From the NCBI RefSeq assembly GCF_038005985.1, contig NZ_JBBOUI010000001.1:3430001-3494000 (forward strand): DNA of 64,000 nt, given 5' to 3'. Position 1 is the stretch's first letter. Every line of letters starts with the position of its first letter. The notes beneath the pieces were generated by a model. That model made no database searches and was not told the origin of the DNA. It saw nothing but the letters and a program-made list of their open reading frames with translations. Positions 1 to 64,000 of this stretch are shown here, one piece after another. Source of the DNA: Solibacillus sp. FSL R7-0682 (lineage in GTDB: Bacteria > Bacillota > Bacilli > Bacillales_A > Planococcaceae). The translations under genes were made by a program, and so were the position numbers.

Positions 1-1038
1 ATAGTCCTTCGTGTAGCCGTAACCTCCGAATACTTGAACAGCTTCTGTCGTTACTTTCATCGCTGTATCCCCAGCTAATAATTTTGCCATAGCGGATGCT
101 TTCCCATATGGTAAATCATTCGATTCTAACCATGCTGCTTGATACGTCAATAAACGAGATGCTTCAATTTCTGTTGCCATATCTGCTAATTTAAAGGATA
201 CACCCTGGTTTGCTGATATTGGCTTACCGAATTGTACACGCTCTTTTGCATATTCTACTGCTGCATCTAATGCACCTTGTGCAATCCCAACTGCTTGAGC
301 AGCAATCCCGTTACGCCCACCGTCTAATGTTTTCATTGCGATTATAAAGCCTTGCCCTTCTGCCCCAAGTAAATTTTCTTTTGGTACACGGCAATTATCG
401 AAAATAATTTCTGTTGTCGGTGATGAACGAATACCTAATTTCTTTTCTTTTTTACCAACTGAGAAGCCTGGGAAGTCCGCTTCTACGATGAATGCAGATG
501 TACCGTTTTTAGACTCCGGATCTGTTACTGCGAATACAACATAAATGTCTGCTACCCCACCGTTTGTAATGAAAATTTTAGAGCCATTTAAGATGTAATC
601 CTCTCCATCTTTTACAGCGTACGTTTTCATACCACCAGCGTCACTTCCTGAACCCGGCTCAGTTAAACCGTATGCGCCAATTTTCTTTCCTTCAGCCATT
701 GGACGTAAATATTTTTGCTTTTGCTCCTCATTACCGAATTTAAAAATTGGCCAGCCAGCTAGTGATGTATGTGCTGATAATGTTACCCCAGTTGATGCAC
801 ACACGCGGGATAATTCTTCGACAGCGATACAGTAAGCTAAATAATCAAAACCTGCACCACCATATTCTTCTGGCCACGGAATACCTGTTAAGCCAAGCTC
901 CGCCATTTTATCGAAAATTGTGCGATCGAATTCCTCATGTTCATCACGGTGCTCAGCAGTAGGTGCTACTTCATTTACTGCAAAGTCACGAATCATTTCG
1001 CGTAATTGTTGATGTTCTTCTGATAATTGAAAGTTCAT
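1..1038 (-). CDS. acdA: Acyl-CoA dehydrogenase AcdA, 3' end outside the window
   Basis: FAD-dependent acyl-CoA dehydrogenase that catalyses the first, alpha-beta dehydrogenating step of fatty-acid beta-oxidation. I read 346 codons from the ATG at 1038 to the window edge. The N-terminus [18 protein letters not shown], the substrate/FAD stretch [17 protein letters not shown] and the C-terminal [13 protein letters not shown] closely follow B. subtilis AcdA from memory. The edge removes about 33 residues, including the YEGT motif that carries the catalytic glutamate, so activity cannot be judged here. It is the last visible gene of a four-gene minus-strand operon, 36 bp behind the mmgC-like dehydrogenase. 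Family certain; symbol likely. Confidence 0.93.
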
Positions 1039-1074
1039 TTCCCATTTCCCCTTTGATTGTTCTATTTTGTACGA

Positions 1075-2211
1075 TTATCCGAGTACATGCTTTGCGATGA
1101 CAATACGTTGAATTTCACTTGTACCCTCGTATATTTGTGTCACTTTCGCATCACGGAAATAACGCTCTACAGGATAGTCTTCTGTATAGCCATAGCCGCC
1201 AAATATTTGGACCGCTTCGATTGCTGTATCCATCGCTGTTTGTGAAGCAAATAATTTCGCCATTGATGCTTCTTTTCCGCAAGGCAAGCCTTGCGAACGT
1301 AATGACGCCGCATTGTAAACGAGTAATTTAGCCGCTTCTACCGCAGTCGCCATGTCGGCCAATTTAAAGCCTACCCCCTGTTGCTGTGCGATCGGTTTTC
1401 CGAATTGTACACGTTCCTTTGCATAGCCCGTTGCTGCTTCAAGCGCTGCTTCGGCAATTCCTAAACTTTGAGCGGCAATGCCAATACGTCCTACATCTAA
1501 ATTCGCCAGCGCAATTTTAAAGCCGTCTCCTTCTTGCCCTAACAAGTTACTTGCAGGAATATGCATATTTTCAAAAGTTAGCTGCAGCGTTCGTGAGCCA
1601 TGAAGCCCCATTTTTCGCTCATCCTTGCCGATAATGAAGCCTGGTGTCCCCTTCTCTACAATAAAAGCTGAAATGCCTCGGGAACCTGCCTCGGGATTTG
1701 TTGACGCAAACACAATATATACGTCTGCCTCTCCACCGTTAGTAATAAATACTTTGGCACCGTCTAAAATATATTCATCCCCGTCACGAATTGCACGAGT
1801 TTTTAGTGATCCAGCATCACTGCCTGCACTTGGCTCCGTTAAGCAAAAGGCTCCAATATATTCACCGCTCGCAAGCTTTGGAATATACTTTTGCTTTTGT
1901 TCTTCGTTTCCAAAATATAAAATGGGATTTGTTCCAACTGAGGTGTGGACAGATAAAATGACACCGATTACTGCACTGACCTTTGAAAGCTCATGAATAG
2001 CAATAATATAGGACGTAAAATCCATCTCAGAGCCCCCGTATTGTGTTGGAGCAGTAATGCCCAACAAACCAAGATCTCCCATCTTTTTTAAAATCTCTCG
2101 AGGAAACTCTCCAGCCTCCATTTGCTCGACGAAAGGTTGAATTTCTGCTTCGGCAAAGTCACGGACCATGTTCCGCATCATCAGTTGTTCGTCCGTAAAT
2201 TGTAAATTCAT
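1075..2211 (-). CDS. mmgC: Acyl-CoA dehydrogenase, MmgC-like
   Basis: Short-chain acyl-CoA dehydrogenase of 378 residues, full length for the family. Three canonical parts are visible: an N-terminal helical domain, the middle FAD region with [16 protein letters not shown], and the C-terminal domain with QIFGGYGY and YEGTSEIQR, whose glutamate (about residue 362) is the expected catalytic base. It resembles B. subtilis MmgC (shared stretch [22 protein letters not shown]) more than the neighbouring AcdA, so the operon carries two non-identical dehydrogenases, perhaps for different chain lengths or branched substrates (inference). It lies 9 bp downstream of the hydroxyacyl-CoA dehydrogenase gene, consistent with co-transcription. 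Confidence 0.93.
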
Positions 2212-2220
2212 CTAACCACC

Positions 2221-3075
2221 TCAGTTTTCGTATATGTAGAAGCCGCGACCAGATTTTTTCCCGAGCCAGCCTGCAGCCACATATTTTCTTAATAACGGAC
2301 ATGGTCGGTATTTACTATCACCAAGACCTTCATGAAGAATTTCCATAATCGATAAACACGTATCTAAACCAATAAAATCAGCAAGCGTTAGTGGTCCCAT
2401 AGGATGATTCATGCCCATCTTCATTACATCATCGATTGCTTCCTTCGTCGCCACCCCTTCATAAAGCGCATAAATGGCCTCATTGATCATTGGCAATAAA
2501 ATACGATTCGAGATAAAGCCTGGGAAATCATTTACCTCTACCCCTGTCTTCCCTAATTGCTTTGTCATGATTGCCACTGTTTCGTATACTTCATCCGCTG
2601 TTGCAAGTCCACGAATAATTTCAACGAGCTTCATCACTGGCACTGGATTCATGAAATGCATTCCAATAACTTTCTCAGGGCGATTCGTTACCGCAGCGAT
2701 TTCAGTAATCGGAAGACTTGAAGTATTCGTTGCCAAAATTGCTTGTGCTGGTGCAAGTTTATCTAACTGCTTAAAAATATTTTGCTTTATTTCCATATTT
2801 TCAACGGCAGCCTCAATGATAATATCTGCATCCTTTGCATCCTCTAGTGACAACGACATTGTAATACGAGAAAGAATCGCTTCTTTTTCTTGGGCCGTCT
2901 TTCTTTCCTTCTCCACATCACGTGTTAAATTTTTTGTGATTGTTTGAAGACCGCGCTCATAAAATTCCTGCTTAATATCATTTAAAATGACGCTATAACC
3001 TGCTTGTGCGCAAACTTGTGCAATGCCAGAACCCATCTGTCCAGCACCGATGACCATAACTGTTTGAATTGTCAT
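2221..3075 (-). CDS. mmgB: 3-hydroxybutyryl-CoA dehydrogenase
   Basis: NAD-dependent 3-hydroxyacyl-CoA dehydrogenase of 284 residues, a typical length for the bacterial short-chain enzyme. The N-terminal Rossmann fold carries GAGQMGSGIAQ (residues 10-20). The catalytic-histidine segment GMHFMNPVPVMKLVEI and the helical C-terminal domain with GFISNRIL, MGMNHPMGPLTLADFIGLD and KSGRGFYIYEN are all present. It oxidises 3-hydroxyacyl-CoA to 3-ketoacyl-CoA between the dehydrogenase and thiolase steps encoded on either side. The gene is 15 bp from the thiolase and 9 bp from mmgC, so it is the second gene of the operon. Confidence 0.95.
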   Translation of the reverse strand: MTIQTVMVIGAGQMGSGIAQVCAQAGYSVILNDIKQEFYERGLQTITKNLTRDVEKERKTAQEKEAILSRITMSLSLEDAKDADIIIEAAVENMEIKQNIFKQLDKLAPAQAILATNTSSLPITEIAAVTNRPEKVIGMHFMNPVPVMKLVEIIRGLATADEVYETVAIMTKQLGKTGVEVNDFPGFISNRILLPMINEAIYALYEGVATKEAIDDVMKMGMNHPMGPLTLADFIGLDTCLSIMEILHEGLGDSKYRPCPLLRKYVAAGWLGKKSGRGFYIYEN

Positions 3076-3090
3076 ACGTATTTCATCCCC

Positions 3091-4281
3091 TTAGTTCGAT
3101 ACTTCAATTAAAATTGCATCCCCTTGACCACCACCTGAGCAAATTGCCGCGATACCTAATCCACCGCCTCGACGTTTCAGCTCGTATGCAAGTGTTAAAA
3201 TAATGCGTGCACCACTTGCACCAATTGGATGCCCCAGTGCAACTGCCCCCCCGTTCACATTGACCTTTTCTGGATTAAGCCCACTAATTTCATTACTTAC
3301 TAGGGCAACCGCTGCAAAAGCTTCATTAATTTCGATTAAATCGATGTCTGCCAATGATTTCCCGCTCTTCTCGAGCAGCTTATTAATGACTAATCCAGGT
3401 GTTTGGGGAAAGTCTTCTGGTGCAACCCCTACTTCAGCATGCGCTAAAATTGTTGCTAATGGCTTACGGTCCTCTCGAATAGCACGTTCCTCATTCATCA
3501 ACACAAGTGCACATGCCCCATCATTCACTCCCGGTGCGTTGCCTGCTGTAATCGTTCCATCACTACTAAATGCCGACCGTAATTTTGCAAGCGTTTCCAT
3601 TGATGTGCCTACGCGTGGTGCTTCATCTTCAACGATTCGAATTGGCTCACCTTTTCGCTGTGGAATGTCCACTGCAACAATTTCTTCAGCAAATTTACCA
3701 GATTTCATAGCAGCGATTGCTCGTTCATGACTACGAACAGCCCACAAGTCTTGCTGTTCCCGGGAAATTTGGAATGAATGGGCGGTTTCGTTTCCGTAAA
3801 TGCCCATATGCACCTGCTTTGGATGAAATGCACATGAAAGCCCATCATAAATCATACCGTCTACTAAACTTGCATCCCCCATGCGCAAGCCGAAGCGACC
3901 TTTGGGCATATAGTAGGGCGCATTGGACATTGACTCCATGCCGCCAGCAACAATCACTTCTTCGTCCCCTAAACGAATCAATTGATCAGCAAGCGTTACA
4001 CTACGCATTCCTGATGCACATACTTTATTAATTGTTTCTGTTTTGACTTCCCATGGAATGCCTGCCTTTGCTTGTGCCTGTCTAGATGGAATTTGTCCCT
4101 GACTAGCTTGTAACACCGTTCCGATAATAACTTCCTGTACTTCTGTCGTTTCAATATTTGCTTTTTTCAATGCTTCTTTAATAGCAATACCACCTAAATC
4201 ACTGGCAGTAAATGAGCTAAGTGCACCCCCGAATTTCCCAAATGGCGTTCTTGCACCTTCTAAAATTACTGTTCTCGACAA
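3091..4281 (-). CDS. mmgA: Acetyl-CoA C-acetyltransferase (thiolase)
   Basis: Thiolase of about 396 residues that cleaves or condenses acetoacetyl-CoA. The nucleophilic cysteine is in NKVCASGMRS (about residue 88). The catalytic His and second Cys are in GGAVALGHPIGASGAR and CSGGGQGDA near the C-terminus. A GTG at 4290 would sit directly against the AAAGGGG ribosome-binding site, whereas the TTG at 4281 is 9 nt away and gives the usual thiolase start SRTVILEGARTPFGKFGG, so I chose the TTG. It is the first gene of the mmg-like operon; an 18-bp FadR-like box lies about 85 bp upstream. Confidence 0.93.
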   Translation of the reverse strand: MSRTVILEGARTPFGKFGGALSSFTASDLGGIAIKEALKKANIETTEVQEVIIGTVLQASQGQIPSRQAQAKAGIPWEVKTETINKVCASGMRSVTLADQLIRLGDEEVIVAGGMESMSNAPYYMPKGRFGLRMGDASLVDGMIYDGLSCAFHPKQVHMGIYGNETAHSFQISREQQDLWAVRSHERAIAAMKSGKFAEEIVAVDIPQRKGEPIRIVEDEAPRVGTSMETLAKLRSAFSSDGTITAGNAPGVNDGACALVLMNEERAIREDRKPLATILAHAEVGVAPEDFPQTPGLVINKLLEKSGKSLADIDLIEINEAFAAVALVSNEISGLNPEKVNVNGGAVALGHPIGASGARIILTLAYELKRRGGGLGIAAICSGGGQGDAILIEVSN

Positions 4282-4364
4282 TCCACACACCCCTTTGTTT
4301 GATAATCGTGAAAGCTTGCTTGAAATACTTTATTGTAACTTAAATTTGAGCCACATTTACAATT

Positions 4365-4382
4365 TGACTGAACGCTCGCTCA
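4365..4382. promoter_or_regulatory. FadR-like operator before the thiolase operon
   Basis: TGACTGAACGCTCGCTCA is an imperfect inverted repeat with the TGANTGA-4-TCANTCA layout of Bacillus FadR boxes. It resembles the better copy at 7076-7093 before fadF. Its position upstream of the beta-oxidation operon fits repression relieved by long-chain acyl-CoA, which is known for B. subtilis FadR. FadR itself is not in the window. Confidence 0.5.
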
Positions 4383-4394
4383 ATGTTGGTGTTT

Positions 4395-4427
4395 AAAAAA
4401 ATGGGAGTATTTCCACTCCCATTTTTT
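4395..4427 (-). terminator. Intrinsic terminator of fadF
   Basis: Stem AAAAAATGGGAGT / ACTCCCATTTTTT with a short loop, about 80 bp beyond the fadF stop. It ends in a T run on the minus strand and separates fadF from the thiolase operon. Confidence 0.8.
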
Positions 4428-4508
4428 CACTTAAACTTATTGTACGAAATCAAATTCTTTTACGCAATTAAATTATTCGAATAAACTGAATATAAATTTA
4501 TTACTCTA

Positions 4509-6974
4509 TTAATCTTTTTTTTCATCTGTTTTATCAATATTTTCTTCCGATTCACCAGTAACTTCTTTGACTGACATCTCTGTCGCAGCTTGTTGATCTA
4601 CAACGACAACTTCTTCCACTGTTTCTTGTTGTGGTTGAGTAGTCGGCTTTTCTGCATGCTCTGTGGATACAGCCGCATGTTCCGCTTCCCCTACATTTGA
4701 CTCTTCGGCAATTTTTGGCTGTTCATTAACTGGCTCTAATTGTTTCTCTTCAGTAAGTGATACTGCTTCCTCTGTAATCGGTTGCTCTGTCACTTCTTCA
4801 ACTAGAACTGCTGGTACAACATTTTCTACAGCTTCTTCTACTTCTAGCTCTTCAACAACCACTCCCCCAGGTGTACCAAATACCGCACGTTCCAATAGCT
4901 CAGCGATATCGTATGTGCCGACAGTATCTTCTACTTCTTTCGCCTTAGTACCATCAGATAACATCGTTAAGCAGTAAGGACAGCCTGAAGAAATAACTGA
5001 AGCATTCGTCGCTAATGCTTGCTCCGTACGCGCAACGTTAACACGATTTCCAACGTGTTCTTCCATCCACATTAAACCACCACCTGCACCACAGCACATA
5101 CCTTCTTCACGATTACGTGCCATTTCTACAAGCTTCACGCCTGGAATGCCTTTTAAAATTTCACGTGGTGGATCATACACATCATTGTAACGACCTAAGT
5201 AACATGAATCATGGAAGACGATTGTTTCATCCACACGGTAATCCATCGTTAGTCGACCTTGTTGAATTAAATCGTATAATAATTCCGTATGATGAAGTAC
5301 TTCACCCTTCCAGCCGAAATCTTGATATTCATTTTTGAAAATATTGTAGGCATGTGGGTCAATCGTGACGATTTTCTTCACGTCATTTTTCTCAAATTCA
5401 TCAATATTAGCTGTCGCAAGCTCTTGGAATAAAAACTCGTTTCCTAAACGACGTGGTGTATCTCCAGAGTTCTTTTCTTTATTTCCTAAGATCGCGAATT
5501 TAACGCCAGCCTTATTCATTAACTTGGCAAAGGCAAGAGCAATTTTTTGTGAACGGTTGTCAAATGAACCCATCGAGCCAACCCAGAATAAGTACTCCAT
5601 TTCTTCGCCTGATTTTTTTAGCTCTTTCACTGTTGGTACATAAACTGTTTCATCTAGTTCACGCCAGTTTTCTTTTTCTTTACGGTTTAAGCCCCATGGA
5701 TTTCCTTGACGCTCGATATTTGTCATTGCGCGTTGTGCATCTGGATTTACTTTTCCTTCTGTCATCGTTAAATAACGGCGTAAATCGATAATTTTATCAA
5801 CATGCTCATTCATTACTGGACATTGGTCTTCACAGTTACGGCACGTTGTACACGCCCAAATCTCTTCTTCTGTAATAATGTCACCGATTAATGATGGGTT
5901 GTAAATGTTTTCAATGACCGCTCCCTCTGCACCAGCAGCCATTGCTAATTGATTCCCTTGTGTATTCGTAAAGAATGAGAAAGGTACCCAAGGCTTTTGC
6001 TTTGTAACAACTGCCCCTGTGAATGTTAAGTGGTCACGTAATTTGACGATTAAATCCATTGGAGACAACATTTTACCTGTCCCTGTTGCTGGACACATGT
6101 TTGTACAGCGACCACATTCTACACAAGCATATAAATCAAGCATTTGCTTTTGTGTAAAATCTTGTATTTTCCCAACACCAAGCGGCGGCATACTTTCCTC
6201 GTCTTCCGCTTCCTCAAGTGCCGCAAAATCAATTGGACGTAATGTTCCGATACGATCTTGGCGATTCACAAAGACGTTAATAATGGATGTTATTAAGTGG
6301 AAGTGCTTACCTTGTGGAATGTATACAAGGAATGCTAGTAACGCTAATAAATGTGCCCACCACATAACGAAAAACCCTACAGCTGCAAAAGTTGGTGACA
6401 ACCATTGGAATGCCCAAGCAATTGCAGATGCAACTGGCTCTGAACCGGATAAGCCATGGTCCTGCCAAATTAAGTACATCCCATTACCGATCAATGTAGC
6501 AAACATTAAAGTCGCCAAGAAAATATAGACAAGGCCATTTTTTGCCCCACGTTTTAATCGGGCAAGCTTTTCCATATAACGGCGATAAAATGCAATCGCT
6601 ACAGCAATTAGAATCGTTAATACAACAATTTCTTGTGTGAAGGTAAACACTGGATACAATCCACCAAGTGGTAAATGTGAACCTGGTGCTAGCCCTTTCC
6701 AAATTAAATCAATTGCACCAAGTTGAACCATTAAGAAGCCATAGAAAAACAGTACGTGTACGAGCCCCATTTTTTTATCTTTTAATAGCTTCGATTGTCC
6801 GAATACCTTTTCAACAATATCACCTATGCGTTTTGATAAATTTTGATCAAATTCTTCTTTTCTACCTAACTGAATATAGTTAAAGCGCGTTTTTAATAAG
6901 TAAGCAAATAAGCCAAGCGAATAAAACAATACTAGTAAAAACGCAATCCAGTTAATAATTAATAGCGTGTTCAT
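4509..6974 (-). CDS. fadF: FadF-like membrane Fe-S oxidoreductase with acidic C-terminal tail
   Basis: Membrane-bound iron-sulfur protein thought to pass electrons from acyl-CoA oxidation (via ETF) to quinone. The N-terminus has several hydrophobic segments over about 230 residues (nitrate-reductase-gamma-like). Two 4Fe-4S motifs follow, CVECGRCTNMCP and CTTCRNCEDQCP, then heterodisulfide-reductase-type CCG domains with HDSCYLGRYN and GMCCGAGGG. The start is the ATG at 6974, 8 nt after a G-rich ribosome-binding site. The protein is about 821 residues, roughly 115 longer than I recall for B. subtilis FadF. The extra part is a Glu/Val/Thr-rich, probably disordered tail of unknown role. The promoter overlaps a FadR-like box. 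Confidence 0.88.
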   Translation of the reverse strand: MNTLLIINWIAFLLVLFYSLGLFAYLLKTRFNYIQLGRKEEFDQNLSKRIGDIVEKVFGQSKLLKDKKMGLVHVLFFYGFLMVQLGAIDLIWKGLAPGSHLPLGGLYPVFTFTQEIVVLTILIAVAIAFYRRYMEKLARLKRGAKNGLVYIFLATLMFATLIGNGMYLIWQDHGLSGSEPVASAIAWAFQWLSPTFAAVGFFVMWWAHLLALLAFLVYIPQGKHFHLITSIINVFVNRQDRIGTLRPIDFAALEEAEDEESMPPLGVGKIQDFTQKQMLDLYACVECGRCTNMCPATGTGKMLSPMDLIVKLRDHLTFTGAVVTKQKPWVPFSFFTNTQGNQLAMAAGAEGAVIENIYNPSLIGDIITEEEIWACTTCRNCEDQCPVMNEHVDKIIDLRRYLTMTEGKVNPDAQRAMTNIERQGNPWGLNRKEKENWRELDETVYVPTVKELKKSGEEMEYLFWVGSMGSFDNRSQKIALAFAKLMNKAGVKFAILGNKEKNSGDTPRRLGNEFLFQELATANIDEFEKNDVKKIVTIDPHAYNIFKNEYQDFGWKGEVLHHTELLYDLIQQGRLTMDYRVDETIVFHDSCYLGRYNDVYDPPREILKGIPGVKLVEMARNREEGMCCGAGGGLMWMEEHVGNRVNVARTEQALATNASVISSGCPYCLTMLSDGTKAKEVEDTVGTYDIAELLERAVFGTPGGVVVEELEVEEAVENVVPAVLVEEVTEQPITEEAVSLTEEKQLEPVNEQPKIAEESNVGEAEHAAVSTEHAEKPTTQPQQETVEEVVVVDQQAATEMSVKEVTGESEENIDKTDEKKD

Positions 6975-7065
6975 CCTCAATTCCCCCCTGTTTCGCTATG
7001 TTCATACCCCTTTGTACGTATAGCTGCGTGAAACAAACTATATTTCCATACTATTGTATAAGTTC

Positions 7066-7094
7066 ATTTTAATTATGAATGAGCATTCAGTCAA
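7066..7094 (-). promoter_or_regulatory. fadF promoter overlapped by a FadR-like box
   Basis: On the minus strand, TTGACT (7094-7089) and TAAAAT (7071-7066) are spaced by exactly 17 bp. The inverted repeat TGAATGAGCATTCAGTCA (7076-7093) covers the -35 and most of the spacer, an arrangement suited to repression by FadR. Confidence 0.6.
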
Positions 7095-7132
7095 TATAAT
7101 TCGTCTTTTATTCTGAAAATTAAATTAAAAAT

Positions 7133-7178
7133 AAAAAATGCTAGCAAGACAATTTTACCGTCATTAGCTAGCATTTTT
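7133..7178 (-). terminator. Terminator of the B12 uptake operon
   Basis: Stem AAAAAATGCTAGC / GCTAGCATTTTT lies 46 bp past the stop of the adenosyltransferase gene. It is followed by T residues on the minus strand and looks usable in both directions. Confidence 0.75.
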
Positions 7179-7223
7179 CATCATTAGTTATTCACAACAA
7201 TAGCTACAAATTGTAGCTACAGC

Positions 7224-7784
7224 CTATTTAAAGACATTGGCACTTCGGATATATTCAACATCTTTTATACTTAAACGGTGATTTACTACTCGTGCAGCAG
7301 CAAATAAATAATCCGATAAACGGTTTAAATATTTTTGAACAATCGGTGACACGTCATCAATTTCCTTCATTAACGAGACCGTTTGACGCTCAGCACGTCG
7401 CGCAACTGTTCTTGCAATATGAAGCGTTGCTGCGGCTGGTGCACCCCCTGGTAAAATAAAACGTTGTAAGGCAGGTGCTTCATCTGACAGTGCATCAATA
7501 CGTTTTTCTAAAATAGCAATCGGCTCTTCTGATAACTTATTGTGACGTTCTTTCATCACATTTGCTAAGTCCCCGCCACCATCGAATAACTCATGCTGAA
7601 TCGCTGTTAAATCATTAATGACATCTTGAAATTTTGCCGAATCTAATTCACTAACTGCTTTTCCAATAAAGGAATTTAGCTCGTCAATTGTTCCGTATGC
7701 CTCTACACGTAAATGATCCTTATCAACGCGGCCTCCAATAATACTCGTCTTACCCGTGTCGCCTTGCTTCGTATATAATTTCAT
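7224..7784 (-). CDS. yvqK: PduO-type ATP:cob(I)alamin adenosyltransferase
   Basis: Cytosolic enzyme that transfers the adenosyl group of ATP to cob(I)alamin, giving coenzyme B12. The 186-residue length and the N-terminal MKLYTKQGDTGKTSIIGG (ATP-binding loop) mark the PduO family. So do VEAYGTIDELNSFIG, FILPGGAPAAATLHIARTVARRAER and YLNRLSDYLFAAAR. It ends the operon started by the cobalamin riboswitch, 42 bp after the btuD-cbiZ fusion, so imported corrinoid is adenosylated by the same transcription unit. Confidence 0.94.
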   Translation of the reverse strand: MKLYTKQGDTGKTSIIGGRVDKDHLRVEAYGTIDELNSFIGKAVSELDSAKFQDVINDLTAIQHELFDGGGDLANVMKERHNKLSEEPIAILEKRIDALSDEAPALQRFILPGGAPAAATLHIARTVARRAERQTVSLMKEIDDVSPIVQKYLNRLSDYLFAAARVVNHRLSIKDVEYIRSANVFK

Positions 7785-7826
7785 AATACTCCACCCTTTC
7801 TTTTTTGATAAAATACTTAATTAATG

Positions 7827-9302
7827 TTAAAAAGTATCGTTGTTTTGTGCTTTCTTATACTTATTAATTGCTGCAATCGTCACTTCAAACACACCACGAC
7901 CAATTAACTTTCCTACTTCAGTAATTGGACCAGCATAAGGCATTACTTTCCCATACTGAGTTGCTGCAATTAACAAGCTGTCAGTAGCTGTACTTGTAGC
8001 AATTGTTCCTGTAAAAGGGTCTATTACTTGTTGATCAGCTAAAGCTTTCGTTTTCGCCTCCGTAGCAGTAATCATCGCTTGAATAAATGCCTCATCCGTT
8101 AATTTCCCGTTGATGAATACCCATGTATTAATCGTACCGACATGAGGATCTTCATCTCGTAAATAGGTTTTCGTTACATCGACACTATTACCAATTCCTG
8201 CAGTTACCATAACAATAATTTCAAGTTCATTGGCAGAAAAACTTTGAATTGCTACACATTCAGTTGGCACTGCCGTTAACATCACAACTGTGTTCGTCGG
8301 AGAAAATTTTCGTTGTACTAAAAACGCCAATGTTTCTTCTTTTACTAGCTCAATATTATAATATGGGGAAATGGCGCGATTTAAAAATGTTTCATACCAG
8401 CCTATTCCTGCATTATGAACGGCAGATGAAATTACCTTTAATGGTGATTTCGATCTGTATTCAATATATTCCTTTGTAATGACAAAATCGCTCACACTTA
8501 CTTTTGAATTAACAAGCCCTACTTCATTTGCTGGAAGCATCGTAATTTGTGGTTTTGGTAATTCAGGATGGGGATACGTCGCTACACGTGCTTGATACAC
8601 ATCGGCAATTTGCTCTTCTAAAATAACTTCATGGGGCAATCCGTATGCTCTTAGTTCCCCGTTTTCTAATAACAATAACTCATCGCAATATAATGATGCT
8701 AAATTAATATCATGAAAAATAGAAACTACAGTCAGTTCATTTTCTTCGACTTCCCTACGAAGCATATCCAAAATTTGCTTTTGATGGGCAATGTCTAAAT
8801 GATTCGTCGGCTCATCTAATAATAAGAGCTCTGCGTTTTGGGCGAGCGCTTGGGCAATAAAAACACGTTGTTGTTCACCACCGGATAAAAACTCTAAATA
8901 TTGTTGCTGATAACGGGATACACCTGTACTTTCCATCGCACGCTGTACAATTTCTTCATCCTCTTTTGACCAGGAAGAGAAAAAGCCACTTTGATGTGGA
9001 TATCGTCCTAAGGAGACTGCATCGTAAACAGCATTTGAAAAGGTACTCGCATGTAATTGTGGAAGCACTGCCATTTTTTTTGCCAACTGTCTAACATCAT
9101 AGCTTTCGATAGACTTATTATTAATATAAACTTCTCCGTTTGTAGGCTTTATTACTCCACTAATCAGCTTTAATAATGTCGATTTCCCACTACCATTTGG
9201 ACCGAGAATACCAAGAATCTTGCCTTTTTTCACGTGAAACGTCATATTTTTAACAATCGATTCCCCTGCATAGCCACCTGTTAATTGATGTACTTTTAAC
9301 AT
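7827..9302 (-). CDS. yvrA: Cobalamin ABC transporter ATPase fused to CbiZ
   Basis: 491-residue two-domain protein. Residues 1 to about 260 form an ABC ATPase of the FecE/BtuD type, with Walker A GPNGSGKST (34-42), signature LSGGEQQR and Walker B LLLLDEPTNH. Residues about 275-485 form an adenosylcobinamide amidohydrolase (CbiZ) domain with HNAGIGWYETFLNR, VMLTAVPTECV, VTAGIGNSVD and NTWVFINGKLTDEAF. CbiZ cleaves the side chain of adenosylcobinamide-type corrinoids so that they can be salvaged. The fusion couples import to remodelling and resembles B. subtilis YvrA. Its ATG overlaps the btuC stop as TAATG. Confidence 0.92.
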   Translation of the reverse strand: MLKVHQLTGGYAGESIVKNMTFHVKKGKILGILGPNGSGKSTLLKLISGVIKPTNGEVYINNKSIESYDVRQLAKKMAVLPQLHASTFSNAVYDAVSLGRYPHQSGFFSSWSKEDEEIVQRAMESTGVSRYQQQYLEFLSGGEQQRVFIAQALAQNAELLLLDEPTNHLDIAHQKQILDMLRREVEENELTVVSIFHDINLASLYCDELLLLENGELRAYGLPHEVILEEQIADVYQARVATYPHPELPKPQITMLPANEVGLVNSKVSVSDFVITKEYIEYRSKSPLKVISSAVHNAGIGWYETFLNRAISPYYNIELVKEETLAFLVQRKFSPTNTVVMLTAVPTECVAIQSFSANELEIIVMVTAGIGNSVDVTKTYLRDEDPHVGTINTWVFINGKLTDEAFIQAMITATEAKTKALADQQVIDPFTGTIATSTATDSLLIAATQYGKVMPYAGPITEVGKLIGRGVFEVTIAAINKYKKAQNNDTF

Positions 9303-10300
9303 TACGCTACCCCCTTTCTTCGTTGCTTAAAGAATATATAAGCAAACACTGGAGCCCCAATAAAGGATGTAATCACCCCTATTGGAAGCTCTATTGGGGC
9401 AATAATTGTACGGGATACTAAGTCACAAATGACAAGTAAACTTGCACCGTTTAAAAAAGAAAGACTTAATAAATGTCGATGATCTGCACCGATTAAAATC
9501 CGGACCATATGTGGTACAACTAACCCAACAAAGCCAATCGTACCAGATGCTGCTACTGCGGCCCCTGTTAAAATCGAACCACCTGCTAAAATGATATATT
9601 TACTCCGTTTTACATCTACCCCTAAATATTGCGCACGTTCTTCTCCGTAAATCATCGCGTTTAGCTCACGGCGCTTTAACCAAAGCATGACCGTTCCTAT
9701 TATCATAAATGGAACAACCATTTTTACATATGGCCAGCCGCGCATCGACACACTACCCAATAGCCAGCCAATTATTTCTCGGAGTTGCTCACCTGTTAAA
9801 GCAACCATCAATGAAATACATGAGCCAAGAAAAGAACTAAAAATAATTCCTGTTAAAATTAAAGTTTCCATTTTCATCGTACGGTCTACTAGCTTCGCAA
9901 AGCTTAATACGACAAACATTGTAAGTGCAGCACCAGCCATACTAAATACCGGTAGTGTAAACGTTCCTAACACCGGAATTGAAATGCCTAAAAAAATTGT
10001 CATAACTGCACCAACGGAAGCCCCTGATGAAACACCCAGAGTGTATGGATCCGCTAATGGATTTTTAAGTAAGCCTTGAAATGCTGCACCCGCAATAGCC
10101 AGTGATGCCCCGATTAATGCTGCTAAAATGACACGAGGCATACGAATTTTCCAAAGGATGCTGTATGCTACAGGATCCGTCGTTTTATCCCATAATGTCG
10201 AAAAGGGAATATCGACCGAACCAAATGAAATACCAATCCAAACACTGCTAAAAAGTAATACAATCGATATTACATAAGCGATTGTATATTTTTTATTCAT
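9302..10300 (-). CDS. yvrB: Cobalamin ABC transporter permease (BtuC/FecCD family)
   Basis: Polytopic permease of about 332 residues with the FecCD-family hallmarks RMPRVILAALIGASLAIAGAAFQGLLKNPLADPYTLG-type core (read in two parts, about residues 50-85) and GTIGFVGLVVPHMVR near the C-terminus. About ten hydrophobic spans are visible. I placed the start at ATG 10300, which overlaps the btuF stop and follows AGAGGC. An upstream start at 10339 would extend into btuF without a ribosome-binding site. It should form the B12 channel with the ATPase encoded directly downstream. Confidence 0.92.
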   Translation of the reverse strand: MNKKYTIAYVISIVLLFSSVWIGISFGSVDIPFSTLWDKTTDPVAYSILWKIRMPRVILAALIGASLAIAGAAFQGLLKNPLADPYTLGVSSGASVGAVMTIFLGISIPVLGTFTLPVFSMAGAALTMFVVLSFAKLVDRTMKMETLILTGIIFSSFLGSCISLMVALTGEQLREIIGWLLGSVSMRGWPYVKMVVPFMIIGTVMLWLKRRELNAMIYGEERAQYLGVDVKRSKYIILAGGSILTGAAVAASGTIGFVGLVVPHMVRILIGADHRHLLSLSFLNGASLLVICDLVSRTIIAPIELPIGVITSFIGAPVFAYIFFKQRRKGVA

Positions 10301-11252
10301 TAAATGCCTCTGGATAAATTGCTTCTGCGATTGACTCAATACCTTCTACAATTCGAGGACCTTGACGTGTTGTTGTATCGCCATCAACAAGTTTAATATT
10401 GTCAGTCTTCACTGCCTTCATTTCTGCATATGCTGCATTGTTTGAAATAGCATCTATATCACTCTCATACGTGACTAAAATCACATCTGCATTACTACTC
10501 ACAAATTGCTCAGCACTATACATTGGCCAACCTAGCTCTTGCACAACATTTTCAACATTCAGAACATCTAACATCTCATCAATAAAAGTATCCTGCCCTG
10601 CTGCATATAAATCAGGTTCTGTTCCAACAACGATAAATACTGATTTCTCTTCAAGGTCCGTTACTTTGTTTTCGATTTCTGTAATCCCTTGCTGTATAGA
10701 GGCAATTATTTCAGTCGCTTCAGACGTTTTCCCCGTTAGCTGACCAATTTGCTCGATCGTTGTATATGTTTCTTCAAAAGTTAAGGCATTTTTTACAACG
10801 AATACTGGAATACCTATTGCTTCAAGTTGTGCTATCGCTTCTTCACCAAAGCTATAAAGCCCTGATTCGTGCGCTAATACTAAGTCCGGTTGCAATGCAA
10901 TAATGGCTTCTATATTGAATTCCATTCCACCTACTTTTTCTTTCGTAGCCGCTTCTTCTGGATAATTATCGTTATCATTAACTCCGACTATTTGTTCATT
11001 TAGCCCTAGTTCGAATAAAATTTCAGTATTGGATGGGATAAGTGATACGATGCGCTCCGGTGCTTTTTCCATTGTCACTTCTTTTTGTAAAGCATCTTTT
11101 AACGCCACTGGAAATAGTGCTTTTGTTTGTTCTGTCGTTTGATCCGTTTGTTCTTCATTAGGTGTCTTATTTGTAGCTTCCTCCGCACCACATGCTGAAA
11201 GAATTACGAGTGATACAAGTCCTACAGAAGATAATTGTTGCCATTTTTTCAT
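10293..11252 (-). CDS. yvrC: Cobalamin-binding lipoprotein (BtuF-like)
   Basis: Extracellular substrate-binding lipoprotein of 319 residues. It has a signal peptide ending in the lipobox LSAC, then a Thr/Glu-rich linker. The periplasmic-binding fold is shown by PERIVSLIPSNTEILFELGL, VGVNDNDNYPEEA, LQPDLVLA and WPMYSAEQFVSSNADVILV. It is the first gene behind the cobalamin riboswitch and presents corrinoid to the YvrB-YvrA transporter. The ribosome-binding site GAGGAGG lies right after the riboswitch terminator hairpin. Confidence 0.92.
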   Translation of the reverse strand: MKKWQQLSSVGLVSLVILSACGAEEATNKTPNEEQTDQTTEQTKALFPVALKDALQKEVTMEKAPERIVSLIPSNTEILFELGLNEQIVGVNDNDNYPEEAATKEKVGGMEFNIEAIIALQPDLVLAHESGLYSFGEEAIAQLEAIGIPVFVVKNALTFEETYTTIEQIGQLTGKTSEATEIIASIQQGITEIENKVTDLEEKSVFIVVGTEPDLYAAGQDTFIDEMLDVLNVENVVQELGWPMYSAEQFVSSNADVILVTYESDIDAISNNAAYAEMKAVKTDNIKLVDGDTTTRQGPRIVEGIESIAEAIYPEAFNE

Positions 11253-11271
11253 TGATAGTTCCTCCTCAAAA

Positions 11272-11301
11272 AGAAAAGCCTCCTACATTAGGAGACTTAA
11301 G
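11272..11301 (-). terminator. Riboswitch-controlled terminator before btuF
   Basis: Minus-strand stem AGTCTCCTA / TAGGAGGCT followed by TTTTCTTTTT lies between the cobalamin aptamer and the btuF start. It is the likely expression platform, stopping transcription when B12 is bound. Confidence 0.75.
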
Positions 11302-11339
11302 ATAAAAGTAAATAATATAAAAATTATTCACCCCATCCT

Positions 11340-11540
11340 ATCCGCGTAGGTATCATTTGGGTAATGTAAAGGCAGGTCTCCTGGCTTATGCTTGAACATT
11401 TCGTATCGCCTTCCCAATAAACATAATCAGTGGCTTTTGATACAAACTAGCATTTACAGTGGCGGGACCGCATCGGATTTGAACCGATTTCCCTTTTACT
11501 CCTTATTTTCAAATAAAAATAAGAACCTTCACACGTAATA
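11340..11540 (-). ncRNA. Cobalamin riboswitch
   Basis: The minus strand carries the B12 box AAGCCAGGAGACCTGCC (11387-11371). The conserved upstream elements AAAAGGGAA, AATCCGATGCGGTCCCGCC and CCACTG are at the right spacing for the AdoCbl aptamer. It precedes a terminator hairpin and the B12 uptake operon, so it should shut the operon off when cobalamin is plentiful. Boundaries are approximate. Confidence 0.95.
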
Positions 11541-11627
11541 TTCATTTTTTACTTCTTACATTATAGCGGAAATTAAATTTAATGTATGTAACGATTGGAA
11601 AATTTTCAGAAAATTCCTCTATAATCA

Positions 11628-12776
11628 TTAAAGAATTGCTGTTTCCGCTAAGCGTTTTATTGTTAAATCGTCCATTGGTGGATTGTGAAGACCCGCACGC
11701 ACATCTCGGTAATAGCGTTGAAGTGGATTTGAACGTTGTAAACTTTTTGCCCCGACAAGTCGCATTGCCTTGTCAACAACATCGATCGCCGTATTCGTTA
11801 CGACATGCTTTGCGATATTGATTTCGTTGACGATTTCAGCTTTTTTTGTAGCATCATTGTATAACTGCGCAACTCCATAAATCGTAAAACGTGCATTTGT
11901 TAAAGCTAAATCCATTTCTCCAATTAACGTTTGGACATTCGGTAGTTGTGCAATCGTCCCTTGAATACTATTTGGTGAATGGTTTTTAGCAAACTGTACT
12001 GCATAATCCCTTGCTGCTTGAGCAATTCCTAAATATGTCGCAGGTATTAATAACAGCCATCCATTCAGTTTAAAACCTGTAGAATAACTTGGTATTTCAA
12101 CTAAATTAGAGCGCTCCACACGTACATGATTAAGTACAAGATCATCGCTTCCTGTACCACGCATCGACATAACATCCCACGTAGTTTCTACTAATACACC
12201 CTTAGCTGTTTTTGGAACGAGGAAAAACCCTAAATGGTTATCATCTTCAATCCAGGCCGACACTAAAAAATAATCTAAATCTGGGGCTCCACTCGTATAA
12301 TTTTTACGTCCATTAATAAGATAGAACTCCCCATCTCTTACAGCTGTTGTGCCTGGTTTTCCCCCTCGTACAGGACTACCCATGGCAAATTCGCTTACTG
12401 CCCGGTTTACGGTCGCTCCATTATTGACCTGCTCAGCGAACCAGTCTATTTTTTCTACAGGCCAATAACGATTTTCAAAAATTTCACCGACGTTTTGAAT
12501 TGTCCATGAAGCTGCTAACCCCGTGCTACCACAATAACTTGATAATGTTTCATGAAGTAATACTGCATCATAGACCGATAAACCAGCACCGCCATATTGT
12601 TTTGGTAAAGTAATTTTTGTATACCCTATTTCACGTAGCTTTTTGAAATTTTCAAATGGAAAAATAGATTCTTCATCTATTTTACGAGCGTTTGCTTTAA
12701 AGCTTTCCTCCAATGTCTCTAATTTTTTTAACCATTCACGTTGTTCTTCCGTATGAATAAATAATTGTTTACTCAA
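11628..12776 (-). CDS. ydbM: Acyl-CoA dehydrogenase family protein, YdbM-like
   Basis: About 382-residue acyl-CoA dehydrogenase-like flavoprotein. The N-terminal domain has ITLPKQYGGAGLSVYDAVLLHETLSSYCGSTGLAASW (read in parts). The middle domain has INGRKNYTSGAPDLDYFLVSAW and the C-terminal helical domain has VVDKAMRLVGAKSLQRSNPLQRYYRDVRAGLHNPPMDD. It lacks the YEGT catalytic motif and so belongs to the divergent branch with YdbM and DszC/flavin-monooxygenase relatives. Substrate is unknown. A TTG at 12776, 8 nt after AGGTGG, suits the ribosome-binding site better than the GTG codons inside it. Confidence 0.8.
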   Translation of the reverse strand: MSKQLFIHTEEQREWLKKLETLEESFKANARKIDEESIFPFENFKKLREIGYTKITLPKQYGGAGLSVYDAVLLHETLSSYCGSTGLAASWTIQNVGEIFENRYWPVEKIDWFAEQVNNGATVNRAVSEFAMGSPVRGGKPGTTAVRDGEFYLINGRKNYTSGAPDLDYFLVSAWIEDDNHLGFFLVPKTAKGVLVETTWDVMSMRGTGSDDLVLNHVRVERSNLVEIPSYSTGFKLNGWLLLIPATYLGIAQAARDYAVQFAKNHSPNSIQGTIAQLPNVQTLIGEMDLALTNARFTIYGVAQLYNDATKKAEIVNEINIAKHVVTNTAIDVVDKAMRLVGAKSLQRSNPLQRYYRDVRAGLHNPPMDDLTIKRLAETAIL

Positions 12777-12886
12777 ATGAAACACCACCTATTTTATTTA
12801 TTCTACTCTCCACTCTATTATTGAGTTCAATATTAATGTCGGAAATTCCTGAGTCAATTATATAGGAATTATTTCAAGCTAAAAAT

Positions 12887-12920
12887 AAGGGAGCTTTCTT
12901 CGTTTGAAGAAGGCTCCCTT
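12887..12920 (-). terminator. Terminator of the argS transcription unit
   Basis: Long stem AAGGGAGCTTTCTTC / GAAGAAGGCTCCCTT just beyond the argS 3' repeats. It probably sat immediately after argS before the repeats expanded. Confidence 0.75.
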
Positions 12921-12930
12921 AAAAGTAATT

Positions 12931-13190
12931 TACATTTTCTCTGGTGCTGATACACCAATTAATTTCAATGCATTTGTAGCTGTCGGCTTCGCCTTTCGCT
13001 ACAGAATGGGATTGTATTTTTACAGAAGTTTGTTGTTTACATTTTTTCTGGTGCTGATACACCAATTAATTTCAATGCATTTGTAGCTGTCGGCTTCGCC
13101 TTTCGCTACAGAATGGGATTGTATTTTTACAGAAGTTCGTTGTTTACATTTTTTCTGGTGCTGATACACCAATTAATTTCAATGCATTTG
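12931..13190. repeat. Tandem triplication of the argS 3' end, period 107 bp
   Basis: The last about 47 bp of argS (from TTACATTTTTTCTGG to AATGCATTTG on the plus strand) occurs three times, beginning at 12931, 13038 and 13145, exactly 107 bp apart. Copies are separated by an almost identical 60-bp filler that starts TAGCTGTCGGCTTCGCC and contains a GTAGC/GCTAC hairpin. Only the copy at 13145 is joined to argS; the other two are downstream duplicates lying before the terminator. The copies differ at only a few bases, so the expansion is recent. Confidence 0.93.
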
Positions 13191-14811
13191 CTAATGTTGT
13201 TTTTACTGCTGTAATTAATGCAAGACGCGCTTCAGTTAGCTCTTTGTTATCTTGGTTTAATACTTTTTCCGCATTGTAGAAGCTGTGGAATGCAGCTGCT
13301 AAATCTTGAATGTAGTTGGCGATACGGTGTGGTGTGCGGTGTTTCGCTGCATCTGCCACGATTTGTGGGAATGCACCCACTTTTTTCAGTACGTCTTCTT
13401 CTTTTTCAGCTGTTAATAACGCTAAATTTTCTAAAGAAGCTGTAAATCCTTGCTCTTGTGCTGAACGTAAAATTGACGAAATACGTGCGTGTGCATATTG
13501 TGCATAATACACTGGGTTTTCGTTAGATTGTGAAACAGCTAAATCTAAGTCAAAGTCCATATGTGAATCGCCTGCCGTTTTTACAAAGAAGTAACGTACA
13601 GCATCTAAGCCCACTTCTTCTACTAATTCACGCATTGTAACTGCGTTACCCGTACGTTTCGACATTTTGAATTTCTCGCCGTTTTTGTATAGCTGCACCA
13701 TTTGGATAATATCTACTTCTAATGTACCTCGGTCATATCCTAACGCTTCAATTGCTGCTTTCATACGTGGAATATAACCATGGTGGTCCGCGCCCCAAAT
13801 ATTAATTAATTTATCAAAGCCACGATGTAATTTATCTTCATGGTATGCGATATCTGGTGTTAAGTAAGTAAATGAACCGTCGTTTTTAATTAATACGCGG
13901 TCTTTATCGTCACCAAATGTAGTTGAACGGAACCAAGTTGCGCCTTCTTCTTCAAATACGTGACCATTTGCTTTTAACTTATCTAAAGCAATCTCAATTT
14001 TCCCATTTTTGTATAAAGATGTTTCGGAATACCAAACATCAAATTCAACTCGGAAGTTTTTTAGATCGTTTTGTAATTTCGCTAATTCTAATTTTAAACC
14101 GTGCTCACGGAAGAAGTTAAAACGTTCTTCTTCTGATTTCTCCAAAATTTCAGTACCAAATTGCTCTGCTAATTTCCCAGCAATTTCAACAATATCTGGC
14201 CCATGGTAACCGTCTTCTGGCATTTCAGCGTCCATATTTAATGCCTGCTTGTAACGCGCTTCTAATGAGTACGCCAAGTTGTTAATTTGGTTACCTGCGT
14301 CATTAATATAGTATTCACGAGATACGTTAAAGCCTGCGAAGTCCATTACGTTACATAAAGAATCCCCTACTGACGCACCACGGGCATGTCCTAAGTGTAA
14401 ATCACCTGTTGGGTTTGCAGAAACAAACTCCACTTGTACTTTTTGTGCATTACCAGCGTTTGACCGACCGTAGTTTTGTCCTTGTTCGAATGCCGCTTTT
14501 ACAACACCTGCTAAGAAATCTTTACGTACGGTAATGTTCATGAAACCAGGGCCTGCGATGTCGATTTTTTCAATATCTGTGCCTGCTGTTTCAAGATTTT
14601 CTAGAATTGCTTCTGCAATAGCACGTGGGGGCTTTTTAGCTAATTTAGTTAGTTGCATTGCTACGTTTGTTGCAAAGTCGCCATTTGCTTTATCTTTTGG
14701 TGTTTCTAAATGAATATTTATTTCTGTGCCAGCTTCTACTAAGCCTGCTTTATCGATCGCCGCTTTTAACGCATCTTTAATCGATTGCTGTAATTGTTCT
14801 ACTGCGTTCAT
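13144..14811 (-). CDS. argS: Arginyl-tRNA synthetase
   Basis: Class I aminoacyl-tRNA synthetase that charges tRNA-Arg; 555 residues, normal length. The N-terminal Add-1 domain is followed by the HIGH-type motif in [14 protein letters not shown]. The KMSKS equivalent is [18 protein letters not shown], and the C-terminal anticodon-binding DALR domain has [18 protein letters not shown]. The ATG overlaps the ywiB stop as TAATG, so the two are translationally coupled. Its 3' end has been copied twice downstream (see the repeat entry) without changing the protein. Confidence 0.98.
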
Positions 14812-15248
14812 TACTGTACCTCCGAAAATTGAATTTCTAATGTGTATTTGCCGACTGAATTGCCGCCAATTATAAGATCATATTGTGTTTTAAAGTTTCC
14901 TGAAACTTTGTCTCCCTTATTGACCTCAATCGCTAGCTGGTCTGTATGTGTCACAAGTGGTAATGAGCCAAAGGGACTTTCATAATGCCCGTTCTCACGT
15001 ATTGTGGGATTTAGCGGTAGCCGCATAGTAACACCACCATTACGGTTAATAAACGATCGCTCTGGGTTTAACTTAACAGTCGTTTGAATTTGTAATTCTT
15101 CCTGTACTTCTTCGTAGCGTAAATAATGACTGCCACCCTTTTCTAGAAGGTTGCCTTCAAGCCACATTTCATATTTTTCAAGCTCGCCCTCAGTTGGAAT
15201 GATGGAAGAAACGAGCTTAATTTTGACGTTCTTTCCGACATCTTTCAT
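14811..15248 (-). CDS. ywiB: DUF1934 family protein YwiB
   Basis: Small cytosolic beta-barrel protein of 145 residues in the DUF1934 family (calycin-like fold). It is found directly upstream of argS in B. subtilis too. Recognisable stretches are KVKLVSSI-type N-terminus ([22 protein letters not shown]), [18 protein letters not shown] and GKYTLEIQF. Biochemical function is not established. Shares an operon with argS, with stop and start codons overlapping by one base. Confidence 0.88.
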
Positions 15249-15444
15249 GGTAAAGTGGACCGCCCTTCTTTTCTTATATAACCTTATTATTATAGGATGA
15301 AAGTATCTATTTTTTCAACAGTAATGTATATTTTCAACTGACCTATTCAAAAGGGCTATTATCAATTTTGTTATTATGATATAAAGAATAGGAATTTACG
15401 GTAAAGTAATTAAGCCGTCAATCTTTCATAAAGTGGGGAAAATT

Positions 15445-16530
15445 ATGTTTTCTGAGTTTTTTGTGAACTTTTCAATATTATTTTGTTTTACAGTACTAAT
15501 ATTTTGGCTGTTTACTCAATATTCTAACAAGCCATTTATTAGCAAATATAAGTCTGTTATTGTAGGAATTTCATTCGGTGTTGGTGCACTTATTTTAACA
15601 GTTTTAACCGCCCCATTTGCCAACGGGGTATTAATTAATAATCGTACAATATTCTTATTGTTTGGTGGTTTACTCGGTGGACCTGTTTCCGTTCTTATTA
15701 TAGGTCTTATTATTGTCTTTAGCCGTGAAGCCCTACTTTTCACTTCAACTTTATCTTATATCATGATGTATAACATACTATTTGTAACCCTTATTACTGC
15801 CGCTATCGCATATAAAAGACCGATTACATATCAAAATATGCCAATTTACTTCTTCGCTTTAACTTTTGAGCATATTTTGGTGTTGCTCATCTACTATAAA
15901 TGTTCAAGCCAAGGTATTTTATATTTAGTTATTTATTTAATTTTTTCTACTGCTGCATTTTATGTCATTCGAACACTACTCTCACAGTTGGAGGATACAA
16001 GTAGTCAAATCAAACGGATTTATCAACTTGGTAAAATGGATTTTTTAACACAACTTCCTAACAGTAAAGCCGCAGAGCAGAAAATAATTTCTTATATGAA
16101 TGCCCGAACACCATTTGAATTACTCCATATTGATATTAGAAATTTTCAAAATATAAATTGTCAATATCGTTATAAAGTAGGTGATGAATTAATAATTCTA
16201 GTCGGGGAAATTTTACAAAAGCAACTTCCGGATAATGGATTTATCGCAAGGATTGGTAGTGATCAATTTTATATTGTATTACCATTCCATGAGCCTGCGT
16301 CCGCCATCCATTTTGCTTATCAGGTTGATCAGAAAGTCCGGCAATTCGTCTTTGAACCAAATAATGAAATTCAATTATCGTTAGCGATTGGTATTAGTTC
16401 TTACCCATATAACACCATTAAGTTGGAGGAGCTTTATGAAAAAACCTATCGTGCTCTTAAGCAGGCTAAGATTCTAAGCAATCATCATATTTGCCATTAC
16501 AACCAACTAAAGCAACTTCACAAAAAATAG
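15445..16530 (+). CDS. Membrane GGDEF-like protein with degenerate active site
   Basis: 361-residue protein. About five to six membrane spans in the first 180 residues form a 5TM receptor module of the LytS-YhcK type, with NNRTIFLLFGGLLGGPVSVLII. A cytosolic GGDEF-fold domain with DFLTQLPNSKAAEQ and FELLHIDIRNFQNIN follows. The signature loop reads GSDQF (about residues 271-275) instead of GGDEF, so diguanylate cyclase activity is doubtful. It may act as a c-di-GMP or ligand sensor (inference). The start is ATG 15445, 7 nt after GTGGGG; an upstream in-frame GTG lies within the ribosome-binding site. Followed by a strong terminator. Confidence 0.82.
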   Translation: MFSEFFVNFSILFCFTVLIFWLFTQYSNKPFISKYKSVIVGISFGVGALILTVLTAPFANGVLINNRTIFLLFGGLLGGPVSVLIIGLIIVFSREALLFTSTLSYIMMYNILFVTLITAAIAYKRPITYQNMPIYFFALTFEHILVLLIYYKCSSQGILYLVIYLIFSTAAFYVIRTLLSQLEDTSSQIKRIYQLGKMDFLTQLPNSKAAEQKIISYMNARTPFELLHIDIRNFQNINCQYRYKVGDELIILVGEILQKQLPDNGFIARIGSDQFYIVLPFHEPASAIHFAYQVDQKVRQFVFEPNNEIQLSLAIGISSYPYNTIKLEELYEKTYRALKQAKILSNHHICHYNQLKQLHKK

Positions 16531-16570
16531 CACTCTGTAGTATTTTCTAAACAATTTTTCAACAAAATAC

Positions 16571-16608
16571 AAAACGGCTAGCATATTCAAACAAATGCTA
16601 GCCGTTTT
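16571..16608. terminator. Bidirectional terminator left of attL
   Basis: Stem AAAACGGCTAGCAT / ATGCTAGCCGTTTT. It closes the GGDEF gene and, before the island inserted 6 bp away, would also have terminated speB from the other side. Confidence 0.85.
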
Positions 16609-16614
16609 CATATT

Positions 16615-16634
16615 TATTTCACCCAACCTAAAAT
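16615..16634. other. attL core
   Basis: TATTTCACCCAACCTAAAAT is identical to the copy at 31451-31470. It lies 6 bp from the host terminator on the left end of the island. Confidence 0.92.
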
Positions 16635-16780
16635 GGGCACGTTGCAATAGGGGTTGTATTTATATCCTAAAGTATTGATGTATCAAGGTTTTAAAAGGAA
16701 CGTTAACATTATTACTTTGCAATAAAATGCATGTAAATTAACTAAATTGGGGCTGATTTTGGGGCTAATTATAAAACGCT

Positions 16781-16805
16781 TTGGTGGGCATCTTTATAGG
16801 GATGA
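16781..16805. repeat. 25-bp inverted repeat, left copy
   Basis: This 25-bp sequence (starting TTGGTGGGCATC) is the exact reverse complement of 30171-30195 in front of the integrase gene. The match continues 3 bp further with one inserted T. It may be a recombinase or excisionase arm site, or part of an old duplication. Confidence 0.85.
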
Positions 16806-16881
16806 ATTAATTCGGTAAGCGTGTGTACAGGTATGTGTGAATTAATTCTACATCTACTAATAAAAAATAAAATTAAGACAT

Positions 16882-16929
16882 AAACAAACTCGCACCCTCA
16901 TGACTTATCAAAAGGGTACGAGTTTGTTT
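16882..16929. terminator. Terminator of the TAC operon
   Basis: Stem AAACAAACTCGCACCCT / AGGGTACGAGTTTGTTT, 11 bp past the stop of the SecB-like gene. It isolates the cargo operon from the host and att side. Confidence 0.8.
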
Positions 16930-16939
16930 TAATTTTGAC

Positions 16940-17404
16940 CTATAGCTTTTCATCTATTTTCTTATCTTCAACTGTTTCTTCAGCTGCATTATTTTCTTCA
17001 ACAATTTGAATAGATTCTAATAACTTAATAACATTAATCGACGGTAATGTTACAGGTGGTATTCCTGAGATAGAAGTAAGTGTTGAAATATGAGCACGTA
17101 AATAAGGGAATAAAACACTAACTGCATTTACAAAATATTCTTGTATCTTTCCTTTTTCTACGCTAAAGAAACCCACTATTGAAACTTCTATAACAAATGG
17201 AACTTGTTGGAATTCTTCATTTGAATTAACCCCACACTCTAACAGAACTATCCCAGAGTTTTCGTTATCTACACTAACCATGAAATCTACATCATAACTA
17301 ATATTTAGATCTAAGCGTGTTTCAGGACTGTCATGAAAGTTTGTATTAAAACGGAATTCCGATTTATCAACTCTTACTCTATCTATCTTTAAATCACTTA
17401 ACAT
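16940..17404 (-). CDS. SecB-like chaperone of a toxin-antitoxin-chaperone system
   Basis: 154-residue SecB-family protein. Seen: strand-rich N-terminus (RLDLNISYDVDFMVSV, VPFVIEVSIVGFFSVEKG) and the family C-terminal block FVNAVSVLFPYLRAHISTL followed by IPPVTLPSIN (residues about 91-124). This parallels the NAxxxLFPYAR and FPPLxLxPINF pattern of SecB. A charged acidic tail follows. Bacilli normally have no SecB for secretion, and the gene sits third in an operon behind an ADP-ribosyltransferase-like gene and a small antitoxin-like gene. This is the setting of TAC systems such as HigBA-SecB and CmdTAC. Inferred role: hold and stabilise the antitoxin until a phage protein, possibly capsid, titrates the chaperone away. 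Confidence 0.8.
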   Translation of the reverse strand: MLSDLKIDRVRVDKSEFRFNTNFHDSPETRLDLNISYDVDFMVSVDNENSGIVLLECGVNSNEEFQQVPFVIEVSIVGFFSVEKGKIQEYFVNAVSVLFPYLRAHISTLTSISGIPPVTLPSINVIKLLESIQIVEENNAAEETVEDKKIDEKL

Positions 17405-17407
17405 ATT

Positions 17408-17698
17408 TTATGCAACTCCCTTTAATAATGATTCGTTAACTCGAATCATTCCTCCTAATTTTGCATAAGTAGAAGTGTCCATTCTTTGATTTAATTTATA
17501 GTCATTAATTGTTTGTGAAAACAAACCATGCTCTCCGTTATATAATTCTTGATCAGACATTTTAAATGTTATTTCTCTAAATCCAGGGAAAAGTTCAGAT
17601 ATATCAACGTATCCAGCTGATTTGTATATCTGTTCAGCTTCTTCAAGTGTAAATACATTAAAAGTGTCTTTAAAAAAATCACCTAATTGAATTCCCAT
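17408..17698 (-). CDS. Putative antitoxin of the TAC operon
   Basis: 96-residue protein with no family I recognise. It starts MGIQLGDFFKDTFNVF and ends in a segment (NDYKLNQRMDTSTYAKLGGM) that could be the chaperone-addiction region known from TAC antitoxins; that assignment is inference from position. No helix-turn-helix is obvious. The start is the ATG at 17698, 6 nt after the strong GAGGTG; an in-frame GTG at 17707 overlaps that site and is unlikely. It lies 22 bp after the toxin gene and 3 bp before the SecB-like gene. The good ATG and ribosome-binding site contrast with the TTG start of the toxin, which would favour antitoxin excess. Confidence 0.6.
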   Translation of the reverse strand: MGIQLGDFFKDTFNVFTLEEAEQIYKSAGYVDISELFPGFREITFKMSDQELYNGEHGLFSQTINDYKLNQRMDTSTYAKLGGMIRVNESLLKGVA

Positions 17699-17720
17699 TA
17701 TAATCACCTCAAATATTTAA

Positions 17721-18266
17721 TTAAATGATGTTAATTGTTTTTATAATACCCTTATTTTTAACACATAATTCAGTTCCATTAAAGAAATTTGACAATCTTG
17801 GCATCTCCTTAAAAGGAGTATATGTATCTTTTATTACTAAATGAACATCTTGACCTGATTTATGAATTAAATTTTCAATTATTACACCATCTAAACAATC
17901 TCTACTTTTTCCACCAATTCCACTAAAATATCTTCTTTTTAAAGTGTTTAGTGCTTTATCATTTTTCATAATTTGGTTAAATACGTCACTATTTTTTTTA
18001 TCATTTAAATCTAATATCTTAGACTCATCAACTTCTATTTCACATTCTAGTACACGAATAGATTCTGCTTTTTTATTTTCCTTTAAAGCAAAATTAAAAG
18101 CATTATCAATTGAGTCGTGATAAAAGTATGCTCCAGCACCTAAATCGCCAGGTACTTGCTCTAATTGTGCTTTATTAAATGAGTAAGATTTAATTTTAAA
18201 CCCATCTACCTCTATAGACGTGGCACACTTTTCATTTGTTCCATGATACCCCTTATACTTATTCAA
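17721..18266 (-). CDS. Putative ADP-ribosyltransferase toxin (CmdT-like)
   Basis: 181-residue protein with ADP-ribosyltransferase features. Counting from the upstream TTG at 18272, these are Y9-H10-G11-T12 near the N-terminus (the H-G-T motif of the H-Y-E class), the second motif DLGAGAYFYHDSIDNAFNFA (43-62, Y49), and DGVIIENL (128-135), whose Glu133 is one candidate third catalytic residue. The HGT...GxGxYF...AxxFA order resembles DUF3990 and CmdT-type enzymes. Being first in a toxin-antitoxin-SecB operon supports a toxin role. I prefer the TTG at 18266, 6 nt after GAGAGG; the TTG at 18272 abuts that site. A TATAAT at 18323-18318 could be its own -10 box, but the -35 is weak. Target (RNA, protein or DNA) is unknown. 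Confidence 0.68.
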   Translation of the reverse strand: MNKYKGYHGTNEKCATSIEVDGFKIKSYSFNKAQLEQVPGDLGAGAYFYHDSIDNAFNFALKENKKAESIRVLECEIEVDESKILDLNDKKNSDVFNQIMKNDKALNTLKRRYFSGIGGKSRDCLDGVIIENLIHKSGQDVHLVIKDTYTPFKEMPRLSNFFNGTELCVKNKGIIKTINII

Positions 18267-18547
18267 TTGCAACCTCTCAACTCTTCCGAAATATATTTAA
18301 AAAGATATTAATTTCATATTATACGATTTAACGTTTATAGTCCATACAATATACCTCATTTGTAAATAAATCCCTAATTAAGAACGAAAATTAACTTAAT
18401 ACCAATCTACTTGCTAAAAATCTTCCTATTATTTATTCTCGTACCACCTATATGCTCACTTACAAAGGTATATTGTTCTCAATACATCTTTCATATTTAA
18501 CCGAGCAGCCACATTTTTTAGTTGTAGCTGCACCCTAATTGGTATAT

Positions 18548-18898
18548 TCAATTTGTATTTACCTGGTTCGATTGCTCCAACTTACTTCTAATAAGCAAAT
18601 CAAATGCCGCATCCGCATGAATGTTAATATCTTTTATTTCCTTTGACATTTCTTTAACCAACGGAAGAAAACCCATATCAATTAAACGCACAGTATCACG
18701 AATTTCAGCAATTGACAGAAATGCCATACTTGCGTCTTTATCCCAACCTTTGTGAACAATATCGTCAATACGTTCCATTAATCTTGCTACTGCCCCTTGT
18801 ACAACCTCTAATTGAACTATTTGTGCCGATAATGCATATACACTATGATTAGTTTCTTGTACTGCTTTTTTCAATAACTGTTGTGAAATTTGCTGCAT
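18548..18898 (-). CDS. Unrecognised 116-residue helical protein
   Basis: I do not recognise this family. It is mostly alpha-helical, with QISQQLLKKAVQETNHSVYALSAQI, MERIDDIVHKGWDKDAS and LVKEMSKEIKDINIHADAAFDLLI, and no signal or membrane segment. The start is ATG 18898, 9 nt after AAAGGAG; a longer version from 18943 lacks that ribosome-binding site. It is the first sizeable gene behind the strong minus-strand promoter at 19127-19099 and precedes the TAC operon by 281 bp, so it may be a regulator or accessory factor of the satellite. Function unassigned. Confidence 0.6.
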   Translation of the reverse strand: MQQISQQLLKKAVQETNHSVYALSAQIVQLEVVQGAVARLMERIDDIVHKGWDKDASMAFLSIAEIRDTVRLIDMGFLPLVKEMSKEIKDINIHADAAFDLLIRSKLEQSNQVNTN

Positions 18899-18902
18899 GT
18901 TC

Positions 18903-19001
18903 TCATTCTCCTTTTTTATTTGTTTTATTTGCTGCTGCTTCAAGTAATAACATGCGATTACGTAAAGATAACGCTCTCCATTCTTTTGGTGTAATAAACA
19001 A
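18903..19001 (-). CDS. Possible 32-residue leader protein
   Basis: TTG start with AAGGAG 8 nt upstream, encoding MFITPKEWRALSLRNRMLLLEAA followed by a short Lys-rich end. Its TGA lies 5 bp before the next gene's ATG and inside that gene's ribosome-binding region, so translation could be coupled. No family recognised. Confidence 0.35.
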   Translation of the reverse strand: MFITPKEWRALSLRNRMLLLEAAANKTNKKGE

Positions 19002-19070
19002 TTACCTCACTCCTTCATTTAAATTGCGGCTTATTTCTTGTAAATTCACCGCCACCTATTGATATATTAT

Positions 19071-19127
19071 GCACATTGCAATGTGCTTTATATATATTAT
19101 AATATGCATTATAGTGTGCATTGTCAA
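19071..19127 (-). promoter_or_regulatory. Promoter with two palindromic operators
   Basis: On the minus strand TTGACA (19127-19122) and TATTAT (19104-19099) are 17 bp apart, near consensus. The spacer is almost entirely the imperfect palindrome TGCATTATAGTGTGCA (19105-19120). A perfect palindrome GCACATTGCAATGTGC (19071-19086) lies just downstream of the -10. The divergent XRE-type gene at 19188 is the obvious candidate repressor. Confidence 0.75.
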
Positions 19128-19135
19128 CACTAAAG

Positions 19136-19164
19136 TTGAAAAAATGACTACCACAGTGTATATT
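19136..19164 (+). promoter_or_regulatory. Promoter of the small XRE-type gene
   Basis: TTGAAA (19136-19141) and TATATT (19159-19164) with 17 bp between them. The expected transcript start is about 7 nt before the AAAGGAAGG ribosome-binding site, so the leader is very short. Confidence 0.55.
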
Positions 19165-19187
19165 TTATTCAAAGGAAGGTGAAACCG

Positions 19188-19391
19188 TTGATAAAAGTAC
19201 ATTTATCTAAATTACTTGGCGAACGTAAAATGAAAATTTCGGACTTATCAAATGTTACTGGCTTGCACAGAAACGGATTAAGTAAGCTATACAAAGAAGA
19301 AACTGATGGTATTAAATTTGAGACGCTAGAAAAAGTTTGCAAGGCTTTAGATTGCAAGATTGAGGATTTATTAGAAATAATCGAAGAATAA
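19188..19391 (+). CDS. Small XRE/Cro-type repressor
   Basis: 67-residue single-domain helix-turn-helix protein of the YozG/Cro type: KLLGERKMKISDLSNVTGLHRNGLSKLYKEE then FETLEKVCKALDCKIEDLLEI. TTG 19188 is 8 nt after AAAGGAAGG, a better start than the GTG at 19179 inside it. It is the only plus-strand gene in the left half of the island. It faces away from a strong promoter carrying two palindromes, so it probably represses that promoter, and possibly the cargo, and itself. Confidence 0.8.
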   Translation: MIKVHLSKLLGERKMKISDLSNVTGLHRNGLSKLYKEETDGIKFETLEKVCKALDCKIEDLLEIIEE

Positions 19392-19396
19392 CAAAA

Positions 19397-19423
19397 AAGC
19401 CCTGTACCAAATAGTACGGGCTT
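19397..19423. terminator. Terminator between XRE gene and head genes
   Basis: Stem AAGCCCTGTAC / GTACGGGCTT with one bulged base, between convergent genes. It ends the plus-strand XRE gene and the minus-strand head operon. Confidence 0.75.
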
Positions 19424-19428
19424 AATTT

Positions 19429-19752
19429 CTATACACTCAATTTCGTTCTTCCAATAATCGTGAGTGTTTTATTCCGCAAATTATCATTCACAATTTCATC
19501 AATATCATAACGCCGCCCTTGATATTCAATAATCATTTTGCTTGTGATTGCTGGATTGTACCGCATGATAAATCGAAACGTATTCTTTTGAAATTCCATC
19601 CCAGCCGTTTGAATATCCTCGCCTTTCAACGTTCGAATATCCGCCCAGAAGTAGCCTAATTCCTTTTCTACTTCAATTTCCTGTAATAGTTCATCTATTT
19701 CAATAGTGACCTCTAAAATGCGAATACGATGTCTATAATTACTCGGAAGCAT
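19429..19752 (-). CDS. Phage head closure (head-tail adaptor) protein
   Basis: 107-residue protein of the SPP1 gp16/HK97 gp7-like head-tail joining family: YRHRIRILEV start, then GYFWADIRTLKGEDIQTAGMEFQKNTFRFIMRYNPAITSKMIIEYQGRRYDIDEI (read in parts) and NKTLTIIGRTK. It plugs the connector after DNA packaging and forms the interface to a tail. It is the last gene of the head operon, and nothing tail-like follows, which is the hallmark of a tail-borrowing satellite. Confidence 0.82.
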   Translation of the reverse strand: MLPSNYRHRIRILEVTIEIDELLQEIEVEKELGYFWADIRTLKGEDIQTAGMEFQKNTFRFIMRYNPAITSKMIIEYQGRRYDIDEIVNDNLRNKTLTIIGRTKLSV

Positions 19753-20035
19753 AGTATTTCCCCCTCATTTGCTGTAATAGCGTTTGTACGGTCGTAGGGA
19801 TATGTTCCTTCGGTGTATCGAAGCGTCCCTCATACCAATGCTGTGTGAGCAAACTAACCGCCCAATCGTATTGTTGATAGCCTTCTATCGTGCCATCTGT
19901 ATTATCGCTATCAATTGCATCCTTCACATATCCTTTAGCTGTATCAAGTAATGCCGTAATTAATCCATCATCAAAGCTATGATCTATACGCAATGATAAT
20001 TTAACGTTTTCTAATGTTGCTGTAACTAAATTCAT
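19739..20035 (-). CDS. Head-tail connector protein (gp6-like)
   Basis: 98-residue helical connector protein of the HK97 gp6/YqbG type: TLENVKLSLRIDHSFDDGLITALLDTAKGYVKDAI followed by YDWAVSLLTQHWYEGR. It stacks under the portal in the finished capsid. I use the ATG at 20035, 7 nt after AGGGAGGA, rather than the TTG touching that site. It overlaps the next gene by 14 bp. Confidence 0.82.
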   Translation of the reverse strand: MNLVTATLENVKLSLRIDHSFDDGLITALLDTAKGYVKDAIDSDNTDGTIEGYQQYDWAVSLLTQHWYEGRFDTPKEHIPTTVQTLLQQMRGKYYASE

Positions 20036-20098
20036 AATCAATCCTCCCTTTCTATAAAAATAGGGATAGACATAGTGCCTACCCCTTAATAACTCAAA

Positions 20099-21601
20099 TT
20101 AAGCTGGTGTAATTTCGATGTAACGTGCTGCGTCTGCATCAATTACTTGGTAGTCATTGCGAACGATAACCGCTAACCCTTGTGAATAGTAATCGAATTG
20201 TTCCCATTGTGTCGTTACTTGATTTCTACGAGCCACGAAAATAGCTTGTTTAATATCTCCCATAATCATTGGGTAAGTGCCTTCTAATAGGGATGGAAGT
20301 AACTTATTTGAAATTACTACGACTGGATTTCCGAATAATGAATAACCACTTGCAGCTGTCACATCTGGTTGAAGGATATAACGTCCATCTGCATCTTTTA
20401 ATGTATCTAAATAATTAAATGTATCTTGATTCACAATCACCGTTTTATCAAGTGCAGGATCAAGCGTAACGTTGTTTACTTTCTTTAAATCGTCTAATCC
20501 TGTTGCATCTACCTTTGTGAAGGCTTTTAGCTTTGTAATGATATTAGCATTGTCTGTATTTTCCACTAACTTTTCAAGTTGTGCCTTAACCTCTCCCACA
20601 ATGTCAACTGCTGCATCTTCCACAACTTCATTCGATAATGCAATTTTACCAGCTCGTGTTTCTACAGCATATTCAACCTGTGTGAACATATCCGCATCAA
20701 TATCTGCAATTAATGCTAATTCTGCTTTTGTTGCTAACGTCGCTTCTTGATTCGTTGCAATTGGGTATTTACCTTGTCCATTTGATACTTCTTTCACTGT
20801 TGCGTATTGTGCTAAATTATAGCGTTGACGCTTTAGATCGAATACTTCACCGATAACATCTTTAGGAATAACTACATCTGCATTTACTGTTGTAAGTCCA
20901 TCTCGTACTTGCCCTTGTGAACGAATGTATTGTTCAAATGAACGTGTTTCTGTATTGTCGTTATTTAATAATGTTTTTGCCATTTTGTTATCATCCTTTT
21001 TAGTTGTATTTTGATTTACCCACGCTTCATAAGAACGTGTATTTACTTGAACATTGCTTTCGTCATAAGCAGGAACTGTTACGATTGAAATTTCACGTAA
21101 CGCTTTTACTTTTTCAATACTGCGTGTAACAACCCCATCTTCATTTTCATCAAATGATTCAACACCAATTTCGAAACCGAATGACATCGAATCAATGATG
21201 CCAGCTTGGATATTTTTATAAATATCGTTTGCATAGGTTGTATCTTGTAATGTAGCTTCGAATCGAAGTCCAGTTTCATCCACTTCTAACTTTAATGTGC
21301 CAGCCTTCACACTTGCTAATGGCTTACCGTAATCATGACCATGTAGCAAAATAACATTTGATAGGTCTACCTCTTTTAATGCTTCTGGTGTAATAACCTC
21401 TACAAAGCCACCTAAATCTTTTGAAGGTGTGCCAAATTTAATTGCGTAACCACTAATAACCTTTTCGTCTTGTGTTGTGTCGTCTGATTTTGTATCATCA
21501 TCTTGAGCGTTTTCTGAATCTGCTTCCCCTGTCTGTGCTTTGGTCGGTGCTTCCAGGTCTGCATTTTCAGTTAAACGCTTTTCTTTTTCTTCATTTGTCA
21601 T
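20099..21601 (-). CDS. Fused prohead protease and HK97-fold major capsid protein
   Basis: 500-residue fusion. Residues about 48-190 are an HK97-type prohead protease, with VISGYAIKFGTPS, the His loop LLHGHDYGKPLASV (H87/H89), SMSFGFEIGVE (S138/S140) and LREISIVTVPAYDESNV. From about 207 on is an HK97-fold capsid protein, with LAQYATVKEVSNGQGKYPI, GKIALSNEVVEDAAVDI and the C-terminal IVRNDYQVIDADAARYI. The Asp/Glu-rich N-terminus may act as a scaffold. An in-frame ATG at codon 207 (20983) follows AAAGGATG and could also yield capsid protein alone. It starts in an ATGA overlap with the portal gene. Confidence 0.9.
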   Translation of the reverse strand: MTNEEKEKRLTENADLEAPTKAQTGEADSENAQDDDTKSDDTTQDEKVISGYAIKFGTPSKDLGGFVEVITPEALKEVDLSNVILLHGHDYGKPLASVKAGTLKLEVDETGLRFEATLQDTTYANDIYKNIQAGIIDSMSFGFEIGVESFDENEDGVVTRSIEKVKALREISIVTVPAYDESNVQVNTRSYEAWVNQNTTKKDDNKMAKTLLNNDNTETRSFEQYIRSQGQVRDGLTTVNADVVIPKDVIGEVFDLKRQRYNLAQYATVKEVSNGQGKYPIATNQEATLATKAELALIADIDADMFTQVEYAVETRAGKIALSNEVVEDAAVDIVGEVKAQLEKLVENTDNANIITKLKAFTKVDATGLDDLKKVNNVTLDPALDKTVIVNQDTFNYLDTLKDADGRYILQPDVTAASGYSLFGNPVVVISNKLLPSLLEGTYPMIMGDIKQAIFVARRNQVTTQWEQFDYYSQGLAVIVRNDYQVIDADAARYIEITPA

Positions 21602-22710
21602 AACGCAACCTCGCTTTCTTTCGTATTCTTTTGTATTAATCTATCGCCATTTTCAATAGGCTCAAGACCGATTTTATGACGCGCTTCATTTATGGTCATA
21701 ATGGAACTTTCCACTGCTTTCACTGCATTTTCAAAAGTTGTTTGAACGTCACTGTTAAAGCGGTCAACGTTGAAAGTAATATCAACCTCTAGTTTGTTAT
21801 ATAGTTCACCTTCAAATGCCTTAAAATAATGTGTAAGCGTGTTTTGTAAATACATCCGATTAGATTGTTCTGTATTACTGTGGTTTGCTTCCACACCTAA
21901 GCGATCTGTAGAAAGTCCATATACTTTTGCAATCTGTTTAGTAGTCCAATCGTTAGAATTAACTAACTTCAAAATTTCGGTGTTAATCTTAATTGGTTCA
22001 TATTCGAATGTTTCATCGATTACGATTGTTTGAAGTGCTTTGTCTGTGCTACCGTTTGCTTCATCGAATTTTTTTCGAATCGCTTCTTTTGCTTTTGTAT
22101 CTAAATCAGACTTTTTCACCTTTAGAATACCGCCACCGTTAACACCTCGATTGAAGAATCCTGAAAGCAATTTATTTCCGCTTTCTTGCAACTTCAATTC
22201 ACCACTCAAAGCGTGCAATGGACTTAAACCTACTAATCCATCCGTTGTGAAATACTTGAAATGAAGAACCTGTTCACTTTTGAGTGTGTACTGCTTGCCA
22301 TCATCTTTGGTCGTTTCATAAATAATGCTGCCATTATCTAATTGCTTTACGCTCACACTGTTGGTTATCTGGTGAATTGCTTTAACTTTCCCATCTGAAT
22401 CGCGTTCTATTTCTGCAAAGGCATTTCCGTTTAATAATACATTCGCTGCCATACTGAAAAAGAAATGCCAGCTATCTGTGTATGTGTTAGGCTTATTATT
22501 TAATAATTGAACAATCTGCCCTTTCCCCATCAATTCACTTGAAGCAATATCCCCAGCAATGACCTTTACGGCTGTGAAAATATCGCTGTTTCGTAACGCT
22601 CTAGTGCTTGTATATTGGATAGCTGTATCATTTGATGTAAGACTAACTAAATGGTCTAGGAACGGCTCTGAACGTGCTTGTACAGCGTTTAAACCTTTAA
22701 AGAAACTCAT
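21598..22710 (-). CDS. Phage portal protein (HK97 family)
   Basis: 370-residue portal that forms the dodecameric DNA channel at one capsid vertex. Family stretches seen are DIASSELMGKG, NTYTDSWHFFFSMAANVLLNGNAFAEIERD, VLHFKYFTTDGLVGLSPLHAL, LSGFFNRGVNGGGILKV and YGLSTDRLGVEANHSNTEQSNRMYLQNTLTHY. It has a strong GGGGGTGG ribosome-binding site 8 nt before ATG 22710. It sits between terminase and capsid genes, the usual order. Confidence 0.92.
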   Translation of the reverse strand: MSFFKGLNAVQARSEPFLDHLVSLTSNDTAIQYTSTRALRNSDIFTAVKVIAGDIASSELMGKGQIVQLLNNKPNTYTDSWHFFFSMAANVLLNGNAFAEIERDSDGKVKAIHQITNSVSVKQLDNGSIIYETTKDDGKQYTLKSEQVLHFKYFTTDGLVGLSPLHALSGELKLQESGNKLLSGFFNRGVNGGGILKVKKSDLDTKAKEAIRKKFDEANGSTDKALQTIVIDETFEYEPIKINTEILKLVNSNDWTTKQIAKVYGLSTDRLGVEANHSNTEQSNRMYLQNTLTHYFKAFEGELYNKLEVDITFNVDRFNSDVQTTFENAVKAVESSIMTINEARHKIGLEPIENGDRLIQKNTKESEVAL

Positions 22711-22892
22711 TTATTTTTCCACCCCCTTTCAATTAAGAGAGCAATAATTATAATGAATATGCCACTAGTTAAAAGTGTGTATCCAACGTTTGTTAAAACT
22801 CGCACTGCTACCACAATTATTGTTAGCCCTAGTAACAATAGAATCGTATGCAAATGATTAAAAGCTAAATTCTTCAGAAAGGTAAAATTCAT
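22707..22892 (-). CDS. Small membrane protein between terminase and portal
   Basis: 61 residues with two hydrophobic spans (LHTILLLLGLTIIVVAVRVL and LLTSGIFIIIIALLI) and a positively charged end. Small DUF1056-like proteins of this kind occupy the same place in many HK97-type head clusters. Function unknown. It overlaps the TerL end by 35 bp and the portal start by 3 bp, so it is tightly embedded in the operon. Confidence 0.7.
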   Translation of the reverse strand: MNFTFLKNLAFNHLHTILLLLGLTIIVVAVRVLTNVGYTLLTSGIFIIIIALLIERGWKNK

Positions 22893-24570
22893 TGTCCGCT
22901 TTCGCCCCCTCTATATCTTCGAAATGGAACATTGCTTGTGTATAAGCGTTCATTAATGCAGCGATTGGATCAATACGCTCACTGTTACGATTTTTATTAA
23001 TCATTACACCATTGTTATCAATTTTTAATAACGCATTATTCACCGCATACGTGAGCAACTTATTGCCCGCGTGAACAATTTTCCCATCGTATAACTGTTC
23101 TCTGAACGTCCTTGTCGGTGTATTTAACGTATATACACCTTGCCGAATTTCAACTAATGGGAGTCGTTCCTTCTCCAGCTTCGTGACTAATGAATTCGCG
23201 TTCCACTTGTCGTAACAAATGGCTTGTACATTTAATTCATTTTCATCTATAAAGTCCATAATCCAATTGAAAATGTCCTCATAATCAATAATGCCACTTG
23301 CTAATTTTGTAATAGAACATTCACCCTCTTGTTCTAACGTTACGTAATTAATGCCATCCCTTTTAATCTTTTGAGTAAGTCCATATTTCGTTCCCACCCA
23401 TGAATGACTATCACAATAGATTTGTCCTGTATCAATTAGTGGAATACACCAGCTAACCGATGTTAAGTCATTTGTTTTCGAAAGGTCGATACCAAAATAA
23501 ATATCCTTGCCTTTAATATCTGGAATCGGATTGGCTTCCGCTGCCTTCCAATCTTCCACACCGATATAGGAATCCTCACTTGCTTGAAGCCACATGTTGA
23601 AATTTTTGACCAATACCGCATTTAAATTGTTTTGTTTACGTGCGATTTGAACATCATCACGAATAGCTGGTAACATCGTTTGCTTAATTTCTTCATGTTC
23701 AAAAATGGGATTAGCAGCAATGTATTTTTCTTCATCATCTAACCAATCTTTTGAATCAAGTTCCCATATAGCAATAAAATAACGGTCTGCTTCTTCTTTG
23801 CCATTTAAAACCTCTGATAACATTTGATATTCTTCATACATCGGTACGTTTGGATTTAATCCTGCAGTAGAAACGACTGCTAACAAACCATTTTTCTCCT
23901 GTGCCATTCCAGACTTTAAAACGTTATAAACTTTGCGGTCTTTCGCTTCATGCCATTCATCTAAAATAACAGTCGTACCAGCATAGCCATCAAGTGTTGA
24001 CGTGTCAGAAGCTAATGCCATTGCCACACTATTAGAAGAAACGTCACGTATTTCAGCGTTTAAAATCTTTAATTTTTGGCGCATAAAATCGGATTGCTTA
24101 ACTATTTTATTAAGACTATTCTTCATCATGTTATAGCCTAATTTTGCTTGCTTGAGCGCGTTAGAAACGAATAAAATTTGTCTGCCTTCTGCTGGTTGTT
24201 TTTCTACTAATAAAGCATTAGCACCCATACCAGATACTAAATAAGTTTTACCATTCTTACGTGCCATTGAAATAAATGCTCGATTGTATCGCCTGTTATT
24301 TGTACCTTTTTCTCGCCATCCATATAGTTCAGATAAAATCCATTTCTGGAATAGCAGCATGTTGATTTTAGCGCCATCTGTGGATGGTAATAATTCAATA
24401 AATGCTATTGCTTTATTTGCCTGTCCTTCATCAAAGTAATATGGGAAATCATCACTTTTCGAACGCTCTAAATCTCGCTTAAAACGTTCACATGCCTGTT
24501 TGATTTTCTCCCCAGCAAATAATTCACCCGAAAGGATTTTATCTGCATATTCAAGTGCGAAATTAGCCAT
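22858..24570 (-). CDS. Terminase large subunit
   Basis: 570-residue packaging motor. The N-terminal ATPase has the Walker A-like FISMARKNGKTYLVSG, motif VILDEWHEA and coupling stretch LLAVVSTAGLNPN. The C-terminal RNase-H-like nuclease has YFGIDLSKTNDLTSVSW, NVQAICYDKWNA and RIDPIAALMNAYTQAM. It belongs to the HK97/phiSLT-type TerL group that works with an HNH nuclease and a P27-type small subunit, both encoded just upstream. Overlaps terS by 8 bp. Confidence 0.95.
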   Translation of the reverse strand: MANFALEYADKILSGELFAGEKIKQACERFKRDLERSKSDDFPYYFDEGQANKAIAFIELLPSTDGAKINMLLFQKWILSELYGWREKGTNNRRYNRAFISMARKNGKTYLVSGMGANALLVEKQPAEGRQILFVSNALKQAKLGYNMMKNSLNKIVKQSDFMRQKLKILNAEIRDVSSNSVAMALASDTSTLDGYAGTTVILDEWHEAKDRKVYNVLKSGMAQEKNGLLAVVSTAGLNPNVPMYEEYQMLSEVLNGKEEADRYFIAIWELDSKDWLDDEEKYIAANPIFEHEEIKQTMLPAIRDDVQIARKQNNLNAVLVKNFNMWLQASEDSYIGVEDWKAAEANPIPDIKGKDIYFGIDLSKTNDLTSVSWCIPLIDTGQIYCDSHSWVGTKYGLTQKIKRDGINYVTLEQEGECSITKLASGIIDYEDIFNWIMDFIDENELNVQAICYDKWNANSLVTKLEKERLPLVEIRQGVYTLNTPTRTFREQLYDGKIVHAGNKLLTYAVNNALLKIDNNGVMINKNRNSERIDPIAALMNAYTQAMFHFEDIEGAKADNEFYLSEEFSF

Positions 24571-25024
24571 TGCCTATCAAACTTTCAAACGGATCAACAG
24601 GCTTTTCTTTTACTTTATTAAGCGCTAATTTCATTCGACCATCTAAACTAATAGCAAGCGCATTAGCCAGCATACGCATATCTTTAATTGCTTGTGACTG
24701 CATTCTGTACGCTGGATTGGCTTTCCCATCTGCTAACACAAGTCCACGTTTATTTATATCGTTTTGACACTCTACAATCGTTCCAACTGCTGCACAATAT
24801 GAAGCGAGTAACGAATAATCTAATTCCGAAACTGGGACGTCATTTTTTATATACGGAACAATTCGTTCCCACTCTTTTAATGCTTCACCAATTAAATGCT
24901 TTGGCGGTGTAACATTTAATTCTGCATACTCAAACAGTTCTTTCTGCATTTCTACACGTTCTAAACGTTCTGCTTTTGAAATATGTGCTTTGGTAGGCTC
25001 GACTAATTGAATTTTCTTCCCCAT
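24563..25024 (-). CDS. Terminase small subunit, P27 family
   Basis: 153-residue DNA-recognition subunit: PPKHLIGEALKEWERIVPYIKN, LDYSLLASYCAAVGTIVECQ and a C-terminal VDPFESLIGNG typical of P27-type TerS. In PICIs a satellite TerS redirects packaging to the satellite genome. Here it is accompanied by its own TerL and capsid genes, so it need not hijack the helper's motor. Confidence 0.9.
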   Translation of the reverse strand: MGKKIQLVEPTKAHISKAERLERVEMQKELFEYAELNVTPPKHLIGEALKEWERIVPYIKNDVPVSELDYSLLASYCAAVGTIVECQNDINKRGLVLADGKANPAYRMQSQAIKDMRMLANALAISLDGRMKLALNKVKEKPVDPFESLIGNG

Positions 25025-25129
25025 CGAAAAACCTCCATTTAACCTTATTTTATCACAACACTTACTTTTTGTAACTTGATTACTTTTAGTTCATTTTACC
25101 TTTTTAAAGGGCAATTTTTGAACAAAAAG

Positions 25130-25173
25130 CCCTCCTTCTCGGTCCTCCCGTCCACACATTACGCCCCCCTCTT
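25130..25173. other. Candidate cos site
   Basis: A short G/C-rich stretch (TCTCGGTCCTCCCGTCC, then ACGCCCCCCT) stands out in the 150-bp gap between terS and the HNH gene of an AT-rich element. HNH-plus-P27 terminases usually cut cos sites near these genes. The assignment rests on position and composition only. Confidence 0.35.
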
Positions 25174-25554
25174 TTATTTAGGAGAGCGTTTCATTCGTTC
25201 TCGTTTCGTTTTAATCGCATGATGATGATGGCATAAACTAGATAGGTTACTTTCATCTAATCGCTTTGACCAATCATCTTTAATCTCAATCACGTGATCC
25301 ACAACATCTGCTTTAACTGCTAATCCAAGTTTCAGACATTCTTCGCAAATTGGATGAGTTAAGCGGTACTGAAAGGATAGATTTTGCCATAACTTGCTTC
25401 TATAAAACTTTCTATATTGTCCGTCCTTTTCCATACGCTCGGAATAAGATTCCTGTTTACGCAGCGTACGTGGTTTATGCTGGTTACAATAATGTTGGTC
25501 GTAATCTACTAATATTCTGCATGTAGAATACTTACATTGACGTTTTGGTTTCAA
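25174..25554 (-). CDS. HNH endonuclease
   Basis: 126-residue phage HNH nuclease. A Cys/His-rich N-terminus (CKYSTCRILVDYDQHYCNQH) is followed by CEECLKLGLAVKADVVDHVIEIKDDW and the HNH core SNLSSLCHHHHAIKTKRER. In HK97-like cos systems this protein works with TerS-TerL in specific DNA cleavage for packaging. It lies immediately upstream of terS in transcription order. Confidence 0.9.
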   Translation of the reverse strand: MKPKRQCKYSTCRILVDYDQHYCNQHKPRTLRKQESYSERMEKDGQYRKFYRSKLWQNLSFQYRLTHPICEECLKLGLAVKADVVDHVIEIKDDWSKRLDESNLSSLCHHHHAIKTKRERMKRSPK

Positions 25555-25555
25555 T

Positions 25556-25771
25556 TTAGAAATCTATTCCACTTAGAAATTTAATACTAGCTTCCACATC
25601 GAATGATTCTGTCATTTTCATGTATGGACTTGTAATTGTGACTACTGTTCCACCTTCGTAATTCACTTTTGCTATTTTGCTTTCTGCTTTAAAGTCGATA
25701 TGTTCCACATCATTTTGACCTTCAATAACTTTGCGTAACTTCTCTCCGTCGAAATACGTTAGTTTTTTCAT
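25556..25771 (-). CDS. Hypothetical protein, 71 aa
   Basis: Small soluble protein beginning MKKLTYFDGEKLRKVIEG, with a probable beta-rich middle (AKVNYEGGTVVTITSPYMKM). No family recognised. Its ATG overlaps the previous stop by 4 bp and its own stop is 1 bp from the HNH start, so it belongs to the late operon. It may be a packaging or regulatory accessory. Confidence 0.55.
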   Translation of the reverse strand: MKKLTYFDGEKLRKVIEGQNDVEHIDFKAESKIAKVNYEGGTVVTITSPYMKMTESFDVEASIKFLSGIDF

Positions 25772-25986
25772 TGTGCTAGCTCCTTACCTTGTACTGTTAA
25801 ATATTCATTCCATGCATCATTGAACATTTGCTTTGACCATTCCCCAGCATTTTGATTGATTAGATATAACATGATTTCAAAGTAATTATCGCTATCTGGG
25901 AATGTCTCATCTTCTGCTACGTCTGTTGATAAAAATCCGTATTCTGCCCAATCTGAACAATTTAAAAGCCAATATTTGAATGTCAT
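25768..25986 (-). CDS. Hypothetical protein, 72 aa
   Basis: Acidic, aromatic-rich small protein (MTFKYWLLNCSDWAEYGFLSTDVAEDETFPDSDNYFEIMLYL, read in parts). The start is ATG 25986, 6 nt after GGAGG. It is the first gene after the iteron region and probably heads the packaging/head operon. No family recognised. Confidence 0.6.
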   Translation of the reverse strand: MTFKYWLLNCSDWAEYGFLSTDVAEDETFPDSDNYFEIMLYLINQNAGEWSKQMFNDAWNEYLTVQGKELAQ

Positions 25987-26071
25987 TTTAATTCCTCCAA
26001 TTTGTATAGTTATCATACTCTTATCAAACGTTTTTTATTGTTATGGCATCACCTCCAAAACTAAAGACTTT

Positions 26072-26350
26072 GTAACTGAAATTAACTGTACTTGTAACCG
26101 AACCATTTATTTTAGTTACATGGACAAACCTTAGAGCAATAAGGCTTTTATCATTCTTGTAACTGTAACCGTAATTTTTACTTAATTTATATTTTTATAT
26201 AGAACCCTTATTAATGAAGATGACTACTTTTTTATAAAAGTTAATAAATTTTCAGTTACAGGGTTACAAATTGTTTTGAGCCTTACAGCCATAAGGGAAT
26301 TGTCTGTAACTGAAATATTTTTTTCGGTTACACATTTCAGTTACAGTTAC
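26072..26350. other. Iteron cluster, probable replication origin
   Basis: Eleven copies of GTAAC or its complement GTTAC lie in 280 bp, at 26072, 26094, 26115, 26159, 26165, 26255, 26263, 26306, 26327, 26340 and 26346. Several extend to TGTAACTGAAA. They flank an AT-rich core (about 26170-26250). Chance predicts roughly one such pentamer here. Staphylococcal pathogenicity islands place iteron-flanked origins just after the primase-helicase gene, as here. Confidence 0.7.
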
Positions 26351-26359
26351 AAATTCCAG

Positions 26360-28759
26360 CTACACGACTTTCAACTTTTCGTTTTTATATGTTTTCTGTG
26401 GCTTGCTTTTATCTGGGAAACCGATTCCCATTCTGTCTAAATCACCAATAGCAATTAAATCCGTATACTCGAATCGCTTGTTACCGTCTACCCATTCATC
26501 TGATAAAAGAACTCTAAATTGTTTATGGAACTTTCTATCTGAAATGAATTTATAGCCATTTTCATTACAGAAATGCTTGTACATGGCATAAACAATGTTT
26601 TTCGGTATTTCTTTCAATCTCCATTCATCAAATACGTTTGACTTAAAATCTACAACGGGATCATTGTCTTGTTGGAATTCTTCAAGTTCAATTTCCGATG
26701 CTGCTGGAATATCAAATTTTTCAAAGTCCATATTTATCGCTTTATGGAGAACGTATTGCAACACTTGGTCATTTTTGATGTATTCGTCTTTGATTTTGAA
26801 GTTTTCAATCTCTCCATTAAAATTGGCATTAAAGGGAACAATTACGATACGTCTAATTGTGCCTGTTGTCTTATTTTTGAACTTAGGCATACCGTTAGTT
26901 GATTGGATAACACTGCATCGAAAAATTGTACTATAAATAGGCTTGTTCTTCTGCTCAACGATTACACGATCCCCAGTAACAACACTGTTAAAATTGGATG
27001 AATCATCAATGTAAACATTCGCTGGTACATCATCACCGATTACTACCGTTTTCCCTTCAAGCAAACTCAATTTAAATCGTTCATCAAATTCGTTCACCTT
27101 TAAGGTTGCGATATTTTGCACACCGATTAAATTTGTAATAAGTTCTTGAAATGTTCCTTTACCATTGTTCCCTTCACCTAACAAGAAAATGGATTTTTTA
27201 CGAGTGTAATTGCCATTCAATGAATCATTAATAACTTGCCACAACAAATTGACAATTTCGGCATCACCACAAGCAATGGAGTCTAGCCAACTTTCAACAT
27301 CCCAATTATCAATAATTAGATTAGTAGGTTTTGTAACATAAGGAGTCGCTATTTTTGATGTAAAAACATATTCTGGTGTAAATGGCTCTAACGTTTTCGT
27401 TTGAAGATTAAATACACCATTTTCAACAGGAATTAAAAATCTGCTTGCTGTTCTTTCTTTAACCTGTGCTTGATTGGTCAAATGGTAAATCACTTCATTC
27501 GCCTTTGCTTCGTTTAATGAAGGTTCTAACCAACTAATTACACGCTTTATTAAAGTTGCATTATTGGTGTATGTCCCTTCTGACAGTTGATACATAGCAA
27601 GCCTTGTATTTTCTTCTAAATCGAATAGTACAAACGAAATATATTCTTGTAATACGATTGCGCATCGAATAGGTGAAATGGTACTTGGTTTCTTGCCTTT
27701 TCCTCCTGCTTCTTCCCATGCTGCAATTGCAAGCGCCAATTCTTTGAACCGCCTATCTCTCAATGTTTTTTGAAGGTCGATTTGCGAAGAATCTTTTTCG
27801 CTTACATAAATTTGAAAACCATCCTTATTAGGTTCAAAGATGCTCGTACATTCAGCTATTGCTTTTAGTAGGGTTTCATCGCCATAAGTTGTGGAATTTT
27901 GCATCCTATCCCATTTCAAAGGATCTGTTGAACCTTTTCTATCTGCATAAATTGAAGATTTACGATAAATACTGTCCATCATGCTGTAATCGCATTTTGT
28001 CCAAAAAGCTAAATCATTACAGAAAGCCATATCAGCATCTGATGCCGATTGATATTTATTTTCCCAGCCACCATACATAAATAGTTTAAAGCGGTCACCA
28101 CTTTTACTGTTTTCAGCAATTTTTATAAGCCTATCCTCTGATAGTCCCGCTTTACCTCTGTCGCCTGGTTGGTCTGTTGTTTTCAATGTGGAAGTCCTCT
28201 GTTCACGCTTGAATACTTTTTCGATGAATGCATTAATTTCTTCACTTTCACTAATAGGCAAATTATTAATCGCTTCACCAGTGAATGTTATAAAGCGTTT
28301 GTTACTGTATATTTCAAACCCTAATTTTGTGTTTTTATTTTTATATTTCTCGCTATCATGCTGAAATTTCACCCACACATGAATACCTTTTCCACTCGGT
28401 GATACTTCCGAATAGGATAGATTCACAATTTCTTCTGCTAACTCAGGTAGGTAATCCACACTTTCAAGACCATCAATATCTATACATGCATACGGATCAC
28501 TTTCAGTTAAAACAAAGCCTATTCCTTCGCCTATACCATTTTCATATGCTTCTAAAGCGTTTTTGAAGGTGTCCCATGATTTTGAATCAATCGAACTGGC
28601 TCTATTAATGCCGCTTGTTTGATACAAAACTTTTGTATATTTTTTTGTAGCATCATCTAACTCCGCTTTCCAAACAACCCATTGTTTTAAATGCTTTAAT
28701 TCATCTGGAATGCTCTCCTCATTCACTATTAAAATTTCAGATGTATTTGATATAGTCAA
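26360..28759 (-). CDS. Primase-helicase replication protein (P4/D5 type)
   Basis: 799-residue replication initiator. The N-terminal primase-polymerase domain carries YACIDIDGLE and YSEVSPSGKGIHVWVKF (about residues 88-150). A middle D5_N-like region is followed by an SF3 helicase domain with Walker A FLLGEGNNGKGTFQEL (about 522-537), Walker B-like KTVVIGDDVP and an arginine-finger region FKNKTTGTIRRIVIVPF. Such proteins recognise iterons and unwind the origin in PICIs and P4-like satellites. An iteron cluster begins 10 bp past its stop codon. Confidence 0.92.
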   Translation of the reverse strand: MTISNTSEILIVNEESIPDELKHLKQWVVWKAELDDATKKYTKVLYQTSGINRASSIDSKSWDTFKNALEAYENGIGEGIGFVLTESDPYACIDIDGLESVDYLPELAEEIVNLSYSEVSPSGKGIHVWVKFQHDSEKYKNKNTKLGFEIYSNKRFITFTGEAINNLPISESEEINAFIEKVFKREQRTSTLKTTDQPGDRGKAGLSEDRLIKIAENSKSGDRFKLFMYGGWENKYQSASDADMAFCNDLAFWTKCDYSMMDSIYRKSSIYADRKGSTDPLKWDRMQNSTTYGDETLLKAIAECTSIFEPNKDGFQIYVSEKDSSQIDLQKTLRDRRFKELALAIAAWEEAGGKGKKPSTISPIRCAIVLQEYISFVLFDLEENTRLAMYQLSEGTYTNNATLIKRVISWLEPSLNEAKANEVIYHLTNQAQVKERTASRFLIPVENGVFNLQTKTLEPFTPEYVFTSKIATPYVTKPTNLIIDNWDVESWLDSIACGDAEIVNLLWQVINDSLNGNYTRKKSIFLLGEGNNGKGTFQELITNLIGVQNIATLKVNEFDERFKLSLLEGKTVVIGDDVPANVYIDDSSNFNSVVTGDRVIVEQKNKPIYSTIFRCSVIQSTNGMPKFKNKTTGTIRRIVIVPFNANFNGEIENFKIKDEYIKNDQVLQYVLHKAINMDFEKFDIPAASEIELEEFQQDNDPVVDFKSNVFDEWRLKEIPKNIVYAMYKHFCNENGYKFISDRKFHKQFRVLLSDEWVDGNKRFEYTDLIAIGDLDRMGIGFPDKSKPQKTYKNEKLKVV

Positions 28760-28833
28760 TTGCTCACCTACTTCCTGTTCTAAGATGTATCTTTTATAAA
28801 TACGCCCACCAAGCCTATTTTTTTATTGTTTAA

Positions 28834-29106
28834 CTACCACTCTGCGAAAATCTCATCGAGTACTTTTTTAATTGCTTCAACTTTGTAAAGCCTTTTGCGA
28901 TCTCGTTTGATTTCTATTGCTTTAACCCTGGCATCACATAATACAAAAGATTCTAATGTTCTTTTAGATAATGAAGTCAATTCGCTCAGCTTAGCGACAT
29001 CTATATACCAAAGCGAATTTACTAAAGACTGTTCAATTTGCTTTTGAACTTCTTCTTTAACTAACTTTTCATCAACCTCAATTTTGATCGCTGCCATTTG
29101 GTTCAT
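28834..29106 (-). CDS. Small DNA-binding-like protein
   Basis: 90 residues with a probable winged or simple helix-turn-helix in WYIDVAKLSELTSLSKRTLESFVL and a basic stretch KAIEIKRDRKRLYKVEAI. The N-terminus is a charged helix. Similar proteins (DUF771-like) lie between cro and rep in Gram-positive phages. It could serve as an excisionase or rep regulator, but this is unproven. Overlaps the upstream cro-like gene by 4 bp. Confidence 0.6.
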   Translation of the reverse strand: MNQMAAIKIEVDEKLVKEEVQKQIEQSLVNSLWYIDVAKLSELTSLSKRTLESFVLCDARVKAIEIKRDRKRLYKVEAIKKVLDEIFAEW

Positions 29107-29330
29107 GATTCCCCTCCTAAATTTACAAATTCAAATATTTCATTCATTTCAACAGATAAAGCATTCGCTATCTTTTGTGCGCTTTTCGGAGTAAGCGTAA
29201 TTTTATTGTTTAAAAGTAACGAAATTGTCGTTTTATTGACTTTAGCAATATCACTTAAAATTTTTTGGTTATAACCATTCAAAGCCATAGACAATAAAAT
29301 CTCACTTTTTTTAGCTTTACACTTAATCAT
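29103..29330 (-). CDS. Cro-like XRE regulator
   Basis: 75-residue helix-turn-helix protein: MALNGYNQKILSDIAKVNKTTISLLLNNK then PKSAQKIANALSVEMNEIFEF. It is divergent from the larger repressor gene at 29492 across a 160-bp operator region, the usual cI/cro-type switch. It is the first gene of the early minus-strand operon leading to the primase-helicase. Confidence 0.8.
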   Translation of the reverse strand: MIKCKAKKSEILLSMALNGYNQKILSDIAKVNKTTISLLLNNKITLTPKSAQKIANALSVEMNEIFEFVNLGGES

Positions 29331-29342
29331 GTAACCACCTCA

Positions 29343-29405
29343 CATTTTCAATCATTCTACAATAGATTAATTATAAGTTAACTCATTTTCAATCAAATTA
29401 CAATA
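29343..29405 (-). promoter_or_regulatory. Early operator-promoter region
   Basis: Two near-identical 22-bp repeats (29343-29364 and 29384-29405, CATTTTCAATCA-3-TACAATA, 19 of 22 identical) flank a minus-strand TATAAT at 29375-29370. They probably bind the divergent CI-like or Cro-like protein to control the replication operon. Confidence 0.65.
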
Positions 29406-29491
29406 ATCAAATTATTTTTTCATGTTTTATTATTGTTATTTGATTGTTTTTTTAAATTGAAACCATTATTATTTCTTTATGGAGGTGCTAT

Positions 29492-30163
29492 ATGTTAAAG
29501 GGAGAATCATTTGGTGATTTTTTAAAATCGTACAGACAAGAACGAGGAATGAGCACACATGACATTCATAGTGAAACAGGTGTATCACAACCATACCTTT
29601 CTCAAATAGAGAATGGCAAAAAGCCATCAATTAAGATAATAAAAAGAATTAGCGATGGATTAGGTCTCAATTATCATTACTTGATGAGGCTAGCGGGGTA
29701 TATTACTGAGAAAGATATAGATAATTTGTACAAAAAATTAGAAAGCAGAGAAAAAGAATTAAAATCGCTATTATCACGATACAAAGCAAAAAATGACGAA
29801 TTGCTCTATTTAAAATCCAATCTCCACAAATACATGAAGGAATCAAATGACACAACTAAGCTTCAAGAAATAAGTCAACTGATTGCATTTACAGAACATG
29901 AATTAAAGTCTCTCAAAGTTGTTATTGAAGAACTTAAACATGAAATTATAGGTATAACAATGCAATTAGACTCTAGTTTAAATGGTTTAGAAGAAAAGCA
30001 AACGAAGGAAATAATATCAGATCTATTGGAATTCTCCAATACAAGTGTTGATTTATTAGAAGTTTTATCTTCAGAGATTTCAATTACTTTTGGGAATAGG
30101 ACACTTACAAATTTAGAAAAAAAACAAATACTTTCAGTAATAAAAGCTTTACTCGATAATTAA
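29492..30163 (+). CDS. CI-like repressor with coiled coil
   Basis: 223-residue protein. The N-terminal XRE domain (FGDFLKSYRQERGMSTHDIHSETGVSQPYLSQIENGKKPSIKIIKRISDGLG, read in parts, about residues 8-60) is followed by a long Lys/Glu-rich helical region (about 75-180) likely to form a coiled coil, and no peptidase domain. Absence of a LexA-type S24 protease suggests derepression by a helper phage protein, as in PICIs, instead of by RecA cleavage (inference). GGAGGTG precedes ATG 29492. Confidence 0.82.
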   Translation: MLKGESFGDFLKSYRQERGMSTHDIHSETGVSQPYLSQIENGKKPSIKIIKRISDGLGLNYHYLMRLAGYITEKDIDNLYKKLESREKELKSLLSRYKAKNDELLYLKSNLHKYMKESNDTTKLQEISQLIAFTEHELKSLKVVIEELKHEIIGITMQLDSSLNGLEEKQTKEIISDLLEFSNTSVDLLEVLSSEISITFGNRTLTNLEKKQILSVIKALLDN

Positions 30164-30170
30164 TTTACAA

Positions 30171-30195
30171 TCATCCCTATAAAGATGCCCACCAA
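30171..30195. repeat. 25-bp inverted repeat, right copy
   Basis: Exact reverse complement of 16781-16805, between the repressor gene and the integrase start. See the left copy. Confidence 0.85.
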
Positions 30196-30217
30196 GCGTT
30201 GAAGGGAATGTAATCAA

Positions 30218-31402
30218 ATGGAATATAAAAAATCAAACAAAGAAAAAGAAGTATATTCATACGAAAATGTAAAAGGTATTAAACTCTGGATGTATCGCCA
30301 TAAATACTATGATGGCATTACTGGAAAGCGTAAAGAGAAGAAAAAAAGTGGATTTGAAACAGAAAAAGCAGCTATTAAAGCCCTTCTGGAAGTAAAGGCT
30401 CAAACGCTGCGAGGTGAAACGAAATCTATTGAAAATGATAATTTAACTGTAGCACAATGGCTTGATACTTGGTATGAAACAAACCATAAGAAATGGAAGC
30501 CAGCTACTGCCACTCAAAGAGAGTCTTTTATCAGGCTTCAATTAAAGCCACTTATCGGTCATGTAAAGCTGAATAAACTCGATAAACTTACTTATCAAAG
30601 ATTGTTTCTAGATAAATTAGTGGATAAATATAAACCTTCCACAATACGTTCTTTTCATGTCATTATGAGAACAGCCATTAATGCAGCTATTGAAGAAGAA
30701 ATTTTATTAAGAAATAAACTAGCTGGAGCTGTGCTACCAACTAAAAGAGAAGGAATCAGTGACGATAATTTTTTATCCCCTGATCAGTTAAACGTGTTCT
30801 TAAAAACTGTGGAAGAAAACGAGGATATTACACACTCTACCCTTTTTCACTTGCTCGCCTATACTGGTATGCGAAAAGGTGAAGCTTTAGGACTCCAGTG
30901 GAATAACATTGACTTTGATAATCGTACTATTGAGATTATAAAACATCGTGGATCGCATGGAATCGGCTCTACAAAAACCCAAAATAGTGAACGGACAATC
31001 AAAGTAGATGAAATAGTCATCTTCCAACTGAAAGCTTATCACAAGGCTTTAAAACAAGTTCTTTTGAAATACGGACAAAAAATCGAACCATCGACATTTA
31101 TATTTTTGTCACTTAATACTGGTGAGCCATTAGCGCCTACTGGAGTAAATGCTAATTTTAATCGAATGGTTACATTAGCTAAATTACCAAAAACAACGGT
31201 ACATGGTTTGAGACATACCCATGCCACAATTTTATTAAATAATGGCATTCCTGTAAAAGCGATTGCTGAACGTCTAGGGAATACTCCTGAAATGATCCAT
31301 ACCGTTTATGGGCATGTTTTAAAAGAACTTGAAGATAAAACTGTAAACGTCTTTAGTACGTCTTTACAACAAAGTGGGGCTAAAAGTGGGGCTAATTTAT
31401 AG
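30218..31402 (+). CDS. int: Tyrosine integrase
   Basis: 394-residue site-specific recombinase. An N-terminal arm-type DNA-binding domain (KGIKLWMYRHKYYDGITGKRKEK) is followed by a core-binding SAM-like domain (about 75-170). The catalytic domain carries R219 (TGMRKGEALGLQW), H329-x-x-R332 (HGLRHTH) and Y364 (HTVYGHV). It lies 49 bp from attR and ends with a repeated SGAKSGANL. It should recombine the 20-bp core in speB with the circular element. Confidence 0.95.
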   Translation: MEYKKSNKEKEVYSYENVKGIKLWMYRHKYYDGITGKRKEKKKSGFETEKAAIKALLEVKAQTLRGETKSIENDNLTVAQWLDTWYETNHKKWKPATATQRESFIRLQLKPLIGHVKLNKLDKLTYQRLFLDKLVDKYKPSTIRSFHVIMRTAINAAIEEEILLRNKLAGAVLPTKREGISDDNFLSPDQLNVFLKTVEENEDITHSTLFHLLAYTGMRKGEALGLQWNNIDFDNRTIEIIKHRGSHGIGSTKTQNSERTIKVDEIVIFQLKAYHKALKQVLLKYGQKIEPSTFIFLSLNTGEPLAPTGVNANFNRMVTLAKLPKTTVHGLRHTHATILLNNGIPVKAIAERLGNTPEMIHTVYGHVLKELEDKTVNVFSTSLQQSGAKSGANL

Positions 31403-31449
31403 CTCCCCTCTCTTAACCCCTTGATATTATTGACTTCCTTATTCCCCTG

Positions 31450-32322
31450 CTATTTCACCCAACCTAAAATCATTTCGCGAATTAATTTTGCAGCTGTGTT
31501 TACTGTTATTTCTGAATGGTCATACACTGGCGCTACCTCTACTAAGTCGAAGCCAACAACATTCACTTCAGAGCGAGCAATTTCATGAATCGATGCCAGC
31601 AATTCCTTTGGTGTAATACCTCCTGCATCTACCGTACCTGTACCTGGTGCGTGTGCTGGGTCAAGGACGTCAATATCAATTGTCACGTAAACATTACGTC
31701 CTTTTAATGAAGGCAGGATTTGTTTTAACGGCTCGAATACTTCAAATAATGAAATATGCATGCCATTTTCTTTCGCCCATTGTAGCTCTTCCTTTAAACC
31801 AGAACGAATACCAAATGAGTACACATTGTTTGGTCCGATTGTATCCGCGATTTTACGAATAGGTGTAGCATGCGAATACGGCTCTCCTTCATAATCCGAA
31901 CGTAAATCGGTATGTGCATCAAAATGAATCACTGCTAAATCTTCATATTTTTCGTAAACAGCTTCCATAACAGGTAGCGATACTAAATGCTCGCCGCCCA
32001 TTCCAACTGGTACTTTACCATCTGCTAAAACTTTACGAACGAAATCTTTAATTTCAGCTAATGATTTCTCAGGATTTCCAAAAGGTAATGGAATATCCCC
32101 TGCATCGAAAAATGGTACTTCTCCCAGTTCACGATCTAAATAAAAACTATATTCCTCTAAACCTATCGATACTTCACGAATACGAGCTGGTCCAAATCGT
32201 TGTCCTGGTCGGTAACTTACTGTCCAGTCCATTGGCATGCCGTATAGTACAGCTTTACTCTCTTCGTAATTTTGATGGCTTTTTATAAACATATTGCCTG
32301 CGTAAGTTTCATCAAACCTCAT
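31450..32322 (-). CDS. speB: Agmatinase
   Basis: 290-residue ureohydrolase that converts agmatine to putrescine and urea in polyamine synthesis. Mn-binding motifs are GGEHLVSLPV, HFDAHTDLRSDY and TIDIDVLDPAHAPGTGT. The start is ATG 32322 (MRFDETYAGNMFIKS, as in the Bacillus protein). No speE lies upstream, unlike B. subtilis. Its 3' end is the island attachment site: the last six sense codons lie within the att core, and the stop is now TAG, its final base supplied by the island. The original transcription terminator now lies 14.8 kb away beyond attL. Confidence 0.95.
   Translation of the reverse strand: MRFDETYAGNMFIKSHQNYEESKAVLYGMPMDWTVSYRPGQRFGPARIREVSIGLEEYSFYLDRELGEVPFFDAGDIPLPFGNPEKSLAEIKDFVRKVLADGKVPVGMGGEHLVSLPVMEAVYEKYEDLAVIHFDAHTDLRSDYEGEPYSHATPIRKIADTIGPNNVYSFGIRSGLKEELQWAKENGMHISLFEVFEPLKQILPSLKGRNVYVTIDIDVLDPAHAPGTGTVDAGGITPKELLASIHEIARSEVNVVGFDLVEVAPVYDHSEITVNTAAKLIREMILGWVK
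31451..31470. other. attR core within speB
   Basis: Same 20 bp as attL. Read on the minus strand it encodes the last residues ILGWVK of SpeB, so the target gene is kept intact by integration. Confidence 0.92.
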
Positions 32323-32632
32323 CAATGGTCACCAATCTTTCATTAATTAATGTTATTTATTTATATCCATTACCTCAAATTAGTTATTTATCCGATTTAT
32401 TGAACAAACATGCATATGAATCGATGAAATTGCTCATACTAAAACTACGATATGAAACCTTTGTTCGCTATTTTCGTATAATTAAAGGCAACTGACAATT
32501 GTCGACATTTTTTTCGCTATGACAAAAGTATAGTTGTTTTCATTAAAAGTGCAAGAAATTTATCGTGACTTTTTTACATTCATTATCAATACATTTTTTG
32601 CACAATATTATTAGAAATCGAGGTGGAAAGAG
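32323..32632. other. Intergenic region between speB and pbpG
   Basis: 310 bp of AT-rich sequence between divergent genes. It must hold both promoters. I could not single out a confident -35/-10 pair, and I see no RNA motif. Confidence 0.4.
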
Positions 32633-34690
32633 TTGAAAAGACAGCAATATAAAAAACAAAAGAATCGCAAAAAATTTGGTAAAAAAATCTTTTTATTTAC
32701 CATTGGTTTTATTTGTGCTGTCGCTGTCGCCCTCCTTTCATTACGCATATACGCACAGGTTGCCGGTGCCCCACCGCTTACTGTGCCAAAAGCATCTATC
32801 TTTTTAGATCACCAAAATAATCAAATTGGCGATTATTACACTGGTGAACGCCGTTATTGGACTGAGTTAAAAGATATATCACCCTATTTAATTGATGCAA
32901 CGGTCGCAGTAGAGGATAAAGATTTTTATGAGCATGGTGGCTTCGATTACTCACGTATTGCTGGTGCCGTTCTTGCAGATATTAAAGCTGGTAGTAAAGT
33001 ACAGGGAGCCAGTACATTAACGCAACAATATGCCCGAAATCTTTACTTAACCCACGAAAAAACATGGACTCGTAAATTAAATGAAGCACTATTTGCTTAT
33101 CGTATCGAAGTGTTTTATTCGAAAGATGAAATTTTAGAAGGTTATTTAAATACCGTCTATTATGGCCATGGAATGTACGGAGTGGAAGCAGCCAGTAGAT
33201 ATTTTTATGGGAAATCGGCAAAGGATTTAACGTTATCTGAAGCGTCCATGCTTGCAGGTGTGCCAAAAGGACCGAGCTATTATTCTCCGCTTAACAACTT
33301 AGAAAAGGCGACGAATCGGCAACAGGTTATTTTGCGCTTGATGAATGACCAAGGCAAAATTACAGAGGAAGAAATGACCCGTGCAAAGTCTGAACAAATC
33401 GTATTAAAAAATGATCAATGGCTTGCTACAAAATCTATTGCCCCATACTTTTTAGACGTTGTTTGGGATGAAGCGACAGATATTTTAGCTTCAAAAAATT
33501 TAAGCATTAGTGAAGGCGGTTGGACGATTCAAACGACCTTAAACCAGGCTCATCAGCGCGCAGCTGAAAATGCAGTAAAAAACAATATGCCAAATAGTGA
33601 ATTACAGGTTGGGTTTGTTAGTATGGATGTCGATACTGGTTATGTAACAGCACTTGTGGGAGGACGCGATTATAGCACAAGTTCGTTTAACCGTGTATCT
33701 CTCGGTAATCGTCAACCAGGCTCTGCAATCAAACCGATTCTATATGCAGCTGCACTTGAAAAAGGCTATCAACCAATGTCGTTTTTAGATGTAAGTAAAA
33801 CAACCTTTACGTATGATAGTGGTCGCGCAACTTACACTCCACAAAATATTAATCAGGAATATGCGGACCATGAGCTATCAATGGCTCAAGCGCTTGCTAT
33901 TTCGGATAATGTATACGCAGTAAAAACACTTGAGGATATCGGTTATCGTTCGTTCCGAGACATACAAAAACGTTTTGGACTTAATTTTTCGGAAAAAGAT
34001 AACCCATCCATTGCACTTGGTACGACGGAAAATTCACTGTACGATTTAACAAATGCGTACAACATTATTGCTGCTGGTGGTGAGAAGCGCAAGGCCACAA
34101 CAATCTTATCGATTACGGATGCTAAAGGAAACGTTGTATATGAATATAAACCGCCTAAAAAAGAACAGGTGATTTCAAAAGAGGACGCATTTGTATTAAC
34201 ACAAATGATGACTGGCTTATTTGATCCTGTATTTAGTGACTACTCACCTGCAACTGGACTTTCATTAAGATCACGTATGTCGCATACGTATGCAGCAAAA
34301 TCGGGGACTACAAATAGTGATCAATGGATGATTGGCTTTACCCCAAGCTTAACTGCTGGGGTTTGGAATGGCTATGACCAAGGTAAAACGCTTTCGGTGC
34401 AAGTAGATATGGCTGCTTCAAAACAAGTATGGATTGAGTTTATGGAAACTGCACTGAATGGGAAAACAAAAGAAAATTTTGAAATGCCAAAAGGTGTTGA
34501 ACCTGTCACGGTAGATATCCATAGTGGAAAGCTTGCAAACAGTTCTTGTCCTGAACAGCGTGTTATTTATTTTAAATCCGAAGATGTTCCAACAGAGCCT
34601 TGTTCGACTTTTGACTTCTTCGACTCTGATTCGTGGAATAACATTATTGAAAGTCTACCTTTTGAAGCATTCCGTTCTTTTTGGGAATAA
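32633..34690 (+). CDS. pbpG: Class A penicillin-binding protein, PbpG-like
   Basis: 685-residue bifunctional peptidoglycan synthase. A short basic cytosolic tail and one membrane anchor (about 18-42) precede the GT51 glycosyltransferase, with VAVEDKDFYEHGGFD (E94), QGASTLTQQYARN and ILEGYLNTVYYGHGMYGVE. The transpeptidase carries the SxxK in QPGSAIKP, SxN in ISDNVYAVK and KSGTTNSD. In B. subtilis pbpG is expressed in the forespore and sits beside speB, as here. The start is TTG 32633, 6 nt after GAGGTGG. Membrane-attached, acting outside the cytosol. Confidence 0.9.
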   Translation: MKRQQYKKQKNRKKFGKKIFLFTIGFICAVAVALLSLRIYAQVAGAPPLTVPKASIFLDHQNNQIGDYYTGERRYWTELKDISPYLIDATVAVEDKDFYEHGGFDYSRIAGAVLADIKAGSKVQGASTLTQQYARNLYLTHEKTWTRKLNEALFAYRIEVFYSKDEILEGYLNTVYYGHGMYGVEAASRYFYGKSAKDLTLSEASMLAGVPKGPSYYSPLNNLEKATNRQQVILRLMNDQGKITEEEMTRAKSEQIVLKNDQWLATKSIAPYFLDVVWDEATDILASKNLSISEGGWTIQTTLNQAHQRAAENAVKNNMPNSELQVGFVSMDVDTGYVTALVGGRDYSTSSFNRVSLGNRQPGSAIKPILYAAALEKGYQPMSFLDVSKTTFTYDSGRATYTPQNINQEYADHELSMAQALAISDNVYAVKTLEDIGYRSFRDIQKRFGLNFSEKDNPSIALGTTENSLYDLTNAYNIIAAGGEKRKATTILSITDAKGNVVYEYKPPKKEQVISKEDAFVLTQMMTGLFDPVFSDYSPATGLSLRSRMSHTYAAKSGTTNSDQWMIGFTPSLTAGVWNGYDQGKTLSVQVDMAASKQVWIEFMETALNGKTKENFEMPKGVEPVTVDIHSGKLANSSCPEQRVIYFKSEDVPTEPCSTFDFFDSDSWNNIIESLPFEAFRSFWE

Positions 34691-34780
34691 CACATTTTAT
34701 GGTTTTATTATCCAAAAATTATGTGTTTGATTTTTGAAATCCACCTTATAAAATTCCAATTATTCACTATAAATTTTATT

Positions 34781-34830
34781 AAAAAAGCTCTTTCGTCTCC
34801 GGATCAAGTCCGTAAAACGAAAGAGCTTTT
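34781..34830 (+). terminator. Terminator of pbpG
   Basis: Long stem AAAAAAGCTCTTTCGT / ACGAAAGAGCTTTTCT, 90 bp after the pbpG stop. Confidence 0.85.
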
Positions 34831-34831
34831 C

Positions 34832-35111
34832 TATTGTGGTAAATGAAAGGATGAGAACCATGGGGCATTCGGCTTGGGTTGTTCAAATGCCGCATAATCC
34901 TCATCACTATTCATTGTCCACGTGTCCTAGCCTACTATTTGTAAGCTTTAAATTCAGTTTACTTTCTTTTGAAAGCAGTTTCAACCACGTATTCGATATG
35001 TTTATAAAATGTCACATATTGTTCACTGAATTAATTCACTTTTCTAAAAAAATAATTGACTGCATCGTAATATACTAATTTATATTTTTATCCATTTTTG
35101 TAATTTCCAAT
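34832..35111. other. Intergenic stretch without a supported gene
   Basis: Between the pbpG terminator and ywhD. A plus-strand frame from 34861 after AAAGGATG (MGHSAWVVQMPHNPHHYS) reads about 72 codons, but the later part has the composition of non-coding AT-rich DNA. I see nothing else in it. Confidence 0.4.
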
Positions 35112-35624
35112 TTATGATAAATCATTATGAAGCTGTGCTTCACTATTATTCCACATTTCTAAATTGTGGTCTTTTAAGAAGCTCGCTAATACTTTTTTCG
35201 ATTTTCCATCCATATGTTCAACCATTATTTTACGTTTCATTGACTTATCCATTCGATTAACATGGTCTGCTAAAATTTTGTAGCCACGGCGTTTTTCACG
35301 ATTTACAACCATCTCACAAGCTGTGACACCTGCAAAATAAGCGCCTGTCTCTTTATGATCAATCGTCACCCAAACTAACCAGTAATCTTTACCGCCCTCT
35401 GAGTCTTCACGATTCACAGTAAATTTGATGCCTTTTTCAACTGCACTTTTCGCATGCATTGCACCAACGTCAACAATGGCTGTTCCTTCAGCAACATCGA
35501 TTATAACAGGAGACACATTTTCTAAAGATAAGGAGCCAATGCCAAATCCTTTATGTCCATCAGTTGGATCGTTTTTTATAATTGTAAAACCCATTTTTGG
35601 TTTTGATTTTTCTTCATTTGCCAT
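35112..35624 (-). CDS. ywhD: YwhD family protein
   Basis: 170-residue soluble protein of the Bacillales YwhD family, of unknown biochemical function. Recognisable stretches are GFTIIKNDPTDGHKGFGIGSLSLENVSPVIID, IVDVGAMHAKSAVEKGIKFT, YWLVWVTIDHKETG and YKILADHVNRMDKSMKRKIMVEHM. ATG 35624 follows GGAGG by 8 nt; a longer reading to 35639 lacks a ribosome-binding site. It sits next to the tautomerase gene as in B. subtilis. Confidence 0.88.
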   Translation of the reverse strand: MANEEKSKPKMGFTIIKNDPTDGHKGFGIGSLSLENVSPVIIDVAEGTAIVDVGAMHAKSAVEKGIKFTVNREDSEGGKDYWLVWVTIDHKETGAYFAGVTACEMVVNREKRRGYKILADHVNRMDKSMKRKIMVEHMDGKSKKVLASFLKDHNLEMWNNSEAQLHNDLS

Positions 35625-35689
35625 TGTAAATACCTCCAATTACGCTATTATAATTACTATACACTATATTTTACGCAGGAGGCGACTTT

Positions 35690-35875
35690 ATGCCAATCGT
35701 TACGATTAAAATGATAGAAGGACGCACAGATGAGCAAAAACGTGCGCTTGTAGAAGAAGTTACAAAAGCAGTATCAGCAACAGTAAACGCACCAGTTGAA
35801 AATGTATCGATTATTATTGAGGAAATGTCTAAAAACCACTATGCAACAGCGGGTGTACGCTATAGTGACAAGTAA
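35690..35875 (+). CDS. ywhB: 4-oxalocrotonate tautomerase-like protein
   Basis: 61-residue tautomerase with the catalytic N-terminal proline (MPIVTIKMIEGRTDEQKRALVEEVTKAV), then VSIIIEEMSKNHYATAGVRYSD. Full length for the 4-OT family, which works as small oligomers on enol-keto conversions; the physiological substrate in bacilli is unknown. GGAGG precedes the ATG. Divergent from ywhD. Confidence 0.93.
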   Translation: MPIVTIKMIEGRTDEQKRALVEEVTKAVSATVNAPVENVSIIIEEMSKNHYATAGVRYSDK

Positions 35876-35901
35876 TAATTTCTGATTTTTCAGGAAAAGA
35901 A

Positions 35902-35964
35902 AAAGCAACATCTCATGTAAGTTGGCACTGAGTGTCCTTTTACAGATGATGTTGCTTTATTTTT
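35902..35964. terminator. Terminator between ywhB and ywfO
   Basis: Stem AAAGCAACATC / GATGTTGCTTT with a T run on both sides, between convergent genes. Confidence 0.75.
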
Positions 35965-35969
35965 GGCGA

Positions 35970-37280
35970 CTAACAGGCAGTAATTTGAAGTAATTGACGG
36001 ATTTCATTGCGTAATGACAAAGGAATATTTTCGTTATCAAAAAGCTCCTCTGGATAATACACTTTATGATCGACTTTAATTCTTCCTGCGATTGCTTCAA
36101 CAATTAAACTTTGCTCTGAAAGCTCCTGTTGCTGTCCGTCCTGCATCAATAGGAAAATTGGCTTTTTCGTCCCTTCAATGCCAGGACGGTAAAAATCATA
36201 AGGCAAATCAGACGTTGAATCATGAACTAAATAATAATCTGGGTTTAGCCCAGCTTCGTTAAACAATCGGCGAAGCTCTGAATAAATTTCTGGCTGCTCA
36301 AATGGATTTAAGCTTACATATTGAAATAATTTTCGATTGACAAACCTTCTGCTTAAATCACTTAAGATTTCATCCTGCTCATGGATCCAAAATTGGAAAT
36401 AAGCAAGCATTATGCTTTCATCTAATACTAAATAATCTTCAATCGTCACACTGCCTTTAAAAAATGGTACAAAGAAGATTGGCTCCTGTTTAAATTGATA
36501 ACCTTGCTGCCATAGTTCCTTCACACGTTTTAATATATGATTTAATACAACTTCCGCGCTACGTGACACGGGATGGAAGTATATTTGTAAATACATTTGA
36601 TAACGCGACATAATATAATGCTCTACAGCATGCATACCACTTTCTTTTATAACGACGCCATTTTTTCGTGGTCGCATGACCCGCATAATACGCTCCATAT
36701 CAAAATGACCGTAACTAACCCCTGTATAATAAGCATCTCGCTGCAAGTAGTCCATACGATCTGCATCAATTTGGCTCGATATTAAACTAACGACAAGCTC
36801 ATTCGGATACGTTTTCTCAATCACTTGCGCTACCTTTTCAGGAAAATCATCGGCAACTCGTCGAAGTACAGAATTGACTTCTGTATCCCCTAATAAAATT
36901 TGGCGAGTAAAATATTCATGATCGGTTTGGAATACATTTTCAAAAGCATGTGAAAATGGCCCATGTCCTAAATCATGAAGTAACGCTGCACATAATACTA
37001 ATAAGCGCTCCCCTTCATCCCATTCAGGTCTTCCTTTAAATACGTCATCAATAATGCGTCGGACAATTTCATATACACCTAATGAATGGTTGAATCGACT
37101 ATGCTCTGCACCATGAAACACTAAATACGTAGTACCTAACTGTTTAATTCTTCGTAGCCGCTGAAATTCACGAGTCTTTACTAAATCCCATATTACTTGA
37201 TCACGTACATGTACGTAGCGGTGAACCGGATCTTTAAACACTTTTTCTTCCTGCATTTTTGCTTCTGCATAAGTAGTCAC
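35970..37280 (-). CDS. ywfO: HD-domain phosphohydrolase YwfO
   Basis: 436-residue dNTPase-like HD protein. Metal-binding HD motif elements are EHSRFNHSLGV, LLHDLGHGPFSHAFE and the downstream ISSQIDADRMDYLQRDAYYTGVSYG. B. subtilis YwfO is related to dGTP triphosphohydrolases and SAMHD1-type enzymes; substrate here is inferred. The start is GTG 37280 with GGAGG 9 nt upstream. It precedes rsfA-lipL-hemQ as in B. subtilis. Confidence 0.9.
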   Translation of the reverse strand: MTTYAEAKMQEEKVFKDPVHRYVHVRDQVIWDLVKTREFQRLRRIKQLGTTYLVFHGAEHSRFNHSLGVYEIVRRIIDDVFKGRPEWDEGERLLVLCAALLHDLGHGPFSHAFENVFQTDHEYFTRQILLGDTEVNSVLRRVADDFPEKVAQVIEKTYPNELVVSLISSQIDADRMDYLQRDAYYTGVSYGHFDMERIMRVMRPRKNGVVIKESGMHAVEHYIMSRYQMYLQIYFHPVSRSAEVVLNHILKRVKELWQQGYQFKQEPIFFVPFFKGSVTIEDYLVLDESIMLAYFQFWIHEQDEILSDLSRRFVNRKLFQYVSLNPFEQPEIYSELRRLFNEAGLNPDYYLVHDSTSDLPYDFYRPGIEGTKKPIFLLMQDGQQQELSEQSLIVEAIAGRIKVDHKVYYPEELFDNENIPLSLRNEIRQLLQITAC

Positions 37281-37585
37281 CTAGATCAACCTCCTTACTA
37301 CTAGCTCTTTATTTCTTATTATAGAGGACATTTTACATAGTGGGAAACAACAAGGACAAAAAAACTACTAGTTACATATGAATGCAGCTAGTAGTTTATC
37401 TTACATAAATGAGCATTAATTTACGAGTATCTAAATCCCAGCGACACAGCTCTGTTTCCATTTAAAGCTAAAGAAAGCTAGATGTATAGGCTGAAATAGT
37501 CACTTCCTGTAAAAGGACAAATTAGTGATAGCTAAATCATCTTCGAGACGAGGTACCCGAAAATCATTGAAGTTTCACTTATCTG
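37281..37585. other. Intergenic region with one hairpin
   Basis: 305 bp between ywfO and yuzB. It holds a stem AAACTACTAG / CTAGTAGTTT at 37362-37397, perhaps a terminator for yuzB. The rest shows no coding or RNA signal that I can support. Confidence 0.5.
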
Positions 37586-37810
37586 TTACTTTTTTAATTT
37601 GTCTAGTACCTTTACCATTAACTCCTCTTCAGTTAATGCGGCTACTGGACGATTATTGACGAATGTAAATGTTTTTTTGCGGCCAGGACCACAATATGAA
37701 TGACAGCCAATTTCAATCGTTGCTTCTGGATCAATTTCTTTTAATTTTGGAATTAACGTTTTTAAATTAACGGCCTGACATTCATCGCAAACGTGGAATA
37801 AGTTTGCCAT
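37586..37810 (-). CDS. yuzB: DUF1450 family protein YuzB
   Basis: 74-residue small protein with conserved cysteines in [11 protein letters not shown] and [24 protein letters not shown], suggesting metal or Fe-S binding (thioredoxin-like ferredoxin fold). Full length for DUF1450. Function unknown. It has its own ribosome-binding site and stands between ywfO and rsfA. Confidence 0.88.
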
Positions 37811-38044
37811 AGTGTCAACACCCCTTCTATTTTAATTTATTCTATCTTTTTAAACCTACGTGATATTGTATCGCATAGTAAGGTCTCCCTTCAAGCAAAA
37901 TACTAGTATTTCCGTCAAATGTCTGATAGGTACAAAAATATTCATAAGTCTAGTAACAGATTGCGATTCATTGAATAAATTTCTCCTTGCTTGGACATGA
38001 TAGATTTGAACAACCAAACTATGAACATGTCAGGAGGTAATGTT

Positions 38045-38689
38045 ATGACAAAAGTTAGACAAGATGCTTGGGTAAGAGAAAATGATGAATTACTTGCAGA
38101 AGCAGTTATTCGTCATGTAAAGGAAGGTAGTACTCAATTAAATGCCTTTGAGGAAGCAAGTGATTTATTAAATCGTACAGCTGCGGCTTGTGGTTTCCGC
38201 TGGAATGCGGTAGTACGTCGCCTTTATGAGCAAGAATTAGCTCAGGCTAAAAAAGAACGCAAGGAAAGAATGCGTGTATTAAATGCGGCAACGAAACGTC
38301 GCAACAATCCATTATACTTACTACCAACAACTGAGGAAGAACCAACTTCCATTCCACTATCGGCACTTTCACTAGATATTGTTATTGCTTATCTAGTAAG
38401 GTTGCAACATACGAACGTAGCAGAACAAGATGCAGTAAAATGGCGTAAATTAACAAATCTTTTATCTGATCAAAAACAACAATTGGAGCATCAAATTGCC
38501 CAACTCCAAAAGGAAAATAAAGCGCTTAAAGAAGATTACGAGCAATTCGTTTCGATTATGAATCGTGCGCGACGCCTCGTAACACTTGAAACAGAAGATG
38601 AACGTGTCGCGCCAACATTCAAAATGGAGAAAAACGGAAATCTTGTAACGCAAATTCCAACTAATGAAACAGGCGAAGTGCATTTATAG
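38045..38689 (+). CDS. rsfA: RsfA-type prespore transcription regulator
   Basis: 214-residue protein. The N-terminal Myb/SANT-like domain (VRQDAWVRENDELLAEAVIRHVKEGSTQLNAFEEASDLLNRTAAACGFRWN, read in parts) is typical of RsfA/YlbO proteins that tune sigma-F and sigma-G genes. A C-terminal Gln/Lys-rich coiled coil (LLSDQKQQLEHQIAQLQKENKALKEDYEQF) follows. AGGAGGT is 6 nt before ATG 38045; upstream in-frame ATGs lack such a site. Located beside ywfO and lipL as in B. subtilis. Confidence 0.88.
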   Translation: MTKVRQDAWVRENDELLAEAVIRHVKEGSTQLNAFEEASDLLNRTAAACGFRWNAVVRRLYEQELAQAKKERKERMRVLNAATKRRNNPLYLLPTTEEEPTSIPLSALSLDIVIAYLVRLQHTNVAEQDAVKWRKLTNLLSDQKQQLEHQIAQLQKENKALKEDYEQFVSIMNRARRLVTLETEDERVAPTFKMEKNGNLVTQIPTNETGEVHL

Positions 38690-38718
38690 CACCTCGCCTT
38701 TTTTCCTGCTTTAATTGT

Positions 38719-39543
38719 TTAACGTAGCATGGATTGGTTGCGCTTCAGGACACGTTCTAAATAAAATTGATACATTTCCATCTCAGCCTGTTCTAATGGC
38801 AATTCAAATACTCGCCCGTTCCACTTCTTAAGAAGCTGACGAATACGTTCATTCACCTGTGGGACAGTAATTGCTTGTCCTGTTAACTCTTGTAGTGACG
38901 CCATTACTTGAGGATCGATGACTGGATAGTTGAATTTTGTTTCTTCCCCTTGTAAGCCTACATCATAAAATTTTTGAATAAGCTTTGCTCGTTCACTGCC
39001 ACTACCTTCTACACCTAAATATATTTGAACTGCTACGCCATTTTTCATCCGACGCTGTGAAATTCCAGCAAATTTTTTGCCATTAATACTTAAATCATAT
39101 GAACCTGGGCAATACGATCCAACAATTTCATAAGCTTCGATTTTACTTGCAATCTCAGGAAAAATAAGCCGAATAAAATCGACCATTCTATCAAAGGCAG
39201 CGTTAATACTTATTGGTTGATCCTCGCTTAACACAATGGAAATATTTAAAATCCCTGCATCTAATACGACCGCTAATCCACCTGAATTTCGTACAATGGG
39301 ATGATAACCATGTGCAATTAATGCGTCCATCCCTTCGTCAATGTGTGGAAGCCTATGATCTTGAATACCTAGAACGACCGCATCATGGTGCACCCATGTA
39401 CGAATCGTTGCATTACTTAAATGTTGACCAATTAAATGGCAAAGCGTATCATCCATTGCGAATGATTCTAATGGAGAGCGCTTATTCGCACTAATCGATT
39501 GATCAATAAAGCGCCATGTTGTTTGCTCAAAAATTTCACTCAT
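38719..39543 (-). CDS. lipL: Octanoyl-GcvH:protein N-octanoyltransferase
   Basis: 274-residue LipL that moves octanoyl or lipoyl groups from GcvH to the E2 subunits of 2-oxoacid dehydrogenases. Seen: the LplA-like fold with PIVRNSGGLAVVLDAGILNISIVL, the catalytic cysteine C145 in GSYCPGSYDLSINGKKFAGISQRR, and a conserved lysine in that segment. Length and motifs match the Bacillus enzyme (YwfL). Confidence 0.93.
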   Translation of the reverse strand: MSEIFEQTTWRFIDQSISANKRSPLESFAMDDTLCHLIGQHLSNATIRTWVHHDAVVLGIQDHRLPHIDEGMDALIAHGYHPIVRNSGGLAVVLDAGILNISIVLSEDQPISINAAFDRMVDFIRLIFPEIASKIEAYEIVGSYCPGSYDLSINGKKFAGISQRRMKNGVAVQIYLGVEGSGSERAKLIQKFYDVGLQGEETKFNYPVIDPQVMASLQELTGQAITVPQVNERIRQLLKKWNGRVFELPLEQAEMEMYQFYLERVLKRNQSMLR

Positions 39544-39704
39544 AATTTTAACTCCTACTCGGCTATTTCTTAATTAAGCATAACGTAAATGAAAGTCATG
39601 TCAAATTCGTGAATTCGCGAATTATCCAAACACTATTCGATTTTTTTAAAGGCTTTTGTGCTAAACTAATTGTGAATCATTTTCAATTAAGGAGTGTATA
39701 AAAA

Positions 39705-40442
39705 ATGAATGAAGCAGCAATTACTTTAGATGGCTGGTATGCGCTACATGAATTCCGCTCAATTGACTGGGCATCATGGAAGCTTGTTTCAGCTGAAGAG
39801 CGTGAAGCCGCGACAAAAGAATTTATCGAATACTTAGAAGCATTAAATGAAGAAACAGGTTCAAATGCATTTTATTCAATTATCGGTCAAAAAGCCGATT
39901 TCATGATTATGACATTACGTGAAACACCAGAAGAGTTAAACGAAGTGGAAACAAAATTTGCTAAATTAGCGATTGCAGACTTCACAATCCCGACTTATTC
40001 TTATGTTTCAGTAGTAGAATTATCAAACTATTTAGCAGGTCAGTCAGATGAAGACCCATACCAAAACCCACATGTACGTGCGCGTTTATATCCTGAATTA
40101 CCAAAATCAAAATACGTTTGCTTCTATCCAATGGATAAAAAGCGTGAGGGTAATGATAACTGGTACATGCTTTCAATGGAAGATCGTAAAAAATTAATGT
40201 ACGCTCACGGTCTAATCGGGCGTAGCTATGCAGGCAAAATTAAGCAAATTATTACGGGCTCTGTTGGTTTAGACGACCATGAGTGGGGTGTAACATTATT
40301 CTCTGATGATATGCTACAATTCAAGAAAATCGTATATGAGATGCGCTTTGATGAAGTATCTGCTCGTTATGGAGAGTTCGGGGAGTTCCTAGTTGGGAAC
40401 TTGTTAGACAACGAAAAATTACAAAAATTATTAGCAGTTTAA
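39705..40442 (+). CDS. hemQ: Coproheme decarboxylase
   Basis: 245-residue chlorite-dismutase-fold enzyme that oxidatively decarboxylates coproheme III to heme b, the last step of the Gram-positive heme pathway. Seen: [82 protein letters not shown] and [19 protein letters not shown]. It follows AAGGAG and is closed by a terminator. Divergent from lipL. Confidence 0.95.
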
Positions 40443-40459
40443 ATTTTACTCTTATTACA

Positions 40460-40495
40460 AGAAGGCCTCGGTGCATTAGTGCATGATGCCTTCTT
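40460..40495 (+). terminator. Terminator of hemQ
   Basis: Stem AGAAGGC / GCCTTCT with an inner TGCA-TTAG-TGCA hairpin, followed by TTTTATTT. Confidence 0.75.
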
Positions 40496-40547
40496 TTATT
40501 TACTATTTTTTAAAAAAGAAATAGGTGAGCTTTTTAAATCACTCACC

Positions 40548-40721
40548 TTAGCTTGTATGATCATCCGGTAACTTCAAAATTAAAATTATCGTATTAATAA
40601 AAAATCCTATGACGATAAGGATAATAAATAAAAACCAATGAAGTGGTTGCTTGTAAAAGGCTGCAACTCCAAATGATAGGATGGCGCTGAAAATTATTCC
40701 AAACCATACGCCCAATTTCAT
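40548..40721 (-). CDS. Small membrane protein, 57 aa
   Basis: Two hydrophobic spans (MKLGVWFGIIFSAILSFGVAAF and HWFLFIILIVIGFFINTIIL) and a polar end LKLPDDHTS. ATG 40721 follows GAGGAGTGAAGG. The stop abuts a stem (AGGTGAGTGATTT / AGCTCACCT, 40520-40548) ending in a minus-strand T run, so the gene has its own terminator. Family not recognised. Confidence 0.7.
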   Translation of the reverse strand: MKLGVWFGIIFSAILSFGVAAFYKQPLHWFLFIILIVIGFFINTIILILKLPDDHTS

Positions 40722-40910
40722 GTTCCTTCACTCCTCAAGATTTCTATTCACACAAGGCAACGATTCTCTAGTCTCTTTACATTCCATGATAAAATTCTAC
40801 ATATTTCTTACATAATTAGGCTAAGTATATACACTAACAATGAAAATATACGTTACAATATATCATCATTTTTCGACACATGCATATACTGTACCTAAAG
40901 GAGGTTATAC

Positions 40911-41310
40911 ATTCGCCTGTCGTTCAAACTAATGATAAGCATTTATCCCTCCTTGCCCGATTCATGCGTGCGGTAACTGAATGAGACGGTGAATTAAGCA
41001 AGCTGATGATCGGCAATGTCGGTGTAATCGTCTAATTGTAAATTGCCTTGAGATTATGTTAGTAGCAATCTTGAGCAAATGGTAATTCAGCGACTAGGTG
41101 GATTTGAGGCCACAATCAAAAGCTATTTTTATTTTCAGCACGTCCACAAAAGGAATAAGTTTAACGGCGTGTATCAGGGAGGTGTTTCCACCCTACAACG
41201 ATGTCACCTTAGTTTTTGACCTAAAGGCATATAGCCCTTACCCAGGTTCTACGGACAGTGGAAACAAAAGCTTTTTAAAGCACATTCTTTCATGTGCAAA
41301 CTACATCTAA
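40911..41310 (+). pseudogene. cwlJ: Decayed cwlJ (spore germination cell-wall hydrolase)
   Basis: The three frames read as fragments of CwlJ in order: LSLLARFMRAVTE-stop-DGELSKLMIGNVGV, then SNCKLP-stop-DYVSSNLEQMVIQRLGGFEATIKSYFYF, then YNDVTLVF and PYPGSTDSGNKSFLKHILSCANY. These parallel MARLLRAEAEGEG..LVGNVG, ANCSDF..IRQMIYQ..FEAVTHGYFY and the C-terminal KSHCFY of CwlJ. The ribosome-binding site AAGGAGG at 40899 survives, but the start codon is gone (ATT), a TGA interrupts codon 24 or so, and at least two frameshifts are needed. Its position directly before gerQ is where cwlJ sits in B. subtilis. Confidence 0.85.
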
Positions 41311-41350
41311 TTGCTTGGAAGTATAATTTTCTTTTAGAAAGGATGCAATT

Positions 41351-41686
41351 TTGACTTATTACTGGACTTCTCCGATGCAACAAATGACTCCTTCTGGGGT
41401 ACCAATTCCTTCAAATTTACAAGGCGCAGCCATCCCGCGTGAAGAATCCTATATTGAAAATATATTACGATTAAATCGCGGGAAACCAGGGACATTTTAT
41501 TTTTCGTTTGATAATGCAGTAGCCGGAAGCAACACGAGAGCGGTAAGAGGCGTTGTTGAAGCTGCAGGTCGTGATCACGTTATTTTGCGTGAGTTAAAAA
41601 ACAATCACCGTTTCTTATTCCCAATGATTTATTTTGATTATGCAGAATTTGATGAAGAGCTTAGCTATTTTACACAAACACCTTAA
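41351..41686 (+). CDS. gerQ: Spore coat protein GerQ
   Basis: 111-residue coat protein required for CwlJ localisation during calcium-dipicolinate germination. Seen: a hydrophobic proline-rich N-terminus, then ESYIENILRLNRGKPGTFYFSFDNAV, TRAVRGVVEAAGRDHVILREL and FPMIYFDYAEFDEEL. The start is TTG 41351, 8 nt after AAAGGATG. It is intact although its partner cwlJ just upstream is decayed. Confidence 0.93.
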   Translation: MTYYWTSPMQQMTPSGVPIPSNLQGAAIPREESYIENILRLNRGKPGTFYFSFDNAVAGSNTRAVRGVVEAAGRDHVILRELKNNHRFLFPMIYFDYAEFDEELSYFTQTP

Positions 41687-41855
41687 GACAAAAAAGCTAA
41701 AGAAAACGTTCAGCTCTGACAGACAATAAATCATCATCCAGACGGACTTTTGTAAGATGAGCCGAGATGTCCGAGGAGCTGGCGTATAGTTTGGGCGCAG
41801 ACTGTACTACATTCTCAATCTATCCATAATGCAAAGTATTATTTCTCAAACACAT

Positions 41856-41896
41856 AAAAAATCATCCTTTCGCTTTTTTTGAAAGGATGATTTTTC
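41856..41896. terminator. Terminator between gerQ and the MCP gene
   Basis: Stem AAAAAATCATCCTTTC / GAAAGGATGATTTTTC, working in both directions between convergent genes. Confidence 0.85.
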
Positions 41897-41913
41897 TTGT
41901 TACTAGCGTACTT

Positions 41914-43605
41914 CTAGCGTACTTTAAATTGTTGAATTTCATTTTGTAATTCGTTTGCGCTGGAGCTTAAAGTAATCGCTACTGCATTGATCTGTTGCAT
42001 TGTTGCAGATTGCTCCTCAACCGTCGCAGCAATCATTTCTAAGTTGTTACTTGATTCACTAGAACCATTTGCAATTTCATTTACTGAGGCTGTTACTTCT
42101 TCCGCACTTGCCGAAAGTTGTTCAGATGTTGCTGAAATTTCTTGAATTTGTGCTGTCATTAAATTAACTGCTTGAGCAATCGAAGTGAATGAGTCTCCCG
42201 CTTCTGTAATTATTTGGACACCGTCTTGTACAGACATTAAAGATTCGGAAACAGCACGTTCAACATTTTCAGTATCTGCTTTTATTTCCATCGTTAAGTT
42301 AACAATTGAGTTCGCAGAGTTTTTAGATTCCTCTGCTAGCTTTCTCACTTCATCTGCTACAACGGCAAACCCTTTTCCATGCTCACCTGCACGCGCTGCT
42401 TCTATTGCAGCATTTAATGCTAATAAATTTGTTTGATCTGTAATACCCGTAATCACTTGTGAAATATTGTTAATTTCCTCTGTTTGCTGAGCTAACTTTT
42501 GTACTAACGCATTTACTGAATTTGTAGAGGAATTGATAATATTCATTTGATTTTTTGCTTGAACAATAATGTCTCCACCATTCGTTGCAGTATGGGATGC
42601 ATCAAGAGATTTTGAATGTAGCATTTGCGTTGCCTCTGCAATACGTTGGACTCCCGCTGCCGTCTCCTCCATTGCTCGTGCACTTTCAGTTGAAGCCTGC
42701 GCTGAAACTTTTGCATTCAAAGAAGTTGTCTCAACTCGCATCGTCACTTCTTCAGTTGTAGCAGAAATTTCTTCTGTACTTGCTGAAAGTTGCTGTGCAG
42801 ATGCACTTAACTGCTCTGTATTCGATTGAATATTTTTAATTAAACCAGATAAGTTATTCTTCATTAAATTGAAGGCAACACCTAATTGACCAATCTCATC
42901 TTTCGTTTTCACATGAATATCATCCTCGGATAAGTCCCCATTTGCAATAATATTCGCTTCCCTTACAACCATTTTTAATGGGCTAATAATCATTTTTCGG
43001 ATGTATTGAATTACAACAACTGCAATAATGACACTTAATACTAATGAAATAATAGCAATAATTTTTGTTAATGTAATCGCGCCATTCGTTGCATTTTTTA
43101 TGCTTGCTAATTGTTCCTCCTGGTATGTAACAATTTGCGATGCTACATCTAAAATACCGTTATTTGCATCACGTAGTTTCGTATTAATAAAGCCATTCGC
43201 TAATCTCTCTTCTCCACGATTGTATGCATCCATCATGTCTAATGAACCATTAATAAATGCTTTATTAAATTTATGTATTTCTTCTATATAACCAACCATT
43301 ATCGTATTGTTCTTTGCTAGTTCCTCTAATTGTGCTATTTCTTCGCTTACAAGTGCTTGATACGCTTCAAAATTTTTAATACTTTCATCAGTTCCATCTA
43401 ACACAACTGCACGGGCATACAACCCTTGCATCGCCACCGTGTAACGAATTTGATCGACTGCACGAATTTGCTCAACACGATCATTTAATGCTTCATCTGT
43501 CTTACTTTCAATATTGCTCAAACTTGTAAAATTGATACCTACTGTTAACAATAGCAATGCTATCATCGAATAAAAGGCTACATTTAATTTTGCTCCAACA
43601 CTCAT
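41914..43605 (-). CDS. Methyl-accepting chemotaxis protein
   Basis: 563-residue transducer. It has an N-terminal membrane anchor (about 10-30) and an extracellular four-helix-bundle sensor (about 35-185). A second membrane span ([22 protein letters not shown]) and a HAMP domain ([24 protein letters not shown]) follow. The signalling domain carries the conserved hairpin [37 protein letters not shown] (read in parts). The ligand is unknown. A single gene with no chemotaxis partners nearby; it feeds CheA-CheY elsewhere. Confidence 0.95.
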
Positions 43606-43634
43606 TTTATTACTTCCTTTCTTTAATTCTATTT

Positions 43635-44834
43635 TTAAGTTGATTTCGTTGCTTCTTCAGAATATTGCTCCAAATATTGCACTGTAGCTGTACCTAATAG
43701 TTGTGCAGCGATTAACATCGCTCGCTCATCGAAATTAAATTTTGCGTGATGATGTGGATAAACTTGTTCCCATTCAGGATTTTTAGCTCCTGTAAAGAAA
43801 AATGTTCCAGGAACATGTTGCATGTAGTAGCCGAAATCTTCACCTATCATAAATGGTGAGCAAACTGTCACTTTTTCTACAGATTGGATTTGCTCAGCGA
43901 TTTGTGCAACAAATTGTGTATCCTTGTCATGGTTTATAACTGGCGGATAGCCATCAAAATAAGCAAAATCATAAGTTGCATGCATCCCTAAACATGTTGC
44001 GTTTAATAACGTTTCAATTTCTTCTTTTACTTGCAGACGAACTTGTTCATCAAATGCACGTACCGTTCCTTGAATTTTCACCGTATCTGCAATAACATTG
44101 AACGGATTAATTGCTTCAAAATGCCCTACTGTAACTACTGCTGATTGCAGTGGCGCTACTCTTCTTGATACAAGTGTCTGTAGCTGTGTGACAAAATGAG
44201 CACCTACGACAATGGCATCTACTGAATGCTGTGGTTCTGCACCGTGACCACCTTTTCCTTGAATGACAATTTCAAAACGATCTGCTGCAGCCATAATGGC
44301 CCCTTCTCGTACAAGTACTTCTCCAAGTGGTGTAGGTGCCCATAAATGCGTACCAAAAATAACATCAACTCCATCTAAGCAACCATCCTCAATCATTGCT
44401 TTAGCTCCACCTGGCGCAAGCTCCTCTGCATGCTGATGGATAAATACAATATTGCCTGTTACCTCTTCACGCATTTCCGCTAGTACTTTTGCAAGAACCA
44501 ATAAAGTAGCTGTATGCCCATCATGACCGCACGCATGCATAATGCCATCATTTTTTGATTTATAGGGCACATCATTAAGCTCTTGAATGGCTAATCCGTC
44601 AAAATCTGCACGTAATGCAACCGTTTTGCCTGGCTTTGCACCACGTAATGTTGCAACAACACCTCGGCCACCAACCTGTTCTTGTACCTCTAATCCAAGC
44701 TCTCGATGAAACTTTGCAATATACGCAGGTGTAAGTACCTCTTCATGAGATAGTTCTGGGTACTCATGTAAATAACGGCGAATCACTACCATTTCCTCGA
44801 AACTTTGGTGTAATTTTGTTAATAATTGGTCCAT
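43635..44834 (-). CDS. M20-family amidohydrolase
   Basis: 399-residue metallopeptidase-type hydrolase of the hippurate/N-acyl-amino-acid hydrolase branch. Metal and catalytic residues are in [42 protein letters not shown] and [14 protein letters not shown]. The C-terminal block has [25 protein letters not shown] and [15 protein letters not shown]. The dimerisation domain (about 180-290) has [22 protein letters not shown]. The exact substrate is not decidable; such enzymes deacylate amino-acid conjugates. Confidence 0.9.
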
Positions 44835-44978
44835 TTGATTCCCACCTTCACTAGATTACTTTATAACTATACAATAAATTTTGATAATTTAGAAAAAAGT
44901 TTTGCTTTTTTTTGAAAATTCTATTTAAAGAATCAAAAAAACATATACTTCAAAAGAAAATATATGTTTCTTTACTAT

Positions 44979-45356
44979 TTATGCTTTTTTAATCGCTGTT
45001 AAAATAATCATCGTCCAACCTATTAAAAATAGAACCCCACCGATTGGAGTAATTGCGCCTAATACGCCAATTCCTGTTAACGCTAAAACTATTAAGCTTC
45101 CTGAAAAGAAGACTATCCCGACATTAAAGCAAATCATGGCAATTTTTAATTGCTTAACTTCTCCGAAAATCGCTTTTGACATTAAAATACCTACTAAAAT
45201 AATCGCTACTGCATGGAACATTTGATATTGAATCGCAGTATCCCAAATAGTTGCACTATAATCATCTAATACGTCTTCCAATGCATGTGCTGCAAATGCA
45301 CCAAGTGCTACTGCTAGAAAGCCTTGTATAGCACCAGAAATAATTGAACTCTTCAC
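44979..45356 (-). CDS. ywdK: DUF423 membrane protein YwdK
   Basis: 125-residue protein with four hydrophobic spans, typical of DUF423: SGAIQGFLAVALGAFAAHALED, TAIQYQMFHAVAIILVGIL, CFNVGIVFFSGSLIVLALTGI and TPIGGVLFLIGWTMI. GTG start with GAGGG 7 nt upstream. Function unknown; neighbour of gerQ-ung genes in B. subtilis too. Confidence 0.9.
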   Translation of the reverse strand: MKSSIISGAIQGFLAVALGAFAAHALEDVLDDYSATIWDTAIQYQMFHAVAIILVGILMSKAIFGEVKQLKIAMICFNVGIVFFSGSLIVLALTGIGVLGAITPIGGVLFLIGWTMIILTAIKKA

Positions 45357-45377
45357 TTGTTATCCCTCACTTTATTG

Positions 45378-45668
45378 TTAAAAATCAAATAACGATTCCC
45401 CATTGGCATCGTCTTCATCAAGCTTTTGCGACGAATTTAATAAAGGCTGTGCAAATGTTGAAGCAATTACTGAATTTGAATTAACAACATTCATCGCACC
45501 AGTTATTACTTGAGATTTTGTTGCTTGTGTATTCTTTTGAACTAAAACAACATCACATAAAGCCCGAATTGCAGTAAGCTGTTCACGAACATATTGCTCA
45601 TTTGTAGACTTGCTTGCTTCTATTGCAAGCTTTTCAATTTGCTCAACGATTGTATTGTATGTAATCAC
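45378..45668 (-). CDS. ywdI: YwdI family protein
   Basis: 96-residue Bacillales-specific protein (DUF5327): ITYNTIVEQIEKLAIEASKSTNEQYVREQLTAIRALCDVVL followed by a polar, probably disordered end. GTG start in a GTGA overlap with the upstream cysteine-rich gene, 7 nt after GGGAGGGG. Function unknown. Confidence 0.82.
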   Translation of the reverse strand: MITYNTIVEQIEKLAIEASKSTNEQYVREQLTAIRALCDVVLVQKNTQATKSQVITGAMNVVNSNSVIASTFAQPLLNSSQKLDEDDANGESLFDF

Positions 45669-45841
45669 CTTTGCCCCTCCCTATTTTTTTGCACGAATTT
45701 TAAGCAATCCATACCAGAAGATTGTTTTACTACAACAGATGGCAGCTGCTTTGTTTTAAAGCCATATGCTGAGCATCCACGAGGATTATGTTGATCCCAA
45801 GTGACTCGGAAGTATTGACATTTAAAGCAATCTACATTCAT
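45665..45841 (-). CDS. Small cysteine-containing protein, 58 aa
   Basis: MNVDCFKCQYFRVTWDQHNPRGCSAYGFKTKQLPSVVV then SSGMDCLKF (read in parts). It has four cysteines in a CxxC...C...C arrangement that could bind a metal. The start is ATG 45841, 7 nt after GAGGGAG. It is found between ung and ywdI; I know no function. Ends in a GTGA overlap with ywdI, so the pair is probably co-translated. Confidence 0.75.
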   Translation of the reverse strand: MNVDCFKCQYFRVTWDQHNPRGCSAYGFKTKQLPSVVVKQSSGMDCLKFVQKNREGQR

Positions 45842-45954
45842 CAGCTGCTCCCTCTCTTTCAATAATCACTTTACCATGCTTTATACAAAAAGTTTAGCCT
45901 GTTTACTTAACCAATTATGCTTTGGCTTATCTCAGTTCAGATTCATTTTCTTCT

Positions 45955-46659
45955 TTATAATAGTAGTTCACTTTTACTGTAAGATGGTAAACACCAATCG
46001 ATTGGTATTTCACCAAATGACATCAATGCGTCATTTACCTTTGAATAAGGTTTACTTCCAAAAAAGCCTCGATAGGCACTTAACGGACTCGGATGAGGTG
46101 CTTCTATAATGATATGTGCATTATTATAGCGTTTGATGATTGAACGCTTACTTTGTGCTGGTTTTCCCCATAATAAAAAGACAACTGGCTTTTCGCGCTT
46201 TGCTAAAATTTCTATAATGACATCGGTAAATTGCTCCCAGCCTTGTCCCTTATGAGAATTGGCTTCCCCAGCACGTACCGTTAATACGGTATTTAGTAGA
46301 AGAACACCTTGTTTTGCCCAATGTGTTAAATCGCCATCCTCTGGTATGGCACAACCAATATCCTCTTGTAATTCCTTCATCATATTTTTTAAGCTTGGCG
46401 GTAATTTTTGCCCAGCCAAAACAGAAAAGCTTAGTCCGTGCGCTTGATTTGGTCCATGATATGGATCTTGCCCTAACAACACGACCTTCACATCATCATA
46501 ATTCGTTAATTGCAATGCATGTAAAATATGTTCCCGTTTTGGATAGATTGTCTCTGTGTTATATTGATCGTTTAAATAATGCTGCAATTTTTCATAATAA
46601 GCATATGTTGTTTGTTGTCTTAATAAGTCATTCCAACGATTTGTTATCATTTCAATCAT
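45955..46659 (-). CDS. ung: Uracil-DNA glycosylase
   Basis: 234-residue family 1 UDG that removes uracil from DNA. Motif A GQDPYHGPNQAHGLSFSV carries the catalytic Asp. VFLLWGKPAQSKR follows, then motif B HPSPLSAYRGFFGSKPYSKVND with the catalytic His. GAGAGGTG precedes ATG 46659. First gene of a short minus-strand cluster with the small cysteine protein, ywdI and ywdK. Confidence 0.96.
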   Translation of the reverse strand: MIEMITNRWNDLLRQQTTYAYYEKLQHYLNDQYNTETIYPKREHILHALQLTNYDDVKVVLLGQDPYHGPNQAHGLSFSVLAGQKLPPSLKNMMKELQEDIGCAIPEDGDLTHWAKQGVLLLNTVLTVRAGEANSHKGQGWEQFTDVIIEILAKREKPVVFLLWGKPAQSKRSIIKRYNNAHIIIEAPHPSPLSAYRGFFGSKPYSKVNDALMSFGEIPIDWCLPSYSKSELLL

Positions 46660-46847
46660 ATTTTCACCTCTCTACAAACGTAGACAAATTTCCCGGGAAA
46701 TTCAAGTGTAAAGTAAGGTATCAACTAGTCCTGGAATCGAATCTGACCATACAGAATTTTTATTTTGTGACTATTTTTATATAGTCAGTAACACGCTATA
46801 CTAAACAAAACTATTATTCGAATTTTCACTTTAAGGAGAAATGCTTT

Positions 46848-47696
46848 ATGACATTAAAAAAGACATTAACGATTGCTGGTTCTGATACATCTGCTGGTGC
46901 TGGAATGCAAGCAGATTTAAAAGCTTTTCAAGAGCATGGAACATATGGGATGGTCGCGTTAACTGTTGTTGTAACAATGGATCCGAAAAATTGGAGCCAT
47001 AGTGTAACACCATTACCAACTGAGCTTTTACAAAAACAAATTGACACAGCCCTTTCTACAGGTGTAGATGCGATTAAAACAGGAATGCTGTCGACTGAGG
47101 AAATTATTAAAATTGCATCTGACGCTATTCAAAAGTCAGGTACGGACAAAGTAGTAATTGATCCGGTTATGATTTGTAAAGGGGACGATGAAGTATTAAA
47201 CCCTGGTAATACAACTGCTATGGTGGATTATTTACTCCCTTACGCAACGGTGGTAACACCAAATTTATTCGAAGCTGGGCAACTTGCCGGAACAGGTACA
47301 CCCAAAACAATTGAAGAAATGCAATTTGCCGCAAAAAAAATTCATGCATTAGGCGCGAAAAATGTTGTCATTAAAGGTGGTAAAGCACTAGCGCATGATA
47401 AAGCAGTAGATTTATTCTTTGACGGTGAACAATTTAAATTATTAGCTACTGAAAAAGTAGCTTCTACGTATAATCACGGTGCTGGCTGTACATTTGCCGC
47501 TAGTGTTTGTGCCAACTTAGCAAATGGGCTTTCAGTTGAAGAAGCAGTTATTGAAGCAAAAGAGTTTGTTTCAGCTGCTATTAAACACGGCTGGGCATTA
47601 AATGACCATGTCGGCCCTGTCATGCACGGTGCCAAACCTCGATTTGGTGCTCCAGAAGTAACTGTGACAACCCTTCCTAATCATGTAAACGCATAA
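46848..47696 (+). CDS. pdxK: Pyridoxine kinase (ThiD-like ribokinase family)
   Basis: 282-residue kinase related to HMP kinase ThiD. N-terminal TIAGSDTSAGAGMQADLKAFQEHGTYGMVALTVVV, then DPVMICKGDDEVLNP, VTPNLFEAGQLAGTG, NVVIKGGKAL and the catalytic loop YNHGAGCTFAASVCANLANG. The NHGAGCTF loop and sequence around GMVALTVVVTMDPKNW match B. subtilis PdxK (YwdB) better than ThiD, so phosphorylation of pyridoxine/pyridoxal is expected. Genomic setting next to ung agrees. Confidence 0.88.
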   Translation: MTLKKTLTIAGSDTSAGAGMQADLKAFQEHGTYGMVALTVVVTMDPKNWSHSVTPLPTELLQKQIDTALSTGVDAIKTGMLSTEEIIKIASDAIQKSGTDKVVIDPVMICKGDDEVLNPGNTTAMVDYLLPYATVVTPNLFEAGQLAGTGTPKTIEEMQFAAKKIHALGAKNVVIKGGKALAHDKAVDLFFDGEQFKLLATEKVASTYNHGAGCTFAASVCANLANGLSVEEAVIEAKEFVSAAIKHGWALNDHVGPVMHGAKPRFGAPEVTVTTLPNHVNA

Positions 47697-47806
47697 ATTT
47701 TTTGCCTGTCACACAAGAAATATTCATCTTGTGTGACTTTTTCTTTTCATCCTTTGACAAGTTTTACTATACTTATTATTAATATGATTCGAAAGGAGAA
47801 TTAGAG

Positions 47807-48157
47807 ATGAAGGAAGTTAATACTCAAGTGCTCCAAGAATTACTGAATTCTTTTGCAAACAAAGACGTCTATATTCATCTAGAAACTACAAACGGTTCTT
47901 ATGCAACTCATTATAATGAGCAATTTTTCAATGCAGGTGCATTTATTCGGAATGTCAAATTACGCTATGAATTAGGAAAGGTCGTTGGTGATGCACCTCA
48001 CCGTGTCGGATTAAAGATGGAACACGGCTGGGTGTATGCACAGGGCATTACGCATTTTGAATTAGACGATCAAGGTCGACTATTAATGGCCGGCTTAGAC
48101 TTTACAGGAAAGCTTGCGGTCGCACTTGAAATTAGTGAAGCACCGTTTGCTTATTAA
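47807..48157 (+). CDS. yojF: YojF family protein
   Basis: 116-residue DUF1806 protein: VYIHLETTNGSYATHYNEQFFNAGAFIRNVKLRYELGKVVGDAPHRVGLKMEHGWVYAQGITHFELDDQGRLLMAGLDFTGKLAVALEIS (read in parts). It always precedes bshB2 in bacilli, and the two genes are 13 bp apart here. Likely an accessory to bacillithiol synthesis, role unproven. Confidence 0.9.
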   Translation: MKEVNTQVLQELLNSFANKDVYIHLETTNGSYATHYNEQFFNAGAFIRNVKLRYELGKVVGDAPHRVGLKMEHGWVYAQGITHFELDDQGRLLMAGLDFTGKLAVALEISEAPFAY

Positions 48158-48170
48158 GGAGGACGAGAAA

Positions 48171-48848
48171 ATGACTTTACAAGAAGAACGCCACGTTTTA
48201 GTTGTTTACCCTCATCCAGATGATGAAGCTTTTTCTGTTGCGGGTACTTTACGTATGTACCACAATATGGGCGTGCCTATTACATATGCTTGCTTAACAT
48301 TAGGTGAGATGGGACGTAATTTAGGAAATCCCCCATTTGCAACCCGCGAATCTTTACCAGAAATTCGACGTAAGGAGCTTATTGCTGCCTGTGAAGCAAT
48401 GGGAATTGAGGATTTACGTATGATGGGCTTACGTGACAAAACGATTGAATTTGAAGATGATGAAAAAATGGTACAGCTCGTGACAGACTTAATTAATGAA
48501 CTAAATCCGTCATTAATTTTTACATTCCTTCCTGGCTTTGCTGTCCACCCAGATCATGAAGCAACTGGGCGTGCGGTTGTCGAAGCAGTCCGCAGAATTG
48601 ACAAAGAAAAGCGCCCACGCATTTTAGCTTGCGCCTTTGCAAATGATACAGTTGAAAAAAATGGTGAACCCCATCTAACTATTGATATTCGTGCGGTAAA
48701 AAATGACAAAGTCAAAGCACTTCAAGCCCATGCTTCGCAAACTGCCTGGATGATGGCCGAAACTGCAAAACGTATTGATGACGGTGAAACTTTAACTGAT
48801 AGTTGGTTAAACGTCGAGAAATTTTACAATATTACGTTCAATGACTAA
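48171..48848 (+). CDS. bshB2: Bacillithiol biosynthesis deacetylase BshB2
   Basis: 225-residue zinc deacetylase of the LmbE/PIG-L family: zinc motif HPDDEAFSVAGTL near the N-terminus and HPDHEATGRAVVEAV. It removes acetyl from GlcNAc-malate (and possibly bacillithiol conjugates). AGGAGG precedes ATG 48171 by 8 nt; a longer reading starting within yojF is unlikely. Co-transcribed with yojF; terminator at 48872-48908. Confidence 0.92.
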   Translation: MTLQEERHVLVVYPHPDDEAFSVAGTLRMYHNMGVPITYACLTLGEMGRNLGNPPFATRESLPEIRRKELIAACEAMGIEDLRMMGLRDKTIEFEDDEKMVQLVTDLINELNPSLIFTFLPGFAVHPDHEATGRAVVEAVRRIDKEKRPRILACAFANDTVEKNGEPHLTIDIRAVKNDKVKALQAHASQTAWMMAETAKRIDDGETLTDSWLNVEKFYNITFND

Positions 48849-48871
48849 TTGAATATTTATTATTTATGAGA

Positions 48872-48908
48872 GATTATTGACGTTTACTTTCCGTCAATAA
48901 TCCTTTTT
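48872..48908 (+). terminator. Terminator of yojF-bshB2
   Basis: Stem GATTATTGACG / CGTCAATAATC followed by CTTTTTT. Confidence 0.85.
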
Positions 48909-49132
48909 TATGCAATACAATTCACTGTATTTTCATTCGCTATTATTGACTGAAAATCTTCAGAAATTCAAACTAAAATAGCATTCCTTCTATTATATTT
49001 TTCTACTTTATTCATTTTCTATTCATACAAAAAAATTGAAAAATTAGTCTTTAATTAAAATAGTAGACAACTGAATAATCTTCGTTTTATAGTGTATAAA
49101 TATTCAAGAAAACGATAATGAGGTTACGATAG

Positions 49133-50485
49133 ATGAAAACAAAATTTTCTTTATACACATGGTCCCTCTTCCTTATACTTTCTGCTTTAGGAGTATTTTT
49201 ATTTATTACTCCAGTTAGTACAGAAAATGGAATGAAGGTACCTATCGCCATTCTTGCTAACATGCTTGCAGGAAAAGTGGAACCAATTATTCATTGGTTC
49301 GCGTTTATTACTTTTATTATTGCAGCGGTTGGGTCTGTCGTGTTGCAATTCGTACCACAAAAAGGCCCACGTACATTAATTGATTCATTATTCCGTGTCA
49401 ATTGGTTCTGGACAACGATGCGCGTACTTGCAGTCATTTTTGCTGGTATGTATATTTTCCAAGTTGGACCAGAGAGCTTAACGAGTGACGTTACAACGGG
49501 TGTACTAATTGATCCTTCTGCGGGTTTAGTGACATTTATGTTTGTCTTGTTCCTTTTTGCTGGATTACTTTTACCATTATTAACAGACTTCGGTTTACTT
49601 GAATTTTTTGGTTCAATGATGGTAAAAATTATGCGTCCAATCTTTAAAATCCCAGGCCGTTCTGCCATTGACTGTTTAGCATCTTGGGTTGGTGATGGTA
49701 CGATTGGCGTTCTATTAACAAGTAAGCAGTACGAAGAAAAAAGCTATACTGGCCGTGAAGCTGCAACGATTGCGACAACATTCTCGGTCGTTTCAATTAC
49801 GTTCTGCTTAGTAGTTGTTGAAACAATCCGTATTGAAGATTACTTCCTTGAGTTTTATGCATCTGTCATTTTCACAGGTATATTATTAGCAGTCATTATG
49901 CCACGTATTTATCCATTAAAGCACAAAGCCGATACATTAATCGATGGTTCAACAGCGCCTGAAAATCGTGAAGAAGTTCAAGAAGGCTTTAACGTCTTTT
50001 CTTTTGGACTACACAACGCTTTAACAAAAGCTGACGCCAACCGTAATTTAGGGAAAATGGTCAGCAATGGCTTTAAAAATGTTCTAGAAATGTGGTTTGC
50101 TGTTACACCTATCATTATGGCTTTCGGGACGATTGCTTTAGTGCTTGCTGAATTTACAAGCTTCTTCCGTATTTTAGGAATGCCATTTGAGCCAATTTTG
50201 GCACTTCTTCAAATTCCTGAAGCGGGTGAAGCAGCCCAAACTATGATCGTTGGATTCGCCGACATGCTACTCCCTTCAATTCTAGGATCTGGCATTGAAT
50301 CAGAATTAACACGTTTCTTCATTGCAACGGTTTCTGTTACTCAGTTAATTTACATGTCAGAAGTCGGTGGATTAATTCTTGGTACGAAACTTCCTTTAAA
50401 AATATGGGATCTATTTGCCATTTTCTTAATCCGTACAATCATTTCAATTCCAGTAGTCGCGTTAATTGCGCACTTAATCTTTTAA
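49133..50485 (+). CDS. yjiH: YjiH family membrane transporter (GATE domain)
   Basis: 450-residue polytopic protein with about nine hydrophobic spans and two nucleoside-recognition (GATE) repeats: LLPLLTDFGLLEFFGSMMVKIMRPIFKIPGRSAIDCLASWVGDGTIGVLLTSKQYEE (read in parts) and the C-terminal VGFADMLLPSILGSGIESELTRFFIATVSVTQLIYMSEVGGLIL. The substrate is unknown. The ribosome-binding site is weak. Terminator follows at 50497. Confidence 0.85.
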   Translation: MKTKFSLYTWSLFLILSALGVFLFITPVSTENGMKVPIAILANMLAGKVEPIIHWFAFITFIIAAVGSVVLQFVPQKGPRTLIDSLFRVNWFWTTMRVLAVIFAGMYIFQVGPESLTSDVTTGVLIDPSAGLVTFMFVLFLFAGLLLPLLTDFGLLEFFGSMMVKIMRPIFKIPGRSAIDCLASWVGDGTIGVLLTSKQYEEKSYTGREAATIATTFSVVSITFCLVVVETIRIEDYFLEFYASVIFTGILLAVIMPRIYPLKHKADTLIDGSTAPENREEVQEGFNVFSFGLHNALTKADANRNLGKMVSNGFKNVLEMWFAVTPIIMAFGTIALVLAEFTSFFRILGMPFEPILALLQIPEAGEAAQTMIVGFADMLLPSILGSGIESELTRFFIATVSVTQLIYMSEVGGLILGTKLPLKIWDLFAIFLIRTIISIPVVALIAHLIF

Positions 50486-50496
50486 CTTAATGTAAG

Positions 50497-50537
50497 CTCT
50501 CCGTTCCCTTTTCTTAAGGAAACGGAGAGTTTTTTTG
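50497..50537 (+). terminator. Terminator of yjiH
   Basis: Stem CTCTCCGTTCCCTT / AAGGAAACGGAGAG then TTTTTTT. Confidence 0.9.
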
Positions 50538-50670
50538 TTACTTTTTACTATCTGAAATCGGTTTCATGTTGACAATTCAACGAACTTTCATAATTTACTG
50601 AATTTTTACAACATTAAGAGGTGTTTTTATGGTAAACTAGTTTAATCTTTTGATAGACGACGGAGGTTAC

Positions 50671-51939
50671 ATGGAGATGGAAGTTGCACAACCGAAAACA
50701 ATCGCGGTGGAAAACATTTTAATCGCCCACCATTTTTTAAAAGACGTGGTCGTTCATACACCGCTTCAATTAAATGATTATTTATCGGAAAAATATGGCG
50801 CAAAAATTTATTTTAAACGCGAGGATTTACAACACGTTCGTTCATTTAAATTACGTGGTGCCTATTATAAAATCAAAAAAATCGAGGAGCAAGCACGTGC
50901 ATCAGGTGTTGTTTGTGCAAGTGCTGGCAACCATGCACAAGGTGTCGCATATGCGTGTGCGAAGCTAGAAATCCAAGCAACAATTTTCATGCCTAAAACG
51001 ACACCAAAACAAAAAATCGATCAAGTGCGTATGTTTGGACGTAACTTTGTCGAAATTCAACTCGCTGGGGATACGTTTGATGACTCAGCAGCAAGTGCGC
51101 TTGACTATTGCGAGGCAGAAAACCGTATCTTCATTCACCCATTTGATGACTATGATGTCATGGCTGGTCAAGGAACGGTAGCAGTAGAAATTATGAATGA
51201 TATTGAAGAGCCAATTGATTATGTATTCGGTAGTATTGGTGGCGGCGGTTTAATGTCTGGTGTTTCGGCATATATCAAAAATTTATCGCCTACAAGTCAA
51301 GTAATCGGTGTTGAACCAGCCGGTGCATCGAGTATGAAATCAGCCTTTAACAATGATGGCCCTATCGCGCTCGATTGGATTGATAAATTTGTCGACGGTG
51401 CTGCTGTAAAATGTGTCGGCCAAGATACGTATCAAGTTTGTCGGAATTATTTAGATGAAATTGTGACAGTACCAGAAGGTAAGGTATGCACAACCATTTT
51501 AGATTTATATAATAAGCATGCCATTATTGCAGAGCCTGCCGGAGCTTTGTCAGTCGCAGCTTTAGATTTTTACGCGGAGCAAATTCGCGGGAAATCTGTC
51601 GTCATCATTATTTCTGGTGGGAATAACGACATCGGACGTATGCAAGAAATAAAAGAACGGTCTCTTATTTATGAAGGCTTGCTACACTACTTCATCGTCA
51701 GCTTCCCACAACGTTCTGGTGCACTACGACAATTTTTAACATCGGTACTTGGACCAAACGATGACATTACAACCTTTGAATATACAAAGAAAAACAATAA
51801 AGAAAGTGGTCCAGCATTAGTTGGCATCGAAATCGGCCACCGAGATGATCGCGCAGGCTTGCTAGAACGTATGCGAGCAAATGGTTTTGAATATAAAGAA
51901 GTGAATAAAGATAGTACGCTGTTTGCATTATTAGTGTAA
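50671..51939 (+). CDS. ilvA: Threonine dehydratase (biosynthetic)
   Basis: About 422-residue PLP enzyme making 2-oxobutanoate for isoleucine. PLP lysine in HVRSFKLRGAYYKIKK, substrate loop SAGNHAQGVAYAC, glycine-rich phosphate loop GSIGGGGLMSGVS and SGGNND. The C-terminal single ACT-like regulatory domain has YFIVSFPQRSGALRQFLTSVLGPNDDITTFEYTKK, giving feedback by isoleucine. Two ATGs (50671, 50677) follow GGAGG at 4 and 10 nt; the second has better spacing. No leader attenuator seen. Confidence 0.94.
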   Translation: MEMEVAQPKTIAVENILIAHHFLKDVVVHTPLQLNDYLSEKYGAKIYFKREDLQHVRSFKLRGAYYKIKKIEEQARASGVVCASAGNHAQGVAYACAKLEIQATIFMPKTTPKQKIDQVRMFGRNFVEIQLAGDTFDDSAASALDYCEAENRIFIHPFDDYDVMAGQGTVAVEIMNDIEEPIDYVFGSIGGGGLMSGVSAYIKNLSPTSQVIGVEPAGASSMKSAFNNDGPIALDWIDKFVDGAAVKCVGQDTYQVCRNYLDEIVTVPEGKVCTTILDLYNKHAIIAEPAGALSVAALDFYAEQIRGKSVVIIISGGNNDIGRMQEIKERSLIYEGLLHYFIVSFPQRSGALRQFLTSVLGPNDDITTFEYTKKNNKESGPALVGIEIGHRDDRAGLLERMRANGFEYKEVNKDSTLFALLV

Positions 51940-52104
51940 AGTATTGATCTACTCCCTTCAATGATAGGTAATACTCGATTAATGATTCATATTATTGTTT
52001 TGTACTTTAAAGAATTAAATCACAACCTTACCCCTTATCCCTGCATGATTCCCTTGCTCACTCAAAACACATTACTCTACTAAAAATCATCCTCACACTC
52101 TCAA

Positions 52105-52144
52105 AAAAAGACTTTGCAAGCAACAACTCTTGCAAAGTCTTTCC
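52105..52144. terminator. Bidirectional terminator between ilvA and the ABC operon
   Basis: Stem AAAGACTTTGCAAG / CTTGCAAAGTCTTT between convergent genes. Confidence 0.85.
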
Positions 52145-52152
52145 ATAATTAT

Positions 52153-52953
52153 TTATCCTAGTAACGTTCGGTCTGAGTTCATTTTTTCTCCACGGATGTG
52201 TTCGAATTCGGCCATTAAATCTGGAATTGTTAAGTCTGGCTTACGATCCTCGCCGACTTCTAAAATAATTTGACCTTTATCCATCATAATTAAACGATTT
52301 CCTAAGTCGAGTGCCTGCTGCATATTGTGTGTGACCATTAATGTTGTTAATTGACTTTCCTCAACAAGCTCTTTCGTTAAGTTCGTAATTAACTCTGCTC
52401 GGGATGGGTCTAGTGCAGCAGTATGCTCATCAAGCAGCAAAATCGATGGGTTCGTGAATGTTGCCATTAATAAGCTTAGTGCTTGGCGTTCTCCACCAGA
52501 TAACAGGCCTACCTTAGCAGAAAGTCGATTTTCTAAATTTAAATGTAGTTTTTCTAGGGACGTTTTGAAAAACTCACGGCGCTTTTTATCGACACCAATG
52601 CGAAGGCCGCGCTTTGCATTACGAGAGTACGCGATGGCTAAATTTTCTTCAATCGTCATTGTTGGCGCTGTTCCAGCCATTGGATCTTGGAAAACGCGCC
52701 CGATATGCACCGCTCGTTTATATTCAGGTAGACGGGTTAAATCGTTTCCGTCAATCGATACTGATCCATAATCCGGCGTTAAAGCTCCTGAAATCATGTT
52801 CATCATTGTTGATTTCCCAGCACCGTTACTCCCAATAATTGTGACAAAATCGCCTGGCGCTAAATGTAAGTGTATATTATCTAACGCAATTTTTTCGTCT
52901 GGTGTACCTTCGTTGAATACTTTGTTAATGCCGTCTAATTTAAGCAAGGCCAT
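52153..52953 (-). CDS. ABC transporter ATPase, TrpZ-like
   Basis: 266-residue ATPase: Walker A IGSNGAGKSTMMNMI, signature LLSGGERQALSLLMA, Walker B ILLLDEHTAALDP with His switch VTHNMQQAL. It belongs to the branched-chain-like family that pairs with ABC_sub_bind proteins. It overlaps the permease gene by 14 bp and ends the three-gene operon. Substrate discussed under the binding protein. Confidence 0.9.
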   Translation of the reverse strand: MALLKLDGINKVFNEGTPDEKIALDNIHLHLAPGDFVTIIGSNGAGKSTMMNMISGALTPDYGSVSIDGNDLTRLPEYKRAVHIGRVFQDPMAGTAPTMTIEENLAIAYSRNAKRGLRIGVDKKRREFFKTSLEKLHLNLENRLSAKVGLLSGGERQALSLLMATFTNPSILLLDEHTAALDPSRAELITNLTKELVEESQLTTLMVTHNMQQALDLGNRLIMMDKGQIILEVGEDRKPDLTIPDLMAEFEHIRGEKMNSDRTLLG

Positions 52954-53983
52954 TCCCCCCTTGCTCCATATCTAATTGTTTTGTTTTTTGCATCGCAAGA
53001 CGTTCTTCTAATCGCTTTGCTTTACGTTTTTTTTCTTTTTGCTTATTTAATACTTGTGGAATAATTAAAGCCAAAATAACAATGATTGCTGTAATAAGCT
53101 TCATATCTCCCGTATCTAACCAGCCAACACGCAATGCTAGCGCATAAATTAAGCGGTAAATCACTGCGCCCGCAATGACTGCAAAGGTTGTGCGAACAAT
53201 TGATTTTGTACCGAAAATGGCTTCACCAATAATAACGGATGCAAGACCAACAACAATCATCCCAATACCAAGACCAATATCTGCAAACTTTGTATATTGT
53301 GCAATTAATGCTCCTGCTAAAGCAACCATCCCGTTTGATAAACCTAATCCTAAAATAATTAATGAGTCTGTATTCGCAGAGAAGCTACGAATCATACGCT
53401 TGTTATCTCCCGTTGCACGAATAGCTAAGCCAACTTCTGTCTTTAAGAACCAATCTACAATTATTTTAATTATGAATGTCACAAAAAGCATAAGAATTAA
53501 AATGCCCCATGTTGTTGGGATTGTCTTTAAGCCGATTGCCGTTAATGTATTCGATAATACTTTATCAATACCTAAATTTGACCAAAAGCTAGCGAACATT
53601 GAAAACACTGTATCCGAATTTAAGAGAGGAATATTAGGACGAGTTACACCCGTATCAGAAGAAATCCCCATAATACGCAGGTTAATCGAATATAAAGCAA
53701 TCATCATTAAAATCCCTGCAAGTAATGGATTAATTTTTCCTTTTGTGTGTAAAATTCCTGTCATACATCCAGCAATAAATCCAGCAACTGTTGCTACGAT
53801 TGTCGCTAGTATCGGATTATAGCCAAGCACGATCATCATCGCTGCTGTGCCCGCACCCGTTACGAAGCTTCCATCAACTGTTAAATCCGGAAAATCTAAC
53901 ACTCGGAATGTTAAATATACACCAAGTGCCATAATTGCATAGATGATTCCTTGCTCCACTGAACCAAACAAAGCTGTAAACAT
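52940..53983 (-). CDS. ABC transporter permease, TrpY-like
   Basis: 347-residue permease with about nine hydrophobic spans and the branched-chain-type motif RVLDFPDLTVDGSF and EVGLAIRATGDNKRMIRSFSANTD. It ends in a basic, charged cytosolic tail (KQKEKKRKAKRLEERLAMQK). It stands between the binding protein and the ATPase, completing a one-permease importer. Confidence 0.88.
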   Translation of the reverse strand: MFTALFGSVEQGIIYAIMALGVYLTFRVLDFPDLTVDGSFVTGAGTAAMMIVLGYNPILATIVATVAGFIAGCMTGILHTKGKINPLLAGILMMIALYSINLRIMGISSDTGVTRPNIPLLNSDTVFSMFASFWSNLGIDKVLSNTLTAIGLKTIPTTWGILILMLFVTFIIKIIVDWFLKTEVGLAIRATGDNKRMIRSFSANTDSLIILGLGLSNGMVALAGALIAQYTKFADIGLGIGMIVVGLASVIIGEAIFGTKSIVRTTFAVIAGAVIYRLIYALALRVGWLDTGDMKLITAIIVILALIIPQVLNKQKEKKRKAKRLEERLAMQKTKQLDMEQGGNGLA

Positions 53984-54057
53984 CTCGAATCATCTCCTAC
54001 CTGTTGTTTAAATAAGGATTCGCGCTAAGTGTGTATAACCTAGCGCGAACTCTTTCA

Positions 54058-55071
54058 TTATTGTACTTCTGCGCCCCACTCAGACTTAATTTCCAAGCCT
54101 AATGTTTCGGCAGTTGCTTTATTAATTACTAATTTTAAATTAGCTGGGTAAGCAGCTGGAATTTCTGAAGGAGTCTTCCCTTCCAATAAGATCTGTACTG
54201 CCATTTGACCCGCTTCATAACCGATATCATAGTAATCGAATCCGTATGCTGCTAAACCGCCACGCTCTACTGAATCTAATTCACCAACGATTAATGGAAG
54301 TTTGTTTGAATTTGCTACGTCAATTACTGACTCTAATGCAGAAACGACTGTATTATCTGTAATGATATAAAACGCATCTACTTTACCAATTAAAGATTCT
54401 GCTGCTTGCTTTACTTCAGCTGGTGAAGAAGCTGATGCCTCAACAATTTTAAGTCCTTCTTTTTCAGCTAATTCTTTTGCTGTAGTGATTTGTGCTACTG
54501 AGTTTTGCTCACCCGCATTGTATACCATCCCAACATTTGTAGCACCTAGCTCTTTAAGGAAAGCAACTGTTTTTGGCATTGTTTCTGGGTGTAGATCGAT
54601 TGTCCCTGTAACGTTAGCACCTGGAGCAGCCATTGTATCGATTAATTCTGCACCTACTGCATCCGTTACAGAAGTAAAGATAATTGGAATATCAGCTGTT
54701 GCCCCTTTTGCTGCTTGGGCTGAAGGTGTTGAATTAGCAAAGATTAAATCCACTTGCTCACTTACTAATTGTTGCGCGATTGTCATATTCGCACTGTTAT
54801 CATTATTAGCTGATTTGTCAACGTATTCTGCTTCAATACCAGCATCTTTAATTGCTTGCTTAAATCCTTCTTTTGCCGCATCTAATGATGGATGCTCTAA
54901 AATTTGTGTTGTTCCGATTTTAAACGTTTTTGTTTCTTCTGTTTTTCCTGACTCTCCTGAACCGTTTGTAGCCGTTTCACCTGAAGATTCATTTTCATCT
55001 GTCCCACAAGCTGCTAAAACGAACAAAAGCCCAAATAAAAGCAATGATAGCTTCATAAATTTACGTGTCAT
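54058..55071 (-). CDS. ABC transporter substrate-binding lipoprotein, TrpX-like
   Basis: 337-residue lipoprotein: signal peptide MTRKFMKLSLLLFGLLFVLAACG with lipobox LAAC, a Ser/Glu linker, and the ABC_sub_bind fold with IGTTQILEHPSLDAAKEGFKQAIKDAG, ADIPIIFTSVTDAVGAELI, NVTGTIDLHPETM and AYGFDYYDIGYEAGQMA. Family members next to trp genes (TrpXYZ) are proposed tryptophan/aromatic importers. The trp operon lies 1.4 kb away, which supports but does not prove that substrate. ATG 55071 follows AGGGGGAAA; no T-box is present upstream. Confidence 0.85.
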   Translation of the reverse strand: MTRKFMKLSLLLFGLLFVLAACGTDENESSGETATNGSGESGKTEETKTFKIGTTQILEHPSLDAAKEGFKQAIKDAGIEAEYVDKSANNDNSANMTIAQQLVSEQVDLIFANSTPSAQAAKGATADIPIIFTSVTDAVGAELIDTMAAPGANVTGTIDLHPETMPKTVAFLKELGATNVGMVYNAGEQNSVAQITTAKELAEKEGLKIVEASASSPAEVKQAAESLIGKVDAFYIITDNTVVSALESVIDVANSNKLPLIVGELDSVERGGLAAYGFDYYDIGYEAGQMAVQILLEGKTPSEIPAAYPANLKLVINKATAETLGLEIKSEWGAEVQ

Positions 55072-55446
55072 AAACGTATTTCCCCCTGGTTCTCTCTGTT
55101 GATTTAAAGCGTCACACTTCATTTGGATAAAGTGTGAATTAAAAACATATTACCGCTTCGTATTCAGATAGTCAATAACATTTAGAATGTTCTGAATTCA
55201 ATATTTAGAAAATTTTCTAATTATCTAGTATTTTACGCTTAAAATTCATCATTTGATCAGTATTACTACCATTTATTACTTTGTGACAAATTCACGAATA
55301 AAGTTTGCTAATCGTAATATGCAGGTTTGCATTACCAAATAATCACTGTCCCCCTTAATGATCCAGTGCTTTCACGAATCTCCTTCAATTAACTCCATTA
55401 TTAGTACAATCAATATTCAACTCACTTCTTTTTTCTCTCAATTCTA
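55072..55446. other. Intergenic region between trpX-like gene and queT
   Basis: About 375 bp of AT-rich DNA between divergent genes. It must contain the minus-strand promoter of the ABC operon, but no clear attenuator, T-box or RNA motif is visible. Confidence 0.4.
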
Positions 55447-55475
55447 TTTACAATGCGCCACAATATTGCTATGAT
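55447..55475 (+). promoter_or_regulatory. queT promoter
   Basis: TTTACA (55447-55452) and TATGAT (55470-55475), 17-bp spacer. Transcription would start within a few bases of the preQ1 aptamer. Confidence 0.6.
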
Positions 55476-55487
55476 TGCAGTTGCTTT

Positions 55488-55526
55488 ACGTGGTTCGTAA
55501 CCATCCCACGTTAAAAAACTAGGAGG
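55488..55526 (+). ncRNA. PreQ1-I riboswitch
   Basis: ACGTGG ... CCACGT stem enclosing the loop TTCGTAACCATC, followed by the A-rich tail TAAAAAACTAGGAGG. The tail pairs into the loop as an H-type pseudoknot and carries the queT ribosome-binding site, so binding of preQ1 should block translation. Confidence 0.88.
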
Positions 55527-55534
55527 AATTTAAT

Positions 55535-56020
55535 ATGAAGGTAAAATTTTTAGCAACGAGTGCAATTATTGCAGCTCTTTATATTGCTGTGACTATGCTT
55601 GTTGCACCAATTAGCTTTGGTCAGGTACAATTCCGTATTGCAGAGCTGTTCAACCATTTAATCGCCTTCAACCCACGCTATATGCTTGGTGTTGTATTAG
55701 GTGTATTTATTTCGAATTTCCTTATGTCGTCAGTCGGTCCAATTGATTTGATTTTCGGTGTAGGACATACAATCATTACACTTGGGATTTTTATTTTCAT
55801 TTGTAAATTCGTAAAAAATATTTGGGCACGTTTAGTGATCAATACACTATTATTCACGTTCACAATGTTCATTATTGCAGCACAATTGAACCTTGTGCTT
55901 GACTTCCCATTCTGGGAAACTTGGGCTTTTGTAGCGTTTGGCGAATTTGTCGTATTAGCAGTAAGTGCACCAATTATGTATGCTTTAAATAAACGACTCG
56001 ATTTCAAAAAATTAATTTAA
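55535..56020 (+). CDS. queT: Queuosine precursor ECF transporter QueT
   Basis: 161-residue integral membrane S component with five to six spans: LATSAIIAALYIAVTMLVAPISFGQVQFRIAELFNHLIAFNPRYMLGVVLGVF (read in parts). VQFRIAE is typical of QueT. It imports preQ1 or a related base with a shared ECF module encoded elsewhere. Regulation by the preQ1 riboswitch 9 bp upstream confirms the assignment. Confidence 0.95.
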   Translation: MKVKFLATSAIIAALYIAVTMLVAPISFGQVQFRIAELFNHLIAFNPRYMLGVVLGVFISNFLMSSVGPIDLIFGVGHTIITLGIFIFICKFVKNIWARLVINTLLFTFTMFIIAAQLNLVLDFPFWETWAFVAFGEFVVLAVSAPIMYALNKRLDFKKLI

Positions 56021-56032
56021 ATAGATCGTTTA

Positions 56033-56068
56033 TCCAACTAGCCTTCAACGGTTAGTTGGTTTTTTATT
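56033..56068 (+). terminator. Terminator of queT
   Basis: Stem CCAACTA(g) / (g)TTAGTTGG followed by TTTTTTATTT. Confidence 0.8.
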
Positions 56069-56093
56069 TCTGTAAATTTATTTTTAGAATTGT

Positions 56094-56122
56094 TTGACTT
56101 TTAAGGAGTCGGTGTATAAAAT
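56094..56122 (+). promoter_or_regulatory. trp operon promoter
   Basis: TTGACT (56094-56099), 17-bp spacer, TAAAAT (56117-56122). The leader then runs about 350 nt, including a hairpin at about 56147-56176 and the T-box. Confidence 0.65.
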
Positions 56123-56215
56123 AGGGATATTCAATTTGTTCGTGATGCGGTAGTAGGTTACGAGAGCGTGACCACCGTTGTAGCAAAGTTGAGAAGAGCC
56201 GAGTTTAGTTGAGTA

Positions 56216-56453
56216 AAATTGATGAATAAGAAGAGTAGCATTGCTTGTTTTGTTTAGAGAGCGCATGAGTGGTGAAAATGCGTCAAAACCGTAATGTGAA
56301 TGGGCCTTATGAAAGCTACTAGCACTAGTTAGTGGACGGTTCCCTGCCGTTATCAGGTTTTAAGTGGAAGCAAATTTTTGCTTCAATCGAGGTGGCAACG
56401 CGGTATACATCGTCCTCAACAAAAGATTTTTCTTTTGTTGGGGGCTTTTTTTA
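56216..56453 (+). ncRNA. T-box leader, tryptophan (UGG specifier)
   Basis: Stem I begins near GAATAAGAAGAGTAGC and contains AGAGAGC. The specifier region GTGAATGGG has TGG at 56301-56303 followed by a purine. The conserved T-box sequence is CGAGGTGGCAACGCGG (56388-56403). The terminator is CCTCAACAAAAG / CTTTTGTTGGGGG with a following T run (56414-56453). Uncharged tRNA-Trp should open the trp operon. Confidence 0.92.
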
Positions 56454-56485
56454 TTGCCGAAAACTTATGAAGGAGTGTTTTTTAC

Positions 56486-57472
56486 ATGTCATTAAAACTA
56501 CGATTTCGTACTTCTATGAAAAAAGTAAATGGGGATTTATTAACACCCATTTCTATTTTTCAACGCCTACAAGGCAAACGAAAGTTTTTACTTGAAAGCT
56601 CTGCCAAATATGAAGGAAACGGGCGCTATTCCTTCATCGGGGTCAATCCACGCAAAACTTATAGTGGCATTGATCAGAAGCTTCGCGACTTTTCGCATTT
56701 AACACAGAAGGAATATTTTTATGAAGGGGAGCTCGTTCAATTATTAAAGCAGGTAATGCCGCGTGTATCATCGCATACGGAATATCCGTTTACTGGTGGT
56801 GGAATTGGCTATATGCATGCATTACCAAACACCGTACCTACCCTACAGTTTCACGTGTATGACACGCTCATTATTTTCGATCATCTAACAGAGGAAATTG
56901 CCGTTTTCCATACAAATATCGAAGCCGAGCAAGTAGAGCCAAATATTGATGAACTTATTCATGAGCTCTTTTCTACTCCTACACCAGCTGAAACTAGCTA
57001 CACCCTTAGTTCATTTGAAAAGCAATCCGGCTCAACCTATTCGGCAGTATTTTCAGGCGATGCCTTTGCCCTTTATCGTAATTTAAGAGTCCAATTTGCT
57101 TCAGCGTATATGTATTATGTCGAATTTGATGAATGCACGCTCATTGGAACGTCCCCTTCTAGCTATATACAAATTCGGGACGGAGCCCTTTCGACAATGA
57201 ATCATGAAATAAATATTGAGCGTTTTTGCCAACAGGAGACCATTGAAAAAGCACAACATCAGCAGCAAGGTCAGCTCACTTCTTCGTTCCATGCCATTGA
57301 TGTTGTCAAGGAGCTTCAGCCTCCACATGGATTAATTGGTTATATCGGCTTTAACGGTCAGGTTGACTTTACAGCCCCAACAAATATGATGACGATTATT
57401 GGTCAGGTTGCCCATATCCAAACATTACACAGTGACACCAGTCCATCATTCAGCTCACTTATGAAAGGATGA
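56486..57472 (+). CDS. Shortened TrpE-like protein lacking the catalytic core
   Basis: 328-residue protein aligned from memory with anthranilate synthase component I (about 500 residues). Kept: N-terminal allosteric elements LLES (35-38) and RYSFIGVNP (47-55), GGGIGYM, DAFALYRNLR, YMYY (208-211), GTSP (221-224), and the end KELQPPHGLIGYIGFNGQ (275-292). Missing: the stretch between GTSP and KELQP that normally holds IAGTRxRG, KExAEHxMLVDLxRND, SHVMH and PAGTxxGAPK, i.e. the chorismate and Mg-binding site. The frame is open throughout and a good ribosome-binding site precedes the ATG. Anthranilate synthesis by this protein is not expected. Whether it is a dying gene or a retained Trp-binding protein is unclear. 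First gene of the T-box operon. Confidence 0.82.
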   Translation: MSLKLRFRTSMKKVNGDLLTPISIFQRLQGKRKFLLESSAKYEGNGRYSFIGVNPRKTYSGIDQKLRDFSHLTQKEYFYEGELVQLLKQVMPRVSSHTEYPFTGGGIGYMHALPNTVPTLQFHVYDTLIIFDHLTEEIAVFHTNIEAEQVEPNIDELIHELFSTPTPAETSYTLSSFEKQSGSTYSAVFSGDAFALYRNLRVQFASAYMYYVEFDECTLIGTSPSSYIQIRDGALSTMNHEINIERFCQQETIEKAQHQQQGQLTSSFHAIDVVKELQPPHGLIGYIGFNGQVDFTAPTNMMTIIGQVAHIQTLHSDTSPSFSSLMKG

Positions 57473-57475
57473 AAC

Positions 57476-58516
57476 ATGATGACTTTATCTCCTTATATTA
57501 CGAAACTTACAAGCAATGAACATCTTTTATTTCAAGAGATGCAACAAGCTGCCGAGCTAATTTTTGATGAACAAACACCGAAAGAAGAAATTGCGTTATT
57601 TTTACTCGCAATGTGTCAAAAAGGTGAAACTGCTCAGGAAGTAGCTGGCCTTGCGTCTATTATGAAAGCTCATGCTGTTTCAGTAGATGTGCCAGAAGGT
57701 TTATATATCGACAACTGCGGGACAGGTGGCGACGGCTTGCAAAGCTTCAACATTAGTACGACTTCCGCCTTTGTTTTAGCAGGCGGTGGCATATTTGTAG
57801 CGAAGCATGGCAATCGTAAAATTTCAAGTGCCTCTGGTAGCTCTGATGTGCTAGAAGCACTTGGCATTTCCTTATTACCCAATACATCGCAAACAACAGA
57901 TTTACTTAAAAAACATGGCATTGCCTTTTTACATGCGCCAAATATGCATCCAAAATTAAAGCGAATCGGCGAAATTCGACAAGCACTTGGTAAACCGACA
58001 ATTTTCAACTTAGTTGGACCGTTAACAAATCCCGTGCCATTAAAAACCCAGTTCGTTGGCATTAACCGTCCAAATTTTACAACCGATTATGCGGAAGTAC
58101 TGCATTTATTGGGGCGAGAGCGAGCGATTGTCGTTTCCGGCGCTAAGGGAATGGATGAAGCTTCTCTTGATGATGAAAATACATTCGTACTACTTGACCA
58201 TGGCGACATTATCCCCTTCAAATTACGTGCGGAAGATGTAGGACTTACCCCGCAACCACTATCAGCAATCCGTGGTGGAAGCCCTGTAGAAAATGCACAA
58301 ATTTTACGGGATCTATTAAAAGGAAAGCAAAGTGTCTACTTCGATACAGTTATTTTAAATGCAGGGATCGCATTCTTTGCTTACGGGTTAGCGGACACGA
58401 TGAAGGAAGGTATTGCCATGGCGAAAGAGAGCATCTTCTCTGGACGCGCCTATGAAAAGCTTGAAAATGTTGTCGCATATAGTCAAAAAGCGTTACAGGA
58501 GGAATCAGCGAAATGA
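57476..58516 (+). CDS. trpD: Anthranilate phosphoribosyltransferase
   Basis: 346-residue enzyme joining anthranilate and PRPP. PRPP-binding NCGTGGDGLQSFNISTTSAFVLAGGG, KHGNRKISSASGSSDVLEALG, and the catalytic region NMHPKLKRIGEIRQALGKPTIFNLVGPLTNP; GMDEASLDDENTF near the C-terminus. All motifs are intact, in contrast to the upstream TrpE-like protein. It starts 3 bp after that gene's stop. Confidence 0.96.
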   Translation: MMTLSPYITKLTSNEHLLFQEMQQAAELIFDEQTPKEEIALFLLAMCQKGETAQEVAGLASIMKAHAVSVDVPEGLYIDNCGTGGDGLQSFNISTTSAFVLAGGGIFVAKHGNRKISSASGSSDVLEALGISLLPNTSQTTDLLKKHGIAFLHAPNMHPKLKRIGEIRQALGKPTIFNLVGPLTNPVPLKTQFVGINRPNFTTDYAEVLHLLGRERAIVVSGAKGMDEASLDDENTFVLLDHGDIIPFKLRAEDVGLTPQPLSAIRGGSPVENAQILRDLLKGKQSVYFDTVILNAGIAFFAYGLADTMKEGIAMAKESIFSGRAYEKLENVVAYSQKALQEESAK

Positions 58517-59307
58517 CAATTTTGGATAAAATTATTGCTCAAAAAAAATCTGAATTACCGGGACTACTAGCTAAAAACCCAGCATTTCAACCAATAGTTA
58601 AAATTCGACCGTCCTTATACGAAACATTAACGACAGCTACTACATTACAAATCATATCTGAAATGAAGCGTGCCTCCCCTTCCAAGGGCGATATAGCAAC
58701 ACATATAGATCCTGTAGAACAGGCGTTAAAGTATGAAGAAGCTGGCGCAGCATGCATTTCTGTTTTAACAGAAAGTGCGTTTTTTAAAGGCTCATTTGAA
58801 GATTTAAATGCCGTAGCAAATGCTGTACAAATTCCTGTGCTTTGTAAAGACTTTATTATTCATGAAGTACAAATTGATTATGCAAAGGCTGCTGGTGCCT
58901 CGGTCGTTTTACTTATTGTAGCGGCATTATCTGAGGAACAGCTTCATGCCCTCTACACATATGCTACGTCCCAGCAGTTAGAAGTACTTGTAGAAGTGCA
59001 TGATGTCGAAGAATTACAACGTGCCCTTCTCATCGGTGCGAAAATAATCGGTGTTAATAACCGTAACTTAAAAACATTCGACGTATCTCTACAGAAAACT
59101 GTCGAAATTGCCGCTCAACTCCCTCCTACGCCGATTGCATTTATTAGTGAAAGTGGTATTTGGAGTGTAGAAGATGCGCAATTTGTGGCGAATGCTAGAG
59201 CAAAAGCTGTTTTAGTTGGCGAATCTTTGATGCGTAGTGATGATGTCAAAAACTCTCTACAATCGCTGAAAATCGACATTACAACGAAAGTTGGCGAAAA
59301 TTCATGA
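58513..59307 (+). CDS. trpC: Indole-3-glycerol phosphate synthase
   Basis: 264-residue TIM-barrel enzyme: ISEMKRASPSKGDI, YEEAGAACISVLTESAFFKGS, PVLCKDFIIHEVQIDYAKAAGAS, VLVEVHDVEEL, GVNNRNLKTFDVSL and ISESGIWSVEDA. Converts CdRP to indole-glycerol phosphate. Overlaps trpD by 4 bp and trpF by 4 bp. Confidence 0.97.
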   Translation: MTILDKIIAQKKSELPGLLAKNPAFQPIVKIRPSLYETLTTATTLQIISEMKRASPSKGDIATHIDPVEQALKYEEAGAACISVLTESAFFKGSFEDLNAVANAVQIPVLCKDFIIHEVQIDYAKAAGASVVLLIVAALSEEQLHALYTYATSQQLEVLVEVHDVEELQRALLIGAKIIGVNNRNLKTFDVSLQKTVEIAAQLPPTPIAFISESGIWSVEDAQFVANARAKAVLVGESLMRSDDVKNSLQSLKIDITTKVGENS

Positions 59308-59921
59308 CAAAGGTAAAAATTTGCGGATTAAAAGAAATTGAACATGTGGAAGCAGCAGTTAAGGCTGGCGCTGATTTTATTGGATTTATGTTTGCGCCTA
59401 GTAAACGCCGTATTTCGGTAGAGGTAGCAAGCACGCTCGCTCAAACGATTCCGAGCTACGTAAAAAAAGTTGGGGTATTTGTAAATGAAGACCCTGAAAT
59501 GATTAAACAAATTGCTCAGCAAGTTGGGCTTGATTTCATTCAATATCATGGGGATGAAGAACCGGAATTGATTCAACAAATCGGACTCCCTTCAATTAAA
59601 GCATTTTCAATTCGAACAAAAGAGGATGTAGAACACGCAGCTCGCTATGATGTGAACTACTATTTATTTGACGCACCTGGAACCGATTATCGTGGGGGTA
59701 GCGGAAAGTCGTTTGATTGGACATTGCTTGATGAATTGAACATTCCATTAGAAAAAGTGATTTTAGCAGGAGGTTTAAATGAGGCAAATGTCGCTTTAGC
59801 GACGGTACTTGTCGAACCGTTTGCTGTCGATGTCTCGAGTGGTGTCGAAATTGCCGGACGTAAGGATTCGACATTAATTGCAAGCTTCATTGAGAAGGTG
59901 AAAGGAGAGCTCATTTTATGA
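59304..59921 (+). CDS. trpF: Phosphoribosylanthranilate isomerase
   Basis: 205-residue TIM-barrel isomerase: [36 protein letters not shown] with the catalytic Cys, [35 protein letters not shown] with the catalytic Asp, [10 protein letters not shown] and VDVSSGVEI. Length and motifs are complete. ATGA overlap with trpB. Confidence 0.97.
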
Positions 59922-61105
59922 AGACAATAAAAGGACGATTCGGACAGTTTGGTGGACAATTTGTTCCGGAAACACTGATGACACCGTTGCAGGAATTAGA
60001 GGAAGCGTATGAGCAAGCAAAAAATGACCCGAGCTTTCAGCAAGAGCTCGATTATTATTTAAAACAATATGTCGGTCGTGAAACACCTCTCTACTATGCC
60101 GAGCGCCTAACGAAAAAAATGGGCGGTGCAAAAATCTATTTAAAGCGAGAGGATTTAAACCATACTGGGGCACATAAAATAAATAATGCGATTGGGCAGG
60201 CATTACTTGCAAAACGAATGGGTAAAAAGAAGATTGTTGCAGAAACAGGTGCAGGACAGCATGGGGTAGCAACTGCCACAGCCTGTGCACTTCTCGATAT
60301 GGAATGTATCGTGTATATGGGGGCAGAAGATGTACGCCGCCAACAGTTAAATGTTTTTCGAATGGAGCTGCTTGGTACGAAGGTAATCGCCGTTGACAAA
60401 GGCTCCGCTACATTAAAGGACGCAGTGAATGAAGCACTGCGCCATTGGGTAACGCATATTGAAGATACGCACTATATTCTGGGGTCAGCACTTGGACCAC
60501 ATCCGTTCCCTACGATTGTACGAGATTTTCAGCGTATTATTGGGGATGAAACACGTGAGCAAATTTTAATACAAGAAGGTCGTCTGCCGGATACGGTGAT
60601 CGCTTGTATCGGTGGAGGTAGTAATGCAATCGGAATGTTTTATCCATTTATAGAGGATGAAGACGTTGCTTTATATGGGGTAGAAGCGGCCGGTGCTGGT
60701 GTCAATACAGACAAGCATGCGGCAGCAATTCACGTTGGAAAAACCGGCGTATTGCACGGTGCGTTCATGTATTTATTGCAGGATGAAAATGGCTTTGTAC
60801 AGGAGGCACATTCGATTTCTGCAGGACTAGATTATCCTGGCGTTGGTCCGGAGCATTGCTATTTACATGAAAGTGGACGTGCAAGTTACCCTTCCGTGAC
60901 GGATGAACAAGCACTTATTGGTGTGAAATTATTATGTGAAACAGAAGGCATTTTACCTGCGTTAGAAAGTGCACATGCCATTTATTATGCGGCGGAGTTT
61001 GCAAAAAATTGCTCTCAAGATGCAATCATTGTCGTGTGCTTATCTGGCCGAGGGGATAAAGACGTCCATACGTTAATGGAGAAGCTTGGAGGTGAAGCGA
61101 AATGA
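59918..61105 (+). CDS. trpB: Tryptophan synthase beta chain
   Basis: 395-residue PLP enzyme: [13 protein letters not shown] start, the PLP lysine in [54 protein letters not shown] and [10 protein letters not shown]. Joins indole with serine in a complex with TrpA, encoded directly after it with a 4-bp overlap. TrpB1-type. Confidence 0.98.
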
Positions 61106-61881
61106 CATTACAACAAGCAATGGAGCAAGTGTTAGCAAATGGAGATAAAGCATTTGTTCCGTATATAATGGCTGGTGATAATGGACTGGAAACATTAAAG
61201 CCAATCATTTTAAAATTACAGCAACTTGGCGTATCAGCTATCGAAGTGGGGATTCCATTTACAGATCCGGTAGCAGATGGACCAGTCATTGAAAAGGCTG
61301 GCGAACGCGCCCTGTTTCATGGTGTCACACTACGCAAAATTTTAGATGAACTTAAAAGTTTTCGTGAGGACATAAACGTACCTCTCGTAGCGATGACCTA
61401 TTTAAATCCAATCTTAGCGTATGGCATTGAAAACTTTGCACAAGATGCGGCACTTGCTGGCATAAAAGGGATCATCGTACCAGATATGCCTTATGAAGAA
61501 AGTAAAATTATTCACCCCGCGTTAAAGGCACATAGCATCGCTTTAGTTCAACTAATATCATTAACGAGCCCACCAGAGCGTGTTAAAAAACTAGCGAAGG
61601 CAAGTGAAGGCTTTATTTATGCTGTTACAGTCAATGGGATAACAGGTGAGCGTTCTGACTTTACGAAGGATTTGTCAGCTCATTTTGCGCATTTAAAATC
61701 GCTTAGTACGATTCCTGTCTTAGCTGGTTTTGGTATTTCTATTCCGGATCATGTAAAGGAATTCGGTTCATATGCGGATGGTGTCATTGTCGGCAGTAAA
61801 ATTGTCAGTGCATTAGAGCAGCAGGACTGGACTTCGATTGAGTCTCTTGTTCAAGCAACGAAAAGAGAACGGGCAATTTAA
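61102..61881 (+). CDS. trpA: Tryptophan synthase alpha chain
   Basis: 259-residue TIM-barrel lyase: [44 protein letters not shown] with catalytic Glu and Asp, [42 protein letters not shown] and [12 protein letters not shown]. Last gene of the trp operon. I see no strong terminator directly after it. Confidence 0.97.
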
Positions 61882-61943
61882 AGTATTTTCCTTTTCTTTC
61901 CTATGGTAAATTTAAGTTATCATGTGTAATTGGGGGATGAGCT

Positions 61944-62159
61944 ATGAGGGTGAAAGATTTTTTTGCTGGGCTATTTTTCATTGGAATTGCAGGCTATTTT
62001 ACGTATGCCTTAATTGAAGGGATGTCCGAACTTTTCATTGATAGCACAACATTTTGGCAATATTTCGTTGCATTTTTCCGTGTAGCGCTCATCATTTTTC
62101 TATTCAATTTAGGGCTCACCTTAATGAAGCGCTTTTTTACCGGTGGAAAAACGACGTAA
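61944..62159 (+). CDS. Small membrane protein, 71 aa
   Basis: Two hydrophobic spans (FFAGLFFIGIAGYFTYALI and QYFVAFFRVALIIFLFNLGLTLM), with a basic end KRFFTGGKTT. GGGGGATG precedes the ATG by about 7 nt. No family recognised. It shares a bidirectional terminator with the convergent prsA remnant. Confidence 0.7.
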   Translation: MRVKDFFAGLFFIGIAGYFTYALIEGMSELFIDSTTFWQYFVAFFRVALIIFLFNLGLTLMKRFFTGGKTT

Positions 62160-62160
62160 A

Positions 62161-62196
62161 AAAAAGAGAACACTCGATTATGAGTGCTCTCTTTTT
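62161..62196. terminator. Bidirectional terminator
   Basis: Stem AAAAAGAGAACACTC / GAGTGCTCTCTTTTT between convergent genes. Confidence 0.9.
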
Positions 62197-62201
62197 GCTT
62201 A

Positions 62202-63015
62202 TTATTCTTCTGTCCCACCAAATGCCCCTTTTAAATCTGAATCTTTAATTTGGACATTTTCTTCTTTCAATAGCCGAGCTTCTACTGTTGCCCAATCTGT
62301 TTCAGCTGCTTTCTTCTCTTTTAATAAAGCCGTAATTTGTTCTTTTTGATCTTCTAAAGAAGCGTATTCCTCGACTTCTTTTTTATCAATCAGCTGAATA
62401 ATGTAATAGCCATCATCAGATGACATCGTTAAAGGCTCCTGTCATTTCACCAACTGTAAACCAATCTAATTCTCCCCCATTTTCAGCGGAGGCTGCATCT
62501 TGAGAATGTTCCTTTGCTAAAGCTGCAAAGTCTTCCCCTGCCTGAAGCTTGTCATAAAGTTCTTGCGCTTCTTGCTCTGTTTCCACTAAAATTTGACGAG
62601 CACTCAGCTCATACTTCCCTTGTTCGTAATAGTTCGTAATTTCCTCGTCAGTAATTTCTACATCTTCCATCGCTTTTTGTTGTAAAATTTGGAAGCGAAT
62701 ATTATCTTTAAATGTTTCTTCTGTCAGACCATTTTCCGCCAGTGCGGATTCAAATTCATCACCGTACATTGTTTGATAGTTGTCAAATTGCTCTTGTATT
62801 TCGTCGTCAGCCGCTGCATAACGGGCAGATAAAATTTGATCAATGACAACCTGCTCTAATAAAGTCGTTCCTGCTAATCCTTTAATTTGCTCGTAAAAAT
62901 CGCCTTGTGTAATGTTCCCGTATGCAGTTGTTGCAACAATATTATCTTTGTCATTATTACACGCCGCTAGCATTAATGAGGAAGCAAGTGTAACTGCTAC
63001 TACTGTTTTTTTCAT
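62202..63015 (-). pseudogene. prsA: PrsA-like foldase split by an internal deletion
   Basis: Parvulin-type lipoprotein foldase. The 5' part (62416-63015) has the signal peptide and lipobox LAAC, an N-terminal chaperone domain, and most of the PPIase domain: SARQILVETEQEAQELYDKLQAGEDFAALAKEHSQDAASAENGGELDWF (read in parts). It stops at MTGAFNDVI. The 3' part (62202-62426) resumes in another frame with SDDGYYIIQLIDKKEV and the C-terminal helix. About 15 residues normally between GAFND and GYYIIQL are missing, so this is a deletion with frameshift and not a single-base error. The second part has an ATG overlapping the first by 11 bp, so coupled translation of two fragments is possible. Confidence 0.82.
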
Positions 63016-63031
63016 TTTTTTCTCTCCTAAT

Positions 63032-63736
63032 TTATGCGGTAAAGTTGCCGTCATAGCTTAGCATGACGGCCGAGCTTACACCGATAATCTTTGATAAGGA
63101 AGATACGAATGCTGCGTCATCTCCTTTTAAGCGCACTTCGTAGGTTGCTTCCATTTCAGTATCTGCCATAACAGATTTTGATTTTAATAAATAGCGTTTT
63201 GATGCTACCTTTAGTAATTTTTCTATTTCTGCATTTGTTTCTTCTTGTTCGAATTTCACAACGACTAAATATGGGTTTTCGATCACAATTTTATTTTGGA
63301 ATACAATAATTACCAATCCGATAATAACTGATCCGATTGCCGCTAATGGAATGAATCCAGCACCACATAAAATACCAACAACTACTGACCAGAATAAGAA
63401 AATTAAATCCATTGGATCTTTAATCGGTGTACGGAAACGAACGATTGATAACGCACCAACCATACCTAGTGATAATAGTACGTTTTGGCTAATCCCCATA
63501 ATAACTAGTGCTGTTGCAAGGGACATAATCATTAATGAAATGTTGAAAGAATGAGAGTAGACAACTCCGTTAAACGTCTTTTTGTATACGAAGTAAATAA
63601 AGACACCGAGTAAAAATGCACTCGCTAAACCGATTAATGCATCGATTAAAGAAAACGTTGCTGTTTTTTCTAAAAAACTTGATTTAAAAATGTCATCAAA
63701 GGTTGTGACATTCGTTGCTGCTAAAAGCGTAAACAT
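63032..63736 (-). CDS. DUF4956 membrane protein
   Basis: 234-residue protein with four to five spans in the first 150 residues and the family core GMVGALSIVRFRTPIKDPMDLIFLFWSVVVGILCGAGF. A cytosolic C-terminal domain (about 155-234) follows. DUF4956 genes commonly sit beside VTC-domain genes, as here. A role in polyphosphate-related membrane biology is suspected but unproven. Confidence 0.88.
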   Translation of the reverse strand: MFTLLAATNVTTFDDIFKSSFLEKTATFSLIDALIGLASAFLLGVFIYFVYKKTFNGVVYSHSFNISLMIMSLATALVIMGISQNVLLSLGMVGALSIVRFRTPIKDPMDLIFLFWSVVVGILCGAGFIPLAAIGSVIIGLVIIVFQNKIVIENPYLVVVKFEQEETNAEIEKLLKVASKRYLLKSKSVMADTEMEATYEVRLKGDDAAFVSSLSKIIGVSSAVMLSYDGNFTA

Positions 63737-63762
63737 AGTGTAGTTCCTCCTAAAATTTAAAA

Positions 63763-64000
63763 TTAGCCATACATGCGGCTTAGTTGGTATTTTGAATAAG
63801 CTTCATGGCGTGTATGGATGCCTTGAAGTAGCATTTTAATTACAGTTGGTAAGTACTCGTCATATTTCACTTCTAAAATGACTTCATTTGGCTCCAGTAC
63901 ATCAACCATTGGTAATTTTTTATTGAACATATCGGTATTACGAAGACTCGTTTGGACTTTACAATCAAAAGTAATGCGGACGTTTCCATGGGCATATAAA
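63763..64000 (-). CDS. VTC-domain protein, 5' end outside the window
   Basis: 79 C-terminal residues are visible: VRITFDCKVQTSLRNTDMFN, VILEVKYDEYLPTVIKMLL and HEAYSKYQLSRMYG. This is the end of a VTC (polyphosphate-polymerase-like, triphosphate tunnel) domain with its characteristic Lys/Glu-rich strands. It is transcribed ahead of the DUF4956 gene, 26 bp apart. The start and any N-terminal part lie beyond the window. Confidence 0.85.
   Translation of the reverse strand, partial: LYAHGNVRITFDCKVQTSLRNTDMFNKKLPMVDVLEPNEVILEVKYDEYLPTVIKMLLQGIHTRHEAYSKYQLSRMYG

Follow-up and report, generated by a model that had tools for sequence, protein, structure and literature searches.

A TrpE relative without catalytic elements heads the trp operon of Solibacillus and is probably a tryptophan-sensing regulatory protein

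Results

The trp operon and its surroundings

The window, i.e. the whole stretch of 64,000 nucleotides that was analysed, originates from Solibacillus sp. FSL R7-0682 (contig NZ_JBBOUI010000001.1, positions 3,430,001 to 3,494,000) and carries a trp operon on its plus strand. The following features were assigned, with coordinates counted within the window:

56213..56420, plus strand: T-box leader with the Trp specifier UGG (Rfam RF00230, 133.1 bits against a gathering threshold of 93, full model 1-219)
56486..57472, plus strand: short TrpE pseudoenzyme of 328 aa (ORF, profile scans, alignment, selection, model)
56588..56632, plus strand: LLES-X10-S Trp-binding motif, residues 35-49, LLESSAKYEGNGRYS (aligned columns; motif according to PMC6437058)
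56882..56884, plus strand: H133, counterpart of the M. tuberculosis dimer-interface H170 (His in 40/40 pseudoenzyme rows)
57107..57118, plus strand: YMYY, residues 208-211, Trp-contact segment (alignment)
57338..57367, plus strand: GYIGFNGQVD, residues 285-294, with the counterparts of Y445 and D453 (alignment)
57476..58516, plus strand: trpD (NCBIfam TIGR01245, 344.8 bits, cut-off 199.05)
58513..59307, plus strand: trpC (NF001371, 320 bits, cut-off 307)
59304..59921, plus strand: trpF (NF002300, 224.9 bits, cut-off 212)
59918..61105, plus strand: trpB (ORF of normal length; name from sequence and position)
61102..61881, plus strand: trpA (ORF of normal length; name from sequence and position)

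The T-box that a first-pass annotation had placed ahead of the operon was confirmed by the RF00230 match. In 35 of 35 T-boxes from operonic and stand-alone loci, a TGG following GAA occupied the identical column of the alignment, which was read by eye, and this column is presumably the specifier. The stop codon of the short trpE gene is followed by trpD after 3 bases. As had been annotated, trpDCFBA appeared intact, with trpD, trpC and trpF above their curated cut-offs and with trpB and trpA, whose names were given from sequence, as normal-length open frames. An importer is encoded on the opposite strand, upstream of the operon and ∼1.4 kb away from it. The nearby TrpXYZ-like importer of the earlier annotation was thereby recovered in part, as its binding protein is TrpX-like but scored 224.7 bits, below the curated cut-off of 390; as a sign of lost synthesis it has no bearing on the case. 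The scan of the window returned no T-box for this importer.

Several further elements were observed in the window. A preQ1 riboswitch was located immediately before a QueT-like gene (55484-56020), upstream of the trp operon. We take this gene to be QueT, and it gave no match against NCBIfam. A preQ1 riboswitch was also found close to the trp operon in 16 of the 20 relatives' loci of one set and in 7 of 14 of another. The minus strand carried a cobalamin riboswitch at 11354-11545 (111.7 bits) and, at 62416-63054, a PrsA-like foldase that covered positions 1-193 of a 287-position profile (138.6 bits, cut-off 361) and is apparently a shortened PrsA.

The first gene encodes a TrpE relative without the catalytic elements

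The first gene of the operon had been described as a 328-aa TrpE relative free of stops and frameshifts. The frame at 56486-57472 is indeed free of stops in the ORF list, and its product passed the Pfam cut-off for Anth_synt_I_N (PF04715; 85.4 bits, E 5.7e-24, cut-off 23). Chorismate_bind (PF00425) was matched over 48 of 257 positions with 23.1 bits, under the 27-bit Pfam cut-off, and the NCBIfam model trpE_most (TIGR00564) gave 110 bits, below its cut-off of 517.7.

Alignment with the catalytic TrpE of this genome (462 aa) showed that 137 residues are gone, in eight blocks (37, 26, 23, 15, 14, 14, 5 and 3 residues), and compared with the 457-aa relative from group g6 (see below) 129 residues are gone in six blocks, the edges of which vary with the alignment used. 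The 37-residue block extends from IAGT to MLVDL and includes the KEIAEH motif, the 26-residue block contains GAPK and the 15-residue block contains the C-terminal EYEET. The 23-residue block ends with DIFQVVL of the 462-aa TrpE, and a 14-residue block surrounds its YMEIERY. As the missing residues lie in separate, element-bearing blocks, the loss is spread across the active-site elements, and there is no single 130-residue gap. The earlier statement that some 130 central and 25 further residues were lost was therefore correct as to the loss, but not as to its shape.

The segments LLES, YMYY and GYIGFNG, annotated as retained, were all found in the window protein. Of the allosteric Trp site it has L36, E37, S38, S49, Y208, M209, Y286 and D294, and so do all 16 aligned sequences of the genus. 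The position of P291 of the Serratia pocket is occupied by Ala, and S64 and W66 of the M. tuberculosis enzyme are replaced by G46 and Y48.

A complete TrpE-TrpG pair is present elsewhere in the genome

An intact 462-aa TrpE adjoins TrpG at C1:1.50 Mb, 2 Mb from the short trpE. A PabB-PabA pair at 90 kb and, at 965 kb, a MenF-like enzyme bring the complete chorismate enzymes of the genome to three; these names were assigned from sequence and neighbouring genes. The reported lack of a trpG nearby is correct for the window but not for the genome. A T-box preceded the TrpE-TrpG pair in 14 of the 14 genus loci checked, a complete TrpE was present in 16/16 genus genomes, and all 16 catalytic TrpEs of the genus kept every tested catalytic residue.

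The first-pass annotation had considered a cell that lacks anthranilate synthesis and imports tryptophan or anthranilate. The TrpX-like importer gene ∼1.4 kb away agrees with this, but the genome-wide search for trpE, trpG and pabAB, suggested as a way of detecting such a loss, returned TrpE-TrpG and PabB-PabA in addition to the MenF-like enzyme, and the tested residues are intact in all 16 catalytic TrpEs of the genus. With a complete TrpE-TrpG the Trp pathway is complete on paper, so the auxotrophy reading fails, and on the predicted gene content dependence on import appears barely credible. Auxotrophy and a missing trpG were ruled out on the same grounds.

The short form is conserved and under purifying selection in Solibacillus

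A search of related genomes recovered the short form, free of stops, in 16/16 genomes of the genus, with lengths of 325 to 332 aa; the other 15 proteins were 64-71% identical to the window protein. The genus was identified as Solibacillus by its named relatives, since three named Solibacillus records carry the short form. A full-length TrpE at this locus in sister strains, which the first-pass annotation had named as the mark of a recent deletion, was found in 0 of the 16 genus genomes. Recent deletion and assembly error were ruled out by the presence of the short form in all of them. Full-length operonic copies do occur in other genera, lacking catalytic residues in g8 and g6 and having them in g15, g19 and the Sporosarcina type.

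Over the pairs with a dS of 0.1-1.5 the short TrpE had a median dN/dS of 0.10 (35 of 120 pairs), which indicates purifying selection on the short form. The corresponding median of trpD was 0.041 (22 pairs), and that of the catalytic TrpE, calculated from 14 sequences and 20 pairs, was 0.057. The constraint on the short TrpE is about half that on trpD or the catalytic TrpE, yet it is strong. By region, dN/dS was 0.074 in the N-domain, 0.099 in residues 263-297, 0.13 in residues 189-235 and 0.28-0.39 in the linkers and the tail; the tightly constrained regions are those that hold the Trp-pocket residues. The marks of a pseudogene, i.e. stops, frameshifts and a neutral dN/dS, were not found among the 16 stop-free genes with their median of 0.10.

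Trp-pocket residues are kept and catalytic residues lost across six genera

The alignment comprised 40 operonic rows with short or decayed forms from six genera (16 from g1, 11 of the 32 from g8, 5 from g11, 4 from g3, 3 from g9 and 1 from g6), hereafter pseudoenzyme rows, together with 13 other operonic and 32 stand-alone catalytic rows. One or two of the four g3 rows are probably duplicates of other rows. Residues are numbered as in M. tuberculosis TrpE, for which the Trp-site and dimer residues LLES-X10-S, Y284, M285, Y445, D453 and H170 have been described, partly from docking (PMC6437058); P291 is numbered as in Serratia TrpE, for which Trp-contact residues and the chorismate residues G328, T329, H398 and G485 are available (PMC10464499).

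All 40 pseudoenzyme rows kept L54, E55, S56, R65, S67, H170 and D453. Y284 was kept in 39/40, M285 in 30/40 (Leu in the other 10), Y445 in 29/40, with Phe in all 11 g8 rows, and P291 in 18/40. The presumed Mg ligands of TrpE are E358, E361, E495 and E498. Among the pseudoenzyme rows, E358 and E361 were left in 1/40 each (both in g6), E495 in 2/40 (g3) and E498 in 0/40. H398 was kept in 15/40 (g8 10/11, g3 4/4, g6 1/1) and G328 in 16/40, these being all 16 rows of g8, g3 and g6. Every one of the 16 genus rows had gaps at E358, E361, H398 and E498, and at E495 15 of the rows had a gap and one had G. Together with the low Chorismate_bind score, these gaps confirm that the chorismate/Mg motifs are missing, as had been annotated. 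Because the g6 copy keeps E358 and E361, its inactivation is less certain, being indicated by T329, G485, E495 and E498. The stand-alone catalytic rows had all tested catalytic residues in 32/32.

Residual catalysis, either as an ammonia-dependent anthranilate synthase or in another chorismate reaction, would be in line with the homology and with the His at H398 and the Gly at G328 in the less trimmed g8, g3 and g6 forms. The genus form, however, is gapped at E358, E361, H398 and E498 in 16/16, and the residue alignment makes this reading highly improbable.

In 31 of the 32 stand-alone rows F took the place of L54, so that the motif reads LFES rather than LLES. This residue was considered as a sign of lost feedback in the catalytic TrpE and dropped, as 16/16 copies from genomes without a pseudoenzyme share it.

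Over the 40 pseudoenzyme rows, 73 columns had at least 95% of one residue. R56, T58, T135 and N144 were present in 39-40 of the 40 pseudoenzyme rows, versus at most 1 of the 13 operonic TrpEs with catalytic residues, which hints at new constraints; shared descent may contribute to the pattern. These invariant, carrier-specific residues outside the pocket could also reflect a role other than Trp sensing, e.g. as an assembly or stability partner comparable to the inactive TrpA of Chlamydia trachomatis (PMC3937554), which offers a precedent. Such a role leaves unexplained why Trp-contact residues were kept while most of the chorismate domain was trimmed, and we regard it as rather unlikely.

Co-variation with a putative client, either the catalytic TrpE or TrpD, gave no useful signal. 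At a 90% criterion, no column set the 29 catalytic TrpE rows of pseudoenzyme-bearing genomes apart from the 16 rows of genomes without one. For TrpD, one conservative T/S column at 85% separated carriers from non-carriers (34 versus 15; of 38 carriers, four were left out because their loci covered too little of TrpD). A Trp-binding pseudoenzyme might have TrpD or another operon product as its client and make the anthranilate phosphoribosyltransferase (AnPRT) Trp-sensitive, and the enteric AnPRT is described as Trp-inhibited only when complexed with anthranilate synthase (PMC10464499). The position of trpD would suit such a complex, as its start in the 16 genus genomes ranges from 1 base ahead of the short gene's end to 7 bases beyond it. 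However, tight gene spacing is usual across this operon and the finding of a single T/S column counts against this reading; we consider a TrpD client unlikely, though somewhat less so than the assembly role.

Operonic TrpE forms, their presence and their loss in related genera

Operonic relatives were searched for in 261 genomes of the family. The genus names of the g-groups were inferred by matching sequence and length to named loci. The relatives measured about 440-460 aa in g8 (Lysinibacillus; 32 genomes, 11 read), 461 aa for a frame in g6, 383-396 aa in g9 (Lysinibacillus odysseyi group; 3 genomes), 341-379 aa in g3 (Caryophanon; 3 genomes) and 257-272 aa in g11 (Metasolibacillus by named loci; 5 genomes). 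In a second search of 250 genomes, with a profile built from the operonic forms, two matches per genome were obtained in g1 (16/16), g8 (31/31), g11 (5/5), g9 (3/3) and g6 (1/1), and further in 2 of 3 g3, 3 of 3 g19, 2 of 4 g15 and one g17 genome. The g3 genome without a second match is a 2.1-Mb, 90%-complete assembly. Stops inside some g11 matches were taken to mark where the shorter protein naturally terminates, because the matches extend beyond that point.

In 14 of the 14 sampled genomes of g14 and g18 the T-box was followed by trpD, with no TrpE-like frame in the preceding 1.3-1.5 kb and the sole TrpE elsewhere; the short gene was absent from all 7 sampled g18 genomes. Genome G162 (g15) likewise had the T-box leading directly to trpD. 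As these 15 relatives pass straight from T-box to trpD, the operon does not need the short TrpE. One g14 genome (G142, locus L151) had an operonic TrpE only, and seven others of g14 (L220, L225-L230) had a stand-alone copy only, their operon starting at trpD.

In three of four genomes of g17 (Sporosarcina-type) the operonic TrpE, with its catalytic residues present, was the only TrpE and was accompanied by PabB and MenF; the fourth (G184) had one further chorismate enzyme. At the Sporosarcina-type loci L147-L150, L058, L067 and L071, LVDLGRND of the operonic TrpE has drifted to LVELGRKDM, LVELSKREM or LVALSKKEM, with EH and E.ET kept. A Sporosarcina-like TrpE locus (L070) was found in a record titled Arthrobacter, probably a wrong name or a foreign contig.

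The history of the genes was examined in quick gene trees with one support value each. In the TrpE tree, the stand-alone TrpEs formed one clade (99) beside the TrpEs of Cytobacillus and Neobacillus (88), and the operonic forms clustered with the Sporosarcina-type and other TrpEs of the family. The full-length g8 forms grouped with the trimmed g3 forms (95), and the trimmed g9 forms with g6, g11 and g1 (98); inside the latter group, the full-length g6 form joined the trimmed g11 and g1 forms (80). As deletions are not regained, active-site trimming arose at least two times; judging from these groupings it probably took place three times. In the TrpD tree, g18 was placed within the carriers (84 for the fork of g18, g9, g11 and g1, 96 with g3 added and 99 with g8 added), and the stand-alone TrpE tree did not resolve the placement of g18 among the carriers. 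Since the TrpD of g18 nests among those of carriers and g18 has no short gene, the gene can be lost and is dispensable there. Retention is thus common but not universal, a pattern that favours a function which is useful without being essential over a role as mere spacer.

The short gene could also be a decaying one, held only by its place between T-box and trpD through spacing or translational coupling. Its first position in the operon, the loosely constrained linkers and tail and an overall dN/dS above that of its neighbours fit such a decay. The dN/dS of 0.10 and the open frames in 16/16 do not, and neither does the direct passage from T-box to trpD in G162 and the 14 sampled g14 and g18 genomes; decay is therefore improbable. 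A spacer or polarity role was likewise disfavoured by the T-box-trpD operons that lack the gene.

Structure models

Confident AlphaFold models were obtained for the 328-aa protein (pLDDT 87.9, pTM 0.88) and for a 257-aa form (pLDDT 90.4, pTM 0.88). Both superposed on TrpE structures over almost their full length. Against Trp-bound Serratia TrpE (1i7s), the 328-aa model gave a Z of 30.1 over 315 residues at 2.6 Å and the 257-aa model a Z of 22.3 over 248 residues at 2.7 Å. Complete TrpEs were part of the AlphaFold input alignments and favour a TrpE-like outcome, so the models indicate that the TrpE fold can be built from the trimmed chain, which does not imply that the protein adopts it. The Foldseek and VIA lists include PabB, MbtI, MenF and other proteins of the same fold and are uninformative on function.

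Discussion

At the level of sequence, the short TrpE has lost its catalytic elements, largely keeps the residues of the Trp pocket and the dimer interface, is under purifying selection and coexists with a complete TrpE-TrpG pair that is encoded separately behind a T-box with the same specificity. Lost catalytic residues, kept ligand-site residues, a kept predicted fold, purifying selection and a live TrpE in 16/16 genomes are what a regulatory pseudoenzyme presents. We infer that the protein binds Trp and would act through contact with another protein. The first-pass annotation had proposed a Trp-binding regulator derived from TrpE, and its conservation, selection and Trp-pocket retention support this as a putative role. 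The initial observation is thus real and the auxotrophy reading wrong, and the regulator reading appears well supported up to the steps of binding and partner choice.

The short TrpE is probably a Trp-sensing regulatory protein rather than a broken gene, and we hold a Trp-sensing regulatory role of some kind to be likely. Our preferred specific reading, to which we assign a probability of roughly 45%, is that it is a catalytically dead paralogue kept as a Trp-binding regulatory subunit that would most likely contact the catalytic TrpE and shift its response to Trp. In M. tuberculosis TrpE, the Trp site, an adjacent loop and a histidine communicate across the dimer (PMC6437058), and because the residues of this communication are kept in the short TrpE, a non-catalytic subunit paired with the catalytic TrpE is favoured. 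The likeliest contact would be a mixed dimer of the two, formed via the LLES-X10-S loop and the H170-like histidine, and this dimer would alter the response of the catalytic TrpE to Trp. When uncharged tRNA-Trp increases, the T-box would raise the short TrpE, and the amount of the subunit might set the feedback threshold.

Several observations weigh against this regulatory-subunit reading. The catalytic TrpE has its own Trp residues, so a helper may be unnecessary. No TrpE column separated genomes with and without the short form, the gene appears dispensable in g18, P291, M285 and Y445 vary, S64 and W66 are replaced, and dN/dS is roughly double the values for trpD and the catalytic TrpE. The catalytic TrpE is named as partner with slightly less than even confidence. 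More tentative is the fuller picture of an allosteric half on its own, i.e. a T-box-dosed Trp-binding subunit that would be paired with TrpE, set the feedback threshold, link tRNA charging to inhibition by free Trp and have been trimmed independently in several genera, down to ∼257 residues.

Should the regulatory-subunit reading hold, evolution seems to have taken a textbook allosteric enzyme and set its feedback sensor apart from the active site. Living relatives display the stages: a catalytic operonic copy beside a second TrpE, a full-length dead form, partly trimmed forms, a minimal form and absence. Such a series permits a direct test of the steps by which an allosteric domain turns into an independent regulator. 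The case also calls for caution in annotation, as a trpE-like gene heading a trp operon may not encode an enzyme; six genera have the catalytic copy elsewhere.

Comparison with known systems

Regulatory dead paralogues are already known, and none was found for anthranilate synthase in the open-licence literature. The portions of that literature available to us described no TrpE pseudoenzyme and no truncated, inactive or duplicate TrpE, including in accounts of Solibacillus and Lysinibacillus Trp genes, which is a weak form of absence. With TrpE itself (TIGR00564; PF04715 and PF00425) the short form shares the predicted fold, the N-terminal domain, LLES-X10-S, the dimer-interface R and H and the first position in a Trp operon, but it lacks the chorismate/Mg residues together with the elements on which they lie. 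Trp T-boxes of Firmicutes lie upstream of trpE or other Trp genes, and, in the part of that account available to us, the controlled gene is annotated as an anthranilate synthase, unlike here (PMC2494555). The inactive TrpA of Chlamydia trachomatis is a dead Trp-pathway subunit retained in its operon; in contrast to the short TrpE, it is full length, is required by TrpB and, in the available part of the report, is not described as a sensor (PMC3937554). In the trypanosomatid prozymes, i.e. the AdoMetDC prozyme and the dead DHS paralogue, a dead paralogue controls the live copy (PMC5201418, PMC3663545); these are eukaryotic activators that act as heteromers, and membership in this group is not claimed for the short TrpE. 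HisZ, the regulatory subunit of short-form ATP phosphoribosyltransferase, is an inactive enzyme paralogue that binds the end product His and through which feedback acts on the pathway's first step (PMC10795190). The short TrpE resembles it in principle, as a dead paralogue of an enzyme with a putative part in end-product feedback on an amino acid pathway, again with no claim to membership. HisZ, however, originates from histidyl-tRNA synthetase and has a proven complex with HisG, whereas the short TrpE, known here from its sequence, derives from the first enzyme of the pathway itself.
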